64,000 nucleotides of DNA, taken from NCBI RefSeq assembly GCF_900460345.1, contig NZ_UHHW01000002.1:2170001-2234000 (forward strand), written 5' to 3'. The notes below the pieces were generated by a model. The model ran no database searches. It saw only the letters and a list, made by a program, of their open reading frames with translations, and was not told the origin of the DNA. A program made the position numbers and the translations under genes. Origin of the DNA: Trueperella pyogenes (GTDB lineage: Bacteria > Actinomycetota > Actinomycetes > Actinomycetales > Actinomycetaceae). This document shows, in pieces, positions 1 through 64,000 of the stretch (positions are counted from its first letter, which is position 1; each line of letters starts with the position of its first letter).

Positions 1-234
1 GTACTCACTGAGGAGTTGCGCATTCAGTCGATTTCTATCACCGAGATGGAAACATCTCAGGAGGCAGCAGGAACCGTCCTGTCGATGAATCCAGTGGCCG
101 GTAAGGTTCCCTATAACCAGCGCGTAGAGCTCGTTATCGCAAAGGCACCGACTCCCGTGTTCACCCCCGAACCACCGCCGGAGCCGACGCCCGCACCAAC
201 AACTCCGTCTCCTACGCCATCCGTTCGGCCGTAA
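1..234 (+). CDS. pknB: Ser/Thr protein kinase PknB, C-terminal end (partial)
   Basis: Only the last 77 codons are in the window; the gene enters from the left edge in frame 1. The visible part is a PASTA-type repeat (motif around 'AAGTVLSMNPVAGKVP', ending in 'VELVIAK') followed by a Pro/Thr-rich tail. PASTA repeats are the extracellular peptidoglycan/muropeptide-sensing part of PknB-type kinases, which control growth and division in Actinobacteria. The place, ahead of crgA and close to gyrA/gyrB, is where pknB lies in this phylum. Kinase domain and membrane segment are outside the window, so the kinase call rests on the PASTA tail and context. A PASTA-containing penicillin-binding protein is the main alternative. 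Confidence 0.8.
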   Translation, partial: VLTEELRIQSISITEMETSQEAAGTVLSMNPVAGKVPYNQRVELVIAKAPTPVFTPEPPPEPTPAPTTPSPTPSVRP

Positions 235-249
235 AGACCACAAAATAGT

Positions 250-277
250 TTGAGGGGCAGTCCAGACTGCCCCTCAA
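250..277. terminator. Bidirectional hairpin terminator between pknB and the small membrane gene
   Basis: A perfect inverted repeat (250-262 with 265-277, 13 bp stem, 2-nt loop) lies between the stop of the plus-strand kinase gene and the stop of the minus-strand small gene. It serves convergent transcripts; no long T-run follows. Confidence 0.75.
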
Positions 278-293
278 GTCGCTCTTCCCGAGT

Positions 294-452
294 CTATTCA
301 CCAATCGTGTTATCCACGATCTTCGTGTTCGCCATGATCCATGGGAAGACGAACTCGAACAGCAGATAGACCACGCCAAGAATGAGAATGAGGGCCTCAA
401 TTACCTTTAGCCAGGTCGGTCCGGGCAGTAGGCGCCAAAGTGCTCCATACAT
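294..452 (-). CDS. Small membrane protein (52 aa) coupled to class E sortase
   Basis: A 52-codon reading frame starts at ATG 452, directly after the sortase stop codon (453-455), so the two genes abut without a gap and are probably translated in tandem. The protein begins 'MYGALWRLLPGP', has one strong hydrophobic segment (about residues 17-40) and a short polar tail ending in 'DNTIGE'. I do not recognise a named family. The tight coupling suggests a membrane partner or accessory of the sortase (inference). The following hairpin supports this being the last gene of the transcript. Confidence 0.65.
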   Translation of the reverse strand: MYGALWRLLPGPTWLKVIEALILILGVVYLLFEFVFPWIMANTKIVDNTIGE

Positions 453-1286
453 TTAGTTCTTTCCTTCCGCTGGTGCTGGCGAAGTTGCTTGTGGTGTGGC
501 TTTGGTGGCCTGGTCCAATTTAGCCGGATCCACGAGCTCTTTAGGCAGGCCATCTTCACGCTTGGTCCAGTAATCGAACTCTGCATGGACGACCCACCGC
601 TCGTTCGACACAAAAGGCGGGTGACAGGTGGTAATCGTCAGCAGACGCCGTGTCGGCTCCGTGATCGGGGTTCCGTTGGTCAGAGAATCGTGTGCCATGA
701 AGGGATCGGGTGCGATCGTCCAAATGGCATTGGGACGCACGATCTCATCGGCCACGATCTTGTAGACCAGGAAGGTTTCCGGCGTCTCGACGACGATCGC
801 GTCGCCTTCCTTCAAATCTGGCACGTTGAGCATGGGGGCGCCGTAGGTCTGCCGGTGGGCCGCGGTGGAGAAGTTACCCACCTGGCCGGGGAAGGCGGTG
901 TCGACGTATCGTCCAAACGAGCCCTTATCGAGAATCTTTGTGAGGCTCGTTCCGTTTTTGATCGTGTAGGCGTATTCGTAGCCGAAGGCTGGGATACGCA
1001 TAATACCGATCGTTTCATTTTCTCCTGTAGGTCCTGTCCATTCCGGAGGCGGGCCCGGCTGCGGCTGGGCAATACCGTCATCGGGTTTGACGTATTCCTC
1101 CCGGAGGACGGCGATCTGTGCGGACTGCTCACGATTCGCCTCGATGTCCGTCCACCACACCTGCCACACAATAAACAGACCGATAAACAAGCCTGCGGTA
1201 ATCATCAGTTCCCCAATGACTCCGATAATGCGAGCAAAAATGGAGGGTTTCTGCCGCCTATGTGTAGCGCTCTTGACTTGCGACAT
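453..1286 (-). CDS. srtE: Class E sortase
   Basis: 277 aa transpeptidase that anchors secreted proteins to the cell wall. An N-terminal membrane anchor (about residues 19-45) is followed by a sortase beta-barrel. The catalytic His is H144 in 'TAAHRQTYG', the nucleophile Cys is C221 in 'LTITTCHP' and the Arg is R230 in 'SNERWVVH'. The order, spacing and the TLTTCHP-type motif are those of class E sortases of Actinobacteria, which use LAXTG-type rather than LPXTG signals. A protein ending in LAHTG is encoded at 42181-44841 in this window. The gene is divergent from crgA; its start is ATG 1286 with a GGAG-like site upstream. Confidence 0.9.
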   Translation of the reverse strand: MSQVKSATHRRQKPSIFARIIGVIGELMITAGLFIGLFIVWQVWWTDIEANREQSAQIAVLREEYVKPDDGIAQPQPGPPPEWTGPTGENETIGIMRIPAFGYEYAYTIKNGTSLTKILDKGSFGRYVDTAFPGQVGNFSTAAHRQTYGAPMLNVPDLKEGDAIVVETPETFLVYKIVADEIVRPNAIWTIAPDPFMAHDSLTNGTPITEPTRRLLTITTCHPPFVSNERWVVHAEFDYWTKREDGLPKELVDPAKLDQATKATPQATSPAPAEGKN

Positions 1287-1439
1287 TCTTGCTCCTCAAT
1301 TTGTTTAACTTCTCCGTAGCCTAGTGTACTGGTCGCACAATCCCCACTCAGTGTGGAAAAATCACCCTGAAGCTGATTCCCGTTTTTCAGGCAGAACGTA
1401 TAGGATTTGTGGGTACAGTTCACACAAAAAGGATGAGCC

Positions 1440-1718
1440 ATGCCCGAATCTAAGAAGCGCAAGAAGGTCGTTGAGCGTAGGATTGCCCAGCAGCATGCTG
1501 AGGAGAACCGATACATGACTGAGCCTGAAAAGCGCTCACCCAAGTGGTGGGTTCCGGTCATGATTGGTTTTGCCCTCATCGGTCTTGTGGTCATTGTCGT
1601 GGCCTACATTACCGGCGGCCGTTTCCCGATTCCGGGTCTTCCCAACGGAAATATCAACCTGTTCGTTGGTATCGGCCTGATGCTTGTTGGCTTCCTTATG
1701 ACGATGGGCTGGAAGTAG
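1440..1718 (+). CDS. crgA: Cell division protein CrgA
   Basis: 92 aa, with a basic N-terminus (KKRKK), a polar stretch and two membrane segments at about 37-58 and 72-90 separated by 'GRFPIPGLPNGNIN', the usual CrgA architecture. CrgA is an actinobacterial membrane protein that links FtsZ, FtsQ/FtsI and septal wall synthesis. An AAGGATGA ribosome site lies 4-5 nt ahead of the ATG, and a TATAGGAT-like -10 sequence is near 1400. Proximity to pknB and gyrB is the standard location. Confidence 0.95.
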   Translation: MPESKKRKKVVERRIAQQHAEENRYMTEPEKRSPKWWVPVMIGFALIGLVVIVVAYITGGRFPIPGLPNGNINLFVGIGLMLVGFLMTMGWK

Positions 1719-1870
1719 GTCAGCTACTCAAACGCCTCAGCTTTCGCAAGGAGCTGTATAAAAAGGTTCCGCATCTGTGGGGAGTGGATCTCGTTTTCTC
1801 GGGATCTGCTCCCTCTGTTGTACTTGCCGCTGTCTGCCGGGGTTCTCCGCCCGATGCTCGCTTTCCGCCT

Positions 1871-1949
1871 GCCGACAGTTCTTTTGAATATTTGGTCTAC
1901 CTGGCCCGTATTTGAATCGGTGGCCGGTATTTTCAAAAGAACTGTCGGC
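1871..1949. repeat. MITE-like palindromic element, copy 1
   Basis: 79-bp core bounded by inverted repeats (GCCGACAGTTCTTTTGAA... and its complement). A second copy lies at 51649-51727 in the opposite orientation, with one mismatch between the cores apart from the outermost bases. The flanks (about 1835-1870 and 1950-1985) also resemble each other and the flanks of copy 2, so the whole unit may be about 130 bp. The rest of the gene-free gap 1719-2110 shows no gene or other recognisable signal. No transposase is encoded in it. Confidence 0.8.
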
Positions 1950-2110
1950 TTGCGGGGCGCGTCGGCCTGCAAGCTAAACAAAGCACCCTAATCCGCGTAA
2001 GTCCCACATGTCAAAGGCCCGATTTTCGCCCGTCAACTCGCTCGTGGACGAAACGCAAAACCTGCGCCCATCAGCAACCTAAATTTGCCGGTAAACACAA
2101 GCCCCCACGC

Positions 2111-2212
2111 GAATTACATCCGTGTAATTATCCACAGGGCAAACCACAGTTGGGGAAAAGTGAATTACATGCATGTAATTATCCACAAGATAAGCCACAG
2201 CTGGGGACAAAG
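2111..2212. repeat. Two tandem 51-bp repeats with palindrome plus DnaA box
   Basis: Unit 1 (2111-2161) and unit 2 (2162-2212) are a direct repeat with 51-bp period. Each begins with the palindrome AATTACA-N4-TGTAATT (2112-2129, 2163-2180), whose last two bases overlap a perfect DnaA box TTATCCACA (2128-2136, 2179-2187). A conserved CCACAG(T/C)TGGGGA block follows. The same palindrome-box arrangement is found once upstream of dnaA (20193-20215). It lies just past the rhomboid stop codon, so it is not in an obvious promoter position. A DnaA-titrating or regulatory element is an inference. Confidence 0.8.
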
Positions 2213-2228
2213 TGTGGTGAAAATTGGG

Positions 2229-2939
2229 CTAAATAATCAGCAGCAACAGGGCGCTGAGAACACCAATTGCGGCCGCGGCGTCGAGAATTATGCGCCAGCG
2301 CCGATTCTGAAACTTATCGAGAATAGCGACCCAGGCCCACGTCAAGACCGCTCCAGCCAGTAGCCCACCCACGTGGGACTCCCACGAGATACCTGGCATA
2401 ACAAAGCCAAAGATCAAATTAAGCCCGAGCAACACAAGGATGCCGGTCATGTTAGCGCGCACGCGCCTAGACAGCACGATCAAGGCGCCAAAAAGGCCAA
2501 AGATCGCGCCCGACGCACCCACAGCGCCAATATTCCAGCCACCCGTTAAAGTCGCCAGGAAAAATACCGCTGTATTGCCCGCAACGGCAGACACGACATA
2601 GAGGACGAGGAACCGCCATCTACCCAAGACGGGTTCAAGGGAGCGCCCCAATAGCCACAGGGCATACATATTGAGCACGAGATGCCAAAAACCGCCGTGA
2701 AGAAAAGCCGAGGTGATGAAGCGATAAGGTTGGGCGGACGCGAGCGGCGGATAGAACGACAATTCCGCGGCCACTTGTGGCTGGACGCGCCCCACAATTG
2801 CCGCGAGCCCACAGATAACGATGAGTCCGATCGTCACCGGGTTGCGAGTAGTCCGACGCCGAACGTAACTTGCCTGCAGCTCGACAGGGGTTGGTTCCCC
2901 GTCTGGCCGCTGGAAGTTACGTTCGGCGTCGCTCATCAT
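2229..2939 (-). CDS. Rhomboid family intramembrane serine protease
   Basis: 236 aa with six or more hydrophobic segments. The rhomboid marks are present: 'HGGFWHLVLN' (H81, H86, N90, oxyanion side), nucleophile S143 in 'GASGAIFG' and catalytic H189 in 'SWESHVGG'. It cleaves membrane proteins within or near the bilayer; the substrate is unknown. It follows the cyclophilin gene by 3 nt on the same strand, so the pair is probably one transcript. This pairing near gyrA/crgA is common in Actinobacteria. The start could be either of the two adjacent Met codons. Confidence 0.93.
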   Translation of the reverse strand: MMSDAERNFQRPDGEPTPVELQASYVRRRTTRNPVTIGLIVICGLAAIVGRVQPQVAAELSFYPPLASAQPYRFITSAFLHGGFWHLVLNMYALWLLGRSLEPVLGRWRFLVLYVVSAVAGNTAVFFLATLTGGWNIGAVGASGAIFGLFGALIVLSRRVRANMTGILVLLGLNLIFGFVMPGISWESHVGGLLAGAVLTWAWVAILDKFQNRRWRIILDAAAAIGVLSALLLLII

Positions 2940-2942
2940 GAA

Positions 2943-3464
2943 TTAGTCGACAACCGTCACCGAGTTAATGATGACATCTTCGAGCGGGCGATCCATCGGA
3001 CCCGTCTTGGTGGTGGCGATCTTATCCACCACCATTTGGGAATCCGGATCCACGACCTTGCCGAAGATGGTGTGCTTGCCCTGCAGCCACGTGGTTGGGG
3101 CGACAGTGATGAAGAACTGCGATCCGTTTGTGCCGCGGCCGCCCTGCTTGCCCGCATTGGCCATGGCAAGCATGTACGGCTCAGTGAAATTCAGCTCGGG
3201 AGCGATCTCGTCGTCGAAACGGTATCCCGGCCCGCCGGTTCCGGTGCCGAGCGGGTCGCCGCCCTGAATCATGAATCCCGCAATGACGCGGTGGAAAATG
3301 ACGCCGTCGTACAACGGATCCGTGCTCGTTTCGCCCGTCTTAGGATTGATCCACTCACGCTTGCCGGTAGCGAGCTCAGTAAAGTTTGCGACCGTCTCCG
3401 GGGCGTGCTCCGGGTAGAGGTCGATCTTAATGTCACCAAAATTTGTATGCAGTGTTGCTTCCAT
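2943..3464 (-). CDS. ppiA: Peptidyl-prolyl cis-trans isomerase (cyclophilin)
   Basis: 173 aa, single cyclophilin domain without signal peptide, so cytoplasmic. Active-site motifs are all present: 'FHRV' (F57-H58-R59), 'MIQGGD' (Q67), 'GSQFFIT' (Q116-F117-F118) and 'WLQGKHTIFG' (W126, H131). It catalyses prolyl isomerisation in folding proteins. The start chosen is ATG 3464, where the domain begins ('MEATLHTNFGD') and a GGGAAG site sits upstream. An in-frame start 18 codons earlier would add a non-conserved extension. Confidence 0.95.
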   Translation of the reverse strand: MEATLHTNFGDIKIDLYPEHAPETVANFTELATGKREWINPKTGETSTDPLYDGVIFHRVIAGFMIQGGDPLGTGTGGPGYRFDDEIAPELNFTEPYMLAMANAGKQGGRGTNGSQFFITVAPTTWLQGKHTIFGKVVDPDSQMVVDKIATTKTGPMDRPLEDVIINSVTVVD

Positions 3465-3674
3465 AGCAACAATCTTCCCACACCGGCCACGCACGAGCCC
3501 TGTTTTCCACACATTCATCGCGGCACACCGCTAACGGCGAAATTTACTCTGTCAATGAAAATTATCACCGATTTCCTAGCAAAAGCGGGCTAACCTCCTG
3601 CGAAAGACGGCGGTACGTGGAAAGATTAGTACGTGTAACTGGCGGCACACTGCCGTCCATCAGTGGAGGTAAAC

Positions 3675-4469
3675 ATGTCTTTATTCAAGAAGAAGACCAC
3701 CAAGGAAAAGGTGGCCGAGCAGGTTGAACCGTTGGCCGATCGTGCCGTTGAGGTCGGCGCTCAAATTGGCTCCCTTGTGAAGGACTCTGTTCGTGCAGCC
3801 GCGTCCTGGGCCGAGCCGCGTGCCAAAGAGGCCGTTGAAAAGGCCCGTCCTTTCGTCGAGGATGCCTACGACAGGGCGGCGCCCTATGTGAAGGAGGCTT
3901 ACGGCAAGGCCAACATCGTGGCACACGACGCCATGCAGAAGGCTCGCCCGATCGTCGCCGATGCCACCAAGCGCTACGAAGAGACCACGGAGCTCCTGCG
4001 CGAGGACTACCTGCCGCGGGCCAAGCGTGCGGCTCAGGCTGCTATCGACGAGGTCAAGTCGGGCTCGGGAGATCTGACCACGCGCGCAAACGCCGTTGTG
4101 ACCGCCTCTAAGAAGGAACTTGCCAAGCCGGAAAAGAAGAAGCGCCGGGTAGGCAAGTGGTTCGGTTTCCTCGCCGTCGCGGGTGCGGGTGCAGCCGCCG
4201 CATACGTGGCATGGGTACGATCCAGGCCGGTCCAGGATCCGTGGGCCGAGGCCTACTGGGAGGACGTTTCGGTGCCTGCGGACGAGGCCGAGCCCAAGGA
4301 AGTTGTTGAGGAGGTCGCGGAGAAGGTCGAGGACGTCGTCGACGAGCTGACTGACGACGCCGTACCCACCGAGGCCGAGCTCAAGGAAGAGGAACTAGCC
4401 GAGAATATGGCTAAGACTCGGGAGGAAGAGGCAGCGGAGGCTGCCGGCATCCTCAACGACGAAAAGTAA
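3675..4469 (+). CDS. Helical, charged membrane-linked protein of unknown function
   Basis: 264 aa starting at ATG 3675, 6 nt after a GGAGG site (an earlier in-frame GTG has no ribosome site). Residues 1-140 are Ala/Glu/Lys-rich amphipathic helix with repeated 'KARP-V-DA' and 'YVKEAYGKA' units, reminiscent of LEA/apolipoprotein-like 11-mer helices. A basic stretch (KPEKKKRR) leads to one hydrophobic segment ('FLAVAGAGAAAAYVAWV'), followed by a Trp-containing linker and a very acidic Glu-rich tail. Similar proteins occur in Actinobacteria beside ppiA, but I know no function. It could be a membrane-bound scaffold or stress protein; that is speculation. Confidence 0.85.
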   Translation: MSLFKKKTTKEKVAEQVEPLADRAVEVGAQIGSLVKDSVRAAASWAEPRAKEAVEKARPFVEDAYDRAAPYVKEAYGKANIVAHDAMQKARPIVADATKRYEETTELLREDYLPRAKRAAQAAIDEVKSGSGDLTTRANAVVTASKKELAKPEKKKRRVGKWFGFLAVAGAGAAAAYVAWVRSRPVQDPWAEAYWEDVSVPADEAEPKEVVEEVAEKVEDVVDELTDDAVPTEAELKEEELAENMAKTREEEAAEAAGILNDEK

Positions 4470-4481
4470 ACCGCTGTTCAG

Positions 4482-4522
4482 GGGTGGGGAGTTGGCCTGG
4501 AGGCTCGACTCCCCACCCTTTT
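4482..4522 (+). terminator. Rho-independent terminator
   Basis: An 11-bp perfect stem (4482-4492 with 4508-4518) and a TTTT run directly after the stem, 12 nt past the stop codon of the helical protein gene. Confidence 0.9.
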
Positions 4523-4554
4523 ATGACAAGGCGCGCGTCGCGGTATAGCTAGCG

Positions 4555-5832
4555 CTAGACCTCGACTCCGGCTACTTTCGCAATGGCGGGGTGCAATATC
4601 TTCTCGAAACTGCCAATGAATTCCTCGACGTTCCCGTTGAGCCACTGCTTGAATCGCAAAATGTTAGCATCAGGAGCGGATTCGTCGAAAATACCGGAAA
4701 TCCCGAATGTGTTATAGACCTTGATGCGATGGTCGCAAGCCCACTTGAATAGAGCCCGTTCCACGGGGTAATCGCGCAGAATCGAATGGTATTCCTTGTT
4801 CATCGCGCCGAGGAGAAGCAACAACTCATCGCCTGTGACGAACCCCAGAGCGGAATTGACTGGCACCTCGTCACCATTTTTCGCCGCAAACTCTCTGGCA
4901 ATGTCCGCTTGTGTGCGCAGGGCTTCCTCCGCTTTATCGAGCTCGGCGAGCTCGCGGATCTGTGCTTTCGTTTCCTTTCGTGCCGCGACTATCTCGCGCC
5001 GCGCAGAGATGTCCTTGCGCTCGCTATGAATCTGTTCGAGATGTCGCGAGGCCGAGTAATAGGCAATGCACAGTATTGAGCGCTCCGGCCCGAACTGTTC
5101 CATCAGATCTTTGTACAGAGAAATAGACGAGCCAGACAGGTCCGTCATCGAGTTGCGCTCTGCAGTCAATTCGTACAAGTGGAGGAAGTCCTCAAAGCGG
5201 TCTGCGCCGACGAACCTCACGTCTATGCCATAGCGTCCCTCAGCGCGAAAACGACGCCGTAGGCCTTTTGCGAGCGTCGAAAGCGCATCCTCAAAAGACA
5301 TTCCCTCTAGATCTTTTGTATAGATGAAGCGGATCTGCACATCGGGCTTTTCATAGAACTCCTGCCGAATGCGTGTGAATCCGGCAGCCTCTAACGCATT
5401 CATGAGTTCACTGCCCTGCGGATTTTCGCCGGTCACCTCTATGTCGTCATAGAATGCGCGAGGCACGAGCGGGTTGATCCGAACCGTCAACGTCTTCTTA
5501 TCTTTCTTCAAGCAATTGGCCAGCTGGCGCGCGAACTCACCGATGAGGTTCGTATCTTGGGCGTCATCAACTAGTGGCCCGTATGTGACGAGCGCACGTT
5601 TGAAGAATTTACGCCAAGGCTGGAAATATACGGCGGCGACTCCACGCAACGCTATACTCGCGTCGGGTTGCTTTTGGAATAGGCCAAAAAGCCTCATGTT
5701 TCCGCCACGATTCGCGCGTGCCCGCACATATTCAGGGGTTTGTGGGAGGAAAAGCCGGGGTGAGTGAGAAGCAATGAAGTCTTCGTATGTGCCACTGTCA
5801 ATTACTTCAAGAAAGAAATTCATGATGTCCAT
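4555..5832 (-). CDS. FemABX-type aminoacyltransferase (peptidoglycan branch synthesis)
   Basis: About 425 aa. The N-terminus ('NFFLEVIDSGTYEDFIASH') and the two GNAT-like halves separated by a long Lys/Arg/Glu coiled-coil (around 'ARREIVAARKETKAQIREL') are those of the MurM/FemX family. These enzymes use aminoacyl-tRNA to add L-amino acids to the stem-peptide lysine or bridge. The C-terminal half has the usual 'YNTFGISG' stretch. Start is uncertain: ATG 5832 or ATG 5823, neither with a strong ribosome site; codons further upstream are not conserved-looking. It is divergent from the ATP-grasp ligase gene, suggesting a joint role in building the interpeptide bridge (inference). Confidence 0.9.
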   Translation of the reverse strand: MDIMNFFLEVIDSGTYEDFIASHSPRLFLPQTPEYVRARANRGGNMRLFGLFQKQPDASIALRGVAAVYFQPWRKFFKRALVTYGPLVDDAQDTNLIGEFARQLANCLKKDKKTLTVRINPLVPRAFYDDIEVTGENPQGSELMNALEAAGFTRIRQEFYEKPDVQIRFIYTKDLEGMSFEDALSTLAKGLRRRFRAEGRYGIDVRFVGADRFEDFLHLYELTAERNSMTDLSGSSISLYKDLMEQFGPERSILCIAYYSASRHLEQIHSERKDISARREIVAARKETKAQIRELAELDKAEEALRTQADIAREFAAKNGDEVPVNSALGFVTGDELLLLLGAMNKEYHSILRDYPVERALFKWACDHRIKVYNTFGISGIFDESAPDANILRFKQWLNGNVEEFIGSFEKILHPAIAKVAGVEV

Positions 5833-5984
5833 TCTAAAATGTAAACACCACGATGGTGACACCCACGGCTCGGCGGATCGAACGCGCGGCAACCTCTAGC
5901 TGGGCTGACTTAACGACATCCGCCGGTAAAATGTAAGCGGCGGCAGCAATGCTGCATCTGTTCATTGTTTATACGGAAGGGACA

Positions 5985-7223
5985 GTGTTGAGAAAGCGTA
6001 TCCTCCCTGTGGTAGTCGGTTACGACATCGGGGCTTACAGTTTTGCTCGGATCTTCCACGAGGAAACAGGGGAGAAAGCGCTCGTTCTCACTGACGCCCA
6101 GCGCGGTTTCATCAATAACTCACGCATCCTCGACGTGCGCCTGCATCCGCGCGGAACCTTTGACGACGACGCTGCTTTTATCGCGGCTCTACGCGGGGTC
6201 GAGCGCGAGTTTCCAGATCGCCAGCTGGTACTACTCGTCAACAGCGACGAGCACGTGGAGTTCGTTGCACGCAGCACCACGGATCTGGCGAAATCCTGGT
6301 TTCTCCCATATTCTTCTTCTGAATCAGTGATGCTCGCAAACTCCAAGAGTTCCATGGCAGATGTTCTTGACTCGTTGGGATTGAATACGCCTGCTAACGT
6401 CGTCATTGATCTGCACAACGCGGCACACGTGGATGAGTTGGACGCGTTGCGCTACCCCGTCGTCGTGAAGCCAGAAAGCGGCGCCGATCTGGCTAGCAAC
6501 TGGAATGCCGGGCTGCGCAAGGTATCCATGTGGACAAGCCCGACACAGGCACGTGAAGCCTGCCAGGAGCTCATTGACGCGGGCGTCGCCGTGAAGATCA
6601 TTGTCCAGGAATTTATTCCCGGTGATGACACGACTCAATGGCTGATTAATGGTTACGTCAATGGCCAAGGAGCGGTGACGGCGTGCGGTTCTGGGCACCT
6701 GGTGCTGGGCCTCCACCAGCCGGAGTATATAGGTAACGCGGCAATTGTCCTGACCGAGCATCATCGAGATCTCATCGAGTCCGCGCAAAAGATCGTCACC
6801 AAAGCCAACATGCGGGGTTTCTTTTCTTTCGATGTAAAGATCGACCCCCGTGATGGGAGTGTCTATTGGCTCGACTTAAATCCGCGTATCGGGCGTGGAC
6901 ACTATTACCTCAACGCTGCTGGCGTTAATCTTGCGCGCGCGATGATTGCCGATATGTACGATCAAGATATTGCGTTCCAAACAAACCAACGTGAAGCTCT
7001 TTTTTGCATTGTCCCCTCGTGCCTAGCGAGCGCGCATTATGTACAGGATGCCAATTTTTGGGCACGTGTGCGTGTTGCGCGCAGAAAATATGGTGTAGTT
7101 AATCCGCTTGTTTATGCTTCTGATAGGAGTATTAAGCGCACTGTATTTCGGCTGCTCAACGGCTTTAACCAATATCGCCGAATGCGTAGATATTATCCTG
7201 GTGCTTGTACGGATTCGCTCTAA
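5985..7223 (+). CDS. ATP-grasp carboxylate-amine ligase (D-aspartate ligase-like)
   Basis: 412 aa ATP-grasp enzyme. The N-terminal domain begins 'ILPVVVGYDIGAYSFAR'. The ATP-binding lysine motif is 'YPVVVKPESG', the hinge is 'IIVQEFIPGDDTTQW', and the Mg-binding 'FSFDVKID...WLDLNPRIGRG' carries the conserved Asp/Asn. The family includes the enterococcal D-Asp ligase, which attaches a D-amino acid to the stem-peptide lysine through an acyl-phosphate. Start chosen as GTG 5985 (or TTG 5988), 4-7 nt after GGAAGG; ATG 5949 has no ribosome site. Being divergent from the FemABX gene supports a peptidoglycan cross-bridge role, but the exact substrate cannot be read from sequence. Base composition turns AT-rich near its 3' end. 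Confidence 0.8.
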   Translation: MLRKRILPVVVGYDIGAYSFARIFHEETGEKALVLTDAQRGFINNSRILDVRLHPRGTFDDDAAFIAALRGVEREFPDRQLVLLVNSDEHVEFVARSTTDLAKSWFLPYSSSESVMLANSKSSMADVLDSLGLNTPANVVIDLHNAAHVDELDALRYPVVVKPESGADLASNWNAGLRKVSMWTSPTQAREACQELIDAGVAVKIIVQEFIPGDDTTQWLINGYVNGQGAVTACGSGHLVLGLHQPEYIGNAAIVLTEHHRDLIESAQKIVTKANMRGFFSFDVKIDPRDGSVYWLDLNPRIGRGHYYLNAAGVNLARAMIADMYDQDIAFQTNQREALFCIVPSCLASAHYVQDANFWARVRVARRKYGVVNPLVYASDRSIKRTVFRLLNGFNQYRRMRRYYPGACTDSL

Positions 7224-7375
7224 TGAATCGCGTTTTTATCTGCTATGGAATTGGTTGTTAGGACATGTTATATTAGCAATGGTGATTTATAGGCTTATAG
7301 CTGTTGGATAAGGGTAAGCATAGATGTCATATTACAGGATACGTAGTTGGACATTTGATATAGGAGAATAGAATT

Positions 7376-8119
7376 ATGGTCAGCAAAAAAGAAATATATT
7401 CATTTATGTTGTGGCCCCTTCTTTACGTTGTAGGAATGGGCATTTCCAATTTTATTGTATATTACCATTACGGTATAGAGTATGGCGGCGAGGGTTATAC
7501 AAGCGCAATGCTTCCATTCCTCGCAATATTAGCACTTGGTGCCCTAATATGCCTTTTTTTCCATAGAAAAAATCTTGCCCTTCCGTGGAGTGAACGTGGC
7601 AGCTTGCCACTGTTCCTGATAGTGTTTGTGCCTCTTGTGATAATGGCGTTGTATTTTGTGTTTGCAAGAGGGAGTTTTACGCCTGCGTTCATTGCTCCGC
7701 TTATGTTAACACTACTTGTTGGTCTGGCAGAAGAAACCATGTTCCGCAGGATTCTTTTTATTCGGTTGCTCCGTCTGTTTCAGAATCAGGGCTTCATTAA
7801 ACCGCTTTTGATTTCTGCTGTGTGTTTCAGTCTCCTTCATGCAGTCAATATTTTAGGGGGCTTACCGGCGCCACAGGTTCTTGCGCAGCTTGCGACGACA
7901 TTCATCGCCGGACTGTTCTATGGGCTTATGTTTGATTACACTAGGAACATATATCTTTTAATCATAATGCACTTTTTGTGGGACTATATACTTTTCAGCG
8001 GCGCTACTCAACAGATTCCCGCCTTTACGATTATCATGGGGATATTGCAGGCTGCCGAAATTATTATCATGCTAGTTCTGCTGGTCCGAAAATGGAAGGA
8101 AAACTCGCCAAAGCTTTAG
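7376..8119 (+). CDS. CPBP-family intramembrane metalloprotease (Abi/CAAX type)
   Basis: 247 aa, about seven or eight membrane segments. The CPBP motifs are in order: 'AEETMFRRIL' (EExxxR), 'FSLLHAVN' (FxxxH) and 'IMHFLWD' (HxxxD, where many members have N or B). Members cleave membrane or prenylated proteins, process bacteriocins or confer self-immunity. An AGGAGA site sits 8 nt before ATG 7376. The gene and its 5' flank are clearly AT-rich compared with the rest of the window, indicating transfer. It lies between the ATP-grasp gene and a decayed insertion sequence. Function beyond the fold is unknown. Confidence 0.85.
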   Translation: MVSKKEIYSFMLWPLLYVVGMGISNFIVYYHYGIEYGGEGYTSAMLPFLAILALGALICLFFHRKNLALPWSERGSLPLFLIVFVPLVIMALYFVFARGSFTPAFIAPLMLTLLVGLAEETMFRRILFIRLLRLFQNQGFIKPLLISAVCFSLLHAVNILGGLPAPQVLAQLATTFIAGLFYGLMFDYTRNIYLLIIMHFLWDYILFSGATQQIPAFTIIMGILQAAEIIIMLVLLVRKWKENSPKL

Positions 8120-8134
8120 CTAATCTTTTATGAT

Positions 8135-8170
8135 TAAGGGTCGCCAGCGGTGTTTTGCTGGCGACCCTTA
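8135..8170 (+). terminator. Hairpin terminator after CPBP gene
   Basis: A perfect 14-bp stem (8135-8148 with 8157-8170) and 8-nt loop rich in T, 15 nt after the CPBP stop codon. No downstream T-run, so termination efficiency is uncertain. Confidence 0.75.
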
Positions 8171-8175
8171 GTTGT

Positions 8176-8217
8176 GGGCTAAGCGTCAAAACGCGTTGCT
8201 TAAGATTGGGTTTTTTG
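8176..8217 (+). repeat. Extra IS-end-like sequence outside the IS1249-type element
   Basis: This 42-nt stretch matches, without gaps, the complement of the right end of the adjacent IS (9313-9354) at 33 of 42 positions, including the run CTTAAGATTGGGTTTTT. It lies outside the better-matched left end (8253-8277), so the left side has two end-like sequences in the same orientation. It may be a leftover end of a related element. Confidence 0.6.
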
Positions 8218-8252
8218 TGGGACTGGCTCGTTAAGTGTGTAACTGGTGTTTT

Positions 8253-9354
8253 GGGTTAATAGTCAAAACGTGGGTCTAATGCGGGCGTGTTGTTAGTTTC
8301 TTATCCATCCTTTTTGGATGGTGAGGTTGTCTTCCTATGGTTGTTCGTGATCGATGGTGTTGTCGGTTTCGGCGGGCTGGTCGGAGTTGGGTTTGTGTTT
8401 GGATGCTGGCCGGGCTTGCCGAGTGTTGGTGATGCAGGTGTCTAAGGGTTGGCGGTTAATGGGCCGGTGGTAGAGCCAGTAGTCGATGGCGGTGAGCATG
8501 TGGTCTTTTGACTAGCCACGGTGAGCGTGCAGGAAGCCTTTCAACGGCGCGTTGATGCCTCCTTCGAGCGGGTTCGTCTCGCTGATAAGGGCTGGGCGGT
8601 GGTGATTTTCGTCAGGTCCAAGGCGAGCTTGTACAACGCTTTATGCTGCTTGATAGGCGGCCTAGAGGTGGTGATACGACGGATATTGCGTTGGATATGG
8701 ACCAAGCATCGCTGAACGTGTGTGGTAGGCCAGCAGGCTTTGATCGCGGCTAGTGCTCCGCGTTGGCTGTCGGTGGTGACCACCTGGGGTGCAAGGATGC
8801 GTTTGAGTAACGATGTGTAGGCGGCTTTGGATTCTTGATGACATAGTTGATAATCGATGACACCATCGGTAGTTGCTGCGATCAGCACACACCAGCCGTG
8901 AGCGATATAGGTTCCGTCGATGAAGATTTGGTCATACACCTCCCCGGTAGGTTCCCAGACCGGAGGGGTATCCCAACACCAGGCATGGTCCCGATCCCAG
9001 GTCCGTAGCCAGCCAGCCAAGCAGCGTTTGGGTTCGGTGTCGGTGACATAGTCACAAAACTCGCGCAATTGCGCTAGTTTTTGCTGGTCTGTGCGGGTGG
9101 AGGTGAAACTATAGCGGCAGTTTTTGCAGTACCAGCGTTGGCTACCAGCTGCTGTTTTGCCTTTCTTCTTACATGGTTCATCACAAATCGGGCAGCGACG
9201 GGCACGCGGATTAAAAGACGTCACCCCACGCACATAATCCGGCCAGATTCAAGCAAGCAACAAGATTAAGCCCGAAACCCATAATGATGCCTACTTTCGC
9301 CTACCATAACAACGAAAAACCCAATCTTAAGACCCACGTTTTGTCTATTAACCC
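8253..9354 (-). mobile_element. Decayed IS1249-type insertion sequence (IS256-like)
   Basis: About 1.1 kb. Inverted ends GGGTTAATAG(T/A)CAAAACGTGGGTCT at 8253-8277 and 9330-9354 match at 24 of 25 positions. They enclose a single minus-strand transposase gene that is broken. The stretch 9360-9526 to its right holds no gene that I can support. Confidence 0.8.
8335..9233 (-). pseudogene. IS1249-family transposase, frameshifted and with an in-frame stop
   Basis: The 5' part (from ATG 9233) encodes an N-terminal zinc ribbon ('CPICDEPC...WYCKNC') and a DDE-type core: 'IDGTYIAHGW' with the first Asp, 'VVTTDSQRGALAAI' with the second, and 'WPTTHVQRCLVHIQRNIRR', typical of IS256/IS1249 transposases. 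Around 8586-8596 the frame shifts. The true continuation, 'ISETNPLEGGINAPLKGFL' with the catalytic Glu, is in another frame and is then cut by a TAG at 8512-8514 within the 'HRG' region. The reading resumes in that frame to a stop at 8335-8337. Two independent lesions mean the element cannot move by itself. Confidence 0.9.
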
Positions 9355-9526
9355 TGGTGCCACTAGGCGCACTGAGACCCGAGTCTTGGGGACTCCCTCG
9401 GCTCCCACAACCACGACAGCGTAAAACCAATCAAGTTAGATGAACTCGAAGAAGAACTCAATAGAAAAAGGACGTGAAAATGCAAACCGCCGCTCGAAAG
9501 CGACAGTTCCATATTTCCCCATCAAG

Positions 9527-9599
9527 TGGAGCCTACGGGACTCGAACCCGTAACCCCCTGCTTGCAAAGCAGGTGCGCTACCAATTGCGCCAAGGCCCC
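9527..9599 (-). tRNA. tRNA-Ala(TGC)
   Basis: 73-nt cloverleaf on the minus strand. The acceptor stem GGGGCCT/AGGCTCC (one G-T pair), D-arm 'GGCGCAATTGGTAGCGC', anticodon arm CCTGC-TTTGCAA-GCAGG with TGC anticodon, and T-arm 'CGGGTTCGAGTCCCG' are all complete. CCA is not encoded. It pairs with tRNA-Ile upstream as in most Actinobacteria near gyrA. Confidence 0.97.
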
Positions 9600-9601
9600 A
9601 T

Positions 9602-9724
9602 CTAGAAATCAACCGGATCCGTAACTTGCTGCCAAGTGGCTTGGCGTTGCATATTCTTTTGGATCTGGAGGAAGATGATGTAACCTCCCAGGCAGGCCAC
9701 ACACATCGAAGCGAACCTCTTCAT
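9602..9724 (-). CDS. DLW-39 family small protein
   Basis: 40 aa, encoded between the two tRNA genes. It starts at ATG 9724, 5 nt after a strong AGGGAGG site, and stops at 9602. The protein 'MKRFASMCVACLGGYIIFLQ' continues with a short helix and ends with a Trp-containing 'ATWQQVTDPVDF'. That matches the pattern of the actinobacterial DLW-39 family: about 40 aa, short hydrophobic N-terminus, conserved Trp and TDPV-like tail, next to the tRNA-Ala/Ile and gyrA region. Function unknown. The DLW motif itself is altered here to ATW. Confidence 0.75.
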   Translation of the reverse strand: MKRFASMCVACLGGYIIFLQIQKNMQRQATWQQVTDPVDF

Positions 9725-9747
9725 TATGACCTCCCTTGATTCCCGAG

Positions 9748-9821
9748 TGGGCGTACGTGGACTCGAACCACGGACCTCCACATTATCAGTGTGGCGCTCT
9801 AACCGACTGAGCTATACGCCC
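9748..9821 (-). tRNA. tRNA-Ile(GAT)
   Basis: 74-nt cloverleaf on the minus strand with acceptor GGGCGTA/TACGCCC, D-arm 'AGCTCAGTCGGTTAGAGC', anticodon stem-loop CCACA-CTGATAA-TGTGG giving GAT, and T-arm 'CGTGGTTCGAGTCCACG'. CCA not encoded. Confidence 0.97.
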
Positions 9822-9951
9822 CTGGGCTTTGCTTCCCTGAGGATGCCGAACCAGATTAACTCATTTTCCTTCTTATCCACAAACCGGATATAGGCGGAGC
9901 GCTACATGTCACATTTTCACGACGTCGACCAGCAGCTCAGCTGCCTGCTCT

Positions 9952-10377
9952 TTATTCGTCCGTCACCGTGATATACAGGCCGCCGACCAACATGGCCACT
10001 ACGTTGTACAGCAGCGCGGTGATCGTGCCGAGGGCAGTCATGAGCACCACCTCTATCACGCCCACCACGACGGCGAAAGACACCACGCGCCCGAACTGCA
10101 TGAACTGGCCTAGTTCGAGGAGTGGAGCGGAATTGAGAGTCACGAGTAGTTCTTCGATCCGGGCCCACACGTGCATCGCGTCGAGGGTAAACCACAGTAG
10201 GATCGCTGCGACCACGATCATGATGCCCACGCCGACCGAGACCAGGAAGGACAGCTTGAGTGCGGAAAGTGGATCGACTCGCGAAATCGTCATGCGCACG
10301 CGGCGAATACCTACGTCCATGGGTTTCGCCTCAGCCGCCGCGCTCGTGTCGCTCGTGGGGATAGTGTTCTCAGTCAT
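9952..10377 (-). CDS. DUF3566 membrane protein
   Basis: 141 aa. After a short polar N-terminus the DUF3566 pattern starts ('RRVRMTISRVDPLSALKLSF'). Membrane segments are at about 43-64 and 95-135. This family lies directly downstream of gyrA in nearly all Actinobacteria; its molecular role is not known, and a link to division or envelope physiology is only suggested by location. The gap to gyrA is about 60 nt on the same strand, so it is probably the last gene of the gyrB-gyrA transcript, followed by the tRNAs. Confidence 0.92.
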   Translation of the reverse strand: MTENTIPTSDTSAAAEAKPMDVGIRRVRMTISRVDPLSALKLSFLVSVGVGIMIVVAAILLWFTLDAMHVWARIEELLVTLNSAPLLELGQFMQFGRVVSFAVVVGVIEVVLMTALGTITALLYNVVAMLVGGLYITVTDE

Positions 10378-10438
10378 GAGAGATCTCCGTCGTTGGTGTT
10401 TGTGTTAAGTAAGACGCTACCGCTTTTTTGCTGAGCGC

Positions 10439-13000
10439 TCACCCTTCTTGTGCCGAGTTGTCCTGATTGCCGACCCCGTCGGCCGAATTCACGACGCCGT
10501 CGGCGGACTCCGCCGAAGATTCCGTCTCCTGTTCGAAGACGGGTGCCATCGCGAGGACGTGGTCTCCGTTGTCGGGGCGGACGAAGCGGACGCCTTGGGT
10601 GTTACGCCCGGTGAGGTTGACTTCGTCGACGAAGGAGCGCACGACCTTGCCGCCTTCCATGATGACAACCACCTCGTCGCCGGGTTGGGTGATGAGAGCG
10701 CCGACGAGGTGGCCGCGGTTTTCCACCACTTTGGCCACGCGGATGCCGAGGCCACCGCGGTTTTGCGGGCGGTACTGGTCGACGCTCGTGCGCTTGGCGA
10801 AGCCGCCGTCGGTGATGACGAAGACCTCGGAGTTCTCGCGGATCACTTCCATGGCGAGCAGGCTGTCGCCGTCGCGGAACTTCATGCCCCGCACACCGGC
10901 GGTCGCGCGGCCCATGGGACGCAACGATTCGTCGTCGGCGGTGAAGCGCAGCGACTGGCCTTGGCGAGAGACGAGGATGAGTTCGTCGCCTTCGTTGATG
11001 AGCTGGGCGGAGACCACCTGATCGGTAGATCCGTCCACGTGCTCACGCAGGTTGATGGCGATGAGGCCGCCGGTGCGAGAAGAGTCGTAGTCGGAGAGCT
11101 TGGTCTTTTTCACCATGCCATCCTCGGTGGCCAGCACCAAATAGTCCGCCTGGTCGTAGGTGCGCAGCGTGAAGGCGGCCGCGATGTTCTCACCGGGCTG
11201 GAGTGCGAGCACGTTGGCCACGTGCTGTCCTTTGGACTCGCGCGAACCCTCTGGGATCTCGTATCCCTTGACGCGGTAGACCCGGCCGAGGTTCGTGAAG
11301 AATAGGTGCCAATCGTGGGTGGAGGCGATGCCCATGTGTTCGACGACGTCGTCGCTGCGCAGCGTCGTTCCCTTGACTCCTTTGCCCCCACGGCGCTGGG
11401 CGCGGTATTCGCAGACCCTGGTGCGCTTGATGAAGCCCGAGCGAGTGACCGTGACGACGATGTCTTCCTCAGGGATGAGGTCCTCGACGCTCATTTCGCC
11501 GTCGAAGGGCAAAATCGTGGTGCGACGGTCGTCGCCATACTTGTCCACCACTTCGGCGAGCTCTTCGGAAATAATCGCGCGCTGCCGCTCTGGCTTGGCC
11601 AGGATGTCGCGGTAATCCGCGCACAGGGCGAGCTTCTCGTCGCGCTCGTCGAGAATCTTTTGCCGCTCGAGGGCGGCCAAGCGGCGCAGCTGCATGGCGA
11701 GGATGTGGTCGGCCTGGATCTCGTTGATATCCAGCAGCTCGATGAGCCCGGTGCGCGCCTCGTCAACCGTGGGGGAACGGCGAATGAGTGCGATGACCTC
11801 GTCGAGCATGTCGAGCGCCTTGACCAGCCCCTCCAAGATCATGAGGCGCTCTTCGGCCTTGCGCAGGCGGAATGCCGTGCGGCGACTGATGACCTCTACC
11901 TGGTGCTGAACCCAGTGATGGATGAAGCCGTCGAGGGAGAGCGTGCGCGGCACGCCGTCGACGAGCGCGAGCATGTTTGCGGAGAAATTGTTCTGTAGTT
12001 GGGTGTGCTTGTACAGGTTGTTGAGGACAACCTTCGGCACGGCGTCGCGCTTGAGCACGACGACGATGCGCTGACCAGCGCGACCCGAGGACTCGTCACG
12101 AATGTCGGCGATTCCAGACAGGCGGCCGTCTTTGACGCCCTCGACCATGCGGTCGAGGAGACGGTCGGGGTTGACCTGGTAGGGAAGGTCGGAGACGATC
12201 AGGCAGGTGCGGCCGTGGATCTCGTCGACTTCCACCTTCGCGCGCTGGGTGATCGAGCCCTTGCCTGTGCGGTACATGTCCTCGATTCCCTTGGTACCGA
12301 GGATTGTGGCACCCGTCGGGAAGTCAGGGCCGGAGATGTGCAGCATGAGGTTGGCGAGCAGTTCGTCGCGGGTGGCGTCCGGGTGCTCGAGGTACCACTG
12401 GGCGCCAGCGGCCACTTCGCGCAGGTTGTGCGGCGGTATCGACGTGGCCATGCCGACGGCGATGCCTTCGGATCCGTTGATGAGCAGGTTGGGAATGCGG
12501 CTGGTCAGCACCACCGGCTCTTGAACCGAACCGTCAAAGTTCGGCTGAAAATCAACGGTATCTTCGTTGATGTCGCGAACCATTTCTACGGCCAGCTGAG
12601 CCATCCTGGCCTCGGTGTACCTGGGCGCTGCCGCTCCTAGGTCACCCGCTGTTCCGAAGTTACCCTGGCCTGCCACGAGCGGGTAGCGCAGATTCCACGG
12701 CTGAACCATGCGCACCATCGTGTCGTAGATAGCGGCGTCGCCGTGCGGGTGATAGTTACCCATGACGTCGCCGACGATCTTCACCGACTTCGAGAAAGCC
12801 GAATCGGGACGGTAGCCGCCGTCCCACATGGCGTAGATGACGCGGCGGTGGACGGGCTTCATACCGTCACGAACGTCTGGCAGGGCACGACCCACGATGA
12901 CGGACATCGCGTAGTCGAGATACGACGTCTCCATCTCGCGCTGGAGATCGACGTCCTTGATGTGGCCGTGGTCGTAGGTGCTCACAGTATTTTCGCTCAC
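10439..13000 (-). CDS. gyrA: DNA gyrase subunit A
   Basis: 853 aa breakage-reunion subunit, which introduces negative supercoils with GyrB. The catalytic tyrosine is Y128 in 'APRYTEARM'. The quinolone region reads '[12 protein letters not shown]': Ala (A89) stands where E. coli has S83 and the acidic residue (D93) is kept. The Ala is the natural actinobacterial state, also seen in mycobacteria. The GyrA-box is 'AQRRGGKG'. The C-terminal wing is complete and followed by an acidic Glu/Asp/Ser tail. GTG 13000 follows AAGGA. Only 8 nt separate it from gyrB, so they form one operon. Confidence 0.98.
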
Positions 13001-13008
13001 GGTTTTCC

Positions 13009-15078
<2,070 letters not shown>

Positions 15079-15155
15079 CTAAATAAGCCGTGTAATCGCC
15101 CAGACGGCGTTTAGGCCTGTTTGGGTAGGTATCTACACCTTGAGACCGAAAACTA

Positions 15156-15161
15156 ATTATA
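15156..15161 (-). promoter_or_regulatory. Probable gyrB promoter (-10)
   Basis: A consensus TATAAT on the minus strand in the gap between the DUF721 and gyrB genes, giving a leader of about 100 nt. No good -35 is seen at 16-18 nt. Confidence 0.5.
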
Positions 15162-15198
15162 GCGCGTTTTACACCTAAAATCGTGTCAGCTGTACGTG

Positions 15199-15777
15199 TC
15201 AGCCGTATGTATCGCGAGGCCCGCGACCCGGCACCGAATAGCGTCCGTGCTTCCACGAGCGCGCGTGCGGTCCATCGATCACAATCTGTTTTACGACGCC
15301 GCAGCCCAGCTCCTCTTCGAGCCGCTTATCCAGGAACGACGACAGCGCGTTCATATGCGTCTGCCAGGAGGTAGTCGAGGCCCGAAGGGTGAGGACGCCG
15401 TCGTCAAATCTCTCCACTACGCAGTTGTTGGCGATCGCCTCGCCCACGATCTCCGACCACCGCGCAACCAAGGCGCCCACCTCAACTTGCGCCGACCAGC
15501 CGCGAGAGCGAATGAGGTGTTCGAAGATGGTGTCGAGCGGCTTCGGATCGCGCTTCGAGGGCCGCGCTCCGGAGCCGACCTCCTGGCCCGGCGTCGGCAC
15601 AAATACCTCTTCGCCTATCTGCTCGTCATCGAGGCGGGCGAGGCGCGGCATGATCCGCACACGAACCCAGCCCTGTTCTTCGGCCATCCTGCGCACTCGC
15701 TCAAGCGCCTCGAGCGGGAGTTTATCCTGATATTTCTCGGCAGCTGCACGCTTTGCCTGGGCGATTCTATTCATCAT
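15199..15777 (-). CDS. DUF721 / DciA-like protein
   Basis: About 191 aa. The C-terminal part (from 'RGWSAQVEVGALVARWSEIVGE') is the DUF721 domain with 'LRASTTSWQTHMNALSSFL'. DciA proteins load or operate the replicative helicase DnaB in bacteria lacking DnaC/DnaI, which fits a dnaB gene without a loader in this window. The N-terminal 80 residues are a less conserved charged extension usual in Actinobacteria. The start (ATG 15777 or 15774) overlaps the recF stop, so it is translationally coupled. The place between recF and gyrB is standard. Confidence 0.92.
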   Translation of the reverse strand: MMNRIAQAKRAAAEKYQDKLPLEALERVRRMAEEQGWVRVRIMPRLARLDDEQIGEEVFVPTPGQEVGSGARPSKRDPKPLDTIFEHLIRSRGWSAQVEVGALVARWSEIVGEAIANNCVVERFDDGVLTLRASTTSWQTHMNALSSFLDKRLEEELGCGVVKQIVIDGPHARSWKHGRYSVPGRGPRDTYG

Positions 15778-16996
15778 CCACCCGCGTCACTGCATTTTTT
15801 GCCACACTAAAACGCATACCACCCAACGGCGGAACGTCGTCGCCGACGGCGGCGGTCACGAAGACCTGCTCGGCCTCCTTCACGATCTCAGCGAGCCGCC
15901 GCCGTCTGCGTGAATCGAGTTCGGCGAAGACGTCGTCGAGGACGAGGATCGGCTCTTCCTCCTCCGCCCAGTCTCCAGATATGTGACTGCGCAGCAAATC
16001 CCACGAGGCCAGGCGCAGCGCCAGCGCATACGACCACGATTCTCCGTGCGAGGCGAATCCCTTCGCAGGCAGCGTTCCAAGTGAAAGCTCGAACTCATCG
16101 CGGTGCGGACCGACAAGGTTGACTCCGCGGTCGATCTCTGCCACGTGCCACTCCTGCATGATCTCGCGCAGCTCGCGCTCGACCTGCGCGACGTCTTGCA
16201 GTTCCTTTTCGTGTTCGGCGATGCCGTCAGCCAAGTCCGTCCCATCCTCGCTTGCGATGGCGGCCGGCGTCGGCAACTCCCATCCCCGGCGTTTGTCGAG
16301 GTTGGCAGCGTAGTCCACGCGGGCAACTCCGCGCCCGCCGGAAACTTCGGTGTAATACTTTTCCACAAACGGGCGCAGACCCGAAACAATCTCGGCACGG
16401 GCGGCGATGATCTGGGCACCGTGGCGAGCCAGCTGGGCGTCCCAGATGTCGAGGGAGGAAACGTCTGCCACGCCGCCGCGGCGCCTCGTCTTCTGCAAGG
16501 ATTTCAGCAGGGCACCGCGCTGGCGCAAAACCTTCTCGTATTCGGATTTTACTGCGGCCAGACGCGGGCGAAACTGAACCATGAGGTTGTCGAGGAAACG
16601 TCGCCTGTCTGCAGGGTCGCCTTTGATCAGTTCGAGGTCTTCCGGCGCAAAAACCACAGTGCGCACAATCCCAAGCAAGTCCCCTGGCCGCGCGTTTGCG
16701 CGGTTGATGCGCGCACGATTGGCCTTTCCCGTGAGGATTTCTACCTCGACGATCGTCTGTGAATCTCCCTTGCGTACCTTCGCGCGCACGACGCCGGCGC
16801 TGGCGCCTTGCCGCACGAGCGCGGCGTCGGCGGCAACGCGATGTGACGAGAGCGTGGCGAGGTAGCCAATTGCTTCAACCAGGTTCGTTTTGCCCTGTCC
16901 ATTTTCACCAATGAAGGTGACGACCCCAGGTTCGAGCGCGAGGACTACCTCGCGATACGAACGGAAGTCGTTAAGCGCTAGATCTGAAATATACAC
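15767..16996 (-). CDS. recF: DNA replication and repair protein RecF
   Basis: 409 aa SMC-like ATPase that loads RecA at gaps with RecO/RecR. Walker A is 'GENGQGKTN' (about 35-43), the signature is around 'LVGPHRDE' and Walker B/D-loop is 'PILVLDDVFAELDSRRR'. It lies 18 nt from dnaN on the same strand; the GTG start lacks a clear ribosome site, suggesting coupling to dnaN. Its length is slightly above the usual 360-390 aa because of inserted residues before the signature motif. Confidence 0.97.
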   Translation of the reverse strand: MYISDLALNDFRSYREVVLALEPGVVTFIGENGQGKTNLVEAIGYLATLSSHRVAADAALVRQGASAGVVRAKVRKGDSQTIVEVEILTGKANRARINRANARPGDLLGIVRTVVFAPEDLELIKGDPADRRRFLDNLMVQFRPRLAAVKSEYEKVLRQRGALLKSLQKTRRRGGVADVSSLDIWDAQLARHGAQIIAARAEIVSGLRPFVEKYYTEVSGGRGVARVDYAANLDKRRGWELPTPAAIASEDGTDLADGIAEHEKELQDVAQVERELREIMQEWHVAEIDRGVNLVGPHRDEFELSLGTLPAKGFASHGESWSYALALRLASWDLLRSHISGDWAEEEEPILVLDDVFAELDSRRRRRLAEIVKEAEQVFVTAAVGDDVPPLGGMRFSVAKNAVTRVDDE

Positions 16997-17014
16997 CCGA
17001 ATATTCAGGCAGAA

Positions 17015-18151
17015 TCAGTTGGCACCGAATGTGCGGATAGGCATGAGCAGAAGCCGGAAAGCGTCGTCGACATTGCCGTCCTCGTCCTGGGCAGTGACCA
17101 CCGCCGGCTTAGTGGGATGCGTGAAGGACAGTCGGACCGCTGGAGCATTGATGACCGAGAATCCTTCCTGGAGGAAGACCGGGTTGAAGGCCATCTTCAA
17201 TTCTTCGCCCTCGAGGGTCGCGGGCAGGATCTCGGAGACCTGGGCGTTATCCCCCTGGCCTGCTTCGAGCATGACCTCGCCTTCGGAGAAGGACAGGCGC
17301 ACGGCCGCGTTCTTTTCGAGGACGAGCCGGGAACGCTTGATCGCCTCCAGGATCTCGAGGCGGTTCATCTCCACATGCCCATTGACTTCCGAGGGGAAGA
17401 GCGAACGAACCTGTGGGTATTCGCCGTCAATGAGCTGCAGCGTGTTCTGGCGGTTTGCCGCCTTGAACCCGATGAGCGCGCCCATTCCCTGATCTTGCAG
17501 GGAAATCTCGACGTCGGCCACCGTGCCAAGAGCCTTCGCGACCTCGAGCAGTCGGGAGGCGCGGACGAGAATGCGGGTGGAAAAATCGGACTTCACAGGG
17601 ACCCAGCCCAGATCGCGGATGGCCAGACGGTAGCGATCCGTGGCCATGAGCGAGATCTGGTCGCCTTCAATCTCGATGCAAACTGAAACGAGCATCGGGA
17701 GCGTGTCGTCATTAGAAGCCGCGATAGTTACCTGGGAGACGGCCTTTTCCCATTCTGCGCCGTCGACCTTGCCGATGACCGGCGGCATGGCAGGAAGGTC
17801 CGCGTAATCCTCAGTGGCCATCGTCTTGAGTGTGAAGTGGGAGCGGCCGCAGGAAATCTCAAACTTTCCGCCGTCTTTTTCAATCTCAATCGGCTGGTCT
17901 GGCAACGACCGCGAAATCTCTGCGAGGAGCTTGCCGTTGACGAGAACCTCTCCAGGTACGACGACGTCCGCGTTGTCCACGCTGATCTGCGAGGAAATGT
18001 CCGAATCGCGCGCTCCCATTGTGACCGTGCCATCTTCCTCTGCAACGATATGGATGCCAGCGAGGACGGCATTAGCCGGGCGGTTGGGAATCGTGCGTGA
18101 TGCCCATGTCACCGCTTCTGTAAATTCCTTGTGATCGACGCTAAATTTCAC
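17015..18151 (-). CDS. dnaN: DNA polymerase III beta sliding clamp
   Basis: 378 aa, three clamp domains of about 125 residues each. It opens 'MKFSVDHKEFTEAVTWA' and has the clamp's conserved 'TDRYRLA' motif and the C-terminal 'LLMPIR' strand that forms the partner-binding pocket. It tethers Pol III and other factors to DNA. The GTG start at 18151 is next to the oriC gap; dnaA lies on the other side in the same direction. Confidence 0.98.
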   Translation of the reverse strand: MKFSVDHKEFTEAVTWASRTIPNRPANAVLAGIHIVAEEDGTVTMGARDSDISSQISVDNADVVVPGEVLVNGKLLAEISRSLPDQPIEIEKDGGKFEISCGRSHFTLKTMATEDYADLPAMPPVIGKVDGAEWEKAVSQVTIAASNDDTLPMLVSVCIEIEGDQISLMATDRYRLAIRDLGWVPVKSDFSTRILVRASRLLEVAKALGTVADVEISLQDQGMGALIGFKAANRQNTLQLIDGEYPQVRSLFPSEVNGHVEMNRLEILEAIKRSRLVLEKNAAVRLSFSEGEVMLEAGQGDNAQVSEILPATLEGEELKMAFNPVFLQEGFSVINAPAVRLSFTHPTKPAVVTAQDEDGNVDDAFRLLLMPIRTFGAN

Positions 18152-18489
18152 CGTCTACCTACTTTCGTCTCTAACTAGCTCCTACTTTAGCGAGGGTGAT
18201 GAGCGTTAGCCCATTCCTTCACCAAAGACGCAGTCGGTGGCTACCGGATTTGCGCCATGTTTTATAGGTAGTAGTTGTAGTAGCCTTTGTGGATTCTGTG
18301 GAGAAGTCTACCTTCTCCTGGTAAATCACGGATTTATAGCTGTGGATAGATGTCGTGGTTTCCTGTGATTAAGTTGGGCCCGATGTGGATGGGACATTTT
18401 TGTGTGGGAAAAGATCGCAGATTTTCTCCAGTTATCCACAACTTGTCAGCATGAATGGGATGATTTCTTCGCAGCTCCTGTGGATATCT
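18152..18489. other. oriC: Chromosomal replication origin (oriC)
   Basis: The 338-bp gap between dnaA and dnaN carries at least seven DnaA-box-like 9-mers. One is a perfect TTATCCACA at 18432-18440. TGTGGAGAA (18297), TGTGGATAG (18341) and TGTGGATAT (18479) have one mismatch; TGTGGATTC (18288), TGTGGATGG (18384) and TGTGGGAAA (18403) have two. It also holds AT-rich stretches near 18261-18285 and 18320-18340. Location and box density are those of actinobacterial origins. Confidence 0.92.
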
Positions 18490-20097
18490 TTAGTGGTTGT
18501 CAGCCAGCTGTGCTTGTTCTTTCGCGGCCTGTTTGATCCTGGAGGTCAGCTCCGTGACCTGGTTGAAAATCTCCTGTTTTTCAGTCATGAGGCTCTCGAT
18601 CTTTCGTAACGCGTTGAGCACCGTGGTGTGATCACGGCGATTGAACGCTTCCGCGATTTTTGGAAGTGAAAGGTCGGTCATCTCCCGGCACATGTACATT
18701 GCGATGTGGCGTGGCTGCGTCAGCGAACGCGTCCGCGTCGGCGATTTCAGGTCTCCGGCTGTGATGCCGAAGTAAGCAGATACCTGGTTCATAATGAGCC
18801 CGGCAGTGACCGTGACCGAACTCGGATCACTCATCATGTCTTTGAGCGCACTTTCTGCGACGTCGAGCGTGACCGGCATATTGAACAACCCGGCGTAGGC
18901 GGTGACGCGGCGGAGTGATCCTTCCATCTCACGGACGTTCGTGGTCACACGGGAGGCAATGAATTCGAGGACTTCGCGCGGAACCATGAACTTTTCGGAG
19001 GCAGCCTTTTTCTCCAGAATCGCGATGCGGGTTTCCAGATTCGGCAGATCGATATTGGCGACGATCCCGGAGGCAAACCGGGAAATCATGCGTTCTTCGA
19101 AGCCCTCCAGCAGGCGGGGTGCCACGTCAGAGGTAATGACAATCTGCTTGTTGGCTGTGGCCAAGGCATTGAATGTATTGAAAAACTCTTCGAGCGTACC
19201 CTCTTTATTGGAAAGGAACTGGATGTCATCGATGAGGAGGATATCAACGGATCTAAAAAGATTCTTGAAGTTGTGACCTTCCTTTTTCATCATCGCGTTG
19301 ATGAACATATTGGTGAACTCTTCCGAGCTCGTATACAGCACTTTTGAGCCAGGAAAGAGGCTGAGGTAGTAGTTGCCGATCGCGTGAAGAAGATGGGTCT
19401 TCCCCATTCCTGAATCGGAATAGAGAAAGAGGGGGTTGTACGTCGAACCGGGTGCTTCGGCGACGGCGAGTGCGGTGGCGTGTGCAAATCGGTTCGACTC
19501 GCCGATGACGAAGTTATCGAAGGTATAGCGCGGGTTGAGGTGTGCATCGGACTGGTCTTGATTTATTTCGATCCGCGGCAGCATGGCACCCAAGCTTGCA
19601 TGCATGGACAGCTCCCTGTCTTCCGGCTCTACGTCTTCGACCAGTCTGGGTTTGGCAGGAATGCGGAAATCGGGCTCATGTGGAGGAAGCACAGAGTGGT
19701 CTGCTGCCTGAAACGGATCGGCCGCAGAAAAATCGTTGGTGTGGAAAGAATCAGGTGACTGAACTGGATCTTCGACGATGTGGAGGACCCGCTCAGGCTG
19801 GTGCCACTGTGGCGCCGATTGGGTGGTCTGCTCGGTGAGGGAAGGATCGACGGAGATGACGAGCCGGACGGAACGCCCCAGAATCGCGGACAGCTGGTCT
19901 TCCATCACAGCCGCGATATGCTCGGCGATCCAGTTCTTCACGAACTCGGAGCCGACGCCGATCATGAAGATGTCTTCGACTGTGGCCAGTGGATGCGCCA
20001 GGCGAATGAATGCTGCTTGTGAATCGGAGAGTTTTCCCTGGGAACGAAGTAGTTCACTTGCTGCGGTCCAGGCGTCACGTGCTGGTGAGACGTCCAT
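18490..20097 (-). CDS. dnaA: Chromosomal replication initiator DnaA
   Basis: 535 aa. Domain I (1-85) interacts with the helicase; a long Pro/Asp-rich domain II (86-185) follows; the AAA+ domain (about 188-400) has Walker B 'LLIDDIQFL' (287-295) and sensor motifs; the DNA-binding domain IV carries the signature 'DHTTVLNA' (489-496). Walker A reads 'SDSGMGKT' (227-234), with Ser where the P-loop normally starts with Gly. It binds the boxes in oriC and upstream of its own gene, implying autoregulation. The start is ATG 20097. Confidence 0.98.
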   Translation of the reverse strand: MDVSPARDAWTAASELLRSQGKLSDSQAAFIRLAHPLATVEDIFMIGVGSEFVKNWIAEHIAAVMEDQLSAILGRSVRLVISVDPSLTEQTTQSAPQWHQPERVLHIVEDPVQSPDSFHTNDFSAADPFQAADHSVLPPHEPDFRIPAKPRLVEDVEPEDRELSMHASLGAMLPRIEINQDQSDAHLNPRYTFDNFVIGESNRFAHATALAVAEAPGSTYNPLFLYSDSGMGKTHLLHAIGNYYLSLFPGSKVLYTSSEEFTNMFINAMMKKEGHNFKNLFRSVDILLIDDIQFLSNKEGTLEEFFNTFNALATANKQIVITSDVAPRLLEGFEERMISRFASGIVANIDLPNLETRIAILEKKAASEKFMVPREVLEFIASRVTTNVREMEGSLRRVTAYAGLFNMPVTLDVAESALKDMMSDPSSVTVTAGLIMNQVSAYFGITAGDLKSPTRTRSLTQPRHIAMYMCREMTDLSLPKIAEAFNRRDHTTVLNALRKIESLMTEKQEIFNQVTELTSRIKQAAKEQAQLADNH

Positions 20098-20169
20098 CTG
20101 TCTCCGATCGTCGTTGAAATTCGTGGGGAAATTCCATCGTAGAGGATAAAATATGGAAAGTCAGATCAG

Positions 20170-20217
20170 TTATCCACAACCTTGTTCACATGTGTGGATA
20201 TTACATTCGTGTAATTA
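20170..20217. promoter_or_regulatory. dnaA upstream control region with DnaA boxes and palindrome
   Basis: A perfect DnaA box TTATCCACA is at 20170-20178. A second box, TGTGGATAT (20193-20201), overlaps by two bases the palindrome ATTACA-N4-TGTAAT (20200-20215). It lies 70-120 bp ahead of the dnaA start and is the inverted equivalent of the composite unit in the tandem repeats at 2111-2212. The rest of the 20098-20468 gap holds an AT-rich stretch and a GTGTGC-TTT-GCACAC hairpin (20401-20415), presumably in the rpmH leader. Confidence 0.75.
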
Positions 20218-20468
20218 CAATGGCTGATCGGCGCGAACAGTGGAGAAAGTTTCACCCACAGATTTATGAACAGGTGTGGATTGTTTCCTCAAATGGAATT
20301 ATTCGATTGTATTCCTCTTACAGGGCGTGAGATATCCATCACCGCACCGGCCACGTTCCTTGACCTTTCGGCCAGATCTTCAGTAAATTCGACAAGTCAT
20401 GTGTGCTTTGCACACGCGCTCCCCCGCGGAGCGATCCACTGTCCAGATCTAGATTTAGGTGGTCACCC

Positions 20469-20609
20469 ATGACTACGAAGCGCACTTTCCAGCCGAACAA
20501 TCGTCGTCGCGCTAAGACCCACGGTTTCCGTAAGCGCATGTCGACCCGCGCCGGCCGCGCCGTCCTTGCCGCACGTCGTCGCAAGGGTCGCGCCAAGCTC
20601 TCTGCTTAA
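20469..20609 (+). CDS. rpmH: 50S ribosomal protein L34
   Basis: 46 aa, highly basic, full-length L34 ('[18 protein letters not shown]'). It starts at ATG 20469 with a GGTGGT-like site and is divergent from dnaA. The stop codon overlaps the rnpA start (TAATG), so both are made from one transcript, the usual bacterial arrangement. Confidence 0.98.
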
Positions 20610-20953
20610 TGCTCCCTGCAGCGAACCGACTGCGCACGTCAGCGGATTTCCACTCCGCTTTCCGCTCGGGCTCACGCACAGCAAACAGATTCGTCGTCAT
20701 TCATACGCTGAGCGGCGATTCAGAAGCCGACCTCAAGGTCGGCTTCACTGTTAGTAAGAAGGTGGGTAACGCCGTCGTACGAAATAAGGTACGCCGGCGT
20801 CTTCGTCATATTATGCGCACCCATCTGCACGACGTCGATGCTCAGGTTATCGTCATCCGTGCGCTTCCTGCCGCGGCCGGTGCTACCTACAGCGAACTAG
20901 AGCGAGCGGTTGTCTGCCTACTTCAGCGCGCGGGAGTGCTCGGCCATGAATAA
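20609..20953 (+). CDS. rnpA: Ribonuclease P protein component
   Basis: 114 aa. The RNase P protein supports the catalytic RNA in tRNA 5'-end maturation. The family's RNR motif is visible as 'VGNAVVRNKVRRRLRHIM', preceded by 'VGFTVSKKVG'. Starts within the rpmH stop and overlaps yidD at its end by 8 nt. Confidence 0.97.
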   Translation: MLPAANRLRTSADFHSAFRSGSRTANRFVVIHTLSGDSEADLKVGFTVSKKVGNAVVRNKVRRRLRHIMRTHLHDVDAQVIVIRALPAAAGATYSELERAVVCLLQRAGVLGHE

Positions 20954-21269
20954 GGCAAGCCGGGCGCTGTCGGCAGCTATCCGTTGGTATCAGCGAAACA
21001 TTTCTGCAGGTAGGGGACGGCGATGCAGATATGAACCGACCTGCTCGGCCTACGCCCTGCAATCAATTCAAAGACACGGCGCGATTAAAGGTACACTCTT
21101 AAGTATCTGGCGGTTACTTCGATGTAATCAGTGGTCGAAAGGTGGTGTGGACTGGGTTCCTGACAAGGGAAAATGGCCCACGAAGCCACTCGGCTACAAA
21201 GAACTCATGGAACTTCGTGAAAAACAAGATCATCAGGCGCACAGCCATGGCGATGATCGTGACGCTTAG
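20946..21269 (+). CDS. yidD: Membrane protein insertion efficiency factor YidD
   Basis: 107 aa, start ATG 20946 overlapping rnpA. The family pattern 'YQRNIS...RRCRYEPTCSAYALQSI..HG' is intact, including the conserved Cys residues. It assists YidC-dependent insertion of membrane proteins, and yidC follows 10 nt later. Confidence 0.96.
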   Translation: MNKASRALSAAIRWYQRNISAGRGRRCRYEPTCSAYALQSIQRHGAIKGTLLSIWRLLRCNQWSKGGVDWVPDKGKWPTKPLGYKELMELREKQDHQAHSHGDDRDA

Positions 21270-21279
21270 GAGCGTATAG

Positions 21280-22425
21280 GTGGATACATTCCTCTACCCC
21301 CTCATGTGGGTCATCTCCTACATTATGTATGGAGTCCACTCTGGGCTGACAGCCATAGGCATGAGCAATGGCGCTGGACCCGCGTGGGTTCTCGCGATCG
21401 TTGGTCTGACAGTGATCGTTCGCATCCTCATCATCCCGCTGTTTAACAAGCAGACGCGCGCATCGCGAGCCTCGCAGGAACTCGCTCCCGAGATCCGCAA
21501 GATCCAAAAGAAATACAAGGGTCGTACAGATCAGGTGTCCAAGCAGCGTCAGCAAGAAGAAATGATGGCGCTGTACAGGGACCATGGTACGTCCCCGTTC
21601 TCGGCGTGCATGCCCGCCTTGATTCAAATGCCAATTTTCTTCGCGCTGTTCCGCTTGCTCTATGCGGTGCTTCCCATTTCCCAGGGCACTTACCAGCGCT
21701 CTTCGATCGGTCCGATCGATCAGTCAATCGCTCAGGAGATTGCTGAGTCGACGCTCTTCGGTGCGCCCTTGACCTCCTCAATTGGAACCGCCTCGCAGTT
21801 CAATCAGCCCACCAACGTGATCATGGTGGCGGTTGTTCTCATCGCCCTCATGATGATTACGCTTTTCTTCTCGCAGAAGATGATCATGACGAAGAATCTT
21901 CCAGAAGAATCAATGGATCCGGACAATCCGGCTTTCAAGATGCAAAAGTACATGCTTTACGGCATGCCTCTCATTTATCTCTTCTCTGGAAGCGTTTTCC
22001 AGGTGGGTGTGCTCGTGTACTGGCTTACCGGTAATTTCTGGAATATCGGACAGCAGACCTGGCTTATCAGTACCAACCCAGCGCCTGGCTCAGCCGCCTA
22101 CAAAGCAAAGCAAAAGAAGCTGCGTGAGAAGCGCATCGCCCAAGGCCTGCCACCTGAGGAGGAAGGTGACAACCAGTCGCATGCGGGTCAGCGAGCCCAA
22201 CCGATGAGCAAGAAGCGCCAGAAGAAGGCGCGCGAGAGCGGCCTCACATCGAACGCGGCAGAGCCGACTGAACAACCGGAGATTCGTGGCCTGGACGGCT
22301 TGACCGACGCCGAGCGCGCACAGAAACGTTACCAGCGCCGGATGGCGGAGCGTCAGCGCTCCAAAGAAAAGAAGAATCAACAGGCCAAAAAGCGCCAGCA
22401 GAACCAGAAGAAGCGTAATTTTTGA
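21280..22425 (+). CDS. yidC: Membrane protein insertase YidC
   Basis: 381 aa, GTG start 8 nt after AGGAG. Five membrane segments are expected, with the YidC core ('PLFNKQTRASRASQELAPEI', then 'MPIFFALFRLLY'). The conserved hydrophilic-groove arginine is in the segment following the first membrane pass. The C-terminus is a long Lys/Arg/Gln-rich tail of about 100 residues, typical for actinobacterial YidC and probably ribosome-contacting. Jag follows 12 nt later. Confidence 0.97.
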   Translation: MDTFLYPLMWVISYIMYGVHSGLTAIGMSNGAGPAWVLAIVGLTVIVRILIIPLFNKQTRASRASQELAPEIRKIQKKYKGRTDQVSKQRQQEEMMALYRDHGTSPFSACMPALIQMPIFFALFRLLYAVLPISQGTYQRSSIGPIDQSIAQEIAESTLFGAPLTSSIGTASQFNQPTNVIMVAVVLIALMMITLFFSQKMIMTKNLPEESMDPDNPAFKMQKYMLYGMPLIYLFSGSVFQVGVLVYWLTGNFWNIGQQTWLISTNPAPGSAAYKAKQKKLREKRIAQGLPPEEEGDNQSHAGQRAQPMSKKRQKKARESGLTSNAAEPTEQPEIRGLDGLTDAERAQKRYQRRMAERQRSKEKKNQQAKKRQQNQKKRNF

Positions 22426-22437
22426 TTAAGGAAAGCC

Positions 22438-22941
22438 ATGACTGAAGATACTTCTCGCCTCGATCGCGAAGGCGATATTGCAGCAGACTACCTCGAAGAG
22501 TTGCTAGATATCGCGGATCTTGACGGCGACATCGAAATTGGTGTCGAGGCCGATCGCGCCTCAGTGGCCATCATTAACGACGGCGTCGCCGACCGTCGTC
22601 TCAAGCGTCTCATCGGGCGTAAGGGTGAAGCGCTGGATTCACTTCAAGAACTGACCCGGCTGGCCGTCCAGCAGGAGACGGGCGAACGTTCCCGTATCAT
22701 GCTCGATATCCTCGGTTACCGCGAGAATCATCGCCAGCATATCGCCGAGATTGCACGTAAGGCTGTGGCGCGTGTGGAAGAGACGGGCGAGCCCTATGTG
22801 ATGAAACCGATGAACCCGTTCGAGCGCAAGGTCGTTCACGATATCGTCGCCGAGGCAGGACTGGTTTCGGATTCTTCTGGCATCGGCCAGGGCCGACACG
22901 TCGTCATCAGTCTCGACGAGGTCGATTCGGCCGACGAATAG
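22438..22941 (+). CDS. jag: Jag/KhpB RNA-binding protein (KH + R3H)
   Basis: 167 aa. The KH domain has 'RLIGRKGEALDSLQELTRLA' and the R3H domain has 'YRENHRQHIAEIARKAV', ending around 'PMNPFERKVVHDIV' and 'GRHVVIS'. The Jag_N domain is absent, as in most Actinobacteria. It binds RNA and influences division and wall synthesis genes in Firmicutes; here placed right after yidC. Confidence 0.95.
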   Translation: MTEDTSRLDREGDIAADYLEELLDIADLDGDIEIGVEADRASVAIINDGVADRRLKRLIGRKGEALDSLQELTRLAVQQETGERSRIMLDILGYRENHRQHIAEIARKAVARVEETGEPYVMKPMNPFERKVVHDIVAEAGLVSDSSGIGQGRHVVISLDEVDSADE

Positions 22942-22952
22942 ATGTCATAAAA

Positions 22953-22982
22953 ACAGGGGCCGGCTTAACGCCGGCTTCTGTT
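22953..22982 (+). terminator. Terminator after jag
   Basis: The hairpin core GCCGGC-TTAAC-GCCGGC is extended outward by AACAG/CTGTT, 12 nt after the jag stop. It is followed by a short TTG rather than a long T-run. Confidence 0.65.
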
Positions 22983-23000
22983 GTATATGGAGGTATGGAG

Positions 23001-23636
23001 ATGTCACGTGTAGAAGAGTCCCCAATCGGCGGTGCGGAACACTTTGGATCAGAATCGTGGGCGAAGCTGATCCGATTTAGAGACCTGCTCGTCGAGCAGG
23101 GTGAGGTGCGCGGTCTTATTGGTCCGCGGGAGTTGGAGCGGCTGTGGTCGCGCCATCTTCTTAATTCCACGGCAGTCGCGGAGTTTTTACCGGTCTCTGG
23201 TTCCGTTGCCGATGTCGGGTCAGGTGCAGGATTTCCAGGGATCGTTCTCGCTATTATCCGCCCCGAGCTTCAGTTCGATCTCATTGAAACAATGGAGCGT
23301 CGTACCGACTGGCTCAACGATGTGAAGGACGCTCTCGAATTGGGGAATGTCGAGGTAATTCGGTCGCGTGCGGAGAGTCTCCCGAAATCATATCGCGTGG
23401 ATGTTGTGACGGCGCGTGCGGTGGCGGCTTTGCAGAAGCTCTTGCCGTGGACTCTGCCATTGTTGAAGCCGGGTGGAAAACTTGTGGCTCTGAAGGGTGC
23501 TCGCGCAGAACAGGAAATTCAGGATGCTGAGAAACAGTTGATGAAGTATCGTGCACAGTCGGCTCACGTGTACGACGTCGACGTATGGGGTACTGATGAA
23601 GGAACGCGGATCCTTGAAGTGGTAAAGATGCGCTAG
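23001..23636 (+). CDS. rsmG: 16S rRNA (guanine-527-N7)-methyltransferase
   Basis: 211 aa. The SAM-binding motif I is 'VADVGSGAGFPGIVLAI' and the family motif 'LIGPRELERLWSRHLLNS' precedes it. It methylates G527 of 16S rRNA (loss gives low-level streptomycin resistance). ATG 23001 is chosen because GGAGG ends 7 nt before it; the in-frame ATG at 22995 is too close. Confidence 0.96.
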   Translation: MSRVEESPIGGAEHFGSESWAKLIRFRDLLVEQGEVRGLIGPRELERLWSRHLLNSTAVAEFLPVSGSVADVGSGAGFPGIVLAIIRPELQFDLIETMERRTDWLNDVKDALELGNVEVIRSRAESLPKSYRVDVVTARAVAALQKLLPWTLPLLKPGGKLVALKGARAEQEIQDAEKQLMKYRAQSAHVYDVDVWGTDEGTRILEVVKMR

Positions 23637-23639
23637 CAA

Positions 23640-23655
23640 TGTTTCACGTGAAACA
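23640..23655. other. parS site 1
   Basis: A perfect 16-bp TGTTTCACGTGAAACA palindrome, the ParB-binding centromere site, 4 nt past the rsmG stop. Confidence 0.97.
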
Positions 23656-23703
23656 TTTTCACCTAGGGCGCCTGTGTCGAACACAGTGCTAACAACAGGA
23701 TAG

Positions 23704-23719
23704 TGTTTCACGTGAAACG
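23704..23719. other. parS site 2
   Basis: Matches the parS palindrome at 15 of 16 positions; in the rsmG-parA gap, about 90 bp ahead of the parA start, so it may also influence parA expression. Confidence 0.95.
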
Positions 23720-23807
23720 GAATCGAGGTTATCCACACAGTGTAAAGAAAAAGATACTTATCTGGTTCCTCGGATAGAATGAGTACCTATTATGAGGAGG
23801 AAAAGCA

Positions 23808-24737
23808 GTGGCAGATCCTAGACTTGAGGCTGAACGACGCCAAGGTATGGAACCAGTTAAGCGAACCTTTGAAGACCAGTTTTCTGAGGAATCGTCGCCG
23901 GTAGGCGCGGCGCTTGTCCGTGATCACCACTTGTTCAAAGGTTTGGCCGGCAAGCAGCTTCCCCGCCCTGTTCGCACCAGAATAATGGCTGTCGCAAACC
24001 AGAAGGGTGGCGTCGGTAAGACGACGACGGCCGTGAATATTGCAGCCGGCCTGGCGCTCGGCGGGCTTAACGTCGTCGTGATCGATTCCGATCCCCAGGG
24101 TAATGCTTCGACGGCCCTAGGTATCGCCCACAATGCTGGAGTGCCTAGCCTATACGACGTCGTCATTGGGGATCTATCACTCAACGAGGTCATGCAGGCG
24201 TGTCCTGATATCGAGAACCTGTCTGTAGTTCCTTCAACGATCGATCTATCCTCGATTGAGGTATCCCTTGTTGGAACCGAAGGTCGTGAATATCGCCTCC
24301 GCTCGGCTATCGAAAAAGCGAATCTGGATGTGGATTACATCATCATTGACTGTCCGCCGAGTCTGGGTCTGCTTACTCTGAATTCACTTGTGGCGGCAAA
24401 CGAGGTGTTGATTCCAATTCAGACTGAATATTATGCCCTTGAAGGTCTTACCCAATTGGTTAATACCATCAACATGGTAAAAGAATCAGCGAACGCCGAA
24501 CTACGTATTTCGACCATCCTCCTCACAATGTTTGATAAGCGTACAAATCTCGCACAAGATGTCGCCGCCGATGTGCGTGAACACTTCCCTGAGCAAACTT
24601 TGGAGGTAGAGATTCCGCGAAATATAAAAATCTCTGAAGCTCCCAGTTATGAGCAGACAGTTCTCACTTATGATCCAAAATCGGCGGGCGGAGTCGCATA
24701 TCTAGCCGCTGCACACGAGATAGCTAATAGAAAGTAG
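23808..24737 (+). CDS. parA: Chromosome partitioning ATPase ParA (Soj)
   Basis: 309 aa with a 58-residue N-terminal extension. The deviant Walker A is 'KGGVGKTT' (66-73), Walker A' 'DSDPQGNAS' and Walker B 'IIDCPPSLGLLT' are present. It moves ParB-parS complexes along the nucleoid. Strong GAGGAGGA site before GTG 23808. parB follows 9 nt after the stop. Confidence 0.97.
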   Translation: MADPRLEAERRQGMEPVKRTFEDQFSEESSPVGAALVRDHHLFKGLAGKQLPRPVRTRIMAVANQKGGVGKTTTAVNIAAGLALGGLNVVVIDSDPQGNASTALGIAHNAGVPSLYDVVIGDLSLNEVMQACPDIENLSVVPSTIDLSSIEVSLVGTEGREYRLRSAIEKANLDVDYIIIDCPPSLGLLTLNSLVAANEVLIPIQTEYYALEGLTQLVNTINMVKESANAELRISTILLTMFDKRTNLAQDVAADVREHFPEQTLEVEIPRNIKISEAPSYEQTVLTYDPKSAGGVAYLAAAHEIANRK

Positions 24738-24746
24738 GTCACGTCC

Positions 24747-25934
24747 ATGGCAGAGAAAAGAAGAGGACTGGGGCGTGGTCTGGGAGCCCTATTTCCCGAA
24801 GAACAAAAAGAACACAAGAGCCGGGCCACGGATGTTTTCTTTAGCTCACCGAGGAAGGATTCATCAGAGGACGGTGAAACTGGACAGTCTTTGGCAAAGA
24901 AGCCTGGCCAGCGAAATGTTGGGAGAGCGACAGGAAAACTATCTGAAACATCCTCTACGCAGAAGAATGTTTCACGTGAAACATTGAAGGGTGCCACGGA
25001 AGAACGGAAGAAAAGTAAGCTTTCAGCCTCAGGAAAGAAGACTCAGGGGAAAACAGGCGACAATCACCAGCACGAAACAGGCAGTGAACTACTTCCGGTT
25101 CCTGGTGCTACCTTCGGCGAGATCGCTGTCAATGCCATTGTTCCGAACATGCGGCAGCCACGTGAAATCTTTGACGAGGACGAGCTTCAAGAGCTGGCAG
25201 ACTCAATCGCGGAAGTCGGTATTCTCCAACCTATCGTCATCCGCCCACTGAGTGCGCCGCTAGAGGACAACCCACAGGCGCGTTACGAACTCATTATGGG
25301 AGAGCGGCGTTGGCGTGCCTCGCAGCGCGCAGGTAAAAAAACTATCCCTGCAATCGTCCGGCACACAGAAGATAGCGATCTGCTCCGCGACGCACTGCTC
25401 GAAAACCTACACCGCGCCAATCTCAATGCACTTGAAGAAGCGGCAGCATATCAGCAACTGCTTGAAGATTTTCAATGCACCCAGGAAGAACTGTCGCGGA
25501 GAATTGCCCGGTCGCGGCCGCAGATATCGAACACACTTCGCCTTCTCAAACTGCCGCCGCTTGTGCAGCGCCGGGTCGCCGCTAACGTCCTCTCCGCGGG
25601 CCACGCACGTGCGTTGCTCGGTTTGACTGATCCTGCTGTGATGGAGAGACTTGCTCAGCGCATCGTCGCTGAAGGAATGTCGGTGCGGCAAGTCGAAGAG
25701 ATAGTAGCGCTCGGAGAGGATAATCTTCCCGCCCAAACGCCCGGAACTCGCCGCAGCCGTTATTCGGAAGAGCTAAACGAACTTGCCAATAGGCTGTCGG
25801 ACCGCTTTAACACGCGAGTAAAAGTCAATATGGGCGTGCGAAAAGGAAAGATCGCGATCGAATTCGCGACGATCGAGGATCTCAACCGGATCCTTGACGA
25901 TCTCTCGGAAGAAAATGTCGCCGTCGAAAACTGA
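24747..25934 (+). CDS. parB: Chromosome partitioning protein ParB (Spo0J)
   Basis: 395 aa. It starts with the ParA-stimulating peptide ('KRRGLGRGLGALFP'), then a low-complexity Lys/Ser linker (20-110), the CTPase/ParB domain ('MRQPREIFDEDELQELADSI', 'GERRWRAS', 'ENLHRANLNALEEA'), a helix-turn-helix and the C-terminal dimer domain. A parS site lies inside the linker-coding part. Confidence 0.97.
   Translation: MAEKRRGLGRGLGALFPEEQKEHKSRATDVFFSSPRKDSSEDGETGQSLAKKPGQRNVGRATGKLSETSSTQKNVSRETLKGATEERKKSKLSASGKKTQGKTGDNHQHETGSELLPVPGATFGEIAVNAIVPNMRQPREIFDEDELQELADSIAEVGILQPIVIRPLSAPLEDNPQARYELIMGERRWRASQRAGKKTIPAIVRHTEDSDLLRDALLENLHRANLNALEEAAAYQQLLEDFQCTQEELSRRIARSRPQISNTLRLLKLPPLVQRRVAANVLSAGHARALLGLTDPAVMERLAQRIVAEGMSVRQVEEIVALGEDNLPAQTPGTRRSRYSEELNELANRLSDRFNTRVKVNMGVRKGKIAIEFATIEDLNRILDDLSEENVAVEN
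24968..24983. other. parS site 3, inside parB
   Basis: A perfect 16-bp parS palindrome that encodes 'NVSRET' in the ParB linker, where the protein sequence is otherwise low complexity. Confidence 0.97.
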
Positions 25935-25942
25935 CGCGATTT

Positions 25943-26905
25943 CTAAGATTCGTCGGCTGAGTGCGCGGCAGCAGTGAGGATGTCGAGGTAAACGTCGTCC
26001 ACGGATCTCTGCTGCTGCCGCGCGAGCGCGGCTGCGGCCTGAGGGAAAATAGAAGTCTCGCTCATTCCAGGCGCGATATTGACATCGAGGAACCATGCCA
26101 CCCCGGCGTCGTCAACCATAATGTCCGTGCGGGATAGATGGCGCAGGCCGAGTGTGCGGTGTACATCTTCGGCGAGGGTAATTACGGATTGGGTGACGTC
26201 GTTGGGCGTGTCGTCGATGATGTACTCGACCCGGCCGGGATTGTAACGGGCGTCGTAATCGTAGGGGCCGCTCGAGCGTACTTCCACGGGTGGCAAGGCG
26301 CGCGGCCCCTCGCCCAAATCAGCGACGGCGACGCCGAATTCGCGCCCGGAGATATGCTGCTGGATGAGGGCGACGTCGCCATATGCGAAGCAATCGACCA
26401 TCGCGCCGGGTAAAGATGCCCGGTTGTGAACGATCGACAAGCCCATGGAGGACCCCGCCTGAGTCGGTTTGACGACGAGCGGGAAATCGAAACGCTGCTC
26501 GACCAGGTTGAGAATATTTCTTACGCCGACCTCGCGGAAGAGCGTCTGCGGCAGTGCGAGCGAGTCGGGGACACGTAATCCGGCCTGCGCGAGAACCGAT
26601 GCGGCGACGGATTTATCCGAAGCTAAACGGCAGCCAAAGGCCTGCGAACCGACGAAGGGATAGCCGGCCAGAACGAGTAAATCCTGGAGCGACCCGTCTT
26701 CACCGATAGATCCATGGACGAGTGGCCAGACGATATCGGGCTCGACGGCGTCGAGACGCTGGAGAAGCTGGGCATCGACGTCGAGAATCTTTACTTGCAC
26801 GCCGGAGTTGCGGAGCGATTCAGCGATGCGGCGGCCGGAATGCAGCGAGATCTCTCGCTCGTGTGTTAGCCCTCCGGCGAGAACAACAACAGTCATCGGA
26901 CCCAT
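25943..26905 (-). CDS. D-alanine--D-alanine ligase-like ATP-grasp protein
   Basis: 320 aa. Ddl-like N-terminus ('VVVLAGGLTHEREISLHSG'), HG motif ('PLVHGSIGEDGSLQ'), ATP-grasp lysine ('PLVVKPTQAGSSMGL') and metal site 'FLDVNIAPGMS' in place of the canonical E-N-x-x-P-G. It would join two D-alanines for peptidoglycan precursors, but the altered motif leaves open a related activity. It is convergent with parB (8-nt gap). AGGTAG precedes ATG 26905. In many Actinobacteria a Ddl-like gene lies here in addition to a housekeeping ddl. Confidence 0.82.
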   Translation of the reverse strand: MGPMTVVVLAGGLTHEREISLHSGRRIAESLRNSGVQVKILDVDAQLLQRLDAVEPDIVWPLVHGSIGEDGSLQDLLVLAGYPFVGSQAFGCRLASDKSVAASVLAQAGLRVPDSLALPQTLFREVGVRNILNLVEQRFDFPLVVKPTQAGSSMGLSIVHNRASLPGAMVDCFAYGDVALIQQHISGREFGVAVADLGEGPRALPPVEVRSSGPYDYDARYNPGRVEYIIDDTPNDVTQSVITLAEDVHRTLGLRHLSRTDIMVDDAGVAWFLDVNIAPGMSETSIFPQAAAALARQQQRSVDDVYLDILTAAAHSADES

Positions 26906-26908
26906 TTT

Positions 26909-28231
26909 CTACCTCAGATTCGAATTGGGCGTTTCAACGCCGGTGTCAGTGTGGCGATTGGGGTTGCCGAACATCGTGACGGTGTCAAGCTCGGCTTTGA
27001 GGACAGTGGAGAGGCGGCGAACACCCTCCTCGATGCGCTCCGGGGTTGGGAAGCAGAAAGACAGTCGCATGTGGTCACTTCCTTGACCATCCGCATAGAA
27101 AGCAGTGCCGGAAACATAGGCTACAAGGTTGGTTGTGGCACGCGGGAGCATAGCTTTAGCATCAATTCCTTCAGGAACTTTCACCCAGGTGTAAAAGCCT
27201 CCCTCGGGCACATTCCATGAACACTGCGGCAGATGGTTCTCTAATGCGGCATTCATCGCGTCGCGCCGCTCGCGATACATCGTCCGATACGATGTGATCT
27301 GGCTCATCCAATCGTAGCTGCGAAGGTACTCGGCGATGGACAGCTGCCCCATCTTTGTCGGGGAAAGTACCGCATTTTCGTTGGCGAGAACGAGACGTTG
27401 GGTCACCGCATGGGAAGCCAATGCCCAACCGACGCGATAACCCGGCGCGAAAGTCTTGGAGAAAGAGCCAAGGTAGACGACGCCGTCGGGGTTGAGGATC
27501 TGAAGAGGCGGCATGGTCTGGTTATCGAAGCCGAGCATGCCGTACGGGTTGTCCTCCAGGATGAGCACGCGATGGCGTTTGCAAATCTCCACGATCTGGG
27601 GCCGGCGCTCCAACGACATCGAGACACCGGCCGGATTATGGAAGTTTGGAACGGTATAGAGGAACTTAACCTCGCGGCCTTCGTTGGCGAGCTTAGTCAG
27701 TGTCTCCTCAAGCGCTTGTGGAATGAGGCCGTCCTTGTCGAGCGGAACGTGCACGACGTTGGCCTGATATGCGCGGAACACGCCGAGGGCGCCCACATAG
27801 CTCGGAGCTTCTGCCACGATGACATCGCCGGGATTGATAAAAATCTGGGTGATGAGGTCGAGAGCCTGTTGCGAACCGGTGGTGACAACGACGTCGTCGG
27901 GATGCGCGCGGATCCCCTCCGGGCGCATGACCTCGACGATCATCTCGCGCAGTTCTTCTTCTCCTTGGCCACCGCCGTACTGGAGAAGTTGTGGGCCGCG
28001 CTCACGGACGAGCTTGGCGGACATGTCGGCGAGGAAGTCGAGCGGCAAGCCCTCGATATTGGGCATGCCGCCGGCGAGGGAGACGACCTCGGGTCGGTTC
28101 GCCACGGCAAACAGCGAACGGGTCTCCGACTGCCGCATACCGAGCGCCCGGTCTGCATAACGATCAAACCACGGATCTAAGCGGGTTCCCGACCCCGTAG
28201 CGGCAAGTTTGCTCGCGATTTTCTCGTTCAT
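26909..28231 (-). CDS. PLP-dependent aminotransferase (class I/II)
   Basis: 440 aa, fold type I aminotransferase of the 2-aminoadipate/MocR-like subfamily. The PLP lysine is in 'GSFSKTFAPGYRVGW', the Asn/Pro motif is 'PNFHNPAGVSMS', the Asp-Asn is in 'LEDNPYGML' and the substrate Arg is in 'HMRLSFCF'. The exact amino acid is unclear. It is upstream of the Ddl-like gene by 3 nt; the pair is probably co-transcribed, suggesting a D- or branched-amino-acid role (inference). Confidence 0.88.
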   Translation of the reverse strand: MNEKIASKLAATGSGTRLDPWFDRYADRALGMRQSETRSLFAVANRPEVVSLAGGMPNIEGLPLDFLADMSAKLVRERGPQLLQYGGGQGEEELREMIVEVMRPEGIRAHPDDVVVTTGSQQALDLITQIFINPGDVIVAEAPSYVGALGVFRAYQANVVHVPLDKDGLIPQALEETLTKLANEGREVKFLYTVPNFHNPAGVSMSLERRPQIVEICKRHRVLILEDNPYGMLGFDNQTMPPLQILNPDGVVYLGSFSKTFAPGYRVGWALASHAVTQRLVLANENAVLSPTKMGQLSIAEYLRSYDWMSQITSYRTMYRERRDAMNAALENHLPQCSWNVPEGGFYTWVKVPEGIDAKAMLPRATTNLVAYVSGTAFYADGQGSDHMRLSFCFPTPERIEEGVRRLSTVLKAELDTVTMFGNPNRHTDTGVETPNSNLR

Positions 28232-28295
28232 GTGTGTCCTAGCCTTATCTTTTGATTGACGCTACCACGTGGCTGTAGCGCACGAGTAATCGCCG

Positions 28296-28356
28296 GCCCT
28301 AACCCCTGGCAGCGGATAGGGTGAAACTGACCCCTGGCACTCCCAGAGGTTAGGGC
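28296..28356 (-). terminator. Long inverted repeat between trxB and aminotransferase genes
   Basis: GCCCTAACCCCTGG (28296-28309) pairs with CCAGAGGTTAGGGC (28343-28356), one mismatch in 14 bp. The loop contains a smaller GGGT/ACCC hairpin. It lies 8 nt after the trxB stop. It may end trxB transcription or attenuate into the aminotransferase gene; no T-run is seen. Confidence 0.5.
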
Positions 28357-28363
28357 GGCGGCA

Positions 28364-29284
28364 CTACCTCTCCAGGTATGCTTCGGCGTCGAGAGCAGCC
28401 TTACATCCCATACCGGCTGCGGTGATGGCCTGCTGATAGGTGGAATCGACGACGTCGCCACAGGCGAATACGCCGGGGACATTCGTGGCTGTGCTGGGTT
28501 CAGCAACCTTGATGTAGCCCTTGTCGTCGAGGGTGACGCCTTCGAGGAAGGCAGTGCGTGGCTCATGGCCAATTGCCACAAACAGGCCGGTGACAGGGAG
28601 TTCGGAAGTTTCTCCGGTGACGGTGTCGCGCAAGGTCAGGGATTGGAGCCTGCTATCGCCATTGATGGAATCGACAACGCTGTTCCAATGCATCTGGACT
28701 TTTTCGTTTGCCAACAGGCGATCGCTCATGATCTGCGAGGCGCGCAGCTCATCACGGCGGTGGATGACGTGCACGGTCTTCGCAAAGCGCGAGAGGAACT
28801 GTGCCTCTGTGACTGCGGAATCTCCACCGCCGACGACGGCGATCTCGTGATCCCTAAAGAAGAAACCATCGCAGGTGGCGCAGTATGAGACGCCTTTGCC
28901 GGAAAACTCCTCCTCACCAGGAAGGCCGAGCTTTTTGTACTCAGAGCCGAGTGCGAGGATGACGGTCCGGGCGTGGTAAGTGTCCTCGCTGGTGACGATC
29001 TCTTTGACCGCGCCGTCGAGTTTCATGGAGGTGGCATCCTCATAGCGCAAGTCTGCGCCGAAGCGAATGGCCTGCTGCTCAAACTTCTGCATGAGTTCTG
29101 GCCCAAGAATACCTTCGGGCCAGCCAGGGAAATTCTCCACCTCGGTAGTCTGCATGAGGGCGCCGCCGGCGCTGACGGCACCAGCAAGGACAACAGGCTT
29201 GAGACCTGCTCTGGCGGTATAGATGGCGGCGGTCCAGCCTGCGGGGCCAGAACCAACGATGACGACGTCGTGAATCTCAGTCAC
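28364..29284 (-). CDS. trxB: Thioredoxin reductase
   Basis: 306 aa FAD/NADPH disulfide reductase. FAD motif 'GSGPAG' (11-16), redox centre 'CATC' (135-138), NADP motif 'GGGDSA' (152-157) and C-terminal 'GVFACGDVVD'. It keeps thioredoxin reduced. The usual neighbour trxA is not seen next to it. It is downstream of the pseudokinase gene (12-nt gap), as in the murJ-trxB cluster of Actinobacteria. Confidence 0.97.
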   Translation of the reverse strand: MTEIHDVVIVGSGPAGWTAAIYTARAGLKPVVLAGAVSAGGALMQTTEVENFPGWPEGILGPELMQKFEQQAIRFGADLRYEDATSMKLDGAVKEIVTSEDTYHARTVILALGSEYKKLGLPGEEEFSGKGVSYCATCDGFFFRDHEIAVVGGGDSAVTEAQFLSRFAKTVHVIHRRDELRASQIMSDRLLANEKVQMHWNSVVDSINGDSRLQSLTLRDTVTGETSELPVTGLFVAIGHEPRTAFLEGVTLDDKGYIKVAEPSTATNVPGVFACGDVVDSTYQQAITAAGMGCKAALDAEAYLER

Positions 29285-29296
29285 AATTCCTCATTT

Positions 29297-31234
29297 CTAC
29301 TTCACGTGAAGTTCGGAGACTATAATTTGTGGTTCACCAGCGCGATTGAGTGGAAGCTCGGTAATCCAGATGATGAATCCTGTGGTCGTGAGGGGCTCAC
29401 TAAGCTTGAAAGTCGTGCTTTCCTTGACAGGACCCTCAGCGAGGATTTTTCCTGCCGATGGTGCTTCTTTAACGGTGTCTCGAATCTGAATATTCCCGCC
29501 GCGGTTGCCCACCGTGTCGATCGTGACCTCAGTGATCGTACTTTCCTTCTCGAGCTGAACGAACAGGCCGATGCCGGACATCGACAGCATGTTGGCCGCT
29601 GAATACGTCCACGATTCCCACGCCGTATCAGGCTTGCCATCCACCGCGAGCGGCACAAGCTTGGGATTATCCTGCCTTGCCGGATCCGTGCCACGCAGCA
29701 GGCCGGCATCCGGACTGACGAGCTCGGCTCCGACAATCTTGGCCGGCGTTTTCGCCACTGGGGCTTGCGTGGTTGGGGTGGGCGAGGCGGTCGGCGTGGG
29801 CTCCACCGTGACGGTCTTTCTGGCGTTGGGATCCGTGAGAGTTACCGGATCCAGGGGTTTGACGAGATTCCTTATTCCCAGCCAGCCGAAGATCAGCAGG
29901 CCGACGGCACACAGCGCTATGACCACGCGGGAGGCTTCAAACTTCTTCTCGCGTTCTGCGGAGTACTTGGAAAGAGCGGGCTGAACAACTGGCTTTGTGA
30001 CGGATGCCTCGGGCGTGGCAGGAGGCACAGGAGGAATAGTAGGAGGAGCAGGAGGGGCGGAACGAACAGGTGCCCGCACGGCGGGAGGGGTAGGCGCCTG
30101 GACGACGTCGTCATGCCGGTTTTGTCCGATAGTATCGTCGCTGTCCGGCGCGAGATCCATCTGCTTTTCAGGCACGCCCTGTGGGGGTGTGAAGCCGGGC
30201 CACGTGAGAGGAGTTAGGAGTTCTGCCTGGTTATCGACACCGAGGACGTCGTCGACGAGTTGGGCGGCCTCATCGCGGGTCGCCGCTGGCTGATCCGCGG
30301 GATTCTCCGGAGAATTCTCTTCGGGCCGCTGGGCATCTTCCGCCTCGGCGCCGCCTTCCTTAACTGCGTCTGATTCCTCCTCGGGGCGAAGGGCCGGCCA
30401 GTGTGGCGTGACGACTACCTTTTCAGCAAACACCATGGTCTGAGTGGGATCGGCCGAAACGCCAGGGCCCTCAGCAGCAGCGGCTCCGCCGGGTAGGGAG
30501 GAGATATCGATGGCGGGCCACGGCACGAGGGAACGCGTCAGATCGGCGGGTGAAGGAGCCCCGGATCCGGCCAACTCACGCCGGAGGATGCTGTCAAGCA
30601 CCGGCGGAAGGTCAAGGCCAAGAGCTTCCTCGATGACGGCGTCGTGCGTGCTGCCTGCAGGCACATCGCGGCCGAGCAGGAGGCATGCGGCTAAGACCGT
30701 GAGATTGCGGGCCTCCTCGCGGTCCAGAGTGGCACGATCCTTGGCAATATTGGCGCCGGCGAGGACTGCGTAGATCCCCAAACCGTCGACGATAATATCG
30801 CCCTCACCCGTCAGGAAGATCGTCTTTGCGCTGCATTGCAGATGGCGCACACCGCGGCGCGCACCGGTAGCAATGGCAGAGGACGCCTCACCGACAATCG
30901 CCCGGACCTGCTCGGGTGGTATTGGGCTGCCGAGTCGCTCCGACAGCTGGTTCCCCGGAGGGATCTCAGTGATGATCGCGGGGCACTCGTGATTAATGAC
31001 GTGAATAATCGAAACGAGGTGGGGTTCATTGACTAAAGACGCACGATGAGCCGCATCAATAACTGCTCGCGTGTGTGGATCGTTCGGGTCAAGAATAATT
31101 GCACGCACCTGGCGCGACAGCGCCACATCACGGGCAATCCACACGCTGGCATGATCGCTGGGCTGGTAATGATAGGGATAGACCAGATCGAAGCGGCCGT
31201 CGAGGCGCTGACCTGCCCGCGCATAAGTATTCAC
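29297..31234 (-). CDS. MviN-type membrane pseudokinase with discoidin-like outer domain
   Basis: 645 aa. Residues 1-235 have a degenerate protein-kinase fold: the catalytic loop reads 'HLQCSAKTIF' (131-140) with no catalytic Asp, and DFG is replaced by DGLG (150-153), so it should not phosphorylate. A long Pro/Glu/Ala linker follows, with 'PTQTMVF' (263-269) as a possible PknB phosphosite. There is one membrane segment (437-457) and a C-terminal F5/8-type beta-sandwich around 'VPLAVDGKPDTAWESWTY'. This is the layout of the C-terminal half of mycobacterial MviN (Rv3910), where the phosphorylated pseudokinase recruits FhaA. Here it is a separate protein without the flippase half. Confidence 0.85.
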   Translation of the reverse strand: MNTYARAGQRLDGRFDLVYPYHYQPSDHASVWIARDVALSRQVRAIILDPNDPHTRAVIDAAHRASLVNEPHLVSIIHVINHECPAIITEIPPGNQLSERLGSPIPPEQVRAIVGEASSAIATGARRGVRHLQCSAKTIFLTGEGDIIVDGLGIYAVLAGANIAKDRATLDREEARNLTVLAACLLLGRDVPAGSTHDAVIEEALGLDLPPVLDSILRRELAGSGAPSPADLTRSLVPWPAIDISSLPGGAAAAEGPGVSADPTQTMVFAEKVVVTPHWPALRPEEESDAVKEGGAEAEDAQRPEENSPENPADQPAATRDEAAQLVDDVLGVDNQAELLTPLTWPGFTPPQGVPEKQMDLAPDSDDTIGQNRHDDVVQAPTPPAVRAPVRSAPPAPPTIPPVPPATPEASVTKPVVQPALSKYSAEREKKFEASRVVIALCAVGLLIFGWLGIRNLVKPLDPVTLTDPNARKTVTVEPTPTASPTPTTQAPVAKTPAKIVGAELVSPDAGLLRGTDPARQDNPKLVPLAVDGKPDTAWESWTYSAANMLSMSGIGLFVQLEKESTITEVTIDTVGNRGGNIQIRDTVKEAPSAGKILAEGPVKESTTFKLSEPLTTTGFIIWITELPLNRAGEPQIIVSELHVK

Positions 31235-31304
31235 GTCAAACTCCCTTTTATGTCGCTACTTTCGCAAAGTCTATCGCTGACTGTGGCCGTGTCGAGTGAG
31301 CACA

Positions 31305-33215
31305 TCATGATTGCTTTGCTGCGGCAACGAAGTCATCGGGTGGGACGGGATCGGAACGACGCCCGTCCCGAATTGACTTCACAAGACCAACGAGGAATAC
31401 GACGCCGACCAGCCCGGCCACGAAGACCGTGCCGACGCTTTCCCAATCTGCGCGCACACGAACATGCAACATATATGGGGAACCGAGGAGGACGCCGTCC
31501 TTATTCGCCAGTTTCACATCGACATCCAAGTTTCCCGATCCGTTGGCCTCCACCGGTACAGAAATGGTCGTACTCGATGACGCCGGTATTTGCGCCTGGA
31601 CCGGTTCGGGCGCCCGCAGACGCGCGTCGGGTGTATCGAGACGAACTGTGACGGTAACCGGTTGGTCAAAGTCGTTGGTCACCTGAATGGGAAGGGCCGA
31701 GCTTTCCGAGATGAGGTTGATGGTCGACGACGTCGTCACCGCGATGGATTCGAGCTGCTCGCGGGTGGGGGAAATAGCGTGAATGTGGGTGGCGCGCTCG
31801 GAGGGGTCCAAACGCCACGCTACGGAATACAGCGCTTCAGAGGCGGTGGTGGCTGCGGAAACCTTGGCGTCGGCATCAGGGAAGATGCTAGCGAACGAGG
31901 AGAATTTGGCGAGGGCAAAATCAATATGCTCAATCTCGGAGGACGTGATTGCCCCGGTGGGACGGCCAGCGGGGGCAGTGAGAAAACGCTTGGTGGCATC
32001 CGGTTCCTGCTTGAGAAGATCGCTCACGCTCGTAGGCTCGACCCACGGCGCCTTGAGGATCGCTGTGACCGCCGCTTGGGCGGCGGGGCTGGCATCGCGC
32101 GGAACGCTCACCACGTAGGGGCGGGCGTCATTGGGACGTTGGCGCTGGTGGACGGCGGATAGGGCGATGGATACCTGGCGAATGTCGAGGTCGTCAAGCG
32201 TGACCGCCTCCTTGGTCCACACAGACAGGCGGCCTGCCAGTGCTTCAGACACGGTGGAGTTCGTGGCCAGTACCGTGTCGCCACCGTACGTGGTGACGGC
32301 ACTCGGCGTGTAGGTGAGGTTAGTAAGGGGTGCATAGGAAGAATCCGGGATGAGTACCTTCATGCCGAGCTTTTGGGCGAACTCGATTGCGGTCTCGTTT
32401 GGCGAGCCCTGCGGAAGATAGACCGCGTCGGCACCCAACTGGCGTGCTTTTGCCTCCAGGCCGAGCGCGGCGAGCGCGGCGATGTCGGCGTCGTAGGTAG
32501 GAAGGGGGAGCTGGGTGGCGTGCTTCGTCTGAACGGCGAGCGAGCGATCAACGAGGAGGCTGACCCCGGCCATATCCCACTCCGTGACCTGCTGGGTTTC
32601 GGCGGCCGGGGAAGGAGTGATCTCCGTGTTCAGGAGTGTGTTGATGTGTGCGCGCTTCGTCACCGCATCCGACACGGCGACGACGGCGGTAGCCGGATAG
32701 CGCACAATTTCAGCAGAAGGGGCTGCCACGACCATCGTGCGATCGGAAGCGAGCAGCCGCTCGGTATCGATAACCGCGATCTCGATGCCCCGCGGACCCC
32801 AATTGAAAGACTCGGTAGGCCAGTTGATATCGGCGCGCGAAAAAGTGAGTTGCGTGGTGAATGTCGCACCGGGGGCAACCGTGCGATCCATGGGGAGCGT
32901 TGCGACCCAGCTAGCTGGAGTGGCATCCTTCATCCAACGATAGATCGAGGTATCGGAAATTGCGGTGGACGACTGGGCACGCAGGTCGAAGGCGGACACA
33001 TGAAGTGGAGCCGCGCCCGTATTAGTGACCTCCACGGTGACGACGAGGTCTTGGCCAGGATTTAGAATTGGTGCTGCGACGTCGGCAATGCGCAGTTTTG
33101 CCGTGGAGGAATCATCCGCTACAGCGGGCGGTTCGTAATTGGGAGAGGCGAGGGCGGGCGTGGCGAGAAGGCCAAGTGTGAGCACGAACGTCAGCACCGC
33201 GAGAATTCGCTTCAT
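31305..33215 (-). CDS. DUF6049 family secreted, membrane-anchored protein
   Basis: 636 aa. Signal peptide (1-23, ending 'ATPALA'), a long extracellular part with Ig-like strand patterns ('PGQDLVVTVEVTNTGAAPL' and 'ITVTVRLD'-type repeats), and one C-terminal membrane helix ('VGTVFVAGLVGVVFLVGLV') with a basic cytosolic tail. The family lies between a Nudix gene and murJ in most Actinobacteria (for example Rv3909) and is thought to act in wall synthesis; function unproved. The start codon overlaps the Nudix stop (TAATG). Confidence 0.88.
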   Translation of the reverse strand: MKRILAVLTFVLTLGLLATPALASPNYEPPAVADDSSTAKLRIADVAAPILNPGQDLVVTVEVTNTGAAPLHVSAFDLRAQSSTAISDTSIYRWMKDATPASWVATLPMDRTVAPGATFTTQLTFSRADINWPTESFNWGPRGIEIAVIDTERLLASDRTMVVAAPSAEIVRYPATAVVAVSDAVTKRAHINTLLNTEITPSPAAETQQVTEWDMAGVSLLVDRSLAVQTKHATQLPLPTYDADIAALAALGLEAKARQLGADAVYLPQGSPNETAIEFAQKLGMKVLIPDSSYAPLTNLTYTPSAVTTYGGDTVLATNSTVSEALAGRLSVWTKEAVTLDDLDIRQVSIALSAVHQRQRPNDARPYVVSVPRDASPAAQAAVTAILKAPWVEPTSVSDLLKQEPDATKRFLTAPAGRPTGAITSSEIEHIDFALAKFSSFASIFPDADAKVSAATTASEALYSVAWRLDPSERATHIHAISPTREQLESIAVTTSSTINLISESSALPIQVTNDFDQPVTVTVRLDTPDARLRAPEPVQAQIPASSSTTISVPVEANGSGNLDVDVKLANKDGVLLGSPYMLHVRVRADWESVGTVFVAGLVGVVFLVGLVKSIRDGRRSDPVPPDDFVAAAKQS

Positions 33216-33736
33216 TAGACCTCCCCGTACAACAATTCGCGAGCCATTCCAATAATGCGGCGCTCGTTTGGGTAGGCCAACCGAGAAGCCACCTTGTCAA
33301 TCCGTACCCACTCTACTTTCTCAGCCTCATGATCGGGATCGTTGTCCACAGTCAGCTCACCGGAGAGCGCTTCGAGGAGAAAATGGTGGACAACTTTGTG
33401 AACGCGGTGATCGGGGCTGGAAAACCAGTAATCTATGGAAGCCAGATGAGTGAGGACGCGGCCGAAAATACCGGTTTCCTCGCTGATTTCACGAACTGCG
33501 GCCTGCTCGGCCGTCTCGGCACCTTCGAGGTGCCCCTTGGGCAGACACCACTCAAGCCGCCCGCCGCGGTTACGCCGCGCGATCACGGCTACGTAGGCAT
33601 TGCCGCGATACACCGATACGATGACGCCGCCCGCGGACGTCTCGTTGACGACCGGCAGGTTGAACCGCCGGGGGTGGACCAGCGGTCGTCTGCGGCGCGA
33701 CCCCGGGGGTGGCGGGGCCGGGAATCTTCTCGACAT
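33215..33736 (-). CDS. Nudix hydrolase
   Basis: 173 aa with a basic Pro/Arg N-terminus. The Nudix box is complete: 'GHLEGAETAEQAAVREISEE' followed by TGI. It hydrolyses nucleoside diphosphate derivatives such as oxidised dNTPs; it corresponds in position to mycobacterial MutT4. It is the first gene of the Nudix-DUF6049-pseudokinase-trxB transcript and is divergent from the CCA-adding enzyme gene. Confidence 0.93.
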   Translation of the reverse strand: MSRRFPAPPPPGSRRRRPLVHPRRFNLPVVNETSAGGVIVSVYRGNAYVAVIARRNRGGRLEWCLPKGHLEGAETAEQAAVREISEETGIFGRVLTHLASIDYWFSSPDHRVHKVVHHFLLEALSGELTVDNDPDHEAEKVEWVRIDKVASRLAYPNERRIIGMARELLYGEV

Positions 33737-33806
33737 AATTTTCTACTTGTAGTGATCTAGGTCGGGGAAAGTGCTCTCGCGCCATATTTTCTGGCACTCT
33801 TAAGGA

Positions 33807-35309
33807 GTGACTGAACGCGATACCACTTCCTTTTCGACAACGGCGAACGCTGATCTGAATCAGCGTGCCCGGCTTCTCGTCCAGGGACACCGTTCCCTGT
33901 CTGATCTGCCTCAGGCAATTCTTGAACTGGGATCTATTTTCGCACGTTCTGGATACGAATTGGCACTCGTTGGAGGTCCGGTTCGCGATGCCTTTCTTGG
34001 CCGGGCAATTCATGACTTTGATTTCACGACGTCGGCGCGTCCCGATACGACCATGGCCCTCTTGCACGAGTGGGGCGACACGGTGTGGGATATCGGCAAG
34101 GAGTTCGGGACGATCGGTGCCGCCCGCTCCGGGATAGTGGTCGAGGTGACGACCTATCGGACGGATACCTACGTGCCCTCTTCGCGCAAGCCGGAGGTCG
34201 TCTACGGCGATACCCTCGAGGGTGATCTGACCCGCCGCGATTTTACGGTCAACGCGATGGCGGTGCGGCTGCCGCAACTCGAGTTGGTCGACCCGTGTGG
34301 CGGTTTGGCCGACCTCATCGACGGCGTGCTGCGCACTCCCGCGCCCGCCCCACAATCTTTCGACGACGATCCGTTGCGCATCATGCGTGCCTGCCGCTTT
34401 GCCTCCCAGCTGGACTTCGACCTCTCCGCGGAGGCCATGCGCGCGATGAGCGACATGGCCGGCCGCCTCGAGATCGTCTCCGTCGAGCGGGTCCAAGCCG
34501 AACTCGAACGCCTCATGATCGGTGCTAATCCGCGCAAGGGGCTTGAGATCATGGTTGAAACGGGTGTGTGCGACGTCGTTCTTCCCGAGTTTTCCGCACT
34601 CCGGGAGACGGTCGATGAGCATGGTCGGCACAAGGACGTCTACGAGCACACGCTCACCGTTCTCGACCGTGCGATTGCGCTGGAAACGGACGCCGAGGGT
34701 CCCGTCCCCGGCCCGGATTTCGTGCTGCGCTTCGCGGCGATCATGCACGACGTCGGAAAACCGGCGACCCGCCGATTTGAGTCTGATGGATCGGTCTCCT
34801 TCCACGCCCACGACATCGTGGGCGCGAAGATGACGCGCAAGCGGATGAACCACCTGCGTTTTCCCAAGGCGGTCACCAAGGACGTGTCCACGCTCGTGGC
34901 CCTCCATCTGCGTTTCCACGGATACGGTGAGCAAAAATGGTCGGATGCCGCTGTGCGTCGTTACGTCACCGATGCGGGCCCGCTCCTCGAGCGCCTCAAC
35001 CGGCTGACCCGCGCCGACTGCACGACGCGCAACAAACGCAAGGCAAACTGGCTGGCTGCGGGCATGGATGACCTCGAGGCGCGCATCGTGGAGCTGAAAA
35101 AGCAGGAAGAGATTGACGCGATCCGCCCGGATCTTGACGGCCAGCAGATCATGGAGCTTCTTGGGTTGTGCCCCGGCCGTGAGGTCGGGCAGGCGCGCGC
35201 TTACTTGCTGAACCTGCGCATGGAGGAAGGCCCGCTCGGCGAGGAGGAAGCGACTCGGCGTCTGCTGGCGTGGTGGGCTGAGCGAAACACGGGCGGGAAC
35301 GAGAACTAG
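33807..35309 (+). CDS. CCA tRNA nucleotidyltransferase
   Basis: 500 aa. Class II nucleotidyltransferase head: 'LVGGPVRDAFLG', catalytic acids in 'HDFDFTT' (D70, D72), 'RRDFTVNAMA' and 'DPLRIMRACRFASQ'; then an HD domain ('HDVGKPATRRF', 'HDIVGAKM'). It adds or repairs the 3' CCA of tRNAs; both tRNA genes in this window lack encoded CCA. GTG 33807 overlaps the AAGGAG sequence and a TATTTT -10 lies only about 17 nt ahead (33785-33790), so the mRNA is probably nearly leaderless. Overlaps the next gene by 1 nt. Confidence 0.95.
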   Translation: MTERDTTSFSTTANADLNQRARLLVQGHRSLSDLPQAILELGSIFARSGYELALVGGPVRDAFLGRAIHDFDFTTSARPDTTMALLHEWGDTVWDIGKEFGTIGAARSGIVVEVTTYRTDTYVPSSRKPEVVYGDTLEGDLTRRDFTVNAMAVRLPQLELVDPCGGLADLIDGVLRTPAPAPQSFDDDPLRIMRACRFASQLDFDLSAEAMRAMSDMAGRLEIVSVERVQAELERLMIGANPRKGLEIMVETGVCDVVLPEFSALRETVDEHGRHKDVYEHTLTVLDRAIALETDAEGPVPGPDFVLRFAAIMHDVGKPATRRFESDGSVSFHAHDIVGAKMTRKRMNHLRFPKAVTKDVSTLVALHLRFHGYGEQKWSDAAVRRYVTDAGPLLERLNRLTRADCTTRNKRKANWLAAGMDDLEARIVELKKQEEIDAIRPDLDGQQIMELLGLCPGREVGQARAYLLNLRMEEGPLGEEEATRRLLAWWAERNTGGNEN

Positions 35310-36619
35310 TGGACGGTTCACGGCAAGCCGACTTCGGTCTAGTCGAGCAACTTCGCCAGTGTGCGCGCTACCCGAAGTATCGCAAGCTCCTGGCGATCCG
35401 CCTCGTCTCTCAGACTGGCGACGGTGTTTTCCAGGCTGGACTGGCAACCCTGTTTTTCTTCAGCCCACAAAACGCGGCGACCGCCGTGGGCGTGGCAATG
35501 GCATTCGCCGTACTGCTGTTGCCCTTCACGGTTGTCGGGCCATTCGCTGGCACCCTGCTCGATCGGTGGAGTCGGCGCCAGGTGCTCTTCGTGTCCAACG
35601 TGGTGCGCACGGGGCTCGCCCTGGTATTGGCGGTGCTCATCTTCCTCATCCCCACGCACTGGGTGATTTACATTCTCGCGCTGGTGACCCTTGGCGTGAA
35701 TCGTTTCTTGCTCTCGGGCCTGTCTGCTGGTCAGCCGCACACCCTGCCCATGTACCTGCTCGTCATGGCCAATTCCATCACTCCGACGCTGGGCTCGGTG
35801 GCGGCGGGCATTGGAGCGGGAATTGGGGTGCTGCTGGGCCTGATCTCGGCAGAATCGATCCGCCACACTGCCGCCTTGGTGTTGGCTGCGCTCATCTTCG
35901 CGCTGGCCGCACTGCTTGCCCTCCGCCTTGAGCGGGGCGAACTTGGCCCAGACGATCGACCAGGCACCACCTTGGGCCAAGACCTGGCGAGCGTCGTGTG
36001 GCGGATGTGGGACGGCGTCGTGTATCTCACCCGCCGCGGAACACCGATGTATGCGCTCGGCGTCATGGCGACACACCGGTTCCTCTACGGAGTCAATTTC
36101 ATCGCGCTCCTGCTTATCTGCCGCAATCTGCTCTCCGATCCTGCCGACGCCGCCACCGGGCTGGCAACGTTCGCGCTGGTGGCGGGCGTGTCTATGGTGG
36201 GAAATGGACTCGCGATCGTCGCGACACCGACGATGTACCAGTGGGTCTTTCCCGCCCAATGGATCATGATCTGCCTAGGCATTTCGGGTATTTCACAGGT
36301 CCTCATGGTGTATACGTTTGAGCCACCGCTGCTGTACGTGTCGGCCATCCTGCTGGGGCTCGGCGTGCAAGGTGCGAAGATCGCCGTGGACACTATCGTG
36401 CAGGCGGATACCGCAGATGTGTTCCGCGGGCGAGCCTTCTCCCTCTACGACATGATGTACAACGCCGCCTTTGTGGGGGCAGCGGTGCTTGCAGCGCTCG
36501 TCCTGCCCGACACCGGTTGGTCCGCGGTGGTCTTCATTTCGCTGACCGGAATTTACGTGCTCCTCGGCGCGTGGTACTGGGTAAAGGGGAGCAAGGTGGG
36601 ATTCACGCCGCGCGCGTAA
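35309..36619 (+). CDS. MFS transporter
   Basis: 436 aa, about 12 membrane segments. The MFS loop motif appears as 'GTLLDRWSRRQVLF'. Central hydrophilic loop around 'LRLERGELGPDDRPGTTLGQ'. Substrate unknown; subfamily resembles the EntS-like efflux group. GTG start overlaps the stop of the CCA-adding enzyme gene (TAGTG), so the two are translated in tandem although functionally unrelated. Confidence 0.9.
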   Translation: MDGSRQADFGLVEQLRQCARYPKYRKLLAIRLVSQTGDGVFQAGLATLFFFSPQNAATAVGVAMAFAVLLLPFTVVGPFAGTLLDRWSRRQVLFVSNVVRTGLALVLAVLIFLIPTHWVIYILALVTLGVNRFLLSGLSAGQPHTLPMYLLVMANSITPTLGSVAAGIGAGIGVLLGLISAESIRHTAALVLAALIFALAALLALRLERGELGPDDRPGTTLGQDLASVVWRMWDGVVYLTRRGTPMYALGVMATHRFLYGVNFIALLLICRNLLSDPADAATGLATFALVAGVSMVGNGLAIVATPTMYQWVFPAQWIMICLGISGISQVLMVYTFEPPLLYVSAILLGLGVQGAKIAVDTIVQADTADVFRGRAFSLYDMMYNAAFVGAAVLAALVLPDTGWSAVVFISLTGIYVLLGAWYWVKGSKVGFTPRA

Positions 36620-36665
36620 GACCCAACCTTTCAATTATGTCGGTAGAAGATGAGAGGATATGTCC

Positions 36666-37883
36666 ATGACGAACGCCGATCTGCCCCGCGACCTCTCGCC
36701 AGAATCTGATGCGCGAAGCACACAGCCTCCCGCGCAGGTTCCGGAAACTAGGGACAGCGAAACGAGTAGTTTGATGATCCTCGTAGCGCTGGCCCTCCTG
36801 ACCGTGACCGGAATTGGGTTACACTTCATCTCCTCGGTATTCACCCCGATCTTCCTCGCGCTCACACTCGTGTTGGCCGTGCGCCCGATCGGCCAGTGGA
36901 TGATCAAATACGGCCTGCCGGCGTGGCTTGCCGGTTCCGTCGTCGTCGCCGTTCTAGTGCTCATCATCTTCGGATTGCTCGGCATCACCATCTTGCTCTT
37001 GACGCCGGTGCCGCAAACCCTCATGAACTACTCGATCAACTTTGAAAATACGATGCGGCAGACGAACGAATGGCTCAACCAGTTCGGCTTTGAGAGTGTG
37101 AACCTGTCGAATTTCTTTGACCAGATCAACTTCAATTCCGTCATTGGACTCGCGTGGGAGCTCGTAGACCGGCTGTCCTCAGTAGGCGGCCTCATCATGA
37201 TCGTGGGCGTAGCTGCGTTTTTCATCACATTTGATACCACGACGACGGCCAGCAGGAAGATGCTCATCAACAAGCGCCACGCCAACATCGGCCAGGCGTT
37301 GTCCGATTTTGAAAGGCGCGTGCGTTCCTACTGGGTGGTCTCCACGTTCTTCGGCTTCATCGTCGCCGTCGTCGATGGTTTCGCCCTGCAGGTCATGGGA
37401 ATCCCCTTGGCGTGGACATGGGCCTACTGGGCATTCATCACCAACTACATCCCCAATATCGGCTTCATCATTGGTGTTATTCCGCCCATGGCGATGGCGC
37501 TCCTCGATCAGGGCTGGCAGTCGATGGTGTGGGTGCTTGTGCTGTACTCGTTGATCAACGTCGCGATTCAGACCTTCATCCAGCCCAAGTTCACTGGTGA
37601 CGTCGTGGGTCTGTCCCCATCCGTCACCTTCATCTCGCTGGTGGTGTGGACGGTCGTCGTGGGAATTCTAGGTTCCCTGCTCGCGGTGCCCCTCACCCTG
37701 TTCTTTAAGGCATTATTAGTAGATTCCGACCCACGCGCACGTTGGCTCGACGCCTATCTCATCTCCGAGAAACACGCCGAACGCAAGGAACAAGAGGGCG
37801 CATACGCCATTCCTGGGGACACCAAGCCGCGGGGAGTCCGGCGAAAAATGCGTCTGGCCAGAACGAAGCGTCCGAAGAACTGA
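36666..37883 (+). CDS. AI-2E family transporter
   Basis: 405 aa, about eight membrane segments with the AI-2E/PerM pattern (central periplasmic region 'NFENTMRQTNEWLNQFGF', C-terminal 'GDVVGLSPSVTFISLVVW' and 'PLTLFFKALLV'). Members export varied small solutes or act as ion antiporters; the name does not prove AI-2 export. ATG 36666 is 8 nt after GAGAGG; ATG 36660 is too close. Confidence 0.88.
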   Translation: MTNADLPRDLSPESDARSTQPPAQVPETRDSETSSLMILVALALLTVTGIGLHFISSVFTPIFLALTLVLAVRPIGQWMIKYGLPAWLAGSVVVAVLVLIIFGLLGITILLLTPVPQTLMNYSINFENTMRQTNEWLNQFGFESVNLSNFFDQINFNSVIGLAWELVDRLSSVGGLIMIVGVAAFFITFDTTTTASRKMLINKRHANIGQALSDFERRVRSYWVVSTFFGFIVAVVDGFALQVMGIPLAWTWAYWAFITNYIPNIGFIIGVIPPMAMALLDQGWQSMVWVLVLYSLINVAIQTFIQPKFTGDVVGLSPSVTFISLVVWTVVVGILGSLLAVPLTLFFKALLVDSDPRARWLDAYLISEKHAERKEQEGAYAIPGDTKPRGVRRKMRLARTKRPKN

Positions 37884-37892
37884 GAGACCACG

Positions 37893-40070
37893 ATGGTAAA
37901 GAAGAGCAAAAAAGCAAAGGCAAAGGGGCGCGGTTATCCGCGCCAGGGGCTCGGTCCCGTTCGCCGATGGATTCCTTCGTGGCGGTTTTGGCTGGGCTCC
38001 TTCCTTGCGCTGGTTGGCATTGGCTTTGGCGGCCTGGTCGGCATGTATATGACGACCGAGATCCCCAAAGCCGATGATTTCGCGTTGGCGCAGACCACGA
38101 AGGTCTATTACGCGGACGGCACCACGGAGCTCGGATCCTTCTCGGAGCTCAACCGCTCTTCGGTGCCGTTGAGCAAGATCGCCACTCATCTGCAGCACGC
38201 CGTCATCGCCTCAGAGGATTCTTCGTTCTACGAGAACTCAGGGGTGGATTTGCGCGGCATAGCGCGCGCCTTGTGGAACAACCTCCAAGGAAAGCCGACT
38301 CAGGGCGGCTCAACACTCACCCAGCAGTATGTGGAGCGCTACTACATCGGCACCACCACCTCACTGCTCGGAAAGCTCAAAGAAGCAATTCTCGCGCTGA
38401 AGATTGACTCCGAGCAGTCCAAAGAGACGGTTCTCGAAAACTACCTCAACACCATCTACTTCGGCCGCGGCGCCTACGGCATTGAGGCCGCCGCGCAGGC
38501 ATACTTCGGGGTGTCGGCAGCCGATCTCACCCTCTCTCAGTCCGCCACCCTGGCCGGCATCATTCCAGCTCCCTCCGCGTGGGATCCGGCCGTCAGCCCG
38601 GAGCGGGCAAAACAGCGCTTCGAACGCGTCATCAACCGGATGGTGTCCGAAAAGTGGATCACGCAAGCTGAGGCCGATACGGCGTCGTTCCCGCAGGTGC
38701 GCGAGTTTAAAAGGAACAATGCCTACGCCGGCTCGAACGGATACCTGCTCGACTCCGTGCGTCGTGAACTCCTCGCCAACGGCTTCGACGAGGATAAACT
38801 CGCCACCGCGGGTTACCGCATTACGTCGACGATCGATCCTGCCAAGCAACAGGCTGCTGTCGACGCCGTCAACAAGCTGCCTGGAGATCGCCCAGATAAC
38901 TACTATGCGGGGCTGATCTCGATGGATCCGCGTAACGGCGAGATATATGCGATGTACGGCGGCAAGGATTATCTCGCGCGGCAACGCAATTCCGCCACTC
39001 AGGACCGCGCCCAGGGCGGATCGACGTTCAAGGTATTCGGCGTGGTTGCCGCCATGGACAAGGGCATGTCTCCGCGCGAACGCTTCGACTCTCCGGCCAC
39101 CTACACGGTCAAGAATCTCGGCGGCGAGGACTTGAAGTTCAACAATGTGGATGGGCGTAGCTACTACAACGTTCCGCTCACGGAGATGACCGCACGCTCG
39201 CTGAACACCGGATTTATCGCACTTAATGAGGAGGTCGGTCCGGGCCAAACACGTGACATGGCGGTGCGGCTTGGCCTGCCGGAGGAAACCGCGGGTTTGG
39301 ATCGGGGTGTAGGCAATGTCCTCGGTTCAGCTTCCCCGCGCGCAATAGACATGGTGACCGCCTTCGGAACGCTGGCAAATGATGGCCAGAAGGTCACCCC
39401 ACACTTTGTGCGAGAGGTGATCGACCGCGACGGAAACCGCACCTACACCGGCAACAAAAAATCCGAACGCGTCATCATTTCCGAGACGGCCCAGCTATCC
39501 ACCTACGTTTTAAAACACACGCTTGAGCGTGGCGGCACTGCCGCAGATGCAGCTCTGCCTGGGCGAATGGCGGCCGGCAAGACGGGCACGTCTTCTGGGC
39601 CGAAATCCGCATGGTTTGCGGCCTATATTCCCCAGATGGTGACCGTGGTGGATATGTATGCCATTGCGGAAAACGGCACGGAAGCAATTCTTGCCCCCTT
39701 CGGCGGCGTCTCCCAGGTCGCCGGCGGCAACTTCCCCGCCCAGATCTGGCACGACTACATGGTAGTTGCCACGGAGGGGATGGAGGTAGAGAAGTTCCCC
39801 AACGTCGATTCTCTCATCGCCAAGCGTGTGCCGAAACGCGTTCCGGCACCTCGGCCCACCGAGACGCCCACGCCAGTGCCAACTGAGGAACCCTCGTTGA
39901 CCGAAGACCCCAGCCATGAGCCGCGTCCAACTACGGATCCTTCGCTCGTCCCCGAGCCTTCCCCGCTACCGAGTAATCCCGCCGTCATTCCGCCAGAGGG
40001 AGATCCATTAAGCCCTGGCAACGAGCGGCGAATACCCGATCCGAACCTTCGTGAGCGCCAAGATCGCTGA
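37893..40070 (+). CDS. Class A penicillin-binding protein (GT51 + transpeptidase)
   Basis: 725 aa bifunctional wall synthase. Membrane anchor 32-54; glycosyltransferase motifs 'ASEDSSFYENSG' (catalytic E108) and 'QGGSTLTQQYVERYY'; transpeptidase motifs SxxK 'GGSTFKVFG' (S377, K380), SxN 'SLN' (436-438) and 'KTGTSS' (563-568). The extracellular C-terminal tail is Pro/Thr-rich. It polymerises and cross-links peptidoglycan and is a beta-lactam target. It lies 9 nt after the AI-2E gene. Confidence 0.95.
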   Translation: MVKKSKKAKAKGRGYPRQGLGPVRRWIPSWRFWLGSFLALVGIGFGGLVGMYMTTEIPKADDFALAQTTKVYYADGTTELGSFSELNRSSVPLSKIATHLQHAVIASEDSSFYENSGVDLRGIARALWNNLQGKPTQGGSTLTQQYVERYYIGTTTSLLGKLKEAILALKIDSEQSKETVLENYLNTIYFGRGAYGIEAAAQAYFGVSAADLTLSQSATLAGIIPAPSAWDPAVSPERAKQRFERVINRMVSEKWITQAEADTASFPQVREFKRNNAYAGSNGYLLDSVRRELLANGFDEDKLATAGYRITSTIDPAKQQAAVDAVNKLPGDRPDNYYAGLISMDPRNGEIYAMYGGKDYLARQRNSATQDRAQGGSTFKVFGVVAAMDKGMSPRERFDSPATYTVKNLGGEDLKFNNVDGRSYYNVPLTEMTARSLNTGFIALNEEVGPGQTRDMAVRLGLPEETAGLDRGVGNVLGSASPRAIDMVTAFGTLANDGQKVTPHFVREVIDRDGNRTYTGNKKSERVIISETAQLSTYVLKHTLERGGTAADAALPGRMAAGKTGTSSGPKSAWFAAYIPQMVTVVDMYAIAENGTEAILAPFGGVSQVAGGNFPAQIWHDYMVVATEGMEVEKFPNVDSLIAKRVPKRVPAPRPTETPTPVPTEEPSLTEDPSHEPRPTTDPSLVPEPSPLPSNPAVIPPEGDPLSPGNERRIPDPNLRERQDR

Positions 40071-40133
40071 TATCCACATGTGTGCTATTGCGCAGTGGCA
40101 AGCGGAGAACTTTGGGATAGACTAGATAATTGT

Positions 40134-40189
40134 CTGTCACCGTAACAGGTGGCAGTGCATGAACCCTCCTGTCACGGAAGGACCGTGGC
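40134..40189 (+). promoter_or_regulatory. Structured rpsF leader (two stem-loops)
   Basis: Stem-loop 1: 40134-40141 with 40148-40155 (8 bp, one G-T). Stem-loop 2: 40171-40177 with 40183-40189 (7 bp, one G-T, loop AAGGA). Both are between a probable -10 (TAGATAAT, about 40124-40131) and the rpsF start at 40217. rpsF leaders in many bacteria bind the S6:S18 complex for feedback; whether this leader has that motif cannot be settled here. Confidence 0.45.
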
Positions 40190-40216
40190 CGTTGAGACCA
40201 AAGGAGGTGGGTACAC

Positions 40217-40525
40217 ATGCGTCAGTACGAGATGATGATCATCCTCGATCCGGAAGTCGATGAGCGCAACCTCCAGCCCACGCTGGACAAGATGTTCTCC
40301 GTCATCACGGAAGAGGGCGGATCCCTCGACAACGTGGACATCATGGGCCGGCGTCGTCTTGCCTATGAAATTAACAAGAAGACCGAAGGCATCTACGTCG
40401 TCATTTACATGACCGTTAAGCCGGACACGGCCAAGGAACTCGATCGCCAGCTGGGCCTTAACGAAATGGTCATGCGCACCAAGCTGCTGCGTTACGAGTC
40501 CAAGACCGCAGCGGAAGCCAAGTAA
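40217..40525 (+). CDS. rpsF: 30S ribosomal protein S6
   Basis: 102 aa, complete S6 ('[16 protein letters not shown]' to 'MRTKLLRYE'). AAAGGAGG ends 9 nt before ATG 40217. S6 binds S18 on the 30S platform; rpsR is two genes downstream. First gene of the rpsF-ssb-rpsR-rplI operon. Confidence 0.98.
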
Positions 40526-40539
40526 GAAGGAGCATAGAC

Positions 40540-41106
40540 GTGGCAGGCGAACCAATTATCACTGTCGTCGGGAACCTCACCGCAGACCCGGAACTGAAGT
40601 ATGTTGGCTCGGGTACGCCAGTCGCGTCCTTCACGGTCGCTTCGACCCCGCGTACCCTTAACCGCTCCACCAACGAATGGGAAGATGGCGAAGCCATGTT
40701 CATTCGTTGCTCAGTGTGGCGCGATTACGCAGAGAACGTCACCGAGTCCCTATCCAAGGGCATGCGCGTGATCGTTCAGGGTAGGCTCCAGGTTCGTAAC
40801 TACCAGCGTCAGGACGGCACACAGGGCACGTCTGTGGAGATGCAGGTAGACGAGGTTGGTCCATCGCTGCGCTACGCCACGGCACAGGTCACGAAGACCC
40901 AGGGCCGGGCAAATGCGGGTGGAAACGCGGGCGGCTACGGCCAGCCGCAGGGTGGTTACGGTAACCAGGGCGGTTACAACCAGCCGCAGGGTGGCTATGG
41001 CCAGCGTGGTCAAGTTTCTTACAACGCGCCTCAGGGTGGCTCGGGTCAGGACCCGTGGTCGCAGGCGCCTAACGGATCAGCATTCGACGATAATCCGCCG
41101 TTCTGA
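40540..41106 (+). CDS. ssb: Single-stranded DNA-binding protein
   Basis: 188 aa. The OB-fold spans 1-112 ('[20 protein letters not shown]' start). A Gly/Gln/Tyr-rich linker follows with repeated '[14 protein letters not shown]' units (encoded about 40920-41030), then the acidic partner-binding tip 'DDNPPF'. It coats single-stranded DNA and recruits repair and replication factors. GTG start after AGAAGGAG. Confidence 0.97.
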
Positions 41107-41189
41107 TCCTCAATTGTTAACCGGCACGGCACAGCCGCTAAGCCCGCGTGGGCGTTGCCGGAATGTTCACAGATAAGAGGAATTCAATC

Positions 41190-41429
41190 ATGGTTGCAAA
41201 GCCTGTTTTGCGTAAGCCCAAGAAGAAGTCAAACCCGCTGAAGGCTGCGAAGATTGAGCACGTCGATTACAAAGACACCGCCACGCTTCGCAAGTTCATT
41301 TCCGACCGTGGAAAGATCCGTGCGCGTCGCGTCACCGGTGTTTCCACCCAGGAGCAGCGTCAGATCGCACGTGCAGTGAAGAACGCGCGCGAGATGGCTC
41401 TTCTGCCGTTCTCTAGCTCGAACCGCTGA
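41190..41429 (+). CDS. rpsR: 30S ribosomal protein S18
   Basis: 79 aa, complete S18 ('[18 protein letters not shown]'). ATG 41190 is chosen 9-10 nt after AAGAGG; an in-frame upstream start would add 14 non-conserved residues. Unlike many actinobacterial S18 proteins, the N-terminus has no zinc-type CxxC motif, consistent with a non-zinc form. Confidence 0.97.
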
Positions 41430-41446
41430 GGAAGGGGATTAAACAT

Positions 41447-41893
41447 ATGAAGGTCATCCTGACTCACGAAGTTGAAAAGCTCGGCCAGCCGGGCGACGTC
41501 GTCACTGTTAAGGACGGTTACGGCCGTAACTACCTGATCCCGCGTGGCTACGCCACGGCATGGACCAAGGGTGCGCAGCGTCAGATCGATCAGATCAATG
41601 AGGCGCGTCGCCGTCGTATCACCGAGGACATCGAGTCTGCACGCGAATCGCGCGAGGCGCTGGAGGCTACCACCATCCAGATCGCCAAGACCGCTGGCTC
41701 CAACGGTCGACTCTTCGGCGGCGTGACGACCGCGGATGTTGCGAAGGCCGCTGCGGAGATCACCGGCAAGAACGTCGATCGCCGCCAGGTGAACCTCACC
41801 TCGGTTATCAAGTCCGTTGGTGAGTACACCGGCTCGGTCAAGCTTGCAGATGAGATCATCGCTAACGTCAAGATCAACGTGGTTGCTGAGTAA
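41447..41893 (+). CDS. rplI: 50S ribosomal protein L9
   Basis: 148 aa, N-terminal L9 signature 'GDVVTVKDGYGRNYLIPRG', long connecting helix and C-terminal domain. Last gene of the operon, 17 nt after rpsR. Confidence 0.98.
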   Translation: MKVILTHEVEKLGQPGDVVTVKDGYGRNYLIPRGYATAWTKGAQRQIDQINEARRRRITEDIESARESREALEATTIQIAKTAGSNGRLFGGVTTADVAKAAAEITGKNVDRRQVNLTSVIKSVGEYTGSVKLADEIIANVKINVVAE

Positions 41894-41950
41894 TTCGGTA
41901 ATCAGCGGAAGCTGAGCTTCACGCCGGGTGACCCGGCGAGGTAGAGCTGA

Positions 41951-41980
41951 TAGGGCACGCACCAGCTGGTGCGTGCCCTA
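41951..41980 (+). terminator. Terminator of the rpsF operon
   Basis: A perfect 30-bp palindrome (15-bp arms, no loop bases) 57 nt past the rplI stop, followed by CGCGTTTGTTT. The remaining gap up to 42111 shows nothing I can name. Confidence 0.85.
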
Positions 41981-42111
41981 CGCGTTTGTTTAATGAGCTG
42001 CCCCCACAGCTTTTCCGACAGATTCGGTTTGCCCTTGGTCTGCTTGGCTGGCACTCGTCCAGCGCTCGCGGCGTCGGCAGGCCAACTCCACACGGGGCAA
42101 GTGGGACATAA

Positions 42112-42142
42112 AAGTGGTGGCTAGGATTCCTAGCCACCACTT
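42112..42142 (-). terminator. Terminator of the 5'-nucleotidase gene
   Basis: 15-bp perfect stem (42112-42126 with 42128-42142), 1-nt loop. On the minus strand it is followed by TTTTATG, as expected for a terminator 38 nt past the stop of the nucleotidase gene. Confidence 0.88.
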
Positions 42143-42180
42143 ATTGCTCGGTTCGGCACGGGAATGTGCCGAGGAGCGGG

Positions 42181-44841
42181 TTACTTGACGCTCTTACGGC
42201 GTCCTGCAACCGCGAATGTCACACCAGCTCCACCGAGGAGCAGTGCGGTGAGCACGAGGCTCATGGACTCTGCGCCGGTGTGTGCCAGCTTAGAACCGGA
42301 CTTGTTGGCTGCCTTCTTCTCGACGACAGTGAACTTAGCGGAGGCGCTGGAGAACTTACCAACGATCGACGCTGTGTGCTCGCCGAGGGCAAAGTCTGCC
42401 GGAACAGTCCAGTCGACGATGATGAAGCCCTGAGCATCGACCTTTCCGTCGAAGACGGTGACCGGGTTGGAGTGAATCGAGATCACGACCGGCTCGTTTG
42501 GCGCGAAGCTGTCGCCCATGATCTTGAGCGTGTCGCCTCGCTCGACGGTGGTCTGACCGAGCGTGAGCACTCCGGCCGAAGCAGGTGCCGGCTTATCGGT
42601 ACCGGGCTTATCGGGGTTCGGCTTGTCGGTGCCCGCACAATCGACCGCGACGCCGAGGCCGGCAGCCTCGCCCACGAGAACCTTGCCCTTGTCGTTAGTG
42701 ATGGTCAGCGGCAGGTGCGCCTTCGCGGAGTCACCACAGGTGGCGGTGGCCGAGATCTCGACCGGCTGATCGAGGTAGCCGACGCCGTCAGCGGTCACGA
42801 TCGCCTCGTACTTGGCGGCGTTCGGATCCTTGAGGGTGTTGTTGACCTGTGCCGTGACGGTCTTGTCGCCAAGCTTGACGGTCACCTTCTCGGTGCGCGC
42901 CTCATCCTTGCCGGAGAACGACAGGCCACGCAAATTAACCTTGGTGGTCACGTTCTTTCCGTCGATCTTGGTGTCGAAAAGGGTGACGCCGACCGACTGA
43001 ACGGCCTCGCGTGGCTGCGGCTTATTATCTGCCAGATAATTACCGAAGTAGTCACGGTCATACCCCTTCATGGTGACCAAGGAACTCTTGACATCCTTGA
43101 GGACGTCGAAGGAGTCGCCACCCTGCAGTAGGAAGGTCACCGAACCGACTGAGTAGGTCTTCTCCGGATCAATCGGCTTGTCGTCGATAAGGATCGAGGT
43201 GATTCGCTCGCCCATCTTCTTGGCCGGATCGAAGGTGTACTTGACGTTCTTCGATAGGCCGAGCTTGAGCATGGGGCGGGTCGACTTCTCACCGAGAACC
43301 TTCCACTGCTGCTCGAGCAGGGTCTTGAACTGCTTGCCGGTCATCTTCACGTAGCCGACCTCGTTGGAGAACGGCTGAACCTTGAAGACGTCGGCGACAG
43401 TGACCTTGCCGTCTGTCGGCAACAAGTCAGCGCGGATACCACCGGCGTTGATGATGCCGATGTCGATTGGCTCATTGTCAAGAGTCTTGAAAGAACCGCG
43501 CATCGCGTCGGCGATGAGACCGCCGATGGTGGACTCGGTGCCGCGATTCTCTCCGATATCCTGTTGGCCACGGTAGAAGTTGCCGACGCCCTCAGCGAGC
43601 ACTTTGGCACCCTTCTCCTTGGCAACTGCGGCAGCCGCGTCGACGACGGCCTTAACCTCTGGGTCGTCGCCACACTTGACGACGTCGGCTGCCTTGATCT
43701 GGATAGCTGCCGAGTCGACAACCTTGCGAGTTTTCTTGTCGAACTTAATCTGGAGGTTGGAGAGGTTGTCCGTGAAAGAGCCAGACGCAGTCGCGGAAAG
43801 CTCGTGTCCGCCTTCGGTCTTTACCTTGGTGAAGTAGTACGGCTTGTGGGTGTCGCCGCCCATGATGCCGTCCACGTGCTCGCCCATCTTCGGGTAAGAA
43901 CGGGCGACATCGTTGTCGTACATGGCGATGACGACGTCCGCCTCGCCCTTCTCCTTGAGGGACTTAGCAAGGTCGTTAATCACCGGAACGGGCTTTTCGA
44001 ACTTCATTCCAGCGAAGGTGCCAGGGAAAACCTTGGTGTCGGCGTCGTCTTCGATCGCGCCGATGAAGGCAACCTTCACGCCCGAGGGCGATGTCCAGAC
44101 CTTGTACTCACCGAGGCCGGGTAGGCCTTTGACGTTGGCGCCCAGGTACGGGAAGGCCACCTTCTCGTAAGTAACGCCGTCGACTGTGCCGCCGGTGAAG
44201 CGCGCTTTGAGGACTTCCTGGCCCTTGTCAAACTCGTGGTTGCCGATCGTGGAGGCAAACACGTCCATCTTGTTGAGTGCTTTGATGGTGGGGTTGTCGT
44301 CTTGCGAGCCGGAGGTGAAGGGGGAAGCGCCGATGTTGTCGCCGAGCAGAACGAGCTGTGAATTGGGGTTCTTCTTCTTGGCATCCTTCACGTAGCAGGA
44401 CATGGCGGAAAGGCCAGCCTCTTTGACTGTGACTTCCTTAGTCTTTTTGTCAGTGCTGGTGACCTTCTCAATGTGGCCGTGAATATCGGTCAGGTTGTAC
44501 AGGTCGAGAGTGACAATGTCAGACGCGTCTTTGCTGCCCTCTTTGGCCTTCTCTACCTCCTTCTCAGCCTCGGCCTTCTCAGCAGCCTTAGCCTCCTTCT
44601 CAGCCTCAGCTTTCTTAGCAGCCTCATCCGCCTTCGCGGCTTCGGCCTGTTTCTCGGTTTCCGCTTTCTTGTCAGCTTCCGCCTTCTTGTCAACGTCGGT
44701 TGAGGTATCGGCTACGACGCCCTCAGCCTTCGGATCAGTGTGTGTGTCTGTTTCAGGTGCGGCCAGCGCAGCCGCCGGGGAAAGGACGAGCGACGCAGCT
44801 GCAACAGCTCCAATCGCCAATCTCTTCATTGGATTCTTCAT
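42181..44841 (-). CDS. Secreted, cell-wall-anchored 5'-nucleotidase (UshA-like)
   Basis: 886 aa. Signal peptide ('AAASLVLSPAAALA'), then a 60-residue Lys/Glu/Ala coiled-coil stalk, a metallophosphoesterase domain ('NLTDIHGHIE', 'LLGDNIGAS', 'IGNHEFDKG'), the 5'-nucleotidase C-terminal domain ('INAGGIRADLL', 'GGDSFDVL'), Ig-like modules, and a sorting signal: LAHTG (42274-42288), hydrophobic helix, RRKSVK end. It would release nucleosides from extracellular nucleotides, a function used for scavenging and immune evasion in other pathogens. LAHTG fits the class E sortase at 453-1286. ATG 44841 follows AAAGGTG; ATG 44868 lacks a site. Confidence 0.92.
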   Translation of the reverse strand: MKNPMKRLAIGAVAAASLVLSPAAALAAPETDTHTDPKAEGVVADTSTDVDKKAEADKKAETEKQAEAAKADEAAKKAEAEKEAKAAEKAEAEKEVEKAKEGSKDASDIVTLDLYNLTDIHGHIEKVTSTDKKTKEVTVKEAGLSAMSCYVKDAKKKNPNSQLVLLGDNIGASPFTSGSQDDNPTIKALNKMDVFASTIGNHEFDKGQEVLKARFTGGTVDGVTYEKVAFPYLGANVKGLPGLGEYKVWTSPSGVKVAFIGAIEDDADTKVFPGTFAGMKFEKPVPVINDLAKSLKEKGEADVVIAMYDNDVARSYPKMGEHVDGIMGGDTHKPYYFTKVKTEGGHELSATASGSFTDNLSNLQIKFDKKTRKVVDSAAIQIKAADVVKCGDDPEVKAVVDAAAAVAKEKGAKVLAEGVGNFYRGQQDIGENRGTESTIGGLIADAMRGSFKTLDNEPIDIGIINAGGIRADLLPTDGKVTVADVFKVQPFSNEVGYVKMTGKQFKTLLEQQWKVLGEKSTRPMLKLGLSKNVKYTFDPAKKMGERITSILIDDKPIDPEKTYSVGSVTFLLQGGDSFDVLKDVKSSLVTMKGYDRDYFGNYLADNKPQPREAVQSVGVTLFDTKIDGKNVTTKVNLRGLSFSGKDEARTEKVTVKLGDKTVTAQVNNTLKDPNAAKYEAIVTADGVGYLDQPVEISATATCGDSAKAHLPLTITNDKGKVLVGEAAGLGVAVDCAGTDKPNPDKPGTDKPAPASAGVLTLGQTTVERGDTLKIMGDSFAPNEPVVISIHSNPVTVFDGKVDAQGFIIVDWTVPADFALGEHTASIVGKFSSASAKFTVVEKKAANKSGSKLAHTGAESMSLVLTALLLGGAGVTFAVAGRRKSVK

Positions 44842-44923
44842 TGAATGTTCACCTTTCGAGTGATGCATATATGCGCGCCTATTATATGACGGATCTGCCC
44901 GTTTTAGGTAGTCTGTATATCAA

Positions 44924-46234
44924 CTATTTCAAGCCCATCCAGGCGTCTGAGCGTATCCGCCATCTCATCGTCGCACCCCGCACCGACATAAAAATCACTG
45001 CATATCCGACCCACAGCAGCAACATGCCTGGTGTACCCCAGTTTTTGCCCGGCCCGGTGAAGAAAACTGCCACGGGAGCAAAAGCCGCCAACGCGATCAG
45101 CATGTAGCTGGCGAGCTTGCGGGTGTCGCCTGCGCCGATCAGTACGCCGTCGAGCATGTAGGCCACCGCCGCAACCGGCATCGCGGCCGAAGTGATCCAC
45201 ATGGCCTGCGTGGCCAACCAGGCCACTTCGGCGTCGGTACTCATCACCTTTGGGATCACGAAAGCGAGCCCTGCACTCACGACGCCGAGCGCCAACCCCA
45301 CCCGCATGCCGTAAAGCAGGCATCGGTGCAGCACGAGGCGCACGCGCTCCCGATTGCCCGATCCCAAGCCCTGACCCACTAGAATCTGGGCGGCGGTCGC
45401 CAACGCGTCAAGCCCGTAGGCGGCAAAATTCCACATCGTCATGACGATCTGATTAGCCGCCAGTGCGAGCGTGCCAAGACCAGTGGCGGCCGATATCTGA
45501 AGCACGATAGCTGCGCGTAGCGAGAGTGTTCGGATGATGAGGGGAACGGCGTCGCGAACAGCGTGGAGCACCCCGACGCCACTGGGCCGCAGCGGCACCT
45601 CGTGAGTGCGTGCCAGGCCACGGACTATCCAGGCGAGGTAGCCGCCCATGGCAGTCTGGGAAAGAGCTGTTCCCGCGCCGGCTCCGGCCACACCCATGCC
45701 GACCCCGTAGATGAGCACTGCGTTAAGCGGGATGTTGGCGAGCGCGCCGATCGTGGCGGCGATCAGGGGCGTGCGAGTGTCAGCAAAGCCGCGCAAAGTG
45801 CCAGTGGCCGCGAGGACGAGGAGCATGCCCGGTAGACCAAATGCCGAGGCCTGGGCGTAGGACGCGGCCTGGTCCAGCACATCTGCCTCCGGGCCGAACC
45901 AGCCCAGAACAAACTTCGCCCCTGCCGCAAGGAATATCCCGAGCACGACGCCGAGGCCCACCGCCAACCACATTCCATCCAGACCCTGGCGCAGTCCCAG
46001 ACCCGGTTTGCCTGCGCCGACGAAACGTGCGGTGGCTGCCGTCGTCGCATAGGAAAGAAAGATACAGACTCCGACGAGCGTGGTGAGGATCGTGGATGCC
46101 AGCGACAGACCCGCAAGGGGGTTTGCGCCGAGGTGACCAATCATTGTCGTATCCACAGCGACCAGGAGCGGCTCGGCGAGGAGCGTGGCAAGAGAGGGTA
46201 GGGCGAGTTGGCGTATCTGGCGGTCGATGTTCAC
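44924..46234 (-). CDS. MATE family efflux transporter (DinF-like)
   Basis: 436 aa, 12 membrane segments. MATE marks are 'LALPSLATLLAEPLLVAVDT' near the start and the duplicated 'GLDALATAAQILVGQGLG' in the second half. A cation-coupled multidrug or metabolite exporter; substrate unknown. GTG 46234 has no ribosome site and lies 8 nt after the preceding gene, so it is probably coupled to it. Confidence 0.92.
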   Translation of the reverse strand: MNIDRQIRQLALPSLATLLAEPLLVAVDTTMIGHLGANPLAGLSLASTILTTLVGVCIFLSYATTAATARFVGAGKPGLGLRQGLDGMWLAVGLGVVLGIFLAAGAKFVLGWFGPEADVLDQAASYAQASAFGLPGMLLVLAATGTLRGFADTRTPLIAATIGALANIPLNAVLIYGVGMGVAGAGAGTALSQTAMGGYLAWIVRGLARTHEVPLRPSGVGVLHAVRDAVPLIIRTLSLRAAIVLQISAATGLGTLALAANQIVMTMWNFAAYGLDALATAAQILVGQGLGSGNRERVRLVLHRCLLYGMRVGLALGVVSAGLAFVIPKVMSTDAEVAWLATQAMWITSAAMPVAAVAYMLDGVLIGAGDTRKLASYMLIALAAFAPVAVFFTGPGKNWGTPGMLLLWVGYAVIFMSVRGATMRWRIRSDAWMGLK

Positions 46235-46242
46235 GGGTTGAG

Positions 46243-46776
46243 TCAGTGTGTCGCGGGCTTCGTGGGGGAATCTGGCGTGGTCTCCTGGACGACGACATTG
46301 CGGTTAGCCTCCGGATCCCCTTCCATCCACGCCTTGTATTCCTCCTTGGTGAGTTCGACGCCGTCGAGAAGGAAACCTGAACTATTGGGGATGGTGTTTT
46401 TCCACGATGAGGTGAGGCGATCATTGGAAAAGTTCTTTAACGCTCGATCAGCGCTGGCGAAAAAAGACGTGTTAGTGCAAGTTGTGACGCCGACGAGCCG
46501 GCCGACTGTGTGCGACGACGACACTGAGGATTTTTGCTGCGCGGAACTGCGCGGACCGAGCGAGGCGGGCTGGGCAGGTTGGGCGGCATGCGGAGCGCGG
46601 CGTGCTTGCTCGCGGGCGCGGCGCTTTTCGCGCTTCTTGCGGCGCTTGTCGGCCTTCGCATAGTCACCGGCGAGGAACGGGGACTCAAGGCTTTCTGAGT
46701 TGCGCGGAAGGGAGAATCGGCGTCGTGAAGATACCCATGCCGAGCCGGTTGTGTTGTCTGACTGGAAGCTGACCAT
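46243..46776 (-). CDS. Hypothetical basic protein upstream of MATE gene
   Basis: 177 aa, no recognised family. ATG 46776 follows a strong AAAGGAGG site, supporting a real gene. It has a very basic stretch 'KRRKKREKRRAREQARR', an Ala/Pro/Gln region and then a more ordered C-terminal half ('VGRLVGVTTCTNTSFFASAD', 'GVELTKEEYKAWMEGDPEA'). The single transcript with MATE suggests a local regulator or accessory, but nothing in the sequence shows this. Confidence 0.65.
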   Translation of the reverse strand: MVSFQSDNTTGSAWVSSRRRFSLPRNSESLESPFLAGDYAKADKRRKKREKRRAREQARRAPHAAQPAQPASLGPRSSAQQKSSVSSSHTVGRLVGVTTCTNTSFFASADRALKNFSNDRLTSSWKNTIPNSSGFLLDGVELTKEEYKAWMEGDPEANRNVVVQETTPDSPTKPATH

Positions 46777-46902
46777 AGATCCTCCTTTGTTATTCCTAGG
46801 ATACGGTAGGTCGCCGTCGATCCGTTGGCCTTGGGGAGGGCAGCCCGTGCGCCGTGGGTGTGTTCTTCAAGTAGGTGGGTAAGAAAATCTGCAAACGCAT
46901 TT

Positions 46903-47125
46903 TGTTACACCGATGTTTTCCACCGTTGTGGATTTTCCTGTCGACGAATTGACGGTGAAAACTCGCTATCTGTCCACAATTCACAGCAGATGTGTGTAAG
47001 CCTGTGGATAACTGGGCAGGTTTTCCCTCTTATTTCCACAGATATCCTTCTCGTGTCCACAGTATTTCTTCAACAATTCACAGCGAGGCGCGCGAGAATG
47101 GGGATAACTCCCGGCTTGTGGATAA
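46903..47125. promoter_or_regulatory. DnaA-box cluster upstream of dnaB
   Basis: Gap 46777-47217 contains two perfect DnaA boxes, TGTGGATAA at 47003-47011 and 47117-47125, with several near matches (TTGTGGATT near 46935, CTGTCCACA near 46970, TTTCCACAG near 47033, GTGTCCACA near 47052, TGGGGATAA near 47099). Box density is similar to oriC. A degenerate TTACA-N4-TGT sequence lies at 46904-46916. The dnaB promoter must lie here too. Confidence 0.7.
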
Positions 47126-47217
47126 ATTTCGATTTGAGAACCGCAATAAACACGAGGCGTTACCTTTCGCGGCCCCCGGCAGGTAAGGTCTAAGCGAGAA
47201 AGAACAAAGGAGGGTTC

Positions 47218-48552
47218 GTGAACGAGGTTGCGTTCGACCGTGTGCCGCCACAGGACCTGGAGGCAGAGCGTTCGGTGCTTGGCGGCATGATGATTAACAA
47301 GGATGCGATTGCAGACGTCCTCGAGGTTTTGCAGGGGGAGGACTTCTACCGCCCCGCACACACGTCGATCTACGCCGTGATCCTCGACCTCTTCAGCCGC
47401 GGCGAGCCAGCCGACGCCGTCACGGTCTCCGCCGAGCTCCAACGCCGCGGCGAACTCGACCGCATCGGCGGGCGCACCTACATCTTCGACCTCGTCAACG
47501 GTGTGCCAACCGCCGCGAACACCGGCTACTACGCCCACATCGTCCGTGAGCAGGCCCAGTTGCGATCGCTTATCGAGGTGGGCACCCGCATCACCCAGCT
47601 TGGCTACACCACCGACGGCGCGGACGTTGCCGAATTGCTCAATACGGCTCAGTCCGAGGTCTTCCAGATGACTGAGTCGCGCACGAAGAACGACTACGCT
47701 TCCTTCCACGACATCGTCCCAGGCCTCATCGAAGAGCTCGAGATCAACGCGAGCCGCGACGGCGCCGTCTCCGGCCTCGCTACCGGTTTCCACGATCTCG
47801 ACGGCGTGCTCAACGGCCTGCGCCCCGGCCAAATGGTCATCGTGGCCGCCCGCCCCGGCATGGGCAAGACGACGATCGCGATGGACTTTTGCAGGCACAT
47901 CGCTTTCCGTGAGCACAAGCCGGTTGCCTTCTTCTCCTTGGAAATGGGCCGAACAGAGCTGGCTATGCGCGTGCTTGCCGCCGAAGGCGAGATCCCGCTG
48001 TCCGCGCTCATTTCGGGCGATATCCGCCAAAATCAGTGGGAGCGCATCTCCAAGACCCTCGCCCGGATCGCGGAGGGCCCGCTGTATGTGGACGATTCGC
48101 CGAATTTGACGATGATGGAAATCCGCGCGAAATCGCGCCGGATGCGCCAGCAGCACGGTATCGAATTGATCGTCATCGACTACCTCCAGCTGCTGACCTC
48201 CGGCGGCAGAACACCAGAATCCCGCCAACAGGAAGTCTCCGAGTTCTCCCGCTCGATCAAGCTTCTGGCCAAGGAGCTCGACGTGCCGATCATCGCCATC
48301 GCCCAGCTCAACCGCAACCCCGAACAGCGTAACGACAAGACGCCACAGGTCTCCGACCTGCGCGAATCTGGTTCGCTCGAGCAGGACGCCGACGTCGTCA
48401 TGCTCATCAACCGCCCCCAAGCCGAGGACGGCTCGCTCGACATGCCCCCGGCGGAAGTGATAGTCGGCAAGAACCGTTCGGGACCGACGGCCAAGATCGA
48501 ACTCGCCTTCCAGGGCAATTACACGCGCTTCGCCAGCTTCGGCGGAGAGTAG
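47218..48552 (+). CDS. dnaB: Replicative DNA helicase DnaB
   Basis: 444 aa hexameric helicase. N-terminal domain ('PPQDLEAERSVLGGMMI'), RecA-like core with Walker A 'ARPGMGKTT', Walker B 'LIVIDYLQLL', 'LNRNPEQRNDKTPQVSDLRE' and the C-terminal Arg finger region. No intein, in contrast with many actinobacterial dnaB genes. GTG start after AAAGGAGG. The upstream DnaA-box cluster suggests DnaA-linked expression. Confidence 0.98.
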   Translation: MNEVAFDRVPPQDLEAERSVLGGMMINKDAIADVLEVLQGEDFYRPAHTSIYAVILDLFSRGEPADAVTVSAELQRRGELDRIGGRTYIFDLVNGVPTAANTGYYAHIVREQAQLRSLIEVGTRITQLGYTTDGADVAELLNTAQSEVFQMTESRTKNDYASFHDIVPGLIEELEINASRDGAVSGLATGFHDLDGVLNGLRPGQMVIVAARPGMGKTTIAMDFCRHIAFREHKPVAFFSLEMGRTELAMRVLAAEGEIPLSALISGDIRQNQWERISKTLARIAEGPLYVDDSPNLTMMEIRAKSRRMRQQHGIELIVIDYLQLLTSGGRTPESRQQEVSEFSRSIKLLAKELDVPIIAIAQLNRNPEQRNDKTPQVSDLRESGSLEQDADVVMLINRPQAEDGSLDMPPAEVIVGKNRSGPTAKIELAFQGNYTRFASFGGE

Positions 48553-48653
48553 CGCGACGGCGTCGTGCACATCTGAGCCTGGGCACACGTGACGCATCTG
48601 ATAGACGCCACCACCAGTCTCGACTAGCCTGTACCGGGCAGAGGAGATGGTGC

Positions 48654-49943
48654 ATGTCGCGCACGTTTGAGTCGTTTGAGGTCAGGAATTACCGCTACTT
48701 CTTCGCGGGGGCATTGGTATCGAATGTGGGGGCATGGATCTACCGGATCGCCCAGGACTGGCTGGTGCTCACCGAATTGACGGCCGGATCTTCCACGGCA
48801 CTCGGTGTGGTCACGGCGCTACAGTTCCTCGCGATCCCGTTCCTAGCACCCTATGGCGGCGGCGTCGCCGACCGCTTCGACAAACGCAAGATTCTCCTGA
48901 TCAGCCAGGCTTTTCTCATGATGAATGCGGTGGTCATGTGGCTGCTGGTGTTCACGGGCGTCGTCCAGCTGTGGCACATTTATGCACTCGCATTCGCCCA
49001 AGGCGTGGTCATCGCGTTCGACAACCCGGCACGGCAGGCTTTCGTGCCCGAAATCGTCTCCCAGGAGCGGCTCTCGAATGCAGTCGGCCTGAACTCAACA
49101 TCGTTCAATGCCGCCCGCCTCATCGGGCCAGGCGCGGCGGGCTTCATGATCGCCGCTTTCCACGACGACGTCGCCCCCGCCCTCCTCATCAACGCCCTGT
49201 CCTTCGTGGGCATGTTTGCGGCACTGCTCATGATGAAGACCGACGAACTCCACCCTTCCCCACGGGCGGCAAAGAAGGGCGCCACCCGTGGCGGCTTCAG
49301 ATACGTGCGCTCCAAGCCGGACATCGTCGTGCTGCTGGTGATCGTGTTCATGCTCGGCACATTCGGACTCAACTTCCAGATTTTCAACGCGACGATGGCC
49401 ACCGAGGTCTTTGGTAAGGGGTCGGGCGAATACGGGATCCTCGGCACGATCATGGCGATCGGCACGTTGGCGGGTGCGCTCGCGGCTGCGCGGCGCCGCC
49501 GCCCCCGCCTGCGCACGATCCTGCTGGCGCTGATGGCTTTTTCCCTGTCGACGATCGCGGCGGGCTTCGCGCCAAATTTCGCCACGTTCGCGCTCCTGCT
49601 CGTGCCGGCGGGATTCTTTTCGTTGACCGTGATGACGAGCGCGAACGCGGCCGTGCAGCTTGCCTCCGATCCGCTGTTTCGCGGGCGGGTTATGGCGATC
49701 TACATGGCGATCTTCTTAGGCGGCACTCCGCTGGGAGCGCCGATTATCGGTTTGCTCGGCGACGTGATAGGCCCGCGCTCGACGCTGCTCGTCGGCGGCG
49801 GGTTGAACCTCATCACCGTGATCGGCATCCTGGTCTACTTCCACACGAAAGGCATGCGGATCCGCCTCCGGATCAGCAAGTACCTGCCCCGCGTCCACGC
49901 GGAGTGGACAGTGCAGGCTAATGAGAAAATGGTCGGCATGTGA
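48654..49943 (+). CDS. MFS transporter (EntS-like)
   Basis: 429 aa, 11-12 membrane segments, with 'GGGVADRFDKRKILLISQ' (MFS loop) and 'AFDNPARQAFVPEIV', typical for the EntS/transmembrane secretion effector group. Substrate unknown. Its 3' end overlaps the end of the convergent tatD-like gene by 26 nt. Confidence 0.92.
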   Translation: MSRTFESFEVRNYRYFFAGALVSNVGAWIYRIAQDWLVLTELTAGSSTALGVVTALQFLAIPFLAPYGGGVADRFDKRKILLISQAFLMMNAVVMWLLVFTGVVQLWHIYALAFAQGVVIAFDNPARQAFVPEIVSQERLSNAVGLNSTSFNAARLIGPGAAGFMIAAFHDDVAPALLINALSFVGMFAALLMMKTDELHPSPRAAKKGATRGGFRYVRSKPDIVVLLVIVFMLGTFGLNFQIFNATMATEVFGKGSGEYGILGTIMAIGTLAGALAAARRRRPRLRTILLALMAFSLSTIAAGFAPNFATFALLLVPAGFFSLTVMTSANAAVQLASDPLFRGRVMAIYMAIFLGGTPLGAPIIGLLGDVIGPRSTLLVGGGLNLITVIGILVYFHTKGMRIRLRISKYLPRVHAEWTVQANEKMVGM

Positions 49944-50748
49944 CGCCATACAGGCGCTCGGTGGTGGCCGCGACGGCGGCGGTGATCTCCTCTTCGTCGA
50001 CGCCGCGCAGCTTAGCCAGCGCCGATAGCGTGGACGCGAGGGTGGACACGACGTCGTTGGCAGTTTCCCGCGCATTCGGAGTCGGCGAGTCAGGCGAGGT
50101 GGGTAGATCCGTTTCCAATAGCAGACGATCTGCGGGGACGCGGGCAAGGTAGGCGTGCCCGCGTTTTGACTGAAGCATCGCGGGATTGACGGACAGGTAG
50201 TGACCAGCACGGATCAGGCGGGTGAGTTCGTCGCTGGTGCCACCAAAACGATGAAAAACAGCTATGACGCGGGAATCGGGGCGACGAGCGGTGCTGGAGC
50301 CAGATGATTCGAGCAGGTCAAGGACGGTGCTGGCACTCCGAACAGTGTGAATCGACAAGATGTGCGGGTCGCTAAGTGAGGTGGCGTCTATATGGTCAAG
50401 CAGGCGGCGGAAGACGTCAGTTTGTAGATCGGCGGGCACCTCAGTGAGACGGCGCGGGGCAAAGTCGAGGCCAACCTCCCCGACGAAGCGAGTCCGGGTG
50501 AGCGCGTCGGCGAACACACGCAGCTGCGCAGCGTAATCCGGACCGATGTGCCACGGGTGGTATCCGACGGAGAGCCGTGGCCCGGCGTCGTGCGCTGATT
50601 CCGCGGCTTCGAGGCGGACAAAGGCTGAGGGAGTGAGCGTCTGTGCGACGACGCAGGCGCCGCGGCGAGCAAGCTCAGCCACGAAGGGTGCGCGTTCTTG
50701 GGGCGGCAGGAAGTCGTAGTGAAAGTGGGTGTCAAGGAGCATGGTCAC
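49918..50748 (-). CDS. TatD family hydrolase
   Basis: 276 aa metal-dependent hydrolase. 'LLDTHFHYDF' supplies the first His pair, 'GEVGLDF' the Glu, 'LSIHTVRS' and 'FHRFGG' the next His residues, and 'LLLETDLPTS' the Asp. Related proteins are 3'-5' nucleases or deacylases of D-aminoacyl-tRNA. GTG 50748 overlaps the tcdA stop (GTGA), so it is coupled. Confidence 0.88.
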   Translation of the reverse strand: MTMLLDTHFHYDFLPPQERAPFVAELARRGACVVAQTLTPSAFVRLEAAESAHDAGPRLSVGYHPWHIGPDYAAQLRVFADALTRTRFVGEVGLDFAPRRLTEVPADLQTDVFRRLLDHIDATSLSDPHILSIHTVRSASTVLDLLESSGSSTARRPDSRVIAVFHRFGGTSDELTRLIRAGHYLSVNPAMLQSKRGHAYLARVPADRLLLETDLPTSPDSPTPNARETANDVVSTLASTLSALAKLRGVDEEEITAAVAATTERLYGVTCRPFSH

Positions 50749-51545
50749 GACTGGGTGGGAGGCTGATTTTCGTCCGCAGGGCCGCCGATCCGCGGGGCCA
50801 GTGGCAGCGGCTCTAAGCCGACCAAGCGGCGAATAACCTTACCCGCGAGCATCTGTCCCATGATGGGCGGCATGTAACTCATCGTGCCAAGCGTCTCGGC
50901 TTTGGACCCGCCGCCCTTGCGCGGAAGCGAAGCGGGCACTTCCGTGGAGTAGAGGACTTCTAGGCCGCGAATACGGCGTCGCATACACACGAGGCGGATA
51001 GCTTTGGCGAGCGGGCAATACTCGGTCTTGTTGATCTTGGAAAAGGTGAGTTTTGCGGGGTCAAACTTGTTCGCACCGCCCATGGAGGAGATGAGGTGGA
51101 CGCCGTTTTGTGCACACCACTGGGCGATTTCGATCTTGCTGGCCACGACGTCGATACAATCGATGACGTAATCCGGCCGAGGAAACTGCGCGAAGACCTC
51201 GGCGAGATTGTCGCGGTTGATGTAGACCTGCTGGGCGTAAGTGACGCAGTCAGGGTTGATGTCGGCCACCATCTCGGCCATGACCTGGGCCTTTACCTTG
51301 CCGACAGTAGAGACGAAAGCGATAGCCTGCCGGTTGATGTTGCTTTCCTCGACGACGTCGCGGTCGAGGAGGATCAGCCTGCCGACGCCGCCGCGAGCCA
51401 GCGCCTCTGCACAGCTCGAGCCGACGCCGCCCAGACCGACCACCATGACGGTGGATGCAGACAGCCGTGCCAGGCCCTCCTGGCCAAGGAGGAGCTCAAG
51501 GCGGGCAAAGCGATCAGTCATGCGCTCTCGATTCTGTACGGCCAT
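50745..51545 (-). CDS. tcdA: tRNA threonylcarbamoyladenosine dehydratase (TcdA/CsdL)
   Basis: 266 aa E1-like enzyme. Nucleotide motif 'VMVVGLGGVGSSCAEALARG', catalytic 'LDRDVVEESNINRQ', 'DYVIDCIDVVASK' and 'SSMGGANKFDP'. It cyclises t6A37 in ANN-decoding tRNAs. ATG 51545 is taken because it gives the family length (E. coli 268 aa); longer in-frame starts run into the adjacent repeat element. No clear ribosome site is visible. Confidence 0.9.
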   Translation of the reverse strand: MAVQNRERMTDRFARLELLLGQEGLARLSASTVMVVGLGGVGSSCAEALARGGVGRLILLDRDVVEESNINRQAIAFVSTVGKVKAQVMAEMVADINPDCVTYAQQVYINRDNLAEVFAQFPRPDYVIDCIDVVASKIEIAQWCAQNGVHLISSMGGANKFDPAKLTFSKINKTEYCPLAKAIRLVCMRRRIRGLEVLYSTEVPASLPRKGGGSKAETLGTMSYMPPIMGQMLAGKVIRRLVGLEPLPLAPRIGGPADENQPPTQS

Positions 51546-51648
51546 GCGTTCAAGGATAGCGGATGGGCTTACGCGTGTACCCTCTGGCGGGTGAGAGTCC
51601 GGTTGATGGGCGAGGGGTTTTGGCCCGCAGCCCACTTGTTTCCCATTC

Positions 51649-51727
51649 GCCGACAGTTCTTTTGAAAATACCGGCCACCGATTCAAATACGGGCCAGGTA
51701 GACAAAATATTCAAAAGAACTGTCGGG
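51649..51727. repeat. MITE-like palindromic element, copy 2
   Basis: Reverse-complement copy of the element at 1871-1949. Terminal inverted repeats CGACAGTTCTTTTGAA / complement; one internal difference from copy 1. Flanking bases on the right (51728-51775) resemble the flanks of copy 1, including a CAAAGC end. The remaining gap 51776-51952 shows no recognisable feature. Confidence 0.8.
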
Positions 51728-51952
51728 ATGCGGGAAGCGAGCACCGGGCTACGGGTTAGACAAAGCCTACCCCTGAGCCCACCTCAGCCCCACAGCTCAA
51801 GAACCCCGAATTCCCGCACCGAACAACAAAAGTGACCTCATACTGACTCACAACAAGGCTGACACACAGGGCGAGGAGGCTTATAGGCTAGACACTAACG
51901 ACGCCCGAATAAGTGCGTACGGTAATTCTGATCAGATTCGCGGTTATCCTTC

Positions 51953-52404
51953 GTGGCTCGTTGCAGGATTTTGGGTAGTGCGATCGAATCTGCTCTACGC
52001 TCGCTCGTGACAAAACGAGATTATGTGCGAGCTCGGTCAATTGACGAGGCCAGAGACGCATCTGCTGAGGTGCTGGGTGCCCCGATCTCAGGTGCACTAT
52101 ATGGCGTGCAGCAAGCTTTCACTTCCTGCCCAGCGCCTTGGCTGGATTCCGGCGGATCCGGCATACGCGAGCGATGATGGCTCTGACCTTGAACAGCATT
52201 GCTGTTAATCTGGGTAATTTCCTGCTCATGACAACAGTCACGTTGCTACTCTTGTCCCGCTCTGTGAGTTCCGTAATCATCGGATTGATTGCGACTGCCG
52301 AGACGACAGGAATTTTGTTGGGGTCAGCTCTCGCCGCGAAAATTTCCACACGCGTCCCGACCGGATCTCTTCTCGATATGTGTCGTGCTATATCCGACCG
52401 TTAG
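51953..52404 (+). pseudogene. MFS transporter remnant (truncated and frameshifted)
   Basis: Two overlapping reading frames together give a piece of an MFS/EntS-like transporter. The first (51953-52177) has 'EARDASAEVLGAPISGALYG', matching the middle of such proteins. The second (52138-52404) has 'MMALTLNSIAVNLGNFLLM' and 'IGLIATAETTGILLGSALAA', matching the next two membrane segments. Frame changes between them, and both ends are missing. The intact MFS gene at 48654-49943 belongs to the same broad group. Confidence 0.75.
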
Positions 52405-52498
52405 GGCAATCCCGAAGCCGGAACTCTGGCCGGTTCCTGAAGAATAAAGAGCTTGGAATCACTCGGGGATGGACTAATGCAACCAAGATCGCTGTTAT

Positions 52499-53167
52499 TT
52501 ACCCGAGTTCCGCCTGCAGTTTTGTGAAGAACTCCCACTGGTGGTCAAGATTGGCGATCCACATTTCGTGAGCTGGGGTGGTCGAGCACGCGTAGTCATA
52601 TTGCTGGCGCAGATTGTTGAGGTAGTCAGCGGCAAACTCGCGCTGCTGTGCAGTCGTTTTATTCATGAAGTCCACATAGCGCAGCGTGTCCGCGATGCGG
52701 TAGGTGGAGAAACGATCGATGTTGTCGCAATCCCCAATTGACCTCGCCAGCACACTCGGCTCGCCGACGAACGTGAGATACGGCCTGCCCGCGGCGTCGC
52801 GATCCGTGCCCTCGTCGTCTCGCGGATTGCACCGCCCGTCCACATGCATGGCAATACCTTGGACGATCTCATCGGCGACTGGCGCGGTGAAGCCAGCTTG
52901 GGCAAAGTAATCCTTGACCACCAGCGCTCCCGCGCGGCCATGATCGACTGGAACGGCGTCGTCGTACTTGCCGATGTCATGTAAGAGGCAGCCCAATTCG
53001 AGCGCGGCGACGTCGAGACCTGCGGCTTGTGCCACGCGCCTGCCGATCCGAGCCACGCGCAAGCAGTGCTCATAGCGGTAGCGCCGCGCGCCTTCCGAGG
53101 CGCGCGAGGCCGCCAAGTGCTTAAAAAGAAACACTTTAGCGGCCTCGAAATCGGGTGTGGCAGTCAC
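52499..53167 (-). CDS. HD domain hydrolase
   Basis: 222 aa, HD phosphohydrolase fold: 'YEHCLRVARIGRRV' (first His), 'CLLHDIGKYD' (HD), 'GIAMHVDGR' (third His) and 'IGDCDNIDRFS' (Asp). Substrates in this superfamily are nucleotides or second messengers; the specific one is unknown. GTG 53167, after GAAGGCGAG, is preferred to TTG 53191, which would overlap the neighbouring kinase gene. Gap to the kinase gene is 11 nt, one transcript. Confidence 0.85.
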   Translation of the reverse strand: MTATPDFEAAKVFLFKHLAASRASEGARRYRYEHCLRVARIGRRVAQAAGLDVAALELGCLLHDIGKYDDAVPVDHGRAGALVVKDYFAQAGFTAPVADEIVQGIAMHVDGRCNPRDDEGTDRDAAGRPYLTFVGEPSVLARSIGDCDNIDRFSTYRIADTLRYVDFMNKTTAQQREFAADYLNNLRQQYDYACSTTPAHEMWIANLDHQWEFFTKLQAELG

Positions 53168-53178
53168 GTGCTCGCCTT

Positions 53179-54111
53179 CTAGTGCCCGCAACCGCAGCTT
53201 CCGCAGCTATTTTCCCCGCCACAGTCGCCGTCGCTGCGGCAGCTCTCGCCCTCGTCGGGGGAGGCGTCGGAATAGTCCATCTGCGCTGCGTAGGTGTAAT
53301 CCGCGTCTTGCTTCGGCTCGAAAGCGCCCTGCCAGACGGTGCTAAACGGCGTCTTCGCCTTCACCTGGGCGTCGATACCCTGGGTGACCAGGTCCTTCGC
53401 GATGCGCACGGCCTTGTGGATGTCCGCGCCTTTCGCGAGCTCGGCGGTGATCGCGGCGGCGAAAGTGCAGCCAGCGCCGGATACGCGCGCGTTGCCGATC
53501 TTCGGCACGGAGAATGCGAGCGCCTGCTCGCCGTCCCATAGCACGTCCACGGCCTCGTCACCGGGGAAGTCCATGCCGCCCTTGACGACGACGTACTTCG
53601 GGCCAAGCTCCGAAATCCGCATCGCCGCCTCGGCCAGATCCTCCAAAGTTTCCATCTTCTCCAGGCCGGCGAGGGTGCAGGCCTCGAAGTAATTCGGGGT
53701 GGCCACGGTGGCCAGCGGCAGGATCTTCTCCCGCAGCGCGTTATCGGTATCCAGCGCCATCCCAGGCTCTTGACCCTTGCAGATAAGAACCGGGTCGAGC
53801 ACGATATTCTTCCACGGCTGACTCTTGAGCCCCTCAGCCACGGCTTCGATCGTGGGGATCGTGCCGAGCATGCCGATCTTGACCGTGTCGAGATCCGCAT
53901 GGGACATCGCGGCCGTCATCTGGTCCTTGATGACGCCGGGCTCGACGGGGACGAACTTGTGATTCCAGTTGTCGGCCGGGTCGAAGGAGACGATACAGGT
54001 CAGCGTACCGAGCCCATAGCAGCCGAGCTCATGGAAGGTCTTCAGATCTACCTGAAAACCGGCGCCTCCGGTGGCCTCTGAACCAGCGATCGTGTACGCG
54101 TATGTCACCAT
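53179..54111 (-). CDS. ThiD/PdxK-type HMP-P / pyridoxal kinase with Cys-rich tail
   Basis: 310 aa ribokinase-fold kinase. 'YTIAGSEATGGAGFQVDLK' is the substrate motif of ThiD/PdxK, and 'ARVSGAGCTFAAAITAELA' holds the catalytic anion hole (GAGC in place of the usual GTGD/GAGC). It phosphorylates hydroxymethylpyrimidine or pyridoxal. The last 22 residues are unusual: five Cys plus Gly and a terminal His ('CGGENSCGSCGCGH'). ATG 54111 follows GAAAGGG; the in-frame ATG 27 nt upstream is less likely. Confidence 0.88.
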   Translation of the reverse strand: MVTYAYTIAGSEATGGAGFQVDLKTFHELGCYGLGTLTCIVSFDPADNWNHKFVPVEPGVIKDQMTAAMSHADLDTVKIGMLGTIPTIEAVAEGLKSQPWKNIVLDPVLICKGQEPGMALDTDNALREKILPLATVATPNYFEACTLAGLEKMETLEDLAEAAMRISELGPKYVVVKGGMDFPGDEAVDVLWDGEQALAFSVPKIGNARVSGAGCTFAAAITAELAKGADIHKAVRIAKDLVTQGIDAQVKAKTPFSTVWQGAFEPKQDADYTYAAQMDYSDASPDEGESCRSDGDCGGENSCGSCGCGH

Positions 54112-54192
54112 AGAAAACCCTTTCAACATGAGCCGCACTAAACTCGGCCGGTGGAGACGATTTTAATCCTGCTCCGCACTAAAAACGAATAG

Positions 54193-54999
54193 TCACATCC
54201 GGTCGAAGACGTCCGGGTGCTTGCCCGTGCGGCCCGGCTCGCCCTTGTCCAGTGCGTCGAGCGCCGCGATTTGCGACGCCGTCAGGCTCACCTCGGTTGC
54301 AGCGAAGTTCTCCCGTTGGCGATCTGCATGTGCGGACTTCGGGATCGCAATGTGCCCCTTAGCGAGGTGCCATGCCAACACCACCTGCGCCGGTGTGGCT
54401 CCGGCCGCCTCGGCGATACCGGCGATGACGGCGTCGCCGAGCACGCCCCCGCGCCCGAGCGGTGACCAGGCCTCGACGCCGATCCCGCGCTCAGCGCAGT
54501 AAGCTGCCAACTCGGCGTTCGTGAAGTAAGGGTGCAGCTCTACCTGGTTGACGAGCGGGCGGATGGACGTGCCGGCAAGCAGCTTGTCCAGGTGGTGGAT
54601 CTCGAAGTTCGACACCCCGATCGCCCGCGCCTGCCCGGAGGCGACGAACTCCTCCATGACGCGGTAGGTGGTGACGAAGTCGCCGTCGTAAAACATGGGC
54701 ATCGGCCAGTGGATGAGGAAGAGGTCGACGTAATCGGTGCGCAGGTCCAGGAGCGACTGGGCGAAGGTTCGTCGGACGTCGTCAGGGCGGTGGTTGGGCG
54801 TGTTCAGCTTCGTGGTGAGGAAGATATCCTCGCGCGCGACGCCGCTGGCCGCGATCCCTTCCCCGACGCCGGCCTCGTTGCCATACATCTGTGCCGTGTC
54901 GATGTGCCGGTAGCCGACCGCGAGAGCGGAGGCGACGGCCTGTGAGGCGTCGTCGTTGGAAATCTTGTAGGTGCCAAAACCGAGTTGCGGGATGTTCAT
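54193..54999 (-). CDS. Aldo/keto reductase
   Basis: 268 aa NADPH-dependent oxidoreductase of the 2,5-diketogluconate reductase type. 'GYRHIDTAQMYGNEAGVGEG' carries the catalytic Asp and Tyr, 'LTTKLN' the Lys and 'FLIHWP' the His. 'IPKSAHADRQRENF' binds the cofactor phosphate. Substrate unknown. Monocistronic or with its upstream neighbour (40-nt gap). Confidence 0.93.
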   Translation of the reverse strand: MNIPQLGFGTYKISNDDASQAVASALAVGYRHIDTAQMYGNEAGVGEGIAASGVAREDIFLTTKLNTPNHRPDDVRRTFAQSLLDLRTDYVDLFLIHWPMPMFYDGDFVTTYRVMEEFVASGQARAIGVSNFEIHHLDKLLAGTSIRPLVNQVELHPYFTNAELAAYCAERGIGVEAWSPLGRGGVLGDAVIAGIAEAAGATPAQVVLAWHLAKGHIAIPKSAHADRQRENFAATEVSLTASQIAALDALDKGEPGRTGKHPDVFDRM

Positions 55000-55039
55000 T
55001 AGGCCAGTCTAGCGCGGCCGCCGCGCGGCCGGCAGCGGG

Positions 55040-56410
55040 CTAGGCCAGCTCGGCGAACAGAGCGTCGATGACGGTGACCCCGTGGGTGCGCAGCGCGTCA
55101 TGATGCCAATCGTCCGAGATGAGGGTCCTCATGCCCGCGATCTCGGCGGCAGTCTCCATACAGATCTCCACCGGCACGAACATGTCCGGCCGGTATATCC
55201 ACGCCACAGCGGGAACCGTATTGTGGGCGAGGACCTCGCGGTCGTGGAGATTTGGCAGGTCATCCCGGTGGGCAAGGATGTCAACAGCCTGCGCCAGCGG
55301 CGTAAGAGCCGGATCCTCCTCGCCCTGCCAGGGGAAGATGTGCTCGCCCGTAAAGCGGAACCCGTACCCCTCGGCGCGCAGCGCGCGCTCGGCGTCGGCG
55401 CTGGGTGCGGGCTGGCGGAACTGCGGGAACTGCCCGCGCACGCGATCCGCCGACCACGCCGGCACAATGCCCCGCTGCTGATAAATTGACTCGTGGAGGG
55501 CCCAGTACAACGGGTTTGGCCCGTAAGAAAGCTCCGCGCCCACGGCGTGAAGGAAGCGCGAACTGAGCCGCTTGCCACCCCTGCGCTCCACAAACGGATT
55601 CTCTAACAGGTAATGCAAAGACTCCAGACCGTAGCTACGCCCGAGATTGATGCCGAGCATCCGGAAACGACGCGCACTCAGCGCCTCGCCCGTCGGCAAG
55701 AGTTCGGGGGATCCGGCCGCCGCGGCGTCGGCAAGATGCTCGACGATCGCCCAACACGTCTCCTCATCTGCGGGATAACGGGCAAAGAACTCGGCGTTGC
55801 GCGCCTCGGTTTGGGCGTAGGTGAGGCGGTACACGTCGTCGGGGTGACGCCGCGTGGAGGGCAGACCCGCGGTGATCATGGCCTTGCTCAGCCCCTGCGG
55901 TGCTTGAGACAGGTAGGTGGTCACGCAGAATCCACCGAAGGACTGACCGAGCGCCGCCCACGGCTCCTCCCCCTGGAGGGCCCGGCGGAGAGCCTCCGCG
56001 TCGGCGACGATGGAGTCTTGCCGGAAACATGCCAGGTAATCGGCTTGCTCGGCGGGGGTGCCCAGCTCGGCGAGGCGTGCGGCGTCGATGGCCGACGACA
56101 GCCCGGTGCCCCGCTCGTCCAGCATGACGAGCCGATAGTCTTCCAAGACGCGGGCGATCCAGCCCGAATCGGTCTCCTGGCGAGCGCCCGCAAAACCAGG
56201 ACCGCCCTGGAAGAACACGAGCCTGGGCTTATCCTCATTGCCGACCCGAACGTACTCGCGGGCGAAGATAGAAATCGTGGGGGCGGCGTCGTGAAGCGAG
56301 CCAGGCACCCGGTAGCCCAGGCCAGGATGCGCTAGCGGCACTTGAAGGCGATGTTCGACGACGACGGTGGGGTGCTCCCAGGGGATGGTTGCGAAACTGG
56401 TCTGCGTCAC
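55040..56410 (-). CDS. Alpha/beta hydrolase, prolyl aminopeptidase-like (S33)
   Basis: 456 aa. Oxyanion motif 'FFQGGPGF', nucleophile in 'LGQSFGGFCVTTYL', and a C-terminal His near 'DDWHHDALR'. The length and the large cap region fit the long proline iminopeptidases of Actinobacteria, which remove N-terminal Pro. Cytoplasmic (no signal peptide). Its start overlaps the upstream acyltransferase stop by 4 nt (ATGA). Confidence 0.88.
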   Translation of the reverse strand: MTQTSFATIPWEHPTVVVEHRLQVPLAHPGLGYRVPGSLHDAAPTISIFAREYVRVGNEDKPRLVFFQGGPGFAGARQETDSGWIARVLEDYRLVMLDERGTGLSSAIDAARLAELGTPAEQADYLACFRQDSIVADAEALRRALQGEEPWAALGQSFGGFCVTTYLSQAPQGLSKAMITAGLPSTRRHPDDVYRLTYAQTEARNAEFFARYPADEETCWAIVEHLADAAAAGSPELLPTGEALSARRFRMLGINLGRSYGLESLHYLLENPFVERRGGKRLSSRFLHAVGAELSYGPNPLYWALHESIYQQRGIVPAWSADRVRGQFPQFRQPAPSADAERALRAEGYGFRFTGEHIFPWQGEEDPALTPLAQAVDILAHRDDLPNLHDREVLAHNTVPAVAWIYRPDMFVPVEICMETAAEIAGMRTLISDDWHHDALRTHGVTVIDALFAELA

Positions 56411-56985
56411 TGGGCCTCATCCTCGCTGCGCAGCCGCGGAAACGTGCCCTGCTCCGGCTTGTAACCGGCCTTGGACTCGTAAAACTCGCGGATTGTGTCC
56501 ATGTCCGCTTGGACGTCTCCGGTCAGTTCGATCGTCTTCCCCCAGCCGTAGACCTTCCGGGCAGAATCGATGTATCCGAGGGTGACGGGCAGGCCGGCAC
56601 CGCGGGCGATGTGGTAGAAACCGGACTTCCAATACTTTTGCCGCGTGCGCGTGCCCTCCGGGGCGATCACAAGAGAAAAGCGTTCCACGCCCTGCAGCTG
56701 TTCCACGATGCCCGCGACCATCCCGTTGGGATGCTTGCGATTGACGCCGATACCGCCGACGGCACGAATAATCGGGGAGAATAGGCCGCGGGTCAGCGAG
56801 TCCTTGACCAGGAACTTAAAGGGCGCGCCCTTGTCCCAAAAAGCCATGAGCATCATCCACCCGTCCCAGTTCGACGTGTGATAGGCGCCGATGACGATGC
56901 TCTTCTCGGGAAGTGGCTCATCTTCCTGGAAGGTCCATTGAGAAAAGCGTTGATATGTCTTCGAAATGAGGCGCTTGATAATCAT
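56407..56985 (-). CDS. 1-acylglycerol-3-phosphate acyltransferase family protein
   Basis: 192 aa PlsC-like. The HX4D motif is 'AYHTSNWDGW' (H36, D41) and the second motif 'IAPEGTRTRQKYWKSGFYHI' has the conserved Glu-Gly-Thr. The short form and absence of a leading membrane pair resemble the family members that acylate unusual phospholipid or glycolipid substrates. Coupled to the peptidase gene. Confidence 0.88.
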   Translation of the reverse strand: MIIKRLISKTYQRFSQWTFQEDEPLPEKSIVIGAYHTSNWDGWMMLMAFWDKGAPFKFLVKDSLTRGLFSPIIRAVGGIGVNRKHPNGMVAGIVEQLQGVERFSLVIAPEGTRTRQKYWKSGFYHIARGAGLPVTLGYIDSARKVYGWGKTIELTGDVQADMDTIREFYESKAGYKPEQGTFPRLRSEDEAQ

Positions 56986-57044
56986 GATTCTCCTTGGCGT
57001 GGGCTAGCAGACATAGCGCACCTAGTTGGGCCAGTTGGTTCGGC

Positions 57045-57839
57045 CTAGCGGGCGGGCCGGGCCAACTCTGCTGCAATGATCTTATCCATCGTCTCGGTGG
57101 GGACGAATCCTGGGACGTAGCTGTAGCCGACGATGAAGGCGGGCGTCCCCGTGATACCCAGCTGGTCGGTGGCGCGCTCGCGGGCACTCGTCACCGCGCT
57201 GCGGGTCTCCTCGGAGGTGAGGTCGGCGCGGAACTTCGCGAGGTCACTCACGCCAATCTCTTTCGCGACGCCGGCAAGTCCGTCTTCGGTGGCCTCCACC
57301 GGCTGCTGGGCAACCTGCTTGTCAAAAACGTAGCGGTGATACTCGATGAACTTGCCCTGCTTGGCGGCGGCAACAGAGCCTTGCGCCAGAAGCACGGAGT
57401 CCTCGCCGAGGATTGGCAGGTTGTGGTACTCCACGCGCACCGTGCCGTCCTCGATGTGGCGTTGTAGGCCAGGCTCGGTCTCTACGGCAGCCTTGGCGCA
57501 ATATCCGCACCGGAAGTCGTAGTAGATCTGCACGACGACGCCCGCGTCCACCTTCCCCTCGGCCATCGGGTCGTGCTCGTCGCGGCGCCACAGGGACTCC
57601 ACCACTTCCTTCAGCTTCGGATCGACGGGGCCGAGCTCGTCCGGGACTGCGCCTGACTTTTTGCCGCTGTCAGCTGTCGTGGAGGGCGCAGCCGGCGTCG
57701 TCGGAGAACTCGGAGAGCTCTGAGCCGACAGGTGGCTCACCACCAGCGCGATCGCGAGCGCAATGACGGTCAAGCCCAAGACGATGAGCGCGATAATCAG
57801 GGAGCGATTCGATTTTTCCGGCCGGGTGTTGTCGGTCAT
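57045..57839 (-). CDS. DsbA family thiol-disulfide protein, membrane-anchored
   Basis: 264 aa. N-terminal anchor (13-35), Ser/Pro/Thr linker, then a thioredoxin fold with 'YYDFRCGYCAKAAVE' (CGYC 111-114) and cis-Pro 'GITGTPAFIVG'. It would oxidise Cys residues of exported proteins. Similar proteins assist pilus and surface-protein folding in Actinomyces. ilvA lies just upstream on the same strand. Confidence 0.92.
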   Translation of the reverse strand: MTDNTRPEKSNRSLIIALIVLGLTVIALAIALVVSHLSAQSSPSSPTTPAAPSTTADSGKKSGAVPDELGPVDPKLKEVVESLWRRDEHDPMAEGKVDAGVVVQIYYDFRCGYCAKAAVETEPGLQRHIEDGTVRVEYHNLPILGEDSVLLAQGSVAAAKQGKFIEYHRYVFDKQVAQQPVEATEDGLAGVAKEIGVSDLAKFRADLTSEETRSAVTSARERATDQLGITGTPAFIVGYSYVPGFVPTETMDKIIAAELARPAR

Positions 57840-57872
57840 GATTCCTCCTGTGGCATACGTGCCGCGATAAGT

Positions 57873-59117
57873 CTAAAGGACGTATCCGAATAGGGGCGAG
57901 TGTGGCTCAAGCTTTTCAATCTCGAGGTCGGAGGCCTCCATGCGGGCGAGGAGATCCGTGATCTTGGTGCGATCGTCAATCTCGATGCCCACCAGCGCGG
58001 GGCCAGTCTCGCGGTTGTTCTTCTTCGTGTACTCGAACAAGATGATGTCCTCACCTGCGGAGAGCACGTCGTTGAGGAAGGTGCGAAGCGCGCCGGGGCG
58101 TTGCGGGAAGGTGACGAGGAAGTAGTGGCGCAGGCCTTCGTGGATCATCGAGCGCTCCACGATGTCGTCGTAGCGCATCACGTCGTTGTTGCCTCCGGAA
58201 ATGACGCAGGCCACGGGACCGTCAGGCAGATCGAGGTAGTCGAGCGCTGCGGGTGCCAGCGCACCGGAGGGTTCGGCAATGATCCCTTCGACTTGGTAGA
58301 GTTCCAGCATCTCCGTGCAGATGGCTCCTTCGGGAATCACCACGACGTCGTCGCACAACTCGCGCACGATCTCGAAAGTGAGGTCACCGGCACGCGCGAC
58401 GGCCGTGCCGTCGGCGAAATTGTCGACCGTATCTAGCGTCTGCGGGGAGCCCGCCTTGAGGGCCGCCACCATCGACGCCGCCCCCGCTGGCTCCACGCCG
58501 ATCACCTTGACCTCGGGGTGGAACTGCTTGACCCACGCCAGCGTGCCAGACAAAAGCCCACCTCCGCCGACCGGAACCACGACGGCGGCAGGCTGGCTCG
58601 GAGCCTGCTCAAAAATCTCCTTCACGACTGTGCCCTGCCCGGCGATTGTGCGCGCGTCGTCGAAGGGGTGAACATAGACGGCGTCGTTTTCCTTCGCGAA
58701 AGCCATCGCGGCCTGGGAGCACTCGTCAAAGGTGGAGCCGACGATGCGTAACGTGACCCACTGCCCGCCGATTGCCGCGATGCGCCCTCGTTTCTGCCGA
58801 GGCGTAGTCGAGGGAACGAAGATCGTGCCGTGAATGCGCTTCTCATTGCAGGCGAACGCCACGCCTTGGGCGTGATTACCGGCCGAGGCACACACCACCC
58901 CGCTGGGTGATATGTCGGAGCCGAGCGAAGCCAGGAAATTATATGCGCCGCGTACCTTATACGAGCGGCCCACCTGGATATCCTCGCGTTTGAGCCACAC
59001 GGGCCGGCCAACCTTGGCCGACAGGCGCACGGACTCCTCGAGCGGGGTGGTGCGTACCGTGGACCCGAGGGTTTGGGCGGCAACGACTACATCGGTACCG
59101 GTCACTACTTTCGTCAT
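57873..59117 (-). CDS. ilvA: Threonine ammonia-lyase (threonine deaminase)
   Basis: 414 aa. PLP Lys is K54 in 'GRSYKVRGAYNF'; 'SAGNHAQGVAFAC' and 'PVGGGGLLSGTLAW' bind cofactor. The C-terminal ACT-like domain ('YFLVTFPQRPGALRTFLNDV') fits an isoleucine-regulated biosynthetic enzyme of the short form with one ACT module. It converts Thr to 2-oxobutanoate. Divergent from the lipoprotein gene. Confidence 0.94.
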   Translation of the reverse strand: MTKVVTGTDVVVAAQTLGSTVRTTPLEESVRLSAKVGRPVWLKREDIQVGRSYKVRGAYNFLASLGSDISPSGVVCASAGNHAQGVAFACNEKRIHGTIFVPSTTPRQKRGRIAAIGGQWVTLRIVGSTFDECSQAAMAFAKENDAVYVHPFDDARTIAGQGTVVKEIFEQAPSQPAAVVVPVGGGGLLSGTLAWVKQFHPEVKVIGVEPAGAASMVAALKAGSPQTLDTVDNFADGTAVARAGDLTFEIVRELCDDVVVIPEGAICTEMLELYQVEGIIAEPSGALAPAALDYLDLPDGPVACVISGGNNDVMRYDDIVERSMIHEGLRHYFLVTFPQRPGALRTFLNDVLSAGEDIILFEYTKKNNRETGPALVGIEIDDRTKITDLLARMEASDLEIEKLEPHSPLFGYVL

Positions 59118-59212
59118 AAACCCATTTTTGCCCGCGGCGAGGGCGAAACCAAATTTTTGTCGCTATTCGGCGGTATCGTGGGAGGGTACATGCAGGCGAT
59201 GGAGGAGAACAG

Positions 59213-60415
59213 ATGAAGAAGATTGCCCTGGCAGCGGTGGCATGTGTCCTTGCCGGCTGCTCCTCCGTCGTCGTCCCCGCGGCTCCTACGACGCCGCCCA
59301 CAGCCGATCCAAGCCCCGCAGTCTCCGAATCCGCGCCCGAAGCGACCCGCCCGTTGGCGCGCAATCCGTACGAAGGCGGAGCCAAGAGAGACTGGGCCGT
59401 CAGCCTGCCAGGTGAGCCCAAAGCCGTCGCGTTCGACCGGCAGTCAGGAACCGTGGTGGCGGCGATCGAGGACGGGCGCGGGACGCGCCTGCACGCGTTC
59501 AGCGTGTCGAATTCGGGGCGGACACTGCCGATATGGACGTATGACGTACCGGGGAGCGAGGCGCTCGCGAAGATCGACGCGGCCAGCGGAAAGGTGTACG
59601 TCTCGGCCGGGCAGGCCGCGGCGCCACGGGATTTGATCGCCTTGGATGCGCGCTCGGGTGCCGAGCAATTGCGCTGGTCGCGCGCCCATGTGCTCGACGC
59701 CGAGGTGCCGCTGCTCGTGGGCGCCTACGACTCCGGCGTCGGCATCGCCAAACTCGGCCGCGACTCCGTATCGGCAGCCATCATGGATTCCACCGGGCGG
59801 GTGATCGCCGACGAACGGCTATTCATGCTGAACTCCACCACGGATGCCATCGACGCGGGCGCGGATATCATCAACACCGGCCTGCCAGGGAAGAGCCCAC
59901 GCACGGGCAGCGCGCCGAACACGTCGTTTATCACCTATCCCGCGTTGAACGTGCTCAGCGCAGAGCGATGCTGGAATCTCACTGACGGGAGCGTGTGCGT
60001 ATCCGACGGCAAGGTCCTCGTCTATGACCCGCGCGGAAATCTGCTGCGCCAAAATCCGCTACCGGAGGCAAGCGCCGCCGCGGCCTACGAGGTTCGCGGC
60101 ATGAACGCCGACACGAGCGCGGCCGAGTTGGATAGCGCGCTGCGCGAGAAAGTCACGCAATCCGCACAGGGCAGCACCGAACCAACCAGCCGGGTACCCG
60201 CGATCCTCACAAACGGCGCATGGCTGACCGCCTTGCCCGCAGGAGCCGAACCCCTGCGGAGAGGCGCCCCCTTCGGCGTCGTGAACGGGAATGTGGTGAA
60301 CCTGGCGACCAGCGAGGCGCTCGCGGAGCGGGTCATTGCCGGGGCGGGCCGGAGTGCGGATATGTTCTTTGAATGGGACGGGTCGGCTATGCACTATCTG
60401 CGCCCGCGGGGCTAA
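59213..60415 (+). CDS. Lipoprotein with beta-propeller-like repeats, function unknown
   Basis: 400 aa. Lipobox 'VLAGCSS' (Cys 16) and a Pro/Thr linker, then repeated strand patterns such as 'GEPKAVAFDRQSGTVVAAIE', 'DAASGKVYVSAG' and 'DLIALDARSGAEQLRWS', typical of PQQ/WD-like propellers. Likely on the outer face of the membrane. No conserved catalytic residues seen. GGAGGAGAACAG precedes ATG 59213. Confidence 0.82.
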   Translation: MKKIALAAVACVLAGCSSVVVPAAPTTPPTADPSPAVSESAPEATRPLARNPYEGGAKRDWAVSLPGEPKAVAFDRQSGTVVAAIEDGRGTRLHAFSVSNSGRTLPIWTYDVPGSEALAKIDAASGKVYVSAGQAAAPRDLIALDARSGAEQLRWSRAHVLDAEVPLLVGAYDSGVGIAKLGRDSVSAAIMDSTGRVIADERLFMLNSTTDAIDAGADIINTGLPGKSPRTGSAPNTSFITYPALNVLSAERCWNLTDGSVCVSDGKVLVYDPRGNLLRQNPLPEASAAAAYEVRGMNADTSAAELDSALREKVTQSAQGSTEPTSRVPAILTNGAWLTALPAGAEPLRRGAPFGVVNGNVVNLATSEALAERVIAGAGRSADMFFEWDGSAMHYLRPRG

Positions 60416-60473
60416 TGCCACATTTCGCCTTGAGACCTAGATTAATGCCGCATAAGTGCAGAATAATGAGAAT

Positions 60474-61010
60474 ATGACCACCTTAACGCCACGGCAGAAT
60501 CTATTTGTGCAAGTTTTGATATCCATATCGCTTGCACTCATTGTGATCGTTGGCTTCACGTGGATTCGCTTCTACGGCGTGGAAGATGTGGCGGACGAGG
60601 AAGATCAGGCCTCGTACCACACGCATGACATCAACGTGATCAAAGAACACCGCAAGCCCTATGTGGGGGATAATTCGAACACCGTCCAAACCCTGTACGC
60701 GTTACCTTTGGCGAGCCGGATCAATCGGATAGAGATTCACGACACGAGCGTGGTGGTCAATCTCAACGACGGCGACACCGCCGACGAGCGGGAAAACGTC
60801 CTGTATTCTTCGCTGGCTTTCATGGCGGCGATAGACAACGCCAGCTTGCTGACCTACCTAACCCCGAACGGCAGCTATATCGTGGAGCGGACCGCGCTCG
60901 AAGAGCGGTTTGGCACCCCGCTCAGCGCGATGCTCGACTCTCCAGACAGCTGGCAGGGTGCACGGGCGCTGATCCCGGTGGAGGCGAGCTCGCTGGTCAT
61001 CGGCGACTAG
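60474..61010 (+). CDS. DUF4825-like membrane-anchored protein
   Basis: 178 aa from ATG 60474. One membrane segment near the start ('VQVLISISLALIVIVGFTWI') and an outer domain with 'KPYVGDNSNTVQTLYALPLA', 'SSLAFMAAIDNASLLTYL' and 'LEERFGTPLSAM'. The PYVGDNS motif and the following pattern resemble DUF4825. Function unknown. The start is uncertain (GTG 60456 possible) because ribosome sites are weak. Follows the lipoprotein gene on the same strand with a 58-nt gap. Confidence 0.65.
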   Translation: MTTLTPRQNLFVQVLISISLALIVIVGFTWIRFYGVEDVADEEDQASYHTHDINVIKEHRKPYVGDNSNTVQTLYALPLASRINRIEIHDTSVVVNLNDGDTADERENVLYSSLAFMAAIDNASLLTYLTPNGSYIVERTALEERFGTPLSAMLDSPDSWQGARALIPVEASSLVIGD

Positions 61011-61026
61011 CCGCTAGACTTTGCGT

Positions 61027-61821
61027 ATGCACGAGCTTGGAATCTCCTCTATTCATCCCGATGCCCCGGCGATGTTCTCGGCGGCCGCGATTATGCGCGC
61101 ACCCATAGACCTCGACGCCGCCGTCTCCCGCTTCGCCTCTCTCTGGGGAGAAAGCGTGGAGCCGAACTGGGAAGTAGTCGATGAGCGCGCCGGCGACGCC
61201 GGTCGGGTGCTTCACGTGAAGGTGGACGGCGTCCATGTGCTCCTCACCCCCGTGCCGCACGGCCTGGTGTTGAAAAAGGGTCAGCTGCCGTTGCACAACT
61301 TCCACGTGGCGGCCTCCTTCTACGCTCCCGATGATCCGGCGCCAGCCGACATCCCCTTGGGGCGTGAACTGCGGCGTCGTCACCTGATGGTGAAGGCTCA
61401 CACGGTGTTTACGCAGGTCATGGACGCTGTGATGCGCGAGACGGCGGCGATCGGGGTATATCGGGACGAGTTGGGCGTACTGATGCCTCCTGCGATGGTG
61501 ATCGGCCTGGCGGAACTCTTGACGAAAGGGCAGGCGCCGCTTCCGCTGTGGATCAATGTGCGGGTTCACCGCCACGACCTCACGTTCGGCCGCACGCTCG
61601 GTTTGACAAATTTCGGGCATCTGGATGTGCAGGTGCGCGAATCGACGCGCTCGGAGGAGGAGGTCTACAACTTGCTGATGAACGTGGCCAACTATGTGGT
61701 GACGGGCGAGACCTACCTGCTGCCCAGTCAGACGCTTGGCTACGCCGAGGGTCAGGAGATCGCTATCTCGCAGGAAGTCTCCGAAGCTGATGGCGCAACA
61801 GTGATCCGACTCGACTTTTAG
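61027..61821 (+). CDS. DUF4261 domain-containing protein
   Basis: 264 aa, soluble. The DUF4261 pattern is seen in 'HAAHTVF'-type ('VKAHTVFTQVMDAVMRETAA'), 'GVLMPPAMVI', 'PLPLWINVRV' and 'GLTNFGHLDVQVRES'. Role unknown; members are common in Actinobacteria and near immunity genes. ATG 61027 has no ribosome site, so it may be leaderless. A GCCGCGC-CT-GCGCGGC hairpin (61824-61839) follows the stop. Confidence 0.75.
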   Translation: MHELGISSIHPDAPAMFSAAAIMRAPIDLDAAVSRFASLWGESVEPNWEVVDERAGDAGRVLHVKVDGVHVLLTPVPHGLVLKKGQLPLHNFHVAASFYAPDDPAPADIPLGRELRRRHLMVKAHTVFTQVMDAVMRETAAIGVYRDELGVLMPPAMVIGLAELLTKGQAPLPLWINVRVHRHDLTFGRTLGLTNFGHLDVQVRESTRSEEEVYNLLMNVANYVVTGETYLLPSQTLGYAEGQEIAISQEVSEADGATVIRLDF

Positions 61822-61823
61822 CA

Positions 61824-61839
61824 GCCGCGCCTGCGCGGC
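61824..61839 (+). terminator. GC-rich hairpin after DUF4261 gene
   Basis: 7-bp perfect stem with a 2-nt loop 3 nt past the stop codon; no T-run, so a terminator role is only possible. Confidence 0.4.
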
Positions 61840-61950
61840 GGGTCGCGCTTCGTGTCCGATATTTCACATGAGCCCAATCGATGAGGTTCCGCGCCCAACC
61901 ACTAGATATAGTGGTGGAGAAATAATCAATCGGAACATGGAGTGTTGAGA

Positions 61951-62640
61951 GTGCTCATTGCAATTGGCGGAATGATCGGCGTCGGAAAAACCCTGGCCGC
62001 GAATCTCATCGCTGACCACCTAGACGCTCCGCTTCACCTGGAAAGCGTCGAAGGCAACGTCATCCTCGAGAAGTTCTACACGGCCACGCCCGAAGAAGAG
62101 CAAGCCAAGCGGTACCCGTTCCTGTTGCAGCTCGCATTCTTGAACTCGCGCTTTTCCGATATCAAGCGCGCCCTCGAATCGCGGCACGCCGTACTTGACC
62201 GCTCCATCTACGAGGACTGGTATTTTGCCCGCATCAACACCGACCTCGGCCGAATCTCCGAACTGGAGTTCTCCCTGTACGAGAACCTGCTGGCCAACAT
62301 GATGGAGGAGCTCGAGTTCTTCCCTAAGAAGGCGCCCGATCTTTTCGTATTCCTCCACGCCGATTTCGACACGATCATCAACCGCATCTCCCGGCGGGGT
62401 CGCGACTTCGAGCAAGACGCTTCTCAGCTGGCCTACTTCCACCGTCTGTGGGAGGGCTACCGCGACTGGGTGGAAAATCGCTATCACGAGTCGCCGGTCC
62501 TTGTCTTCGATACCGACCGCTACGACCTCAGCGATCCGGAAAGCCAGCGCCTTTTGCTGGAGCTGGTCGACCAGAAGTTGGCCGAGTCCGCGCTAGCCGA
62601 CGCCGAGTGCCCGGTGCCCACGGTAGCCGCCGTGCGCTGA
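61951..62640 (+). CDS. Deoxynucleoside kinase
   Basis: 229 aa from GTG 61951, 8 nt after GGAG. P-loop 'GGMIGVGKT', 'LDRSIYEDWYFARI' (DRS) and LID region 'INRISRRGRDFEQ' match the dCK/dGK family. It phosphorylates deoxynucleosides for salvage. An in-frame GTG/TTG at 61942/61945 overlaps the ribosome site. The nucleotidase and HD hydrolase in the window would also feed nucleoside salvage. Confidence 0.92.
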   Translation: MLIAIGGMIGVGKTLAANLIADHLDAPLHLESVEGNVILEKFYTATPEEEQAKRYPFLLQLAFLNSRFSDIKRALESRHAVLDRSIYEDWYFARINTDLGRISELEFSLYENLLANMMEELEFFPKKAPDLFVFLHADFDTIINRISRRGRDFEQDASQLAYFHRLWEGYRDWVENRYHESPVLVFDTDRYDLSDPESQRLLLELVDQKLAESALADAECPVPTVAAVR

Positions 62641-62680
62641 GCGTGATGGCTGACGGTGTCGTGAAGCGATCTGCGGGTGC

Positions 62681-62822
62681 TATGATGTCTCGCGGACGTG
62701 CGAGCGATCCGCGTCCCGCCTCGCCCGCGACCGCGGTCGACGGCGCGCCTGGGTAGTGGCAGTGCCCGGCGGATTCTCGCGCGCTGACTTCAGTCCTTTG
62801 CGCGCGCTCACGAAAGGACATC
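62681..62822 (+). promoter_or_regulatory. Promoter and structured leader of the YhhQ gene (candidate riboswitch)
   Basis: Extended -10 (TGC-TATGAT, -10 hexamer at 62681-62686) gives a leader of about 130 nt. Near the start codon, stem A pairs 62778-62784 with 62800-62806 (7 bp) and stem B pairs 62793-62799 with 62813-62819 (7 bp). Stem B includes the AAAGGAC ribosome site. The two stems interlock as an H-type pseudoknot with loops of 8, 0 and 6 nt. Upstream are an alternative stem (62691-62696 with 62708-62713) and a GGGTA/TGCCC hairpin (62751-62767). Confidence 0.6.
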
Positions 62823-63515
62823 ATGACTGCCACCCCTTCGCACAGCCACGACGCCGCCCAGCTGACCCCCGCCACGTATGCGCCGATCCGGCGCGGTTAT
62901 TACGACTATTTCGCGGTTTTCTTCGTCTCCTTCCTCCTGCTGTCCAACATCGGGGCGACCAAGCTTGTGGAAGTTGGCCCTCTGACCTTCGACGGCGGCG
63001 CCATCCTCTTCCCGCTGACCTACATCATCGGCGACGTCCTGTCCGAAGTGTACGGATTTAAGGCGGCCAAACGGGCGATCTTTATGGGCTTCGTGATTTC
63101 CTTCCTGGCGTCTCTAACGTTCTGGCTGATCATCATGCTGCCCGCCCATCCGGACTACACGAGCCAGGCCGCCTTCGAGGAAGTCCTCGGCGTGGTGTGG
63201 CGCTTTGTGGCGGCGTCGTTGGCCGGATACCTCGTGGGCCAGCTGCTCAACGCGAAAGTTCTCACCGCGATCAAGGACCGCTGGGGAGAAGAGCACATGT
63301 GGGCGCGCCTCGTGGGCTCGACCCTCGTCGGCGAGGCTGCCGACACAATCATCTTCTGCCTGGTGGCCTGGGTAGGCGTGATGAGCTGGGCCGTGATCGC
63401 GAACCTCGCCCTGGTTGGCTTCTTGTATAAAGTGGCTGTCGAGATCGTTTTCCTGCCGCTGACCTACCTGGTCATCAACCTCGTCAAGAAGCACGAACCC
63501 AATTACCGGAAGTAG
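62823..63515 (+). CDS. yhhQ: Queuosine precursor transporter (YhhQ/VUT family)
   Basis: 230 aa, six membrane segments; 'LLLSNIGATKLVEVGPLTF', 'FPLTYIIGDVLSEVYGFKAA' and 'LVGEAADTIIFCLVAWVGV' are the family hallmarks. It imports preQ0/preQ1 or queuine. tgt starts 3 nt after the stop, so the two form one transcript for queuosine in tRNA. The ribosome site AAAGGAC at 62813-62819 is embedded in the leader structure. Confidence 0.92.
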   Translation: MTATPSHSHDAAQLTPATYAPIRRGYYDYFAVFFVSFLLLSNIGATKLVEVGPLTFDGGAILFPLTYIIGDVLSEVYGFKAAKRAIFMGFVISFLASLTFWLIIMLPAHPDYTSQAAFEEVLGVVWRFVAASLAGYLVGQLLNAKVLTAIKDRWGEEHMWARLVGSTLVGEAADTIIFCLVAWVGVMSWAVIANLALVGFLYKVAVEIVFLPLTYLVINLVKKHEPNYRK

Positions 63516-63518
63516 CAC

Positions 63519-64000
63519 ATGTTTAGTCTCGAACACCGCCTCGCGGGCACCCTCGCCCGCACGGGCACCATTCACACCCCGCACGGCGACATCCGTACCC
63601 CCGCCTTTATCCCCGTCGGCACCAAGGCCACGGTCAAGGCCACCCTGCCCGAGTCGGTCAAGGAGGTGGGCGCGCAGGCCGTGCTCTCGAATGCCTACCA
63701 TCTGTACTTGCAGCCGGGCTCCGACGTCGTGGACGAAGCTGGCGGGCTGGGTGCATTCATGAACTGGGACGGGCCCACCTACACCGACTCCGGCGGCTTC
63801 CAGGTGATGAGCCTCGGGTCGGGATTCAAGAAGGTGCTATCGGAGGAGTTTTCGGGGAAGGCGATGGCAGACGACGCCGTGGCACCCGGCAGGGAGCGGC
63901 TCGCGAATGTGGACGACGACGGGGTGTGGTTCCGCTCCCACCTCAACGGATCCAAACACCGCTTCACCCCCGAAATATCCATGCGCATCCAGCATGAACT
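63519..64000 (+). CDS. tgt: Queuine tRNA-ribosyltransferase, 5' part (partial)
   Basis: Runs off the right edge; 160 codons are visible. 'DIRTPAFIPVGTKATVKATL', 'NAYHLYLQPG' and 'YTDSGGFQVMSLG' (Asp 90) are Tgt signatures. It swaps guanine 34 in Asp, Asn, His and Tyr tRNAs for queuine or a precursor. The catalytic Asp and zinc site lie beyond the window. Pairing with the YhhQ gene supports the call. Confidence 0.95.
   Translation, partial: MFSLEHRLAGTLARTGTIHTPHGDIRTPAFIPVGTKATVKATLPESVKEVGAQAVLSNAYHLYLQPGSDVVDEAGGLGAFMNWDGPTYTDSGGFQVMSLGSGFKKVLSEEFSGKAMADDAVAPGRERLANVDDDGVWFRSHLNGSKHRFTPEISMRIQHE

Follow-up and report, generated by a model that had tools for sequence, protein, structure and literature searches.

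The yhhQ leader of Trueperella pyogenes contains a structured RNA element whose hairpins P1 and P3 have conserved loops and covarying arms, and whose relatives in Actinomycetaceae likewise stand before the queuosine precursor transporter gene yhhQ. Comparison across leaders establishes the hairpins, their covariation, the exclusive link to yhhQ and selection for a complement of the P3 loop at the start of the coding sequence. We are highly confident that the element is a genuine cis-regulatory RNA and, within the reach of the Rfam and literature searches, a new one. In its best reading it is a candidate queuine riboswitch lying outside the classes preQ1-I, preQ1-II and preQ1-III.

Conserved hairpins in the yhhQ leader

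The window, i.e. the whole stretch of 64,000 nucleotides analysed here, carries yhhQ (QPTR) at 62823..63515 of the plus strand (TIGR00697, 127.8 bits; PF02592). On the same strand it is followed by tgt (63519..64000, continuing past the window end), which encodes tRNA-guanine transglycosylase (TIGR00449), as a preliminary description of this DNA had recognized. A leader of ~130 nt, which includes the Shine-Dalgarno (SD) sequence AAAGGAC (62813..62819, plus strand), lies between yhhQ and a deoxynucleoside kinase gene (PF01712, 61942-62640). The latter separates the leader from a gene for a DUF4261 protein (61021-61821); in several relatives (L003, L004, L007 and L041) the end of the DUF4261 gene seems, by eye, to lie directly 5′ of the yhhQ leader. 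No intrinsic terminator was found at the locus. The hexamer TATGAT at 62681..62686 (plus strand) is a likely −10 element, from which the transcript would begin just 5′ of the first hairpin; a sigma-70 consensus scan found no promoter at these positions. Among the 44 leaders with hairpin P3 (see below), 35 have a TANNNT motif at most 15 nt upstream of the first hairpin, compared to 2-3 of 44 in segments further up, and this proximity suggests that the element opens the transcript.

P1 (62694..62716, plus strand), with arms GGACGTG and CGCGTCC and the loop GAGCGATC at 62702-62709, is recognized by its loop conservation and covarying arms. Of the 44 P3 leaders, 23 have P1 ahead of P3, with the loop GAGYGAUY (21 leaders) or GGGCGACY (2), and GAGYGAUY occurs in a single one of the 88 leaders without P3. 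P2 (62717..62745, plus strand), predicted with P3 enforced, is a variable hairpin between P1 and P3, and P2-like hairpins were seen by eye in the same place in several other P1-bearing leaders. P3 (62746..62771, plus strand) has one bulged base and the 7-nt loop GUGGCAG (62756-62762), and is supported by covariation and by model R1; the R1 match in the window (62743-62775, 40.2 bits, E-value = 1.2e-6) involves a sequence that is itself part of the model. Short forms of the leader retain P3 only, which is a small size for an aptamer.

To collect leaders, YhhQ was searched for in 213 Actinomycetaceae genomes and was present in 128; with four order-level leaders this gave 132 loci, outside which remain two order matches and a second copy from genome G008. 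GTGGCAG lies within −420 to +30 nt of the match start in 49 of the 132 leaders. Five of these (L015, L021, L079, L087 and L116), in which no hairpin was seen around the motif, were set aside, as were second matches in L037 and L040. P3 is thus found in 44 of the 128 family leaders and in none of the four order-level ones, while 77 of the 128 have neither P3 nor the GGGCAG loop variant described below. Counts of the motif GTGGCAG are 51 over the 132 leader stretches (450 nt each) and 11 within yhhQ coding sequence (59,400 nt). Model R1 was built from 34 of the 39 distinct hairpins; those of L010, L018, L025, L042 and L066 were left out because the usual bulge was missing, the closing base pair was different or the hairpin was misaligned.

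Pairing holds in 82% of cells of the alignment of 34 P3 hairpins, and its covariation score of 0.487 exceeds that of slid pairings (0.08-0.15) and of shuffled alignments (0.271), none of 500 of which reaches the observed value. Both-sided changes are seen in seven of the nine pairs, a count not beyond that of the shuffles (mean 5.7; 94 of 500 as high). Arms also pair better with their own partners than with re-dealt ones: 6.4 of 7 versus 4.5 for P1 (22 distinct) and 7.6 of 8 versus 6.3 for P3 (39 distinct), with none of 2000 deals reaching the own-partner value for either hairpin.

Distribution and specificity

Searched against the 213 family genomes, R1 yielded 40 matches with E < 1e-3, every one on the same strand, 6-243 nt before a yhhQ match; they come from 39 genomes, G008 being hit twice, and the next match among those listed scores at most 26.9 bits. 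Since most of the matched sequences were used to build R1, their scores prove little, and it is the exclusive position before yhhQ that counts. The five P3 leaders missed at this threshold are the five left out of the model. The two yhhQ loci of G008 (G008:C1:14764-15429 and 2431605-2432270) have equal scores and lie near both ends of one contig, and probably represent the overlapping ends of a circular chromosome in the assembly.

On the YhhQ tree P3 needs five changes, and within one supported clade (100/93) it is present in 41 of 43 rows. As for the two exceptions, G129 has a six-base loop version and in G119, judged by eye, yhhQ lies directly behind another gene. Schaalia-type (g10) and Gleimia-type (g24) yhhQ leaders have no P3, and Rfam gave no match in the five leaders of these types that were scanned (L020, L050, L055, L022 and L101). 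An Rfam search at E ≤ 1 of 20 loci, out of the 88 in which exact P3 is missing, returned only a tRNA.

In a class sample of 394 genomes (own included), 92 had an R1 match at E ≤ 0.05. The best outsiders, at 31.2 (G446) and 30.6 bits (G304), fall within the range of true members (30.5-41.7 bits); the class sample brought 30 loci, of which the sequence of six was viewed. An order sample of 347 genomes (family members included) gave 16 matches at E ≤ 0.005, nine of them from the family, before yhhQ, and seven others, the best of which reached 33.5 bits (G716). The flanks of these seven are GC-rich and coding-like, with no yhhQ seen by eye. The matches in the class sample are likewise scattered and coding-like in their surroundings. 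These comparisons indicate that P3 is likely restricted to Actinomycetaceae.

Complementarity between the P3 loop and the start of yhhQ

Codons 2-4 of yhhQ in the window contain CTGCCAC (62827..62833, plus strand), the exact reverse complement of the 7-nt P3 loop. At least 5 nt of this 7-mer are present in the start region of 25 of the 44 P3 leaders and of 12 of the 88 leaders without P3. The 7-mer ranks first of 210 letter permutations unweighted and ninth of 210 when weighted by genus, most of the better-ranking permutations in the latter case being shifts that share letters with the loop complement. With an earlier, wider start region, it was found in 23 of 44 P3 leaders and 18 of 88 others. 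The 8-letter target CTGCCACC, chosen after the 7-letter one, is the complement of GGUGGCAG, i.e. of the loop consensus plus the closing G, which is replaced by A in six leaders, the window included. At least 5 nt of this 8-mer occur in 35 of 44 P3 leaders versus 16 of 88 without P3, and it ranks first of 336 same-letter permutations (65th in the controls). Among 46 gene starts in the window, five have at least 5 nt of the 8-mer, with yhhQ having 8 and one other 7. Nine of the 44 P3 leaders lack a complement of at least 5 nt, and four of these come from group g50 (four of its five).

Codon choice is the strongest of the comparative tests of this complementarity. Start codons were assigned by script, or by hand in L034, L036, L041, L042 and L084. 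Of 50 leaders (44 with P3 and six with the variant loop), 24 (L041 and L042 among them) encode a protein beginning Met-[Thr/Ser/Pro]-Ala; they come from six genera and thus amount to far fewer than 24 independent cases. This protein start is seen in none of 82 leaders with neither hairpin. In 22 of the 24, codons 2-3 read NCU-GCC: codon 2 is NCT in 22, compared to a T-ending share of 11% for the corresponding codons elsewhere in these genes, and the alanine codon is GCC in all 24, against a background of 42%. What varies is the opening base of codon 2 and hence the amino acid (Thr, Ser or Pro); CUGCC is mostly constant. Because the leaders are related, with only five P3 changes on the YhhQ tree, these counts lack independence, and the codon test's binomial p-values overstate the case.

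A separate lineage (g25, six genomes) has a hairpin with the loop GGGCAG and covarying arms (cacttg/caggtg, cgcgtg/cacgtg, cacctg/caggtg and cgcttg/caagcg). Its genes start with AUG-NCUGCCC, so that CTGCCC matches the altered loop, in five of the six genomes, and with CTGCCA in one. A hairpin scan with the core GGCAG retrieved 8 of the 88 leaders; since other permutations of GGCAG retrieve up to 10, the scan alone is not significant, and it is the covarying arms and matching starts that count. In L029 and L124-L128 a long shared block (tacgcgccgtagaggtagtgagagcgtcg and near versions) follows the GGGCAG hairpin, which suggests that this second version contains additional structure.

In 35 of 42 leaders (two leaders longer than 330 nt were excluded from folding), the minimum free energy (MFE) fold has the P3 loop paired to the start region, compared to 116 of 504 folds when the starts were swapped for those of leaders without the hairpin. 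Species-specific pairing is not supported, since loop-start pairs from the same leader barely outdo those dealt across genera, which were as good in 747 of 5000 deals. With P3 enforced, the fold lies a median of 7 kcal/mol above the MFE (1.6 kcal/mol in the window), which fits either two competing states or P3 and loop pairing within one knot. By comparison across leaders, then, the loop complement at the start is under selection. The codon pattern in 22 of 24 leaders, together with CTGCCC in five of the six g25 genomes, supports translational control by loop-start pairing, and we consider it probable that the element acts on translation in this way.

A pseudoknot burying the SD sequence

The preliminary description had singled out an H-type pseudoknot of interlocked, abutting stems that hides the ribosome-binding site of yhhQ, and this structure withstood scrutiny. 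Stem A (62778-62784, CGCGCGC, with 62800-62806, GCGCGCG) and stem B (anti-SD 62793-62799, GTCCTTT, with SD 62813-62819, AAAGGAC), both on the plus strand, are perfect 7-bp helices with no bases between the 5′ strand of stem B and the 3′ strand of stem A, and the whole SD sequence of yhhQ (ATG at 62823) lies inside stem B. When the last 14 nt (SD) were fixed and the 76 nt upstream were shuffled with dinucleotides kept, both stems reached at least 7 bp in none of 2000 shuffles and at least 6 bp in one. Among 46 roughly called gene starts in the window, a knot with stems of at least 6 bp is found at one, that of yhhQ itself. Folding with a nested model, which excludes pseudoknots, finds the stability of the leader unremarkable (z = −0.18).

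The same description had placed the knot at the core of the element. By eye, it is present in three of the nine leaders of the genus (G000, G007 and G001); G005, G006 and G008 keep a hairpin at the site without an anti-SD strand, and the platforms of G002, G003 and G004 are unrelated to it. A pseudoknot as the conserved core is rejected on this count. The covariation in relatives to which the preliminary description had looked is present, mainly in the upstream hairpins P1 and P3; in the knot, both-sided changes affect two of the seven pairs of stem A and stem B is invariant, with 69 of 500 shuffles as good, three sequences being too few to weigh. In these alignments the pseudoknot is a local addition in the genus of the window, and the more deeply conserved element lies just upstream.

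Relation to known riboswitches

None of the Rfam 15 models of preQ1-I, preQ1-II and preQ1-III matches the window at the gathering threshold, in keeping with the earlier remark that the leader does not resemble the preQ1-I consensus. At E ≤ 10, Rfam returned for 62600-62900 only a sub-threshold line for Proteo-phage-1 on the minus strand. The closest parallel is preQ1-I type III, which in Pseudomonadota controls yhhQ through an H-type pseudoknot burying the SD sequence, according to sections of PMC11625349. The same source gives a conserved UC or AC ahead of the 3′ strand of P1 for preQ1-I. Taking stem A as this P1, we find UU in the window, GC in G007 and UC in G001 and hence, unlike in type III, no conserved AC. 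Nor is loop 3 A-rich (CTCACG in the window, CCCACG in G007, ATCTCG in G001). The present element further differs from type III in that its knot is an addition to an upstream two-hairpin element and that QueA and QueG were not found in its hosts. With preQ1-III it shares a sensing part set apart from a separate SD pseudoknot, but preQ1-III is described before queT and from Ruminococcaceae (PMC11625349, in part). With preQ1-II it shares the association with a queuosine-precursor transporter gene and an SD sequence in a pseudoknot, without matching its Rfam model.

Like riboswitches in general, the element is a conserved structured leader tied to one metabolic function, with an expression platform that, by comparison, reaches the start site. 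In translational riboswitches and other leaders masking the initiation region, alternative pairing decides access to the start. Here, unlike in such leaders generally, the conserved hairpin loop itself would pair with codons 2-4 and not with the SD sequence. Three preQ1 classes, and none for queuine, are described in the sections of PMC11625349 considered. In the literature searched, outside which most subscription journals fall, no description of a queuine riboswitch was found and the phrase 'queuosine riboswitch' appeared once; nothing was found there for an Actinomycetaceae riboswitch, an Actinomyces queuosine riboswitch or an Actinobacteria YhhQ preQ1 riboswitch, and for Trueperella together with queuosine a tumour-microbiome review came up.

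Candidate ligand and alternative explanations

QueA was detected in none of the 213 family genomes and QueG in none of the 44 P3 genomes tested, with both searches positive in 9 of 14 control genomes. In view of the missing QueA, queuine is likelier than preQ1 to be both cargo and signal, and the absence of both enzymes fits direct queuine salvage. In line with this, parts of PMC11130926 name the same reason for a prediction of queuine salvage in most gut Actinomycetota. The printed Tgt sequences of P3 genomes (e.g. L001, L007, L016 and L049) have the pocket loop GIGGALEK, which differs from GGLAVG of E. coli and from the queuine signature GG[LS][AS]G given in sections of PMC11570991, and may represent a third type of Tgt specificity. 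On balance, the chances that the element is a riboswitch for a queuosine precursor at all are about even, and the identification of that precursor as queuine is tentative.

The most serious competitor is that the hairpins are protein sites, bound by an RNA-binding regulator or by Tgt in autoregulation, with loop-start pairing as the default state which the protein changes. Protein sites could well take the form of a pair of short hairpins whose loops are conserved and whose arms are free, and P3-only leaders exist; all 44 fetched P3 loci contain, on the same strand, a Tgt-like frame with the motif [ST]GG[FYW]Q, compared to 68 of the 88 others. The 7-nt loop, having U in second and A in sixth position, also resembles an anticodon loop. 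Tgt, however, requires U-G-U in the loop, and P3 reads U-G-G in all 44 leaders, as the search demanded, and the variant G-G-G. Overall, we regard protein sites as rather unlikely.

Somewhat less likely still is a ligand-free element of translational control or mRNA stability, thermosensor-like or imposing a fixed low expression, in which the pairing merely tunes initiation. No ligand is needed for the loop to complement the start or for this to influence folding; yet, if only pairing mattered, loop and start would be free to drift together, and R1 revealed no further loop version positioned like P3 among the 88 other leaders (best score 14.7 bits), the hairpin scan adding only GGGCAG. Besides, the start often matches just 5 of 8 letters, and the conserved loop of P1 would be left without explanation.

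The preliminary proposal of a new preQ1-sensing class has, apart from the type III parallel, the following on its side. Bartonella with the same gene set, only Tgt and QPTR, uses preQ1 and has traces of it in tRNA, according to parts of PMC11570991, and the actinomycete Bifidobacterium breve likewise appears to take up preQ1 and insert it (PMC11130926, in part). In the present hosts, too, preQ1 may be the end product. Given the failure to detect QueA in the 213 and QueG in the 44 genomes and the lack of an Rfam preQ1 match, preQ1 as the natural ligand is not supported, and this alternative appears improbable. A DNA operator of a transcription factor, suggested by an inverted repeat near a promoter-like element, is hardly credible, because the arms vary freely yet stay complementary and the spacer is conserved, the reverse of what an operator would show, the site lies downstream of the −10-like element, and the start-codon complement follows the loop.

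Proposed mechanism and implications

Under the favoured reading, the yhhQ-tgt mRNA would begin with P1 (loop GAGYGAUY), the variable P2 and P3 (loop GUGGCAG). The P3 loop would pair just after the AUG, with CUGCC-AC or, for the loop GGGCAG, with CUGCC-C, clamping the start codon and presumably controlling translation; in three genomes of the window's genus the SD-burying pseudoknot would have been added. A small molecule bound by the conserved loops would decide whether the P3 loop is free or start-bound. This molecule may be queuine, the base which these organisms most likely import, and YhhQ and Tgt would be produced when it is scarce. We give such a queuine-binding translational switch slightly less than an even chance. 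The fuller proposition, that it is the first queuine riboswitch, with an aptamer loop doubling as the switching strand that clamps codons 2-4, a trace of this in synonymous codons and a knot added later, is possible but more doubtful.

Even without a ligand, the element stands as a well-delimited regulatory RNA that Rfam does not include. If the proposed mechanism is true, it adds a switch in which a single loop serves as signal reader and as cover of the start codon. Queuine is a micronutrient which eukaryotes take up but do not make, and which they share with their bacteria. If queuine sensing is true, the element would show how host-associated Actinomycetaceae ration queuine, and would provide a natural queuine sensor.
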